A DNA stretch of 40,298 bases from Paracoccaceae bacterium. Its GTDB lineage: Bacteria > Pseudomonadota > Alphaproteobacteria > Rhodobacterales > Rhodobacteraceae. The stretch covers positions 1-40,298 of the forward strand of contig REDZ01000091.1 of assembly GCA_007695345.1 (NCBI GenBank), in the 5' to 3' direction. Below are positions 1 to 40,298 of this stretch, piece after piece. Numbering within the stretch: position 1 is the stretch's first letter; the number at the start of each line of letters is the position of its first letter. Under the pieces are notes generated by a model. The model was given only the letters and a program-made list of their open reading frames with translations. It did not search any database and was not told the DNA's origin. The position numbers and the translations under genes are program-made.

Positions 1-887
1 GGTGTCACCCCGCTGATCGCATCTGCATTCGTGACCAGAACCGTGCCGCCTTCCTTGAGGAAACAGGCATTGTGGCGCGTATTGAAGGTGAAGGCGCGGC
101 ACTGCCTGTCGGCCTCGCAGCTTGCCTGACATGACGCGACAGACATGTTGCGCATGAACCGGTAGTCGAATCCGATCACATCGCGATTGTGGAACATGAC
201 CAGCCCGGAGGGGGCATCATCGATCACCGGCGGCAGGCTGCCCCCCAGACACCGGACCTGCACTGTCGCCGCTGCCACGCGCTCGATCACATCGGGCAGC
301 GGCTCGGGGTCGGCGGTGGCGCTGGCATCCGCATATCCGATACTATTGCGATCCAGAAACGCCCGCGCCAGCGCGCCCGAGATCGCGAAATTCACATTCT
401 GCGCGCCGCTGCGATTCAGGATTCCCACAGCAACCCCCAGCACCGCGCCCGTATCGTCGATCACCGGCCCGCCCGAATTGCCAGGCTGGATCGGGGCGGA
501 AATCTGGATCAGCCCGTCATCGCGATCAAACCCGTCCATCGCACTGACCGACCCGCTGGTCACACGGACCGAGGATGACAGCACATCTGCCAGCGGGTAG
601 CCGAGCGCATGCACGCTTTCGGCCAGCCGCGGGCGCTGGTCCCGAAACGGCAGCGCGTCGCCCTCGAACGGTTGCAACAGGCGGATGACCGCCAGATCGC
701 TTTCGCGGTCGCGCTGGATGCCGCGCGCGCGCCCGTACCCAACGACTTCGATACGCGCGCAATCCTCGACCACATGGTCGTTGGTCAGCACCCAGTTGCG
801 GTTGACGAAAAAGCCCGAACCGGAACTTTCGGACAGGGCCGCGCCGGGAAACAGCACCATCAGCGCAAGCGCAAGGGGTCGAAACAT
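1..887 (-). CDS. Trypsin-like serine protease with C-terminal PAN/Apple-like Cys-rich region (3' end truncated by window)
   Basis: Manual minus-strand translation MFRPLALALMVLFPGAALSESSGSGFFVNRNWVLTNDHVVEDC...DRESDLAVIRL...PIQPGNSGGPVID...; His/Asp/Ser triad motifs, signal peptide, then C-terminal SCQASCEADRQCRAFTFNTRHNACFLKEGG. Not in ORF track because it runs off the window edge. Confidence 0.85.
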   Translation of the reverse strand, partial: MFRPLALALMVLFPGAALSESSGSGFFVNRNWVLTNDHVVEDCARIEVVGYGRARGIQRDRESDLAVIRLLQPFEGDALPFRDQRPRLAESVHALGYPLADVLSSSVRVTSGSVSAMDGFDRDDGLIQISAPIQPGNSGGPVIDDTGAVLGVAVGILNRSGAQNVNFAISGALARAFLDRNSIGYADASATADPEPLPDVIERVAAATVQVRCLGGSLPPVIDDAPSGLVMFHNRDVIGFDYRFMRNMSVASCQASCEADRQCRAFTFNTRHNACFLKEGGTVLVTNADAISGVT

Positions 888-967
888 ATGCATGATATTA
901 AATATCTTTTCGGAAGCAGGACCTCAGGCCCCGACCCGTCAAGATTAGGGCGACCCCGGTTCGGCTG

Positions 968-1942
968 TCAATTCCCACGCCGTGCTGCCATGTCCTGCGC
1001 CATCGCAAGCGCAGCGATCAGCGAGGTCGGGTCGGCCTTCCCTGTGCCCGCAATGTCATAGGCCGTGCCGTGATCGGGCGAGGTGCGGATGAAGGGCAGG
1101 CCCAGTGTCACATTGACACCGCCTGCGAAATCCACGGTCTTGATCGGGATCAGCGCCTGATCGTGATACATCGCCACAGCCACGTCATAGCCCGCCCGCG
1201 CGCCTGCGTGAAACATGGTATCGGCCGAATGCGGTCCGGTGATGGCCATGCCTGCCGCGCGCAGCCTGTCCAGCACAGGGATGATCAGCTCAACCTCCTC
1301 GCGCCCCATGGTGCCGCGTTCGCCCGCATGGGGGTTCAGCCCCGCGACCGCGATACGCGGGCGTGCAATGCCAAAATCGCGGATCAGCGCGGCATGGGTG
1401 ATCCGCAGCCGCTGCTCCAGCAACGTGGACGTCAGCACTTCGGGAACCTCGGCCAGCGGAATATGGATCGTGACAGGCACAACCCGCAATTCGGGGCAGG
1501 CGAGCATCATCACCACCGGCACACCCCCCGCCAGATCGGCCAGATACTCGGTATGGCCGGGAAAGCCGAAGCCCGCGCCGTCGCGCAGCGCGGCCTTGTT
1601 GATGGGGCAGGTGACCAGCCCGCTGGCCGCGCCCGCCTGCACCAGTTCCACGGCGCGCGCGATCACGGCGACCACGGCGGCGGCATTGGCCGGATCGGGC
1701 GCGCCGGGCGGCGCGGCGGCGGGGAAGTCATGCACCAGCACCGGCAGCGCCGTCCCGTCCAGCCCCCGCGCCTGCGCAGGGTGTTCCACCGCGCGCCAGG
1801 GCGTGCCACCCGGCAGATGCGCCGGATCGCCGATCCAGACAAAGGGTGTGCCCCCCGCGCGCCAGGCCTGCACAGCAATCTCGGGGCCGATGCCGGACGG
1901 GTCGCCGCAACTCATCACCAGCATGGCTGGCCCCTGTCGCAT
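968..1942 (-). CDS. pdxA: 4-hydroxythreonine-4-phosphate dehydrogenase
   Basis: SCGDPSGIGPEIAVQAW, GHTEYLADLAG, GLNPHAGERGTMGREE, MYHDQALIPIKTVDF, GLPFIRTSPDHGTAYDIAGTGKAD motifs of PdxA. Confidence 0.97.
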   Translation of the reverse strand: MRQGPAMLVMSCGDPSGIGPEIAVQAWRAGGTPFVWIGDPAHLPGGTPWRAVEHPAQARGLDGTALPVLVHDFPAAAPPGAPDPANAAAVVAVIARAVELVQAGAASGLVTCPINKAALRDGAGFGFPGHTEYLADLAGGVPVVMMLACPELRVVPVTIHIPLAEVPEVLTSTLLEQRLRITHAALIRDFGIARPRIAVAGLNPHAGERGTMGREEVELIIPVLDRLRAAGMAITGPHSADTMFHAGARAGYDVAVAMYHDQALIPIKTVDFAGGVNVTLGLPFIRTSPDHGTAYDIAGTGKADPTSLIAALAMAQDMAARRGN

Positions 1943-1955
1943 GTTCGCGCCATGA

Positions 1956-2456
1956 TCAGTCCAGAATTTCCATCATCTGCGGCAGGATCACATCCATCCG
2001 TTCCTCGATGACCTGCATTGTGGCAGGCATCTGCGCCTCGACGATCCGGGGCAGTTTCAGCAGCACATTGCGCCCCGCCGAGGTCTGGTAGAAATCATAC
2101 AGCGCCTCGAGTTCCGACAATGTCATCAGATCGGCCATGATCTCATCCTGCGACCCGATCAGATCGCGCATCGGCTGGGACATCTCTGCCAGATACAGCG
2201 CCTCGATCTCGGCCTCCTGCGCGTCGCTGACATCCTGTCCGCCTGCGCGGATCTGGTCGAGAACCGGGCGATACATCGCGCGCACCATCTCGTCGATATC
2301 GACATCTTCCAGCATCGCGCCCACATAGGCCTGCGCCACGGTCAGCCGTGTCTCGCGCCCGTCATCGGCGAGGGTCTGCGCAGGCAGGACCAGGAGGGCA
2401 AGCGCGGTCAGACCGGCCAGCAGGCTAGGGCGGGAAATACGCATGGGCATGGGCAA
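1956..2456 (-). CDS. DUF2059-type secreted protein
   Basis: Signal peptide plus helical domain ending LKLPRIVEAQMPATMQVIEERMDVILPQMMEIL, typical of DUF2059. Confidence 0.7.
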   Translation of the reverse strand: MPMPMRISRPSLLAGLTALALLVLPAQTLADDGRETRLTVAQAYVGAMLEDVDIDEMVRAMYRPVLDQIRAGGQDVSDAQEAEIEALYLAEMSQPMRDLIGSQDEIMADLMTLSELEALYDFYQTSAGRNVLLKLPRIVEAQMPATMQVIEERMDVILPQMMEILD

Positions 2457-2555
2457 TCCTTTCAGTATGCAGCGCGCAGGGCGGCCTGCGGAAATCGCGC
2501 ATCTGTCATGCGCGACGTTGACGCTATCCGCTTCGCAGGGCCAGGGGAAGGGGGA

Positions 2556-3692
2556 TCAGCCCTTCCAGATCCAGCCGCCCCCCAGCACGCGACTGCTGTC
2601 AGGCGCATAGAACACGCAGGCCTGTCCGGGGCTGACACCGCGCTCGGGCGTCAACAGCTCCACCTCGGCCTCTGTCTCCGAGATCGGGCGCAGGATCGCG
2701 GGCGCAGGCGGGCGGGTCGAGCGCAGCTTGACCTCCAGCTCCCACTCCGCGCGGTCGGTGAACGCCCCATCCCCCAGCCAGTTGATTTCGCGCACCGGCA
2801 CTGTCCGCGTCGCCAGCGCCGCGCGCGGGCCGACGATGACGCGCCGTGCATCCGGGTCCAGCCGCACCACGTATAGCGGATCGGCCAGCCCGCCGATCCC
2901 CAGCCCGCGCCGCTGCCCGATCGTGTAATGGATCACCCCACGATGCGTGCCCAGCACATGGCCCGCCATATCCACGATCTCGCCGGGTTCGGCCGCGCCG
3001 GGGCGCAGTTTCTCGATCACCTTCGCGTAGTCTCCATCGGGTACGAAGCAGATATCCTGACTGTCGGGCTTGTCGGCCACGCTCAGCCCGTGGCGCGCGG
3101 CCAGTGCGCGCGTCTCGGCCTTGGTTTCCAGATGCCCCAGCGGAAAGCGCAGATAATCCAGTTGCGCGCGCGTGGTCGAGAACAGGAAATAGCTCTGGTC
3201 ACGCACAGGATCGGCGGCGCGGTGCAGTTCCGCCCCAAACGCCCCTGCCTTGCGCTGGATGTAATGGCCCGTGGCCATGCAATCGGCACCCAGATCCTGC
3301 GCTGTTTCCAGCAGGTCGCGGAATTTCACGCGCTCATTGCAGCGGATGCACGGCACGGGCGTCGCACCACCCAGGTAAGCGTCGGCAAATTCGTCGATCA
3401 CCGATTCGCGGAAATGGGATTCGTAATCCAGCACATAATGCGGAAAGCCCATCGTCTCGGCCACACGGCGGGCATCGTGAATATCACGACCCGCGCAGCA
3501 GGCCCCCTTTTTCGCCAGCGCCGCCCCGTGATCATATAGCTGCAGGGTCACACCCACGACGTCATAACCTTCGCGCGCAAGCTCTGCGGCCACGACCGAA
3601 CTGTCCACGCCACCCGACATCGCCACCACCACCCGCGTCTCGGCGGGCGGCTTGGCAATACCAAGCGAATTGAAGGGCGGATCATAGGGCAT
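2556..3692 (-). CDS. mnmA: tRNA-specific 2-thiouridylase
   Basis: [76 protein letters not shown] opens at 3764; [11 protein letters not shown] start at 3692 preferred. Confidence 0.96.
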
Positions 3693-3767
3693 CAGGCGTC
3701 TCCGATCAGGGTTCGCGCGGAATATAGGAAAATGCAAGATATTCTCAAGCGCTGGCAGGCGCATGGG

Positions 3768-3782
3768 TCAACCCTGCGTTAA
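3768..3782 (+). promoter_or_regulatory. Candidate CtrA box TCAA-N7-TTAA upstream of sciP
   Basis: tcaaccctgcgttaa, one mismatch to TTAA-N7-TTAA. Confidence 0.5.
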
Positions 3783-3837
3783 TCAGGGTGCGCGATTCTG
3801 GTCCTTATCCGGGGAAGGGTGAAGAAGGACCAGTAGA

Positions 3838-4116
3838 ATGTATATCAGAAAAGTGGATGGGCCGCGCGCGGTCACATTGCCGGACGGAACAGTGCTGTCG
3901 CTTGCCGATCTGCCGCCTGCCGAGACGCGGCGCTGGGTGGCCAGCCGCAAGGCGATCGTGATTCAGGCCGTGGAACATGGGCTGATCACGAAACCTGCCG
4001 CGCTGGAACGCTACGATCTGTCGGAAGAAGAATACGATTTGTGGCACCGCGCGATCATGGAGCATGGGCTGGATGGTCTGAAAATCACGGCGTTGCAGAA
4101 ATATCGTCAACCATAG
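3838..4116 (+). CDS. sciP: CtrA inhibitor SciP (DUF1153)
   Basis: 92 aa MYIRKVDGPRAVTLPDGTVLSLADLPPAETRRWVASRKAIVIQAVEHGLIT...YDLSEEEYDLW; matches SciP family. Confidence 0.93.
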   Translation: MYIRKVDGPRAVTLPDGTVLSLADLPPAETRRWVASRKAIVIQAVEHGLITKPAALERYDLSEEEYDLWHRAIMEHGLDGLKITALQKYRQP

Positions 4117-4205
4117 GTTGCGGGGGTTCCAGAGTTGCGAACGGTAACGTAGAGTTAACCTTTATGCGAGATGGTCAGGGTTAACAGCAACAAAGGAGAA
4201 ACCCG

Positions 4206-7191
<2,986 letters not shown>

Positions 7192-7192
7192 G

Positions 7193-9283
7193 ATGGCCAC
7201 GCGCCCCGAAATCCTGTTTCCGCTTTTCGCGGGGCTGGAGGGTCTGGACGGCATCGGCCCCAAGACGGCCAAGGCGCTTGCCGCGCTGCAGATCGAGGCC
7301 CCGCGCGATCTGCTGTTTCACCTGCCGCACAACCTGATCGACCGCACACGCCGTGACACGATCCGCGGGCTGGAGTTTCCCGCCATGGCCACGGTCGAGG
7401 TGACCGTGGGTCCGCACCGCGCCCCCAGCACACGCGGCCGCCCTTACCGTGTGCAGGTCCATGACAGCGAACAGGAATTCCAGCTTGTGTTCTTTCAGGC
7501 GCGCGAGGGCTGGCTGCAACGCCTGCTGCCCACCGGCCAGCGGCGGCTGGTCTCGGGCAAGGTCGAGCTGTTCGACGGGATCGCGCAGATGGTTCATCCC
7601 GACTACGTCCTGCGCCCGGAAGAGGGCGAAAGCCTGCCACGGGTCGAGCCGGTCTATCCCCTGACTGCCGGTGTGACGCAGAAACTGCTGGTGCGCGCCG
7701 TGGCCTCGGCCCTTGCGCGCGCGCCCGATCTGCCCGACTGGATCGATCCCGCCCTGCGCGAGAAAGAGGGCTGGCCCGATTGGCACGCGGCGCTGACCGC
7801 CGCCCATGCCCCGCAATCGCTGGCCGATCTCGCCCCCGACAGCCCCGCGCGCAAACGACTGGCCTATGATGAGGTGATGGCGCATCAGATCACCCTGTCA
7901 CTGGCCCGCGCGCGCCAGCGCCGCAAGCCCGGCCGGGCCAGCCCTGGCACAGGCGCGTTGCAGGCCTGCGTTCTGGCCGCGCTGCCCTATGCGCCGACCG
8001 GCGCACAGCGCCGCGCGATTGACCAGATCGCCGCCGACATGGCGGCAACCCGCCGTATGAACCGTCTGCTGCAGGGCGATGTGGGTGCGGGCAAGACGCT
8101 GGTGGCCTTCATGGCGCTGCTGACGGCGGTCGAGGCTGGCGGGCAGGGCGTGATGATGGCCCCCACCGAAATTCTGGCCCGCCAGCATCTGGAAAGCCTG
8201 ACGCCGCTGGCCGAGGCTGCGGGCGTGTCGCTGACCCTGCTGACCGGGCGCGACAAGGGGGCCGAACGCGCGGCCAAGCGCGCCGCACTGGCCGATGGGC
8301 GCGCACAGATCGTGCTGGGCACGCATGCGGTGTTTCAGGACGGGGTGGACTTTGCCGATCTGCGGCTGGCGATCATCGATGAACAGCATCGTTTCGGCGT
8401 GGCGCAGCGTGCAGCGCTTGCAGGCAAGGCGGCGCAGGTCGATGTGCTGGTCATGACCGCCACGCCCATCCCGCGATCGCTCGCGCTGACGCAATATGGC
8501 GATATGGATGTTTCTGTGCTGGATGAAAAACCGCCCGGACGCCAGCCGGTGACCACGGCGCTGGTGTCCACAGCGCGGCTGTCCGAAGTGGTGGCTCATC
8601 TGGAGAGTGCGATGGCCGAGGGGCGGCAAGCCTATTGGGTCTGCCCACTGGTCGAGGAATCCGAGGTCAGCGACCTGACCGCGGCCGAAGCGCGCTTTGC
8701 CCATCTGCGCGCGGCCCTGGGCGAGGGGGTCGTGGGGCTTGTTCATGGCCAATTGCCCCCGGCGGAGAAAGATGCCGCCATGGCGCGGTTCGTCGCGGGC
8801 AAGACCAAACTTCTGGTCGCCACCACGGTGATCGAGGTGGGGGTGAATGTGCCCAATGCCTCGATCATGGTAATTGAACGGGCCGAGAGTTTCGGGCTGG
8901 CGCAACTGCACCAGTTGCGCGGGCGCGTCGGGCGCGGGGCGGCGGCCTCGACCTGCCTGTTGCTCTATGAGGCCCCGCTGGGCGAGACTGCCGCGCGTCG
9001 CCTGAAACTCTTGCGCGACACCGAGGATGGCTTTCGCATCGCCGAGGAGGATATGGCCATCCGGGGCGCAGGTGATCTGATCGGCACGGCGCAATCGGGT
9101 CTGCCACGCTTTCGCGTGGCCGATCTGGAACGTCAGGCCGGGCTGATGGCGCTGGCGCAGCGCGATGCGCGCAAATTGCTTGCGGATGACCCCGATCTGT
9201 CCACCCCGCGCGGGCAGGCGGCACGGGTGCTGTTGTGGCTGATGCAGCAGGACCGCGCGATCCGGTATCTCTCCATCGGTTAA
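7193..9283 (+). CDS. recG: ATP-dependent DNA helicase RecG
   Basis: LLQGDVGAGKTLVAFMALL, APTEILARQH, IIDEQHRFGVAQR, VMTATPIPRSLALTQYGDMDVSVLDE, QLRGRVGRG. ATG at 7193 follows the ligA stop directly. Confidence 0.98.
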   Translation: MATRPEILFPLFAGLEGLDGIGPKTAKALAALQIEAPRDLLFHLPHNLIDRTRRDTIRGLEFPAMATVEVTVGPHRAPSTRGRPYRVQVHDSEQEFQLVFFQAREGWLQRLLPTGQRRLVSGKVELFDGIAQMVHPDYVLRPEEGESLPRVEPVYPLTAGVTQKLLVRAVASALARAPDLPDWIDPALREKEGWPDWHAALTAAHAPQSLADLAPDSPARKRLAYDEVMAHQITLSLARARQRRKPGRASPGTGALQACVLAALPYAPTGAQRRAIDQIAADMAATRRMNRLLQGDVGAGKTLVAFMALLTAVEAGGQGVMMAPTEILARQHLESLTPLAEAAGVSLTLLTGRDKGAERAAKRAALADGRAQIVLGTHAVFQDGVDFADLRLAIIDEQHRFGVAQRAALAGKAAQVDVLVMTATPIPRSLALTQYGDMDVSVLDEKPPGRQPVTTALVSTARLSEVVAHLESAMAEGRQAYWVCPLVEESEVSDLTAAEARFAHLRAALGEGVVGLVHGQLPPAEKDAAMARFVAGKTKLLVATTVIEVGVNVPNASIMVIERAESFGLAQLHQLRGRVGRGAAASTCLLLYEAPLGETAARRLKLLRDTEDGFRIAEEDMAIRGAGDLIGTAQSGLPRFRVADLERQAGLMALAQRDARKLLADDPDLSTPRGQAARVLLWLMQQDRAIRYLSIG

Positions 9284-9299
9284 TGTTCCTTTTATGTTC

Positions 9300-9329
9300 T
9301 TGACAGCCCTGCGCGGATATGAGAACAAT
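9300..9329 (+). promoter_or_regulatory. Candidate sigma70 promoter (TTGACA - 18 nt - AACAAT)
   Basis: Perfect -35 TTGACA at 9300-9305 with AACAAT at 9324-9329, upstream of the 33-aa ORF. Confidence 0.45.
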
Positions 9330-9359
9330 ATGGCAACAAGCAAGCGATGGGGGTTTCCG

Positions 9360-9461
9360 ATGTTCAGTATTCATTCTTCCGATTTCTGGCGCGATCTGGC
9401 CGGTGGCCTGGCGCTGACAGTGCTGATTGTCGCTCTCCTGCATCTGCCGCTGCTTGCCTGA
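9360..9461 (+). CDS. Small hydrophobic (single TM) peptide, 33 aa
   Basis: Manual translation MFSIHSSDFWRDLAGGLALTVLIVALLHLPLLA*; between a candidate promoter and a strong terminator; below the ORF track size cutoff. Confidence 0.5.
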   Translation: MFSIHSSDFWRDLAGGLALTVLIVALLHLPLLA

Positions 9462-9494
9462 GCACTGCTCGCTCACTGCCTGACCCTGACCTGC

Positions 9495-9532
9495 GCGCCG
9501 CCATGCCATCCGCATGTGCGGCGCTTTTTTTC
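9495..9532 (+). terminator. Rho-independent terminator
   Basis: gcgccgccatgc...gcatgtgcggcgc (one bulged T) followed by ttttttt. Confidence 0.8.
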
Positions 9533-9591
9533 GTCATTTGCCAAGTGCTGCGCGACTGGCTATCTGGGGGGTGGCAGACAGGAGAGGACAG

Positions 9592-10944
9592 ATGACAGAC
9601 GCGCTCCATATCATCGGTGGCGGCATGGCGGGGTCCGAAGCCGCATGGCAAGCCGCACAAGCCGGCACGCAGGTGGTGCTGCATGAAATGCGCCCCACGC
9701 GCGGCACCTTTGCCCATCAGACCGATCATCTGGCTGAAATGGTCTGTTCGAACTCTTTCCGCTCGGATGATGATGAACAGAATGCGGTCGGGTTGCTGCA
9801 TTGGGAAATGCGCGCCGCGGGGGGTCTGCTGATCGAGATGGCCGACCGCCACGCGCTGCCCGCAGGTGGTGCGCTTGCCGTGGACCGCGAGGCCTTTGCC
9901 AGCGCCGTGACCGACCGCCTGCTGGCCCATCCGAATATCCGGCTGGAACGTGGCGAGATCGATCAACTGCCCGATCAGGGCCACTGGATCATCGCGACCG
10001 GGCCGCTGACATCTGACGCGCTGGGGCAGGCAATCGCCGCCGAAACCGGGGCCGAGGCGCTGGCCTTTTTCGACGCCATCGCCCCCATCGTCTATTTCGA
10101 CAGCGTCGACATGTCGCAGGCCTGGTTCCAGTCGCGCTATGACAAGGGCGAGACAGAGGAAGAGCGCACAGCCTATCTCAACTGCCCCATGACCCGCGAT
10201 CAGTATGAAGCCTTCATCGACGCGTTGCTGGCCGCCGACAAGACCGAGTTCCACGAGGGCGAGACGGCGGGCTATTTCGATGGCTGCCTGCCCATCGAGG
10301 TGATGGCCGAACGCGGGCGCGAAACCCTGCGCCACGGCCCGATGAAGCCTGTGGGCCTGACCAATCCGCATGCGCCCGGTGTCAAACCCCATGCGATCGT
10401 GCAGTTGCGCCGCGACAACGCATTAGGCACGCTCTACAATATCGTGGGCTTTCAGACCAAGATGAAGTATGGCGCGCAAGCATCGGTTTTTCGAATGATT
10501 CCAGGGCTGGAGAGCGCGTCGTTTGCCCGCCTGGGCGGCATCCATCGCAATACATTCCTGAACGCGCCCACGCTGCTGGATGACCAGTTGCGCCTGCGGT
10601 CGCGCCCCAATATCCGCTTCGCGGGTCAGATCACCGGGGTCGAGGGCTATGTCGAATCCGCCGCGATGGGGCTGCTTGCGGGCCGTCTGGCCGTGGCCGA
10701 GATGCAAGGCCAGACCCTTGCGCCCCCACCGCGCGACACCGCCATGGGCGCGTTGGTCCACCACATCACCGGCGGGGCCGAGGCCAAGACCTTTCAACCC
10801 ATGAATGTCAATTTCGGTCTGTTCCCGCCAGTCGATGCCAAGGGCGGCCGCCGGGGCCGCCGTGACCGCTACAAGGCCTATACCGACCGCGCGAAATCCG
10901 CCTTTGCCGACTGGCTGGGCGCACAGGCGCGCGATGCCGCGTGA
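9592..10944 (+). CDS. trmFO: Methylenetetrahydrofolate--tRNA-(uracil-5-)-methyltransferase
   Basis: [76 protein letters not shown] motifs. Confidence 0.97.
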
Positions 10945-11774
10945 CGCGCGTCACCCGCTTCGCGCCATCGCCCACCGGGCCGCTGCATCTGGGCCACGCC
11001 TATAGCGCTTGGGTCGCGGCAGAGCGCGCCGGGGCAGGGCGGTTTCTGCTGCGGATCGAAGATATCGACCGCGCCCGCTGTCGCCCCGAGTGGGAGGCGC
11101 AGATCTTCGATGATCTGGACTTCCTGGGCCTCGACTGGCCGCGCCCGGTCATGCGTCAATCCGACCGGCTGCCCGCCTATCGCGCGGCGCTGGGGCAATT
11201 GGCCGCACGGGGCGTGCTCTATCCCTGCCGCTGCACGCGCGCTGACATCCGCGCCGCAATGTCGGCCCCGCAGGAAGGTGCAGTCGGCCCCGACGGGCTG
11301 GTCTATCCCGGCACCTGCCGCGCGCGGCCCATGTCCGATGCCCGCCCTGATGACGCCTTGCGCCTGAACATGCGCGCCGCGCTCGCACTTGCAGGGCCAC
11401 TCTGCTTTATCGAGAACGGCCCGCTCCATCCCGGCCAGCACAGGCCGGACCCTGACTGGATGATCGCGCGGGTGGGCGATGTCGTGCTGGCCCGGCGTGA
11501 CATGGGCACGTCCTATCATCTCTCGGTCGTGGTGGATGACGCAGCGCAGGGCATCACCGAAGTGACGCGCGGTGCCGATCTGTTCGATGCCACGGCGATC
11601 CATGCCCTGCTTCAGGCATTGCTTGAGCTTCCCCGTCCAACATACTGGCATCACGAACTTATCCGTGATGAACAAGGCAAGCGCCTGGCCAAGCGTGACG
11701 ATGCCCGCGCCATCGCGTGCTACCGCGCAGACGGGGCCAGCGCGCAGGATATCCGCGCCATGCTCAGTCTGTAA
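10941..11774 (+). CDS. gluQ: Glutamyl-Q tRNA(Asp) synthetase
   Basis: GTG start; [49 protein letters not shown]; truncated GluRS-like, 4-nt overlap with trmFO. Confidence 0.93.
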
Positions 11775-12126
11775 GGGGCGCCATCAGCTCTACCTCTGCA
11801 CCGTCGCGAACTGCCGTGTAGAAACAGCTTTGCCGCTTGGTGTGGCAGGCCGGCCCCGTCTGATCGACCATCAGCAACAGGCAGTCGCGGTCACAATCGA
11901 TGCGGAAATCCACCAGCCGCTGCACATGCCCCGAAGTGTCCCCTTTCACCCAGAAGGACTGGCGCGAGCGCGACCAATAGGTCACGCGCCCTGTTTCCAG
12001 CGTGCGGACCACGGCTTCGGCATTCATCCAGGCCACCATCAGCACCTGACCCGAGGCATGGTCCTGCGCAATCGCCGGGATCAGACCTTTTTCATCGTAT
12101 CGCAGGGTTTGCGGATCGAAAATCAT
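11764..12126 (-). CDS. hisI: Phosphoribosyl-AMP cyclohydrolase
   Basis: LIPAIAQDHASGQVLMVAWMNAEAVVRTLETGRVTYWSRSRQSFWVKGDTSGHVQ...DCDRDCLLLMVDQTGPACHT. Confidence 0.97.
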   Translation of the reverse strand: MIFDPQTLRYDEKGLIPAIAQDHASGQVLMVAWMNAEAVVRTLETGRVTYWSRSRQSFWVKGDTSGHVQRLVDFRIDCDRDCLLLMVDQTGPACHTKRQSCFYTAVRDGAEVELMAPLTD

Positions 12127-12189
12127 GCGCTATCTCCCGTTGCAACAGGCGCATTCTGTAGCGCAGCCGCAGGCCAGGGAAAACCCGCA

Positions 12190-12633
12190 ATGGGCGATAC
12201 GACCGATCTGATGCAACTCTATTCCACGCGCATTCTGGCGCTGGCCGCCGATATCCCGCATCTGGCGCGGCTGTCGGACCCGCAGGCCAGCGTCAAGCGC
12301 CGCTCGCCGCTTTGCGGATCAACCGTAACTGTGGATCTGGACATGACAGACGGGCGCGTCAGCCGGTTCGGGCAGGAGGTGAAGGCCTGCGCGCTGGGGC
12401 AGGCGGCGGCGGCGGTGCTGGGGCAGGTCGTGATCGGGCGATCCGCGGCAGAGCTGTCGCGCGCCCGCGATCAGTTGCGCGCCATGCTGACCCAGGGCGG
12501 CCCGGTCCCCGACGCCCCTTTCGACGGGTTCGAGGTGCTGACCCCCGCGCGCGACTATCGCAATCGGCACGCCTCGATCCTGCTCGCGCTGGAGGCAACG
12601 GTCGAGGCCACGGAACAGCTTGCCTCTGCCTGA
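12190..12633 (+). CDS. IscU/NifU-N-like Fe-S scaffold protein, degenerate
   Basis: MGDTTDLMQLYSTRILALAADIPHLARL...KRRSPLCGSTVTVDLDM...VKACALGQAAAAVLG...RNRHASILLALEATVEA. Nested in the longer 11572..12633 ORF; MGDTT start preferred. Confidence 0.8.
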   Translation: MGDTTDLMQLYSTRILALAADIPHLARLSDPQASVKRRSPLCGSTVTVDLDMTDGRVSRFGQEVKACALGQAAAAVLGQVVIGRSAAELSRARDQLRAMLTQGGPVPDAPFDGFEVLTPARDYRNRHASILLALEATVEATEQLASA

Positions 12634-12635
12634 GC

Positions 12636-12704
12636 TTCATCTTGCCCAAAATACTCACCGGGGTGAATTGGCCGCAGGCCAGGAGGGGGCAGTCAGCCCC
12701 CTTT
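12636..12704. repeat. Intergenic mosaic of short inverted repeats incl. GGGGGC/GCCCCC terminator-like hairpin
   Basis: ttcatcttgcccaaaatacTCACCggGGTGAatTGGCCgcaGGCCAggaGGGGGCagtcaGCCCCCttt between convergent genes. Confidence 0.65.
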
Positions 12705-12705
12705 G

Positions 12706-14442
<1,737 letters not shown>

Positions 14443-14473
14443 TTATGCCCCAAACCGGGCAGGAAAGGCAGGA

Positions 14474-16261
14474 ATGCGGATACTTGTTTTCAACGCAGGC
14501 AGTTCATCGCTGAAATTCGGCGTATTCGATCTGGACCCCGGCGCACCGCTGGCGCGCGCGCAGCAGGTGTTCAAGGGCAGTTTTGACCGCTTCGGCCCCG
14601 AGGGTTGTGATGCCAGCCTGCCTTCGGGCAAGAGCCGCGCGCCCCATACCACCCTGGGCGACGCGATCCGCGCCGTCCCCGAGACGCTGGCCGGGCTGGA
14701 GGGGATCACGGCGGTTGCGCACCGGATCGCGCATGGCGGCGCGGCCTTTGCCGGGCCTGCGCGCATCACGCCAGAGGTCCGCGCACAGATCGCGGAGCTG
14801 AACCCGCTGGCGCCGCTGCACAACCCGGCCAATCTGGCGGCGCTGGACCGTGCCGCGCAGGTCTGGCCCGATTTGCCGCAATGGGCCGTGTTCGACACCA
14901 GTTTTCACCTGAGCAATCCCGCGCGCGCGACCACCTATGCCGTGCCGCGCGCATGGCGCGAGACGGGGCTTCGGCGCTACGGGTTTCACGGCACATCGCA
15001 TAAATACGTCGCCCAACGCGCGGCCGAGGCCTTGGGGCAGGATCTCCGCGACCTGCGCATCCTGTCGCTGCATCTGGGCAACGGGGCCAGCGCCTGTGCC
15101 GTGGCCTTCGGGCAAAGCATCGACAGTTCGATGGGCATGACCCCGTTGGAGGGGCTGGTGATGGGCACACGCTCGGGCGATGTGGATCCGGGGCTGTTCG
15201 GGTATCTGCACCGGCAACTGGGGCTGGATGCGACCGCGATCGAGCAGGCGCTTTACAGCGAGAGCGGGTTGCTGGGGCTGACCGGATCGTCCGACATGCG
15301 CGATGTCGAGGCGCGTGCAGCCAAGGGCGATGCCGAGGCGCAGCTTGCCATCAACATTTATGCCTACCGCGCGCGCAAATATATCGGGGCCTATGCGGCA
15401 GCGATGGGGGGGCTGGATGTCCTGGTCTTTACCGGCGGGATTGGCGAGAACGCGCCCGCCATGCGCCGGCGCATCTGCGACGGGCTGGAATTTCTGGGCC
15501 TGAAGCTGAATCATGACCGCAATCTGGCCGTGGATCTGCAGGGCAGGGCGGCCCCACAGGTTCAGGCTTTCGGCTCTCGCGTCAATGTGCTGGTCACCGA
15601 AACCGCCGAGCAATTGATGATCGCGCACGAGGTCGCCAATGCCATCGGCGCGCCCAGGCGCAAGGCGCTACGCGTGCCGGTGGCCGTGTCGGCGCGGCAT
15701 GTGCATCTGTGCGCGCGCGCGGTGACCGCGCTGTTTGGCGAGGGGTATGACCTGACACCGGGCAAGCCCCTGCGCCAGGAGGGGCATTGGGCCGCACAGG
15801 AACGCGTGACCCTGCACGGCCCGCGCGGCGAGATTGGCAATGTCGCGATCCTTGGCCCCTTGCGCAGGCGCACGCAGGTCGAGATTTCGCGCACCGACGG
15901 GTTCGCGCTGGGGATCGACGCGCCGGTGCGTCAAAGCGGGGCGTTGCAGGGCACGCCGCAGATCCGCCTGATCGGCCCGGCGGGGCATTTCGACACGGAT
16001 GGTCTGATCATCGCCGCGCGCCATATCCACATGAACAGCGCCGATGCAGAGGCCGCCGGGCTTGCCGATGGCGCGCGCGTGCAGGTGCATCTGGGAGAGA
16101 GCGCGCGCGGGCTGACATTTGACGATGTGCTGGTGCGCGTGTCGGATGACGCCTTTACCGAAATGCATATCGACACGGATGAGGCCAATGCCGCCGGGAT
16201 CGCTGGCGCGGTCGAGGGCGAGATTGCCCCGGTGGCTGCCCGCATTCCGGCGCAGGACTAG
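14474..16261 (+). CDS. Fused acetate kinase (N-term) - PduL-type phosphate acyltransferase (C-term), 595 aa
   Basis: AckA motifs: MRILVFNAGSSSLKFGVFD, RRYGFHGTSHKYV, LHLGNGASACAV, GMTPLEGLVMGTRSGDVDPG, FTGGIGENAP. From about residue 395 PduL motifs: RVPVAVSARHVHLC, LRQEGHWAAQERVTLHGPRGEIGNVAILGPLR..TQVEIS, IIAARHIHMN. Confidence 0.93.
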   Translation: MRILVFNAGSSSLKFGVFDLDPGAPLARAQQVFKGSFDRFGPEGCDASLPSGKSRAPHTTLGDAIRAVPETLAGLEGITAVAHRIAHGGAAFAGPARITPEVRAQIAELNPLAPLHNPANLAALDRAAQVWPDLPQWAVFDTSFHLSNPARATTYAVPRAWRETGLRRYGFHGTSHKYVAQRAAEALGQDLRDLRILSLHLGNGASACAVAFGQSIDSSMGMTPLEGLVMGTRSGDVDPGLFGYLHRQLGLDATAIEQALYSESGLLGLTGSSDMRDVEARAAKGDAEAQLAINIYAYRARKYIGAYAAAMGGLDVLVFTGGIGENAPAMRRRICDGLEFLGLKLNHDRNLAVDLQGRAAPQVQAFGSRVNVLVTETAEQLMIAHEVANAIGAPRRKALRVPVAVSARHVHLCARAVTALFGEGYDLTPGKPLRQEGHWAAQERVTLHGPRGEIGNVAILGPLRRRTQVEISRTDGFALGIDAPVRQSGALQGTPQIRLIGPAGHFDTDGLIIAARHIHMNSADAEAAGLADGARVQVHLGESARGLTFDDVLVRVSDDAFTEMHIDTDEANAAGIAGAVEGEIAPVAARIPAQD

Positions 16262-16286
16262 GCCGCAATTCCGGGGCATCACGGCG

Positions 16287-17375
16287 TCACGTTTCAGGTG
16301 TCCGCAGCGTTATTTCTTCGGCATTCACCATAGTGCGGATGCGCGCGGCGATGGCGGTCATCGCGGCCTCATGCGCGGGCGCATCGGGGCGGGTGACTGC
16401 TTCGGCGTCATCGCGCAGCGCATCGGCCCCGCGTTTGGACATGTTGTCGAGCAGAAAGGCAATCGCTGCGCTGTCCTCGGGGCGGGCGGCGGCGATCAGG
16501 GTCACCATATCCTCGGGCGGGTGCGCGCGCATCAGCGCGGGCACATCGTCAGGCGACAAGCGCTCGGGGATATCGTGAAAGGTAAAGATCGCGCTTCGTA
16601 CACCATCGGCATAGCCCTGATCGCCCTGCGCGATCTGCGCCAGCAGATCGTCACGTAATGTGGCGGTGGCAGCATTCAGGATCTCGCCCATCCGTTTGCC
16701 GGGCGGGGCGGCAAAGGCGCGCGGCGGGCGCGCGTTGATCTGTTCGGCCAGCGTGGCCCCGATCCGCGCGACGGTGCCGGGCGCGATGTCTGCCGTCCGG
16801 GCGATGCCCAGGGCCAGCGCGCTGGCCTGATCGGCGGGCAGGGCGTGCAACAGGCGCGCGGCCTTGTCCGTGCCCAGCTTGGACAGCAACACGGCGCCCA
16901 CCACCTGCGATTCGGCACGAAGGATGGCCAGCAGCGTGTCATCCGAGGCCAGATCCAGCGCGGTCCAGGGGTCATCCTGCCCGTTTCCGCGCGTCAGTGC
17001 GCGCAACTGGCGCGTGGCATCGGCATCAAGCGCGCCATCGAGCAATGACAGCGCCGCTTCCAGCCCGTCGGGAAAGGACACGCCGACCTGTTCCAGCATC
17101 TGGATGAATTCCTCGACCACGGCAAGCATGGTCGCGCGATCCACCAGCCGCATGCTGCCCAGGGTTTGCGTCAGGGTGGCCTGCATGTCCGGGGGCAGGG
17201 CGGAAACCGGGGTCTGCACCCCTTCGGCCAGCAATACGCGCACGATGATGGCGGCTTTCTGCGCGCCGGTCAGATGGTCAGTGCTGACCCTGCTGGCGGA
17301 TGTTGTCGGGGCCGCCCTGGCGGTCTGGGTCGGGGCAGCCGGGCGCGGGGCAAGCTGCGTCTGGTCTTGTGACAT
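16287..17375 (-). CDS. fliG: Flagellar motor switch protein FliG
   Basis: LTGAQKAAIIVRVLLAEG N-domain; C-domain IFTFHDIPERLSPDDVPALMRAHPPEDMVTLIAAARPEDSAAIAFLLDNMSKRGADALRDDAEA resembles FliG-C. MSQDQTQL start at 17375. Confidence 0.85.
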   Translation of the reverse strand: MSQDQTQLAPRPAAPTQTARAAPTTSASRVSTDHLTGAQKAAIIVRVLLAEGVQTPVSALPPDMQATLTQTLGSMRLVDRATMLAVVEEFIQMLEQVGVSFPDGLEAALSLLDGALDADATRQLRALTRGNGQDDPWTALDLASDDTLLAILRAESQVVGAVLLSKLGTDKAARLLHALPADQASALALGIARTADIAPGTVARIGATLAEQINARPPRAFAAPPGKRMGEILNAATATLRDDLLAQIAQGDQGYADGVRSAIFTFHDIPERLSPDDVPALMRAHPPEDMVTLIAAARPEDSAAIAFLLDNMSKRGADALRDDAEAVTRPDAPAHEAAMTAIAARIRTMVNAEEITLRTPET

Positions 17376-17458
17376 GCGGATCACACCATTGGACTCGGAC
17401 TGACCGAATTCTTGCCTGCGAAACATCAAGAAAAGGTTGAAAGCTCGGCACAGCCCCA

Positions 17459-17496
17459 CAAAAAAGCGCCCCGGGGCACGAAGCACGGGGCGCCAA
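17459..17496 (-). terminator. Rho-independent terminator (minus strand)
   Basis: Minus strand GCGCCCCG...CGGGGCGC followed by TTTTTT. Confidence 0.75.
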
Positions 17497-17527
17497 AACA
17501 GCGCATCAACTTGCGGTATTGACCGGC

Positions 17528-17692
17528 TTAGCTGGTGATCGGTTCGATGCAGGTTCCGCTATCGCTATCCCAGATCTGACCTTCGGCGCAGCTTGATGCG
17601 GTTTGTTCGGGGGTCATGCTGCCGCACATGGCCGCGGCCATCACCGGGCTGAAGCCCAGCACCAGAGCAGTGAGAGTCACTTTCAGTTTCAT
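17528..17692 (-). CDS. Small secreted Cys-containing peptide, 54 aa
   Basis: Manual translation MKLKVTLTALVLGFSPVMAAAMCGSMTPEQTASSCAEGQIWDSDSGTCIEPITS*; strong SD AGAAGGAG, signal peptide, own terminator. Absent from ORF track. Confidence 0.75.
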   Translation of the reverse strand: MKLKVTLTALVLGFSPVMAAAMCGSMTPEQTASSCAEGQIWDSDSGTCIEPITS

Positions 17693-17759
17693 GGCTTTCT
17701 CCTTCTGCAGTGGGACCGATCATAGCACGATTATTGCGAATACAACCCCGGCTGCGACA

Positions 17760-19064
17760 TTAATCGGAAAAAACCCGCGCAAAAATGGTTTCGACATGCT
17801 TTGTGTGGTGATCAAGGTCAAAGTTTGAGCGGATCTGTTCCTCGGACAGCGCCGCGCGCACATCCGTATCGCCCAACAATTCCTCGAGGAAATCGCACCC
17901 CTGTTCCCAGACCTTCATCGCGTTGCGCTGCACAAGACCATAGGCATCCTCGCGGCTGACACCGGCTTGCGTCAGCGCCAGCAGCACGCGCTGCGAATGG
18001 ATCAGCCCACGGAACTTGTTCATATTCGCGATCATCGTATCAGGATAGACCACCAGCTTGTCGATCACCCCGGTCAGACGCGCCAGCGCGAAATCCAGCG
18101 TTACTGTGGCATCGGGGCCGATCATCCGCTCGACCGAGGAATGCGAAATGTCGCGCTCATGCCAGAGCGCCACATTCTCCATCGCCGGGACCACCGCCAT
18201 GCGCACCAGCCGCGCCAGCCCGGTCAGGTTTTCGGTCAGCACCGGGTTGCGTTTGTGCGGCATCGCGCTGGAGCCTTTCTGCCCCTTGCTGAAAAACTCT
18301 TCAGCCTCAAGCACTTCGGTGCGCTGCATGTGGCGGATTTCAATGGCGATATTCTCGATGCTGCTGGCGATCACGCCCAGCGTGGCAAAGAACATCGCAT
18401 GGCGGTCGCGCGGGATGACCTGCGTGCTGATCGGCTCTGGCGTCAGACCCAGCTTTTCGCAGACGTGAACCTCCACACTGGGGTCGATATTGGCGAAAGT
18501 GCCGACAGCGCCGGAAATCGCGCCTGTCGCAATCTCGGCGCGGGCGGCCAGCAGGCGGGCGCGGTTGCGGTCCATCTCGGCGTAGAAGCGCGCGAATGTC
18601 AGCCCCATGGTCGTGGGTTCAGCATGGATGCCATGGCTGCGCCCGATGCGCACCGTGAATTTATGTTCCATCGCGCGGCGTTTGAGCGCGGCGAGCAGGG
18701 CGTCGATATCGGCCAGCAGCAGATCGGCGGCGCGCACAAGCTGGATGTTGAAGGTCGTGTCCAGCACGTCCGAACTGGTCATGCCCTGATGGACAAAGCG
18801 CGCTTCCTCATTTCCGATAATCTCGGCCAGATGGGTCAGAAAGGCGATCACGTCATGTTTGGTGACGGCCTCGATCTCGTCTATGCGGGCCACGTCGAAT
18901 TCGACATCGCGTGCAGTCCAGACCGCTTCGGCGCTGGCCCTGGGGATGACGCCAAGCGCGGCTTGTGCGTCACAGGCATGGGCCTCGATCTCGTACCAGA
19001 TGCGGAACTTGGTCTCGGGCGACCAGATGGACGCCATTTCGGGGCGGGAATAACGCGGGATCAT
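17760..19064 (-). CDS. purB: Adenylosuccinate lyase
   Basis: [58 protein letters not shown] signature; start refined to 19064. Confidence 0.98.
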
Positions 19065-19146
19065 GCGGGCCTCTTGCTTGACGGGGTTGGCTGCGTCATA
19101 CGCGCTGCAAGGGCCGGTCGCAAGCTGTCTGCCTTGTCTATATTTA

Positions 19147-19164
19147 TCATAATACTGATTATGA
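19147..19164. promoter_or_regulatory. Perfect inverted repeat TCATAAT-actg-ATTATGA in the purB/sulP divergent intergenic region
   Basis: 7-bp perfect arms, 4-nt spacer, AT-rich in a GC-rich region. Confidence 0.45.
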
Positions 19165-19317
19165 GATATACGGGTGGAATACGGATGCCGGACCCCCACT
19201 GGCGCGCTATGCAGACAACATATCTAAACATTCATGACTTGTAATGTGTTATTCATCCCCTTATATTGCGCCCATCCAATACCACTGGTGCCGATTTGCC
19301 CTGCACCACAAAGGCCC

Positions 19318-21102
19318 ATGCCGTCAGAAGGTTATCACGACATGCTCACCCGTTTTCTGCCCTTCCTCGTCTGGGCGCGCCAGTATGAACGGTCCTTTCT
19401 CGCGCAGGATCTGATCGCGGCAAGTGTCGTGACGATCATGCTGGTGCCGCAAGGCATGGCCTATGCGATGCTGGCGGGCCTGCCCCCGCAGGCCGGGCTA
19501 TACGGTGCGATGCTGCCATTGCTTCTCTATGCGGCTTTCGGCTCGTCGCGGTCGCTGGCCGTGGGTCCGGTGGCGGTGGTGGCGCTGATGACAGCGGCGG
19601 CTGCCGGGCTGGTGGCCGAGATGGGCGCGCCCGGCTATCATCTGGCGGCCCTGTGGCTGGCACTTCTGTCCGGCGCGATGCTGTTGTTGATGGGCGTGTT
19701 CCGGCTGGGGTTCATCGCGAGCTTTCTGTCGCATCCGGTGATTTCCGGCTTCATCACGGCAGCAGGAATATTGATCGCTGCCAGCCAGTTACGCCATCTT
19801 CTTGGTGCGGATATCACGGGCAAGACGCTGCCACAGGTGATCCCGTCGCTGCTGGGCAATCTTGGCAATCTCTCGCTGCCCACGGTCCTGCTGTCCGCCG
19901 CTGTGCTGGGCTTTCTGTTCTGGTCGCGCGCGGGACTGGCGCGGATTCTGAGGCGTGTGGGTCTGTCGGAACCTGTTGCGAAGCTTCTGGGCCGGACTGC
20001 GCTGCTGATCGCGGTCGTTGCCTCGACACTCCTGGTCTGGGCACTGGGGCTGGAGGGGCGCGGCGTGGCGATCCTGGGCGATATCCCGCGCGGATTGCCT
20101 GAATTCGGCCTGCCGGAATTTGACCTGACGCTGATCCAGATCCTTGCCGCGCCCGCGCTGATGATCGCCATTGTGGGCTATGTCGAATCCATCTCGATCG
20201 CGCAGACGCTTGCTGCAAAGAAGCGCGAGGCGATTGATCCCAACCGCGAACTGGTCGCACTGGGGCTGGCCAATCTGGGGGCCGGTGTCAGCAATGCGAT
20301 GCCGGTCACGGGCGGGTTGTCGCGGACCATCGTGAATTTCGATGCAGGGGCGCGCACCCCGGCGGCGGGGGCAATCACGGCGCTGTTCATCGGGGGCGCG
20401 GTCCTGGTGCTGACACCGCTGATGTTCTACCTGCCGCGCGCGACGCTGGCGGCCATCATCATCGTGGCCGTTGTGTCGTTGCTGGATTTCCGCGCCCTGC
20501 CCCGCACCTTTGCCTATTCGCGTGCCGACGGGGCCGCGATGGCGGCGACCATGGCCGTGACGCTGCTGGTCGGCGTGGAACAGGGCTTGCTGGCCGGGGT
20601 CGGGCTGTCGCTGGTGCTCTATCTCTACCGGACATCGCGCCCCCATATCGCTGTCGTCGGACAGGTGCCGGGCACAGAGCATTTCCGCAATGTCGAGCGG
20701 CACCATGTCACGACTGACCCGGCGATTTTCGCGGTCCGTGTGGACGAGTCGCTCTATTTCCCGAATGCCCGCGTGCTGGAGGACCGGATCGTGCAGGCGC
20801 TTGCGACAGAGCCCGCGCTGCAGCATGTCGTGTTGCAGGCCACGGCGATCAACTATATCGATGCCTCCGCGCTTGAGAGCCTTGAGGCGATCAATGACCG
20901 GCTGAAGGCCGCAGGCGTGCAGTTCCACCTGTCCGAGGTCAAGGGCCCGGTGATGGACCAGCTTGCCCGCAGCCATTTTCTGGATGAACTGAATGGCCAG
21001 GTCTTCCTGACGCAGTATGACGCGATGGCAGACCTGTCCCCGACCGTGACGCAGGACTGTGTGGCGCAACCCAGGGTTGATTCGCGCCGCGCCCCGGCGT
21101 GA
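19318..21102 (+). CDS. SulP family inorganic anion transporter with C-terminal STAS domain
   Basis: LIAASVVTIMLVPQGMAYAMLAGLPPQAGLYGAMLP, VGPVAVVALMTAAA, NLGAGVSNAMPVTGGLSRTIVN; STAS AINYIDASALESLEAINDRLKAAGVQFHLSEVKGPVMDQL. Start may instead be 19342. Confidence 0.95.
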   Translation: MPSEGYHDMLTRFLPFLVWARQYERSFLAQDLIAASVVTIMLVPQGMAYAMLAGLPPQAGLYGAMLPLLLYAAFGSSRSLAVGPVAVVALMTAAAAGLVAEMGAPGYHLAALWLALLSGAMLLLMGVFRLGFIASFLSHPVISGFITAAGILIAASQLRHLLGADITGKTLPQVIPSLLGNLGNLSLPTVLLSAAVLGFLFWSRAGLARILRRVGLSEPVAKLLGRTALLIAVVASTLLVWALGLEGRGVAILGDIPRGLPEFGLPEFDLTLIQILAAPALMIAIVGYVESISIAQTLAAKKREAIDPNRELVALGLANLGAGVSNAMPVTGGLSRTIVNFDAGARTPAAGAITALFIGGAVLVLTPLMFYLPRATLAAIIIVAVVSLLDFRALPRTFAYSRADGAAMAATMAVTLLVGVEQGLLAGVGLSLVLYLYRTSRPHIAVVGQVPGTEHFRNVERHHVTTDPAIFAVRVDESLYFPNARVLEDRIVQALATEPALQHVVLQATAINYIDASALESLEAINDRLKAAGVQFHLSEVKGPVMDQLARSHFLDELNGQVFLTQYDAMADLSPTVTQDCVAQPRVDSRRAPA

Positions 21103-21333
21103 ACGCGGCATCTGCGCGGAACCTTGCCAGCGGTGCGCCGCACTGGCAGGGTTCGCGTCCGCGCACAGCATGACGCGCGATCCTTTGCCGATGGCACAGC
21201 CCTTTCACGCAGCTTTCTGCCTGTGCTGATCGGGCGCGCACTGGCCACGCTTGCTGACGGCCCGTTTCCATTCAACCATCGCGCCACGGTCGCCGGTTTG
21301 TCCGGGGCCAGGCGCAATCGATGGGAGTATGAC

Positions 21334-21561
21334 ATGACACGCATTGCAACACTTGCAGGCGCCCTCATGCTGAGTGCAGGGCTGGTGACGGCGCAGGACA
21401 CAGACGATACAAGCTGGACGCAGGAAGAGTTCATGGAGGCGTTTCCAGAGATGACGGAAGAGATCTTTGACATGATCGACGCCAATGATGACGGGGTGAT
21501 CGACGCGGATGAATATCTCGACGCTATCGATGCCGGGCTGATCGCACCGCTGGAAGGGTGA
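21334..21561 (+). CDS. Small secreted single EF-hand protein, 75 aa
   Basis: MTRIATLAGALMLSAGLVTAQ... FDMIDANDDGVIDADEYLDAI canonical EF-hand loop; start refined from 21124. Confidence 0.8.
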   Translation: MTRIATLAGALMLSAGLVTAQDTDDTSWTQEEFMEAFPEMTEEIFDMIDANDDGVIDADEYLDAIDAGLIAPLEG

Positions 21562-21588
21562 CCTGATCTGACCCGCACGAACACGACC

Positions 21589-21622
21589 GCAGGGGCGCTG
21601 CGCATTGCGCCCGCGCCCCTGC
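21589..21622. terminator. Hairpin (possible bidirectional terminator) between convergent genes
   Basis: GCAGGGGCGC-tgcgcattgcgccc-GCGCCCCTGC perfect 10-bp arms; no long T run. Confidence 0.5.
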
Positions 21623-21657
21623 CCTGACGCGCGTTCCTCTCTTACTCGGCCGATCCG

Positions 21658-22527
21658 TTACTCCGCGGAATTCATCGCCTCCAGGTGCAGCAGCAGCCCG
21701 CTATGGTCAGCCTCGGCCCCGCCTGCGGCCACGAAATCCGCGAAGGCCTGCTGCGCGGCCTCGGTCTGCGGCAGGCGCAGGCGTTTGGTGCCTGCAAGGG
21801 CTGCGACCGAATTCAGGTCTTTCAGTTGCAGACGCGACGGCCCGCCCGGCGTGAAATCGCGTGCGATCATCCGCGCGCCATGCAGATCGAGAATGCGGCT
21901 TTCGGCAAACCCGCCGCGAATGGCATCGCGAAAGCGCGCGCGGTCGGCGCCCCCGGCTTCGACCAGCACCATGGCCTCGGCCAGCGCGGCGATGGTGATG
22001 GCGACGATCTGCTGATTGGCCAGCTTGCAGACCTGCCCGGCCCCGCTGGGCCCCACATGCGTCACCCGCCCCAGCGGCGCCAGCACGGGCTTCAGTGCCG
22101 CGATCACCTCGGCATCGCCCCCGGCCATCAGCGCGAGTGTCCCGGCCTCGGCCCCCGCCACACCGCCCGAGACCGGGCAATCCACATGTCCGACACCGCG
22201 CCGTGCCAGGTCCTGCGCATGCGCGCGGGCCTGATCGGGTGCGATGGAGGATGTGTCGATCACCACGGCCCCGGCCCTGATCTGATCGGCCGCGCCCTGT
22301 GCAAACAGCACATCCCCGACGGCATCGCCATCCGACAGCATGGTAAAGACCACATCCGCCCCGGCCACGGCATCCGCAGGCGTGTCCGCCACGCTGGCCC
22401 CATCGCCTGCCAGCGCGCGGGCCTTGGTCGCATCGCGGTTCCAGGCCCGCAGATCAAACCCCGCGCCCAGCAAGCGCCGCGCCATCGGCGCGCCCATCAA
22501 CCCCGTGCCGAGATATGCGATCTTCAT
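21658..22527 (-). CDS. NAD(P)-dependent 3-hydroxyisobutyrate dehydrogenase-family oxidoreductase (LtnD-like candidate)
   Basis: MKIAYLGTGLMGAPMARRLLGAGFDL, DCPVSGGVAGAEAGTLALMAGG, GAGQVCKLANQQIVA; overlaps denD-like gene by 4 nt. Confidence 0.88.
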   Translation of the reverse strand: MKIAYLGTGLMGAPMARRLLGAGFDLRAWNRDATKARALAGDGASVADTPADAVAGADVVFTMLSDGDAVGDVLFAQGAADQIRAGAVVIDTSSIAPDQARAHAQDLARRGVGHVDCPVSGGVAGAEAGTLALMAGGDAEVIAALKPVLAPLGRVTHVGPSGAGQVCKLANQQIVAITIAALAEAMVLVEAGGADRARFRDAIRGGFAESRILDLHGARMIARDFTPGGPSRLQLKDLNSVAALAGTKRLRLPQTEAAQQAFADFVAAGGAEADHSGLLLHLEAMNSAE

Positions 22528-23507
22528 GCTGTGCCCCCCAGTTCATCCTCGATATGGATACGGATGATCTCATCAAAACTGTCCTCGGCGGTAAAGCCCA
22601 GGGCGCGGGCGCGCGTCGCCTCGAACCCGGTGGCCCAGCTTTCGCACATGCGGGTGATGAACGGGTCGGGGTCGCGCCGGATCAGGGCAACCGCCCCCGC
22701 GCCCGCCACGCGGCGCAGCGCCTCGATCTGCTCGGCCACGGTCGCGCTCAGCCCCGGCATGGACAGGTTGCGCCGGGACCCCAGCGCGGTCAGGTCCATC
22801 GTCGCGCCATGCAGCAGGAACCCCACGGCGGACCGGGGCGAGGCATGCCAATGCCGGATCGTGTCGGGCACAGGCAGCACGGCCTCCTGCCCGATCAGCG
22901 GCTCGCGCAGGATGGAGGAGAAGAAGCCCGATGCAGCCTTGTTCGGCGCGCCGGGGCGGATGCAGATTGTGGGCAGGCGAATGCCGATCCCGTCCATGAA
23001 CCCATGCCGCGTGTAATCCGACAGCAGCAATTCGCAGATCGCTTTCTGTGTGCCATAGCTGGTCAGCGGGGTCAGGTGGAATTCATCGGGGATGGGGTGC
23101 GGCAAGGGCGCGCCGACCACCGCGATCGAGGACGCCATGACCATGCGGGGGCAATACCCTTCGGCCAGATGGGCGGCGCGGATTGCATCGAACACGGCGC
23201 GGGTGGCGTCCAGATTGATGCGGTAGCCCTTGTCGAATTCGATCTCGGCCTCGGCCGAGACGATGGCGGCCAGGTGAAAGATCACATCGGGGCGCGTGTC
23301 GATCAGGCGTGCAGGCTGATCGGGCTGTTCCAGATCGGCGGCGCGGCAGTCCACCTGGCCCGCGAATCCCGTGGGCGCGGGCGGCGCGGCAACATCCGCA
23401 AGCGTCAGCGCCGTGATCTCGCGCCCGCCAAGCGTGCCATCGGCGACCAGCCGTGCCGTCAGCTTGCGCCCGATCATCCCTGCCGCGCCTGTTATCAGAA
23501 TATGCAT
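22524..23507 (-). CDS. denD: SDR family D-erythronate dehydrogenase-like (DenD)
   Basis: MHILITGAAGMIGRKLTARLV, FHLAAIVSAEAEIEFDKGYRINLDATRAVFDAIR, SYGTQKAICELLLSDYTRHGFMDGIGIRLPTICIRPGAPNKAASGFFSSI; resembles DenD. Start at 23507, not 24638. Confidence 0.8.
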   Translation of the reverse strand: MHILITGAAGMIGRKLTARLVADGTLGGREITALTLADVAAPPAPTGFAGQVDCRAADLEQPDQPARLIDTRPDVIFHLAAIVSAEAEIEFDKGYRINLDATRAVFDAIRAAHLAEGYCPRMVMASSIAVVGAPLPHPIPDEFHLTPLTSYGTQKAICELLLSDYTRHGFMDGIGIRLPTICIRPGAPNKAASGFFSSILREPLIGQEAVLPVPDTIRHWHASPRSAVGFLLHGATMDLTALGSRRNLSMPGLSATVAEQIEALRRVAGAGAVALIRRDPDPFITRMCESWATGFEATRARALGFTAEDSFDEIIRIHIEDELGGTA

Positions 23508-23600
23508 GCCCCTGCCCCCGTTCCGCGCCTTGCGCTGTGCCAGATTTGTCTGATAACCTGACATAAAAGCCCATGCAACACTCACCTGACGGAGCGCCCG

Positions 23601-25025
23601 ATGACCCATACCCCAGACACATCCCCGCTGGCCGGTCTGCGCGCGCGTCTGGGGGATGATCTGGTGATGTCCGGTCCGGACATCGCGCCCTATTGCACCG
23701 ACTGGCACGGGGATGAGGTCAGCGACGCCATTGCCGTCCTGCGCCCGCAATCGACAGCAGAGGTCACAGCCTGCCTGCGTGCGGCCCGCGAACTGCGCCT
23801 GAGCGTGATCCCGCAAGGTGGGCGCACCGGGCTGGTGCTGGGGGCCGTGCCGGATGCGCCCGCAACCCAGGTCATCCTTAGTCTGGAACGGATGAACCGC
23901 ATCCGCCGCATTGATGCTGCCGGTTTCTCTGCCGAGGTCGAGTCCGGTGTGGTGTTGCAGGCGTTGCAGGACCGGCTGGCCGAACAGGGCCTCTTTTTTC
24001 CGCTGGCGCTGGGGGCGCAGGGATCTTGCCAGATCGGCGGCAATCTCAGCACCAATGCGGGCGGTCTGAACGTGTTGCGCTACGGAATGACGCGGGCCTC
24101 GGTCCTGGGGCTGGAAGTGGTCTTGCCCGACGGGCGCGTGCTGGACTTGCGCCGCCATCTGCACAAGGACAATCGCGGGCTGGATCTGAAGCAGCTTTTC
24201 ATCGGGGCCGAAGGGACGCTGGGCGTGATTACCGCTGCCGTTCTGAAACTGACGCCGCAGCCTGAACAGACAGCGACAGCGCTGCTGGCACTCGACAGCC
24301 TTGACGGGGCTATCGCGCTTTACCAGCTTGCGCGGCGGCAATGCTGCGATCTGATGTCGGCCTTCGAATTCCTGCCCCCCCTCGCCTTTGATCTGGCGCG
24401 CGAGGCGATGCCCGATCTGCCCGTGCCGCTCAGCCCGGATGCGCCGGCCTATGTGCTGATGGACCTGTCGGGCAGCGGGCTGGTGGATATCGAAGGGCTG
24501 ATGACCCGCTTTCTGGAGCTGGGCTTCGAGACCGGCATGATCCGCGATGGCGTTGTCGCGCAGTCGCAGACACAGGCACGCAATCTGTGGCTGATCCGCG
24601 AGGGAATGAATGACGGGCAGGCGCGGCGCGGGCGCCATCTGCGCACGGATCTGTCAGTGCCGCTATCCGCGCTGCCCGCTTTCGTGGCAGAGGCAGAGGC
24701 CGCGATCCATGCCGCCCTGCCCGGCGCGGTCTGCGTGTCCTACGGGCATGTGGGCGATGGGAATGTGCATCTGAATGTGCTGCCTGATCCGGGCGGGGAT
24801 GCTGGCGCGCAGATCGCGCAGGCCAAGGAAATCCTCAATGCCGTGGTGGCGCGCCATGACGGGTCCATCAGTGCCGAACACGGCATCGGGCGGCTGAAAC
24901 GCGCCGAATTCGAGGCCGGTTTGTCCGACACGCAGCGCGCCCTTCTGGCCGGTATTCGCGACCTGCTCGATCCGGGTCGCATGATGAACCCCAACTGCCA
25001 GCTTGCCACAACGGACCGGCCATGA
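23601..25025 (+). CDS. FAD-binding D-2-hydroxyacid dehydrogenase (GlcD / D-lactate / D-2HG dehydrogenase family)
   Basis: LSVIPQGGRTGLVLGAVP, GSCQIGGNLSTNAGGLNVLRYGMTRASVLGLEVVLPDG, FIGAEGTLGVITAAVLKL, YGHVGDGNVHLNVL, SAEHGIGRLKRAEFE. Confidence 0.93.
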   Translation: MTHTPDTSPLAGLRARLGDDLVMSGPDIAPYCTDWHGDEVSDAIAVLRPQSTAEVTACLRAARELRLSVIPQGGRTGLVLGAVPDAPATQVILSLERMNRIRRIDAAGFSAEVESGVVLQALQDRLAEQGLFFPLALGAQGSCQIGGNLSTNAGGLNVLRYGMTRASVLGLEVVLPDGRVLDLRRHLHKDNRGLDLKQLFIGAEGTLGVITAAVLKLTPQPEQTATALLALDSLDGAIALYQLARRQCCDLMSAFEFLPPLAFDLAREAMPDLPVPLSPDAPAYVLMDLSGSGLVDIEGLMTRFLELGFETGMIRDGVVAQSQTQARNLWLIREGMNDGQARRGRHLRTDLSVPLSALPAFVAEAEAAIHAALPGAVCVSYGHVGDGNVHLNVLPDPGGDAGAQIAQAKEILNAVVARHDGSISAEHGIGRLKRAEFEAGLSDTQRALLAGIRDLLDPGRMMNPNCQLATTDRP

Positions 25026-25729
25026 CCGAATTTGCCCGCGTGCCGCAGCTTTCGACCCGGATCGCGACGCTGCTGCAGACCCGGATCGAGGCCGAGACAT
25101 GGCCCCCCGGCACCCGCCTGCAGACCGAGGCGCAGATGATGCAGGAATTCGGCGTCAGCCGCGCCGTGATCCGCGAAGCGATTGCGCAACTGCGCAATGC
25201 CGGGCTGGTGGAAACGCGTCAGGGCGCGGGTGCCTTTGTCGCGGCCCCCGGCGCGCGCCCGATCCGGCTGGAACCCGCGCAGGCGATGGACCGGCGCGCC
25301 TTTGACAAGCTCTATGAATTGCGCAACCCGCTGGAAATCGAGGCCGCGGGGCTGGCCGCGCAGCAGGCGCGCAAGGCCGATCTGGCGCGGCTGGCGCGTG
25401 CCATGGCGCGCTTCGATGCGCCCGAAGAGAGTATCGAGGCATCGGTCGCGGCCGATCTGGAATTTCACCACGCCATCGCACTGGCCACGCAAAACCCTTA
25501 TTTCGTGCAGGTGCTGGCCGCGATTTCCGACCGGATCGCGCATGTGATCCGTGCCGCCCGCGCCGGGATGACACTGGCCGATCTGCATGCCCGCACCCGC
25601 AGCGAACATGGCGCGATCTGTGCCGCCATCACTGCGCGTGACCCGAAGGCCGCGCGCGCGGCCATGCGTGCGCATATGGCCGGTGGTGCAGCGCGGATCG
25701 GGTTGCGCCAGAGGCAGCGGCCGAAGTGA
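25022..25729 (+). CDS. GntR family transcriptional regulator, FCD/FadR subfamily
   Basis: LQTEAQMMQEFGVSRAVIREAIAQLRNAGLVETRQGAGAFV HTH plus FCD domain; 4-nt overlap with upstream gene. Confidence 0.93.
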   Translation: MTEFARVPQLSTRIATLLQTRIEAETWPPGTRLQTEAQMMQEFGVSRAVIREAIAQLRNAGLVETRQGAGAFVAAPGARPIRLEPAQAMDRRAFDKLYELRNPLEIEAAGLAAQQARKADLARLARAMARFDAPEESIEASVAADLEFHHAIALATQNPYFVQVLAAISDRIAHVIRAARAGMTLADLHARTRSEHGAICAAITARDPKAARAAMRAHMAGGAARIGLRQRQRPK

Positions 25730-25901
25730 GCGCGCGCCCATACGCCTGGGTGTCGAGGGCAGCGAAGTCCGGGGGATTGACCCATACCCTGACCTGCCGC
25801 ATCGTCGCGCCGGATCGTTCGGGCCATGCAACATATGGATGACACGTGATCGGGGCCCCTCGAACAGGACTCCCGTGCAGGCACAACAAGGAAAAGAACC
25901 C

Positions 25902-26837
25902 ATGACCAGAATCCTCGCCATCGGCAATTACGGCCGCGCCGATCATGACGCCCTGACGAAAGAGTTGGGGGCCACGGTTCTGCGGGATTTCGCAGCGCTT
26001 GACTCGCTGAGCGAGGGGGCGCGCGGCGCCATCCGGGCCGTGGCCTACAAGGATCATCATGCCTTTGACGCGGATGTCATGGCGCGCCTGCCGGGGTTGG
26101 AGCTGATCGCCAATTTCGGCGTCGGATATGACGCCATCGACATCGCAGCGGCGCAGGCGCGCGGGATCGCGGTGACGAATACGCCCGGCGTACTGGATGA
26201 CGATGTCGCCGATCTGGCCGTATGCATGTGGATCGCCGCCTGTCGGCAGGTGATGCAGGCCGCCGCCCATGTGCAGAGCGGCGGCTGGCGTGCAGGCACG
26301 GCCCTGCCGCTGGCAACCAAGGCCAGCGGGCGCAAGCTGGGTATCGTGGGCCTGGGCCGGATCGGTCAGGCCGTGGCGACCCGGCTGCGCGCCTTTGGCT
26401 GCGAGGTGCATTATACCTCGCGCAGCCGCAAACCGGGGGCGGATCTGGTCTGGCATCAGACTGTAACGGACATGGCCCAGGCGGTGGATGATCTGATCAT
26501 CACCATCGTCGGCGGCCCCGAGACGCAGGGCCATGTCGGGGCCGATGCGCTGGCCGCGTTGGGGCAGGGCTATGTTGTCAATGTCGCGCGCGGCAGTGTG
26601 GTGGATGAAGACGCGCTGATCGCCGCACTCGAAGGGGGCGTCATCGCGGGCGCGGCGCTGGATGTCTTTGCCCGCGAGCCCGATGCCGACCCGCGCCTGA
26701 TCGCCATGCCCAATGTGCTGGCCCTGCCGCATATCGGCAGCGCGACCACCCAGACCCGCGCCGCGATGGGCGCATTGCAGCGCGCCAATATCGCGGCCCA
26801 TCTGGACGGGCGCGCGCTGCTGACCCCCGTGACGTGA
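25902..26837 (+). CDS. D-isomer-specific 2-hydroxyacid dehydrogenase (GhrB-like)
   Basis: MTRILAIGNYGRADHDAL, NFGVGYDAIDIAAAQARGIAVTNTPGVLDDDVADLAV, LGIVGLGRIGQAVATRL, NVARGSVVDEDALIAAL, VLALPHIGSAT; start refined from 25587. Confidence 0.94.
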   Translation: MTRILAIGNYGRADHDALTKELGATVLRDFAALDSLSEGARGAIRAVAYKDHHAFDADVMARLPGLELIANFGVGYDAIDIAAAQARGIAVTNTPGVLDDDVADLAVCMWIAACRQVMQAAAHVQSGGWRAGTALPLATKASGRKLGIVGLGRIGQAVATRLRAFGCEVHYTSRSRKPGADLVWHQTVTDMAQAVDDLIITIVGGPETQGHVGADALAALGQGYVVNVARGSVVDEDALIAALEGGVIAGAALDVFAREPDADPRLIAMPNVLALPHIGSATTQTRAAMGALQRANIAAHLDGRALLTPVT

Positions 26838-26846
26838 GGCGCGCTG

Positions 26847-27284
26847 TCAGGTGATCACGCCCTTGCGCAGGATGAAATTGCCGTAAAGCCGCCGCTCACG
26901 CGTGCGCAGGATGACAAAGGACGCATCGGCATGGTCGTAAAAGGCAAACCGCTCGGTCATGGCGATATCGAACCCCTTTGCGCGGATCATGGGCAGCGCT
27001 TCGGCCACGACTGCGGCGGGCGTATCGGGGTCATCGACCTGCTGCATGGCGCGCACGGGCGGGCGCTCGGCGTCGAACGGGTCAATCGGCATCAGGGGCA
27101 GGATCGCGGCCAGCGCCTCGGTCGCGGAGCCGCCGAAATCGACGCAAGTGCCCCATGGCGTTTTCAGCCCAGCCGCATGGGCGGGGAAATTGGCATCGAC
27201 AATGCTCAGCACATCGCCATGTCCCATGGCCGCAATCGCGTAAATCGCCTCTGGCGTCAGGCGCGGGTCAACCCCGATCAGCAT
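26847..27284 (-). CDS. RbsD/FucU family sugar mutarotase
   Basis: MLIGVDPRLTPEAIYAIAAMGHGDVLSIVDANFPA...FAFYDHADASFVILRTRERRLYGNFILRKGVI. Confidence 0.92.
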   Translation of the reverse strand: MLIGVDPRLTPEAIYAIAAMGHGDVLSIVDANFPAHAAGLKTPWGTCVDFGGSATEALAAILPLMPIDPFDAERPPVRAMQQVDDPDTPAAVVAEALPMIRAKGFDIAMTERFAFYDHADASFVILRTRERRLYGNFILRKGVIT

Positions 27285-27285
27285 G

Positions 27286-28236
27286 TCAGTCCTCCTCTTC
27301 CTCCATGCGCGTGTTCAGCAGATCATGCGCGGTGGCCTCATCCGTGACAAGCGTGCTCAGCCCGATCCGGGCGTGGGCCGCGCGGATCACCGGCGCGCGG
27401 GCCGTGCCGCCACAGGCCAGAACCCGTGCCCGCGCCTGTGCCACATGGTCCAGCCCCACGGCCATCACGCGCTCGTTGATCTCGAACACCTTGCTTGTGC
27501 CATCCGCATCCACGATCTGCGCCAGTATCTCGCCAACAGCCCCGGCATCGCGCAGGGCGCGCGCGGCATGGCTGTCCAACCGGCTGAGCGCGAGAGAGGC
27601 ATCCAGATCGCCCGCGCCGAACACGGCGATGTCCAGTTGTTCGGCCAGATCGAACAGCGCCTGCAAGCCGCAACCCGCAATCAGCCGCGCGCGGGTATCG
27701 GCATGATCTACGATCAATGGCGCGGGCAGGAACATGACATCACAGCCCAGTGACGCGGCCATCCGCGCGGCCAGCGCACCGGGATTGGGCCGCCCGGAGC
27801 GCACCTGCCCCCCCAGAAGCGACAGCACCAGCGCATCTGCGCGCGGGGGCGGCTGAAAGGAATCGAGCGCATGGGTCAGCGTGCGGCCCCAGCCCAGCCC
27901 GATCCGCATGCCTGCCCCGATCCGGTCGGACAGCATCCGCCCCAGCGCCAGCCCGATTGCGGCATGAGGTGCCGCGCCGGGGCTGGAGGGTACGCAGATC
28001 ACTTCGGGGATGTCCATCGCCTGTGCCACATCCATAGCCAGCGCGGTCAGATCGCCCTCTGGCTGGTCGATCCAGATGCGGATTTCGCCTAAAGCGCGCG
28101 CCTGTTCCAGCATCCGGTTGACCGTGGCGCGGCTGACGCCAAGGCGGTTGGCAATCTCGGCCTGGGTCAGCCCGTAGCCATGCGCGAGCCATGCCGCGCG
28201 CAGGCGCAGATCGCGCGGGTTGACCGGCGCGCTCAT
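27286..28236 (-). CDS. Sugar-binding transcriptional regulator, SorC/DeoR family
   Basis: LRAAWLAHGYGLTQAEIANRLGVSRATVNRMLEQARALGEIRIWID HTH; sugar-binding domain LGLGWGRTLTHALD...FLPAPLIVDHADTR. Confidence 0.92.
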   Translation of the reverse strand: MSAPVNPRDLRLRAAWLAHGYGLTQAEIANRLGVSRATVNRMLEQARALGEIRIWIDQPEGDLTALAMDVAQAMDIPEVICVPSSPGAAPHAAIGLALGRMLSDRIGAGMRIGLGWGRTLTHALDSFQPPPRADALVLSLLGGQVRSGRPNPGALAARMAASLGCDVMFLPAPLIVDHADTRARLIAGCGLQALFDLAEQLDIAVFGAGDLDASLALSRLDSHAARALRDAGAVGEILAQIVDADGTSKVFEINERVMAVGLDHVAQARARVLACGGTARAPVIRAAHARIGLSTLVTDEATAHDLLNTRMEEEED

Positions 28237-29012
28237 GCCAGCCCCAGCGCAGTGCGGATGGTGGTGATCGTGGGGCGTGCGGCCTCCAGCTGCGGCAGAT
28301 GGCCAGCACCGTCGATCACATGATGCCGGGCATCGGGCCAGCAGGCCGGCAAGGCGGCGGGCGGAGGGATGATGCGATCTGCCGCGCCACTGATGACATG
28401 TATGGGCAGCGGGGCCAGCGCGGGCAGATGCGGGGCAAGGGCGGCATCCAGCCCCGGCAGCAGGGCGGCGACTGCGCGCAGGGCGGGGCCGCGCTCGGGG
28501 TGGTTCATCTGCGCAAGCACGCTCTCGGCCATCGCGTGCGTGATCATTGCAGGACGCGACAGCATCTGCCCCAGTCCTGCGCGCATCTCAGCCGCATCCC
28601 GCGCCGCCAGCAGCGCTGCAATGAACCCCGGATCGACCGCACCCCCCAGCCCCGCAGGCGCAATCAGGATCAGCCCTGCCACATGTCCGGGCACCAATGC
28701 CGCCGCGCGTAGTGCCACGGCTGCCCCGAAGGAATGCGCCAGCAGCCAGACCGGCGCGCCCTGCCCTGCGACCGCGCCCGCCAGATGCGCGCCGAACCCG
28801 TCCAGCGCATCGGGCACCGCAGACGCCGCGCGCCCATGGCCCGGCAGATCGATCAGCCCGAGCGCCACGTCGCGCTGCAATGCGGCCTCGACCAGCATCC
28901 AGACGGAACTGTCGGCGGCAAAGCCATGCACGGCCAGCACCGGCACACCCTGCTGTGGCCCGGAACGGCGCAGGGCCACGGGGATGGCCCCTGGCTCGGC
29001 GCGCACGATCAT
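28233..29012 (-). CDS. Alpha/beta-fold hydrolase (resembles the C-terminal half of AcoC-type proteins)
   Basis: PVLAVHGFAADSSVWMLVEAAL, IDLPGHGRA, LLAHSFGAAVALR nucleophile elbow, ISGAADRIIP, IDGAGHLPQLE; start refined to 29012, ATGA overlap with the lipoyl ORF. Confidence 0.9.
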   Translation of the reverse strand: MIVRAEPGAIPVALRRSGPQQGVPVLAVHGFAADSSVWMLVEAALQRDVALGLIDLPGHGRAASAVPDALDGFGAHLAGAVAGQGAPVWLLAHSFGAAVALRAAALVPGHVAGLILIAPAGLGGAVDPGFIAALLAARDAAEMRAGLGQMLSRPAMITHAMAESVLAQMNHPERGPALRAVAALLPGLDAALAPHLPALAPLPIHVISGAADRIIPPPAALPACWPDARHHVIDGAGHLPQLEAARPTITTIRTALGLA

Positions 29013-29242
29013 GCCGGGGTCAGGCGCCCCAGAACATCGCCCACCTCGGCAATATCGCCGGGTTCGACCAGACATTCGGACAGGGTGCCGTCGCCAGGCG
29101 CCTCGATCTCCATGACCAGTTTGGGCGTGGTGATCTGCAGCACGGGCTGGCCCTTGGTCACAGTCGCGCCGGGGTCCACCAGCCAGCTATCGACCTCTGC
29201 CTCGGTGATGTCATTGCCAAGCTGGGGCAGGATGATGTCCAT
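29009..29242 (-). CDS. Free-standing lipoyl-attachment domain protein, 77 aa
   Basis: MDIILPQLGNDITEAEVDSWLVDPGATVTKGQPVLQITTPKLVMEIEAPGDGTLSECLVEPGDIAEVGDVLGRLTPA; one complete lipoyl domain, no peripheral-subunit-binding or acyltransferase domain. Confidence 0.92.
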   Translation of the reverse strand: MDIILPQLGNDITEAEVDSWLVDPGATVTKGQPVLQITTPKLVMEIEAPGDGTLSECLVEPGDIAEVGDVLGRLTPA

Positions 29243-29263
29243 GCTGCGCCTCCCTTTCTTTGC

Positions 29264-31723
29264 TCACAGGCCCAGGCGGGCCAGTTCAATCTCGTCCCAG
29301 CCGCGCAGGCCGCGCCGGTTGACGCCCTCGCGCGCCATCAGGTCAATCAGCACAGAATCGACAATATCACCGGGCTGGGGGAAATAGGTATCTTCCATAT
29401 CCGCGCCCGGCACGATCCAGTTCGGCGCACCCAGCACGCGCGGGGCCACGCGCAGATGCGGCTGGCCGAAGCGGCCCAGATTGGCGGCCAGCGTCATCGC
29501 GAAACTGCCGCGTTCGCACGCCTCGGTCACCACGAGCAGGCGTCCTGTCCGCTCGAGCGAGTCCAGCACCTCGCGATAGCCGAATGGCACCAGCGTGCAC
29601 GCGTCAATCACGTCGGCCTCGACCCCCTGGGCGGCCAGATCATCGGCGGCCTGTAGCGCCGGGTAGAGCACCGGCCCCAGCGTCAGGATCGTGACATCGC
29701 GGCCCACCCGGCGCGTTTGCGGCTGGCCGAAAGGCATCGCGAAATGCCCCTCGGGCACGCCATCGGGGGCGAACCATTCGCCGATATCATACAGGCGCTG
29801 GCTTTCCAGCATCACCACCGGATCGTCAGAGGCGAGCGCGGTGGTCATCAGCCCCTTGGCGTCATGCGGGGTGGCCGGATAGGCCAGTTTCAGCCCCGGC
29901 ACATGCGCGAGCATCGCCGACCAGTCCTGCGAATGCTGCGCGCCGTATTTGCTGCCGATGGACAGCCGCAGCACGACCGGCAGTGACAGCGCACCCGCCG
30001 ACATGGCCTGCCATTTGGCAAGCTGGTTGAACACCTCATCGCCCGCGCGGCCCAGAAAATCGCCATACATCAGCTCGATCAGCGCCCGCCCGCCCTCCAT
30101 CGCATAGCCCACGGCCGCCGCGACAATTGCCGCTTCCGAGATCGGCGCATTGAACAGCCGGTCGCGCGGGAACAGGTCCGACAGCCCGCGATAGACGCCA
30201 AAGGCCCCGCCCCATTCGCGGCATTCCTCGCCCCAGGCGGACAGGCGCGGGTCATGCTGCATCCGCTCGCAAATCGCCTCGAACAGCGCATCGCGCAGGG
30301 TGATGCAGCGCAGCGGCGACAGGGGCGCCCCCTCGGCGTTCAGCCCGAGGCGCGCGCGTTTGCCAAGCTGCTTGATGCGGGTGTTCCCGGCGGGGTCCTG
30401 CAGCATGGGGGTATTGCCCTGCGGCAGGGGTGTTTCGCGATGGCTGAACATGTACTGGCCGATCCGGGTGGGCATGGTGTGAATATCCACAGGCGGCGCA
30501 CGCTCAGGGTCGGTCGCCGCGCGGGCGACACTGCGCAGCATGTCGGTCAGCGCGGCAGCGTCCGCCTCTTGCGCGGCGGCGTCCATCACGCCCGCCTCTG
30601 CCAGCGCCTGACCGAACAGCGCGATCGGGTCATGCGCGGCCCAGGCGGCGATTTCCTCGCGCGTGCGATAGGCATTGGCGTCGCTGGTCGAATGACCGGA
30701 CTGGCGGTAGCATTCGACATCCAGAAGCGCCGGCCCCTGCCCCGCGATCAGCGCCCTGCGCTTGCGCGCGACCGCATCGCGCACGGCAAGCGGGTTCTGC
30801 CCGTCCACTGTTTCGGCCAGCATTGCATCCGGGTGCAGCCCTGCCCCGATGCGCGACAGCCGGTCCCAGCCCATCGTTTCGCCCGCGGTCTGCCCGCCCA
30901 TGGCGTAGAAATTGTTGGTAAAGAAGAACAACACCGGCAACCGCCCCGAATGGTCCCCCCACAGACCGTCGAACTGTGCCTGCGCGGCGAAATTCATCGC
31001 CTCCCAGACCGGGCCGCAACCCGTTGCGCCGTCGCCTGCCATTGCCACGGTTATCCGCCCCGGCGCGTGCAGTTTGGCATGCAGCGCCGCGCCAGTGGCA
31101 ATACCCGCCGACCCGCCGACAATCGCATTGTTCGGATAGGCACCGAAGGGCGGAAAGAACGCGTGCATCGACCCGCCCATGCCACCATTCACCCCGGCCT
31201 CGCGCATGAAGATCTCGGCCAGCAGGCCAAAGACCAGCGTATGTTCGGCCAGCGCGAGATCATCCTTCACGGCAAAGCTGCGCTCGGCCAGCGCCAGCAG
31301 ATCGCCGCCTCGATGGGTGCGAAACCGCTCCAGCGCCTGTGCGCCGCCCAGATCATGGATTGCGGCCAGACCCTTGGCCAGAAACTCGCCATGGCTGCGG
31401 TGATTGCCAAAGATGTGGTCATCTGCCCCCAGCGCATGCGCGGCCCCTGTCGCCGCCCCTTCCTGCCCGATCGACAGATGCGCGGGGCCTTTGTAGATAT
31501 GGCTGACCCCTTCCCATTCGCCGCGCGCCTTGAAGGTGGACAGCATCTCTTCGAAGGCGCGCTGGATACGCATGTGACGCAGCATCGCGCTCAGGCGATC
31601 CGGCCCCAGCGCGGCGATCTCTTCAGTCAGCGGCGTGGCATAGGCGTGGATCGGAATATCAGGAAAGGCAAGCCGCCCGGACTGGCCTCTGCGGGCGGGA
31701 TCGACTGTCAGTTCACGGGGCAT
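29264..31723 (-). CDS. Fused E1 alpha-beta thiamine pyrophosphate-dependent 2-oxoacid/acetoin-type dehydrogenase
   Basis: E1 alpha half: HIYKGPAHLSIGQEGAATGAAHAL, NGGMGGSMHAFF, VAMAGDGATGCGPVWEAMNFAA...FFFTNNFYAMGG, YRQSGHSTSDANAYRTREEI. E1 beta half: LRDALFEAICERM, NAPISEAAIVAAAVGYAMEGGRALIELMYGDF, VVTEACERGSF. MPREL start at 31723 preferred over the 32017 ORF start. Confidence 0.92.
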   Translation of the reverse strand: MPRELTVDPARRGQSGRLAFPDIPIHAYATPLTEEIAALGPDRLSAMLRHMRIQRAFEEMLSTFKARGEWEGVSHIYKGPAHLSIGQEGAATGAAHALGADDHIFGNHRSHGEFLAKGLAAIHDLGGAQALERFRTHRGGDLLALAERSFAVKDDLALAEHTLVFGLLAEIFMREAGVNGGMGGSMHAFFPPFGAYPNNAIVGGSAGIATGAALHAKLHAPGRITVAMAGDGATGCGPVWEAMNFAAQAQFDGLWGDHSGRLPVLFFFTNNFYAMGGQTAGETMGWDRLSRIGAGLHPDAMLAETVDGQNPLAVRDAVARKRRALIAGQGPALLDVECYRQSGHSTSDANAYRTREEIAAWAAHDPIALFGQALAEAGVMDAAAQEADAAALTDMLRSVARAATDPERAPPVDIHTMPTRIGQYMFSHRETPLPQGNTPMLQDPAGNTRIKQLGKRARLGLNAEGAPLSPLRCITLRDALFEAICERMQHDPRLSAWGEECREWGGAFGVYRGLSDLFPRDRLFNAPISEAAIVAAAVGYAMEGGRALIELMYGDFLGRAGDEVFNQLAKWQAMSAGALSLPVVLRLSIGSKYGAQHSQDWSAMLAHVPGLKLAYPATPHDAKGLMTTALASDDPVVMLESQRLYDIGEWFAPDGVPEGHFAMPFGQPQTRRVGRDVTILTLGPVLYPALQAADDLAAQGVEADVIDACTLVPFGYREVLDSLERTGRLLVVTEACERGSFAMTLAANLGRFGQPHLRVAPRVLGAPNWIVPGADMEDTYFPQPGDIVDSVLIDLMAREGVNRRGLRGWDEIELARLGL

Positions 31724-31774
31724 GGCATGTCCAGGAATAGGGTTTTGCGCCTTGTCCCATGTGAATGAGATATT

Positions 31775-31790
31775 GTCAAATGCATTCGAC
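31775..31790. promoter_or_regulatory. Near-perfect 16-bp palindrome upstream of the E1 operon
   Basis: GTCAAATGCATTCGAC; one mismatched pair. Confidence 0.45.
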
Positions 31791-31919
31791 ATATGTAACA
31801 TCACGCCAGAACAGACCATGCCGGGAGGGGCGATGATCGTCTGTCGCCACAAGACGCTGATGCAGCCCAGCAAGCGGCCCGGCAATCCGGGGTCGCGCCA
31901 GATCGGCCTGCCCGGTGCC

Positions 31920-32714
31920 TCAGGTCTGCGCGAGTTCCGCCGCCAGATCGCGCAGCCGCGACAGGCAGCCTTGCGCATCAATGGCCCGGTCGCGAAACGT
32001 GCCGACATGTTCGACATGCGGGCAGGTCAGAACCGCGCAGGCCGCCCCGTCCGGCCCCATGATCGGGACCGAGATATCATTCACCCCCGCCAGTTGCAGG
32101 CTGGGCGCATGGCGATAGCCCTGCGCCTGTATCCGGTCCAGCCGCGCTTCGGACAGCGGTTCCATCCGGTCGGGCAGCACGGTAGCGGCGGCGAGTATCT
32201 CGGCGCGCCGCTCGAGGGTCTGAAAGGCCAGCAGCGTCTGCCCGGACCCTGTGGCCAGCATGTCAAGCTGCGCGCCCACGCGCAGGCGGAATTCCCAGTT
32301 GCCGGGCTGGCTGGCCTGCGCCACGACAATCGCAATCGGGCCTTCGGGCACCACCAGATGCAGCGACTGCAATGTGCTGCGGGCGAACACATCGATCATC
32401 GGCTGCGCCTGCGCCACCAGACGCCGCACCGGCGGATGCGCGGCCCCCAGCAGAAACAGTTTCATGCTCAGCGCATAGCGGTCCCCTTCGGCCGAACGAT
32501 TGACATATCCACGCGCCACCAGACGCTCCAGCATGCGGTAGATCTCGGACGGGCTGCGGCCCATGGCGCGCACGATTTCGCTGCGGGTCAGGCCCCCGGC
32601 CTCGGTCGCCAGCAATTCCAGGATATCAAGCCCCTTGTCGAGCGCAGGCGCCCGGTAGCGCGGGGCCGCATCTTCTTGCGCATGGGCGCCTGGGGCGGGG
32701 CTGGTCGGGGGCAT
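31920..32714 (-). CDS. IclR family transcriptional regulator
   Basis: RYRAPALDKGLDILELLATEAGGLTRSEIVRAMGRSPSEIYRMLERLVARGYVNR HTH and IclR effector domain; start refined to 32714. Confidence 0.93.
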   Translation of the reverse strand: MPPTSPAPGAHAQEDAAPRYRAPALDKGLDILELLATEAGGLTRSEIVRAMGRSPSEIYRMLERLVARGYVNRSAEGDRYALSMKLFLLGAAHPPVRRLVAQAQPMIDVFARSTLQSLHLVVPEGPIAIVVAQASQPGNWEFRLRVGAQLDMLATGSGQTLLAFQTLERRAEILAAATVLPDRMEPLSEARLDRIQAQGYRHAPSLQLAGVNDISVPIMGPDGAACAVLTCPHVEHVGTFRDRAIDAQGCLSRLRDLAAELAQT

Positions 32715-32950
32715 CGGACCTCCTTGCCGGGGGTTGGGGGCACAGACATGACGCACACAGATTTCTGTTGCAAGTCTATCAGATATGAATAACCTGTCCA
32801 TATATGAACGCTGCATGGTCTGAGGAGGGATCAGGGCAGCGCGAGGGAGGACCATGCTGGATTTATCAAAGCCCGCTATCCGGGGCGGTTCGTGATGCGG
32901 TACGCGCCTGTAATCGCGCAGCGCGACACCATACAGGCGGGTGGCACGCC

Positions 32951-34483
32951 ATGACCCCGCTGATCGAGATGGTCGGGATCGACAAGCGCTTTCCCGGCGT
33001 TCACGCACTGCGCGATGTCAGCTTCGACCTGCGCGCAGGCGAGGTGCATGCCCTGATGGGCGAGAATGGCGCGGGCAAATCCACGCTGATGAAAATTCTC
33101 TCGGGCGTCTATACCCGCGACGGGGGCGAGGTGCGCATTGACGGCAAGGCGCTGCAACTGGCCACGCCGCGCGCCGCGCAGGATGCGGGTATCGGGATCA
33201 TCCATCAGGAACTGAGCCTGATGAATGACCTGACTGTGGCTCAGAACATCTTTATCGGGCGCGAACCCCGCCACTTTGGCTTCGTGATCGATGACAAGCA
33301 GATGGAACGCGACACGGCGGCGCTGTTTTCGGGCATGAATGTGGTGATCGACCCCAAGCGTTTCGTGCAGGGCATGAGCATCGCGCGCCAGCAGATGATC
33401 GAGATTGCCAAGGCGATCAGCCATGACAGCAAGGTGCTGGTGATGGATGAGCCCACCGCCGCGCTGAATGACCGCGAGATCGACGAGTTGTTTCGCATCA
33501 TCAACCAGTTGCGCGATGCGGGCAAGGGCATCATCTATATCAGCCACAAGATGGACGAGATCCAGCGCATCTCGGACCGGGTGACAGTGATGCGCGATGG
33601 CCAGACGGTCGGCACGCGCAACACGCCCGAGGTCACGCTGGAGGAAATCATCTCGATGATGGTGGGGCGCGCGCTGGTGCAGGACGAGGCGAAAGTGCCG
33701 GACCTGAGCGCTGCGCCTGTCGCGCTGGAAGTGCGGGGCCTGACCCGCGGGCGCGAGATCCGCGATGTCAGCTTTTCCTTGCGCAAGGGCGAGATACTGG
33801 GCTTTGCCGGGCTGATGGGCGCGGGCCGGACCGAAGTGGCGCGCGCGATCTTTGGCGCCGACCCGCTGGATGCGGGCGAGATTTTCGTGAATGGCGCGCC
33901 CCGGCGCATCCGCAGCCCGCGCGATGCGGTGCGCGCGGGCATCGGCTATCTGTCCGAGGATCGCAAGCATTTCGGCCTGGCGCTGCCGATGTCGGTGCGC
34001 GACAATATCGCGCTGACGGCCTTTGACAAATTCGCCCGCGCGGGCGGGTTGCTGGATGATGGCGCCATGCACCGCACGGCGCGCGAGAGTATCCAGACGC
34101 TCGATATCCGCACCCCTTCGGACCAGCAGGAGGTGCGGCTGCTTTCGGGCGGGAACCAGCAAAAGGTCGTTATTGCGAAATGGCTGTTGCGCGATTGCGA
34201 GGTGCTGATTTTCGATGAGCCCACACGCGGGATCGATGTCGGCGCGAAATCCGAGATCTACAAGCTCTTGAACCGGCTGGCGGCCGAGGGCCGCGCCATC
34301 ATCATGATCTCGTCCGAACTGCCCGAAATCCTGCGGCTCAGCCACCGCATCGCCGTGATGTGCGAAGGGCGTCTGACCGGGGTCCTGCCCGGCGGGCAAA
34401 GCAGTCAGGAAGAGATCATGGCGCTGGCCACCCTGCGGCCCAGCCAGACCGTTGCCCCCAGCGAACAGGAGCAGCCCGCATGA
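32951..34483 (+). CDS. Sugar ABC transporter ATP-binding protein (RbsA/XylG type, two NBDs)
   Basis: [99 protein letters not shown]; start refined to 32951. Confidence 0.96.
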
Positions 34484-35499
34484 CCGATACCCTTCGCCCC
34501 GGCACCACCACGGGTCCCGCGCCCGAGCGTGTCAGCTTTTTCGCGACCGCGACGGCGCAGCGGCTGCTGGCCTTTGCAAGCCTGATCGTCATGGTGATCG
34601 TGTTCTCCGTGCTCTCGCCCAATTTCATGCAGACCTCGAATATCATCGCGATCCTGCAGGCAGCGTCGGTCAACGGGGTGCTGGCGATTGCGGTCACGCT
34701 CATCATCATTACGGGCGGGATTGACCTGTCCGTGGGCACGATGATGACCTTCTGCGCCGTGGTGACAGGCGTGGTGCTGACGAATATGGGCATGCCGCTC
34801 TGGACCGGGGTGATCGCGGCCATCCTGACGGGGGCCTGCGCGGGGTTTGCGTCGGGCACCTTTGTTGCGCGCATGATGATCCCGCCCTTCATCGCGACGC
34901 TGGGCATGATGATGATCCTGCGCGGCCTGTCGCTGATCACAACCGGCGCGCGGCCCATCTATTTCAACAACACGCCGGGGTTCGACCAGATCTCGCGCGG
35001 CTCGCTCGTCGGGCAGGTCTTTCCCTCGGTCCCGGTGCCCAATGGCGTGCTGATCCTGTTTGCAGTGGCGATTGCAGTGTCCTTCATCCTCAACCGCACA
35101 GTGCTGGGCCGCTATACCTATGCGCTGGGATCGAATGAAGAAGCGATGCGCCTGTCGGGGGTGAATACCGCCGCATGGAAAACCGCGATCTACACGCTGG
35201 CGGGTGCGATTGTGGGCATCGCCGGGCTGCTGATCGCGTCGCGCCTGAACTCGGCCCAGCCGGCGCTGGGCATGGGCTATGAGCTGGAGGCGATTGCCGC
35301 TGTGGTGATCGGGGGCACCTCGCTGTCGGGGGGGCGCGGCACGGTGCTGGGCAGCCTGATCGGGGCGCTGATCATCGCCGTGCTGGCCAATGGGCTGCGC
35401 GTGCTGTCCGTGGCGCAGGAATGGCAGATCGTGGCCATGGGCGCGATCATCATTGCGGCGGTCTATGCCGATCAGTTGCGCCGCCAGAAGACCGGATAA
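34480..35499 (+). CDS. Sugar ABC transporter permease (RbsC type)
   Basis: [10 protein letters not shown]... [71 protein letters not shown]; start 34480. Confidence 0.96.
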
Positions 35500-35566
35500 C
35501 CAAACAACCGGCAGACAGGCCGGGAACATCTATCGAGCCGTTTCAACCTGGGAGGAGACCCAAAAC

Positions 35567-36511
35567 ATGCTGAAAAGACGCTCACTCATCGCATCCAGCC
35601 TGGCGCTTGCCATGGCCATGGGTGCAGGGCCCGCGATGGCCGACGACGTGACCATCCCTCTGGTGTCCAAAGGCTTCCAGCACGAGTTCTGGCAGGCCGT
35701 GCGCGCGGGGGCCGAACAGGCGGGCGCGGAATTCGGTGTCGGTATCGAATTTGTCGGCCCCGATGACGAAAGCCAGGTCGATCGTCAGATCGACATGCTG
35801 TCTGCGGCGCTGGCGAATGAACCGCCCGCCATCGGCTTTGCCGCGCTCGACACGCAGGCCGCCATCCCGCTCCTGCGCGAGGCACAGGACAAGGGCATCC
35901 ATATCGTCGCCTTTGACAGCGGTGTGGACAGCGATATCCCCGTGACCACGGCCACCACCGACAACGTGGCCGCCGCTGCGCTTGCAGCGGACAGGATGGC
36001 CGAATTGCTGGGCGGCAGCGGCACAGTCGCCGTGGTCGCGCATGACCAGGTTTCGGCCACCGGCGTTGACCGTCGCGACGGATTCGTGAACCGTCTGGCC
36101 GAGCAATATCCGGATATCGAGGTCGTCACCATCCAGTATGGCGGCGGCGATCATCTGACCTCGACCGAGATCACGCGCGCGATCCTGACTGCCAATCCCG
36201 ATCTGGGCGGTATCTTCGGCACCAATGAGGGATCGGCCATCGGCGTCGTGAACGGCGTGCGCGAGGCCGGGCGCGAGGGGCTGGTCATCATCGGCTATGA
36301 CAGCGGGGCCGCGCAGCAGGATGCGATCCGCGAGGGGCTGATGGCGGGCGCGATCACGCAGAACCCCGTCGGCATCGGGTTCGAGACCGTGCGCGCCGCC
36401 CTGGCTGCGATGAACGGTGAAGACCTGCCCGAGATCATCGATACCGGCTTTTTCTGGTATGACGCCGACAATATCGATGATGAGGAAATTCAGGCCGTTC
36501 TCTACAACTGA
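35567..36511 (+). CDS. Sugar ABC transporter substrate-binding protein (RbsB type)
   Basis: Signal peptide MLKRRSLIASSLALAMAMGAGPAMA; periplasmic-binding fold IPLVSKGFQHEFWQAVRAGAEQAG, IVAFDSGVDSDIPVTTATTDN; SD ggaggag. Confidence 0.96.
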   Translation: MLKRRSLIASSLALAMAMGAGPAMADDVTIPLVSKGFQHEFWQAVRAGAEQAGAEFGVGIEFVGPDDESQVDRQIDMLSAALANEPPAIGFAALDTQAAIPLLREAQDKGIHIVAFDSGVDSDIPVTTATTDNVAAAALAADRMAELLGGSGTVAVVAHDQVSATGVDRRDGFVNRLAEQYPDIEVVTIQYGGGDHLTSTEITRAILTANPDLGGIFGTNEGSAIGVVNGVREAGREGLVIIGYDSGAAQQDAIREGLMAGAITQNPVGIGFETVRAALAAMNGEDLPEIIDTGFFWYDADNIDDEEIQAVLYN

Positions 36512-36529
36512 TCGCGCCTGAACATCACA

Positions 36530-36555
36530 GCCGGGGGCGGCAGCCTGCCCCCGGC
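36530..36555 (+). promoter_or_regulatory. Intercistronic stem-loop downstream of the SBP gene
   Basis: GCCGGGGGC-ggcagcct-GCCCCCGGC perfect 9-bp stem. Confidence 0.7.
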
Positions 36556-36584
36556 ATCACTTTCGCAATGCAGGCAGGAAACCC

Positions 36585-37910
36585 ATGCGCCAGTCCACCC
36601 CAGACGATGCGCCAATCGCGCATCGCCAGTCAAACACGCGCATCACGGGCCTGCGCACATATGATATCCGCTTTCCGACCTCGGACCATCTGGACGGGTC
36701 CGACGCGATGAACCCCGATCCCGACTACTCGGCTGCCTATGTCGTGCTGGAAACCGATGGCCCGCATGAGGGGCACGGTCTGACCTTTACCATCGGGCGC
36801 GGCAACGAGATCTGCGTCGCCGCCATCGAGGCGCTGCGCCCGCTGATCGTCGGGTGCGATCTGGACTGGATCACTGCCGATATGGGCCGGTTCTGGCGCC
36901 ATATCACCGGCGACAGCCAGTTGCGCTGGATCGGCCCGGACAAGGGGGCGATTCATCTGGCGACGGGGGCCGTGGTCAATGCCGTGTGGGACCTGTGGGC
37001 AAGGGTTGCGGGCAAGCCTGTCTGGGCGCTGGTCGCCGACATGACGCCCGAGGACCTGGTGCGCTGCATCGATTTCCGTTACCTGACGGACTGCATCACG
37101 CCCGAATGGGCGCTGGAGTTCCTGACCGCCCAGGCCGAGGGCAAGGCCGCGCGTCGCGCCACGCTCATGCGAGAGGGGTATCCTTGCTACACGACATCAG
37201 CGGGCTGGCTGGGCTACCCGGATGACAAGCTGCGCGCCCTGTGCCGCGCGGCCGTCGATGCCGGCTTTCGCCATATCAAGATGAAGGTCGGCCGCGATCT
37301 GGACGATGACAAGCGCCGTCTGGCAATCGCGCGAGAGGTTTGCGGCCCCGATGTGCACCTGATGATCGACGCGAATCAGGTCTGGGAAGTGGATCAGGCC
37401 ATCGACTGGCTGCGCGATCTGGCTTTTGCTGATCCGTGGTTCATAGAGGAACCCACCTCGCCCGACGATATCGAAGGGCACCGCACCATCCGCAAGGCCA
37501 TCGCGCCCATGCAGGTCGCCACCGGAGAGATGTGCCAGAACCGCATCATCTTCAAGCAGATGATCATGCGCGGGGCCATTGATATCGTGCAGATCGACGC
37601 CTGCCGCATGGGCGGCCTGAACGAGGTGCTGGCCGTGATGCTGATGGCCGCGAAACACGGGCTCAAGGTCTGTCCGCATGCGGGCGGTGTGGGGCTGTGC
37701 GAATATGTCCAGCACATGTCCATGATCGACTACCTGTGCATCGCCGGCACGCGCGACGGGCGGGTGATCGAGTATGTGGACCATCTGCACGAGCATTTCG
37801 TCCATCCCTGCACAATCCGCAACGCGGCCTATATGCCGCCCGCCGCTCCGGGCTTTTCCATCGAGATGAAGGCGGACAGTATCGCGGCCTATCGGCACAG
37901 AACGGAGTAA
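36585..37910 (+). CDS. L-fuconate dehydratase (enolase superfamily)
   Basis: ITGLRTYDIRFPTSDHLDGSDAMNPDPDYSAAYVVLETD, GHGLTFTIGRGNEI, HIKMKVG, LMIDANQVWEVDQAIDW, EEPTSPDDIEGHR, CPHAGGVGLCEYVQH; matches FucD-type dehydratases. Confidence 0.9.
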   Translation: MRQSTPDDAPIAHRQSNTRITGLRTYDIRFPTSDHLDGSDAMNPDPDYSAAYVVLETDGPHEGHGLTFTIGRGNEICVAAIEALRPLIVGCDLDWITADMGRFWRHITGDSQLRWIGPDKGAIHLATGAVVNAVWDLWARVAGKPVWALVADMTPEDLVRCIDFRYLTDCITPEWALEFLTAQAEGKAARRATLMREGYPCYTTSAGWLGYPDDKLRALCRAAVDAGFRHIKMKVGRDLDDDKRRLAIAREVCGPDVHLMIDANQVWEVDQAIDWLRDLAFADPWFIEEPTSPDDIEGHRTIRKAIAPMQVATGEMCQNRIIFKQMIMRGAIDIVQIDACRMGGLNEVLAVMLMAAKHGLKVCPHAGGVGLCEYVQHMSMIDYLCIAGTRDGRVIEYVDHLHEHFVHPCTIRNAAYMPPAAPGFSIEMKADSIAAYRHRTE

Positions 37911-38696
<786 letters not shown>

Positions 38697-38772
38697 TCCC
38701 GCTGCCCGCCCCCGGACCAGGCAAACCCGAACTGCTTCTCTTGTCCCCCTGCGACCCTTCGCGCAGGAGACA

Positions 38773-38786
38773 TTGACATGGATCAA
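38773..38786. promoter_or_regulatory. FNR/FnrL-type binding site upstream of ccoN
   Basis: TTGACatggATCAA against TTGAT-N4-ATCAA, inside a longer inverted repeat GAGACATTGA-catgga-TCAATGTCTC (38767-38792). Confidence 0.8.
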
Positions 38787-38881
38787 TGTCTCCTTGATCT
38801 TGCCAATTATACGGGAATAATCTGCGTGACTGCCCCCGTAAGCAGGGCAGCACGGCACAGGCGAATGAAGGGACGCAACGC

Positions 38882-40298
38882 ATGTGGGATTTCATCAAGC
38901 TGGCACTGCTTGGGCTGACGGTGATTGTCGCAGCCGTCATCGCAAGCATGGCCCGCGATCCGGCACATCTGGTCCATATGATTCTGATCGGGGCCGCCGC
39001 CGCGATCACGTTCATCTGGATCATCCGCCGTGTGGGCGAACCCGCCCCGGTGGCCAATGAAGGCGAATACATGGATGGCCCGATCCGCTATGGCGTGATC
39101 GCCACGGCCTTCTGGGGGGTGGTGGGCTTTCTTGCAGGCGTGTTCATCGCGCTGCAGCTTACCTTTCCGCAGCTCAATTTCGTCTGGGCCGAGGGGTATC
39201 TGAACTTCGGACGCCTGCGCCCGCTGCATACTTCGGCGGTCATCTTCGCCTTTGGCGGCAATGCGCTGATCGCCTCGGCCTTTTATGTCGTGCAGCGCAC
39301 CAGTGCCGCGCGGCTCTGGGGGGGCAGTCTGGCCTGGTTCGTGTTCTGGGGCTATCAGCTTTTCATCCTGATGGCCGCGACCGGCTATGTGCTGGGATCG
39401 ACCCAGGGGCAGGAATATGCCGAACCCGAATGGCTGGCCAATCTGTGGCTGACCATCGTCTGGGTTGCCTTCCTGCTGGTGTTCATGGGCACGCTGATCA
39501 AGCGGCGTGAACCGCATATCTATGTGGCCAACTGGTTCTACATGGCCTTCATCATCACCGTGGCCATGCTGCATGTGGTCAACAATGTGCAGATCCCCGT
39601 CTCGATCTTCGGGTCGCTGTCGATCCCGGTCTGGTCGGGCGTGCAATCGGCGATGATCCAGTGGTGGTACGGGCACAACGCCGTGGGCTTCTTCCTGACC
39701 GCAGGCTTTCTGGGGATGATGTATTACTTCATCCCCAAACAGGCCGAGCGTCCGGTCTATTCCTACCGCCTGTCGATCATCCATTTCTGGGCGCTGATCT
39801 TTCTCTATATCTGGGCGGGACCGCACCATCTGCACTACACCGCCCTGCCCGACTGGGCGCAGACCCTGGGCATGACCTTCTCGATCATGCTGTGGATGCC
39901 AAGCTGGGGCGGCATGATCAACGGCCTGATGACGCTGTCTGGGGCGTGGGACAAGCTGCGCACCGACCCGATCATCCGCATGATGGTGGTGGCCGTGGGC
40001 TTTTACGGCATGGCCACATTCGAAGGGCCGATGATGTCGATCCGCGCGGTCAACTCGCTGTCGCATTACACTGACTGGACCGTGGGCCATGTGCATTCCG
40101 GCGCGCTGGGCTGGAACGGAATGATCACCTTCGGGATGCTGTACTATGTGGTGCCGAAACTCTGGCAGCGCGAGGGGCTGTATAGCCTGCGGCTGGTCAG
40201 CTGGCATTTCTGGCTCGCGACCATCGGGATCGTGCTTTACGCGGCCTCGATGTGGGTGACCGGCATCATGGAAGGGCTGATGTGGCGGCAGGTCGATG
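38882..40298 (+). CDS. ccoN: cbb3-type cytochrome c oxidase subunit I (3' truncated by window)
   Basis: Manual translation [21 protein letters not shown]...[37 protein letters not shown]...[22 protein letters not shown]...[30 protein letters not shown]...[23 protein letters not shown]. Missing from ORF track because no stop lies inside the window. Confidence 0.97.

Follow-up and report, generated by a model that had tools for sequence, protein, structure and literature searches.

The window analyzed here, a stretch of 40,298 nucleotides from the genome of a Paracoccaceae bacterium, carries a single frame in which an acetate kinase (AckA) is followed directly by a PduL-type phosphotransacylase, raising the questions of whether such a fusion is real, which reactions it would catalyze and what might be gained by joining the two enzymes. 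The frame was translated without interruption, in accord with the earlier note, which had described a single 595-aa chain lacking an internal stop, and a ribosome-binding-like motif (AGGAAAGG/AGGA, read by eye) was located 5' of its ATG (Table 1). The identity proposed there for both halves was confirmed by essentially full-length Pfam matches to Acetate_kinase and PTAC, with which NCBIfam agreed.

Table 1. Features of the ackA-pduL fusion gene (window positions) and catalytic residues of its product (protein numbering)
Feature	Position	Strand	Basis
ackA-pduL fusion gene, 595 codons plus stop	14474..16261	+	Translation, Pfam, NCBIfam, homologues
Purine-rich putative ribosome-binding stretch (AGGAAAGGCAGGA) upstream of ATG	14461..14473	+	Read from sequence
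Acetate/propionate kinase domain, residues 3-384	14480..15625	+	Pfam PF00871; conservation in 85 fused homologues
Variable linker between AckA and PduL, about residues 393-398	15650..15667	+	AlphaFold2 secondary structure; alignment
PduL-type phosphotransacylase domain, residues 402-576	15677..16201	+	Pfam PF06130; residue mapping to rPduL (5CUO/5CUP)
AckA catalytic motif residues	N7, R84, H116, D141, H172, N203, R233, E379 (fusion protein)		Conservation in fused homologues

The kinase half scored 405 bits with PF00871 (cut-off 22) and 389 bits with TIGR00016 (ackA, cut-off 293), the latter match being full-length and above the cut-off as in stand-alone acetate kinases (e.g. 2IIR). The motif residues were intact, with R84, H116, D141, H172, R233, D238 and E379 invariant in all 85 fused homologues and N7 kept in 84 of them. 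In contrast to the stand-alone enzymes, this half is extended C-terminally by PduL and has Ala86 in place of Val93.

The PduL half matched PF06130 with 230 bits (cut-off 25) and PRK15070, phosphate propanoyltransferase, with 234 bits (cut-off 209). Residue mapping to the stand-alone rPduL (5CUO/5CUP) recovered both metal sites: the Zn1 ligands H48/H50/E109 correspond to H409/H411/E470 and the Zn2 ligands H157/H159/H204 to H517/H519/H565, the two His motifs picked out previously (ARHVHL and ARHIHM) being H409/H411 and H517/H519, respectively. The phosphate contacts R103 and S127 correspond to R464 and S488, which makes all metal ligands and phosphate contacts common to both proteins. Among the fused homologues, these metal ligands together with Q107, S127 and N211 (rPduL numbering) were identical in 85 of 85 and the R103 equivalent was kept in 84. 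Some of the CoA-contact residues, in contrast, differed from those of stand-alone PduL (rPduL R97 is A458 in the fusion). Unlike rPduL, the fused domain is joined to AckA and has no N-terminal encapsulation peptide, because it comes after the kinase with only a short linker in between. No microcompartment or propanediol genes were seen among the scanned neighbors of the fusion gene.

The AlphaFold2 model of the fusion, built on a 46-sequence alignment, was confident for both domains (mean pLDDT 89.7, pTM 0.80), and its secondary structure placed the last AckA helix at residues 379–392 and the first PduL strand at residues 399–406. The spacing between AckA Glu379 and PduL Pro402 was 22–31 residues in all 46 aligned homologues, the linker being variable in sequence and constrained in length.

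The fused frame was by no means restricted to the window. About 30 genomes of the same genus had it at 70–96% identity; PF06130 was present in 34 of the 37 genomes of the genus (23 of the 24 good ones), always in frames of fused length unless the gene ran into the end of a contig. Of 246 genomes sampled evenly from the order, 10 had PF06130, nine of them in the fused form and one (G126) in a stand-alone form, while the phylum sample gave 7 of 399, four fused and three stand-alone, the latter in family f72. Altogether, searches of genomes and of the GTDB contig collection gave 85 distinct full-length fused sequences with the same domain order, belonging to eight phyla: Pseudomonadota, Myxococcota, Bacteroidota, Planctomycetota, Acidobacteriota, Bdellovibrionota, Nitrospirota and Thermodesulfobacteriota. 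The chance that a sequencing error had joined two adjacent ORFs, a doubt raised in the earlier note, is vanishingly small, because the same uninterrupted frame is shared by the approximately 30 congeners, among them those with homologues of 70–83% identity, and by the 85 homologues, cultured isolates included.

Fusions of this kind have been described before. Erbilgin et al. (2016; PMC4784909) reported PF06130 in multidomain proteins without encapsulation peptide, mostly annotated as acetate kinases, for which they proposed replacement of Pta and an easier channelling. The window protein agrees with that description (AckA and PF06130 in one chain, no encapsulation peptide) and is one instance of what the passages in question give as a general statement, without biochemistry of a fused member. 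The suspicion that a well-characterized fusion family might already exist was, accordingly, half right: the fusion and the channelling idea have been known since 2016, while no biochemical characterization of any fused AckA-PduL was found in the non-subscription literature searched.

The family matches, the intact active-site residues and the genome context supported the pathway from acyl-CoA via acyl-phosphate to acid and ATP that had been assigned to the protein, which, judged from its sequence, is very likely a bifunctional phosphotransacetylase-acetate kinase pathway enzyme standing in for separate Pta and AckA. The PduL half would interconvert acyl-CoA plus Pi and acyl-phosphate plus CoA at its di-zinc site, and the AckA half acyl-phosphate plus ADP and acetate (or propionate) plus ATP; by analogy with the two families, both reactions would be reversible, with acetate as the main substrate and propionate use possible.

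In the host genome, AckA and PTAC each had a single match, the fusion gene in both cases, and neither a free Pta nor a second acetate kinase was found in this 91% complete assembly, on which all absences reported for the host rest. Two PTA_PTB matches were considered as additional Pta and rejected, as the proteins carry malic-enzyme domains. A supply of acetyl phosphate from phosphoketolase (Xfp) or sulfoacetaldehyde acetyltransferase (Xsc) was also rejected for the host, with no Xfp found in the genus and nothing above the curated cut-off for Xsc in the host genome. The fusion is probably the only means by which the host connects acetyl-CoA, acetyl phosphate and acetate while gaining ATP. Activation of acetate and propionate need not depend on it, since the host also has a PrpE-like (propionate-CoA) ligase and an Acs-like match that is strong, though truncated. 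Two congeners (G006 and G021, loci L107 and L108) had an Xsc gene and, a short way downstream of it, a stand-alone AckA of divergent sequence, and both of their genomes also carry the fusion.

A near-complete congener without the fusion, G010, had a stand-alone AckA adjoining a bifunctional enoyl-CoA hydratase/phosphate acetyltransferase (PRK08190), which suggests that this pair and the fusion replace one another. The same pathway steps are predicted for both systems, but in G010 the Pta belongs to the unrelated PTA_PTB family and resides on a separate chain, unlike the PduL of the fusion.

The fusion's neighbors in the window (pgm, a FliG-like gene and purB) gave no pathway hint. The neighborhood was rejected as a clue to function, with pgm and the FliG-like gene kept alongside in the genus and having no clear metabolic link. 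The FliG-like gene (window positions 16287–17486, minus strand), with FliG_N, FliG_M and FliG_C domains, adjoins the fusion and is conserved there in the genus; no other flagellar genes were present among the scanned neighbors.

As to what the joining of the two enzymes achieves, the earlier note had offered channelling of acyl-phosphate together with a balanced stoichiometry, which is plausible. We lean toward the reading that the fusion chiefly sets 1:1 expression and co-localization of two enzymes that are otherwise independent: the linker residues vary though their number is constrained, and congener G010 appears to run the pathway with unfused enzymes, although 1:1 expression alone does not explain why eight phyla have kept the fusion.

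True channelling, in which the AckA site would receive acyl-phosphate straight from the PduL site, unmixed with the acetyl-phosphate pool of the cell, is rather unlikely, even though the domain order is conserved with a short linker of near-constant length in eight phyla and the idea was already put forward by Erbilgin et al. (2016; PMC4784909). Xfp genes were found no more than a few kb away from the fusion at loci L013 (9174–11618, minus strand), L016 (7713–10298, plus strand) and L061 (7956–8807, plus strand), all in Hyphomicrobiales (genomes of Mesorhizobium, Devosia, Rhizobium or their relatives). Phosphoketolase releases free acetyl phosphate, and in these organisms the fusion probably takes it up in dissolved form and converts it to acetyl-CoA, or to acetate and ATP. 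This speaks against channelling being the only reason to join the two enzymes: with bulk acetyl phosphate needed as a substrate beside Xfp, strict channelling would not be its general purpose.

That the protein is chiefly a propionyl-CoA/propionyl-phosphate enzyme instead of an acetate enzyme is doubtful. The best-known PduL members are propionyl-CoA enzymes, and Val93 of acetate kinases, whose side chain touches the extra methyl of propionate, is replaced by Ala at residue 86; Ala occupied this position in most of the fused proteins from Alphaproteobacteria, and Val in every other one aligned. The substitution hints at propionate tolerance or a wider substrate range, but it is one residue only, and the AckA of S. 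typhimurium, with Val, already takes propionate. Furthermore, the PrpE-like ligase of the host and the absence of propionate or propanediol genes among those seen beside the fusion speak against this possibility. The preferred reading remains a pathway enzyme that would work mainly with acetate.

Besides the two-domain form, three-domain proteins of approximately 775 aa were encountered, consisting of a cyclic-nucleotide-binding-like domain (PF00027), AckA and PduL. The additional N-terminal domain of about 160 residues was present in 12 examined proteins (L034, L036, L045, L047, L049, L052, L062, L063, L073, L074, L075 and L121) from Nitrospirota (Magnetobacterium and relatives), Syntrophaceae/Smithella, other deltaproteobacteria and one alphaproteobacterium. 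The Pfam model cNMP_binding scored above the cut-off in all five proteins scanned whole (L036, L047, L049, L063 and L075) and in the N-terminal part of L121, while the remaining members were judged by frame length and translated N-termini. The ligand of this domain is uncertain: CRP binds the cyclic phosphate through an Arg, and in the two motifs inspected by eye (L036 and L049) the corresponding position seems to hold another residue. No publication on a combination of cyclic-nucleotide-binding, acetate kinase and phosphotransacetylase domains was found in the literature searched.

In quick maximum-likelihood trees of each domain, based on uneven sampling, the fused sequences clustered strongly but did not form one clean group. 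The myxococcal set (L051, L053, L056 and L059) stood apart in both domain trees, and stand-alone AckA sequences intruded among the fused ones, with Metarhizobium L070 nesting with the alphaproteobacterial fusions. With this intrusion and the separate myxococcal group, the trees are compatible with one origin followed by losses as well as with two or more origins.

Plasmid-borne copies were found in Paracoccus, Sinorhizobium and Polaromonas; of the four records, two were typed as conjugative, which suggests that the fusion gene travels. In the Sinorhizobium meliloti plasmid pSmeRU11d (L127, 7001–8798), the PduL half is split: a 524-codon kinase CDS precedes a second, short CDS for PduL/EutD. 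Next to this copy is a gene for a cation P-type ATPase, and related ATPases occur near the fusion at L011, L061, L064 and L030. The Polaromonas plasmid pPNAP02 (L129, 5236–9630) has the order fabI, AckA-PduL fusion, DUF3141, with polyphosphate kinase 2 and a heavy-metal ATPase nearby; fabI, which directly precedes the fusion here, adjoins the enoyl-CoA hydratase/Pta gene in congener G030. In the public plasmid records, the intact fused proteins bear no other name than acetate/propionate family kinase, an annotation gap that conceals the phosphotransacylase, so that the pathway seems incomplete.

The question raised by the locus is thereby settled in its main points: the fusion exists, is apparently functional and was already on record. 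It is quite improbable that the whole of a broader proposal holds, according to which AckA-PduL would be a widespread alternative to Pta-AckA that channels acyl-phosphate and, in the three-domain members, comes under direct ligand control through the cyclic-nucleotide-binding-like domain. The channelling idea of 2016 can be tested directly with the window protein and its split halves and, if true, channelling would let cells gain ATP from acyl-CoA with no rise in their acetyl-phosphate pool.
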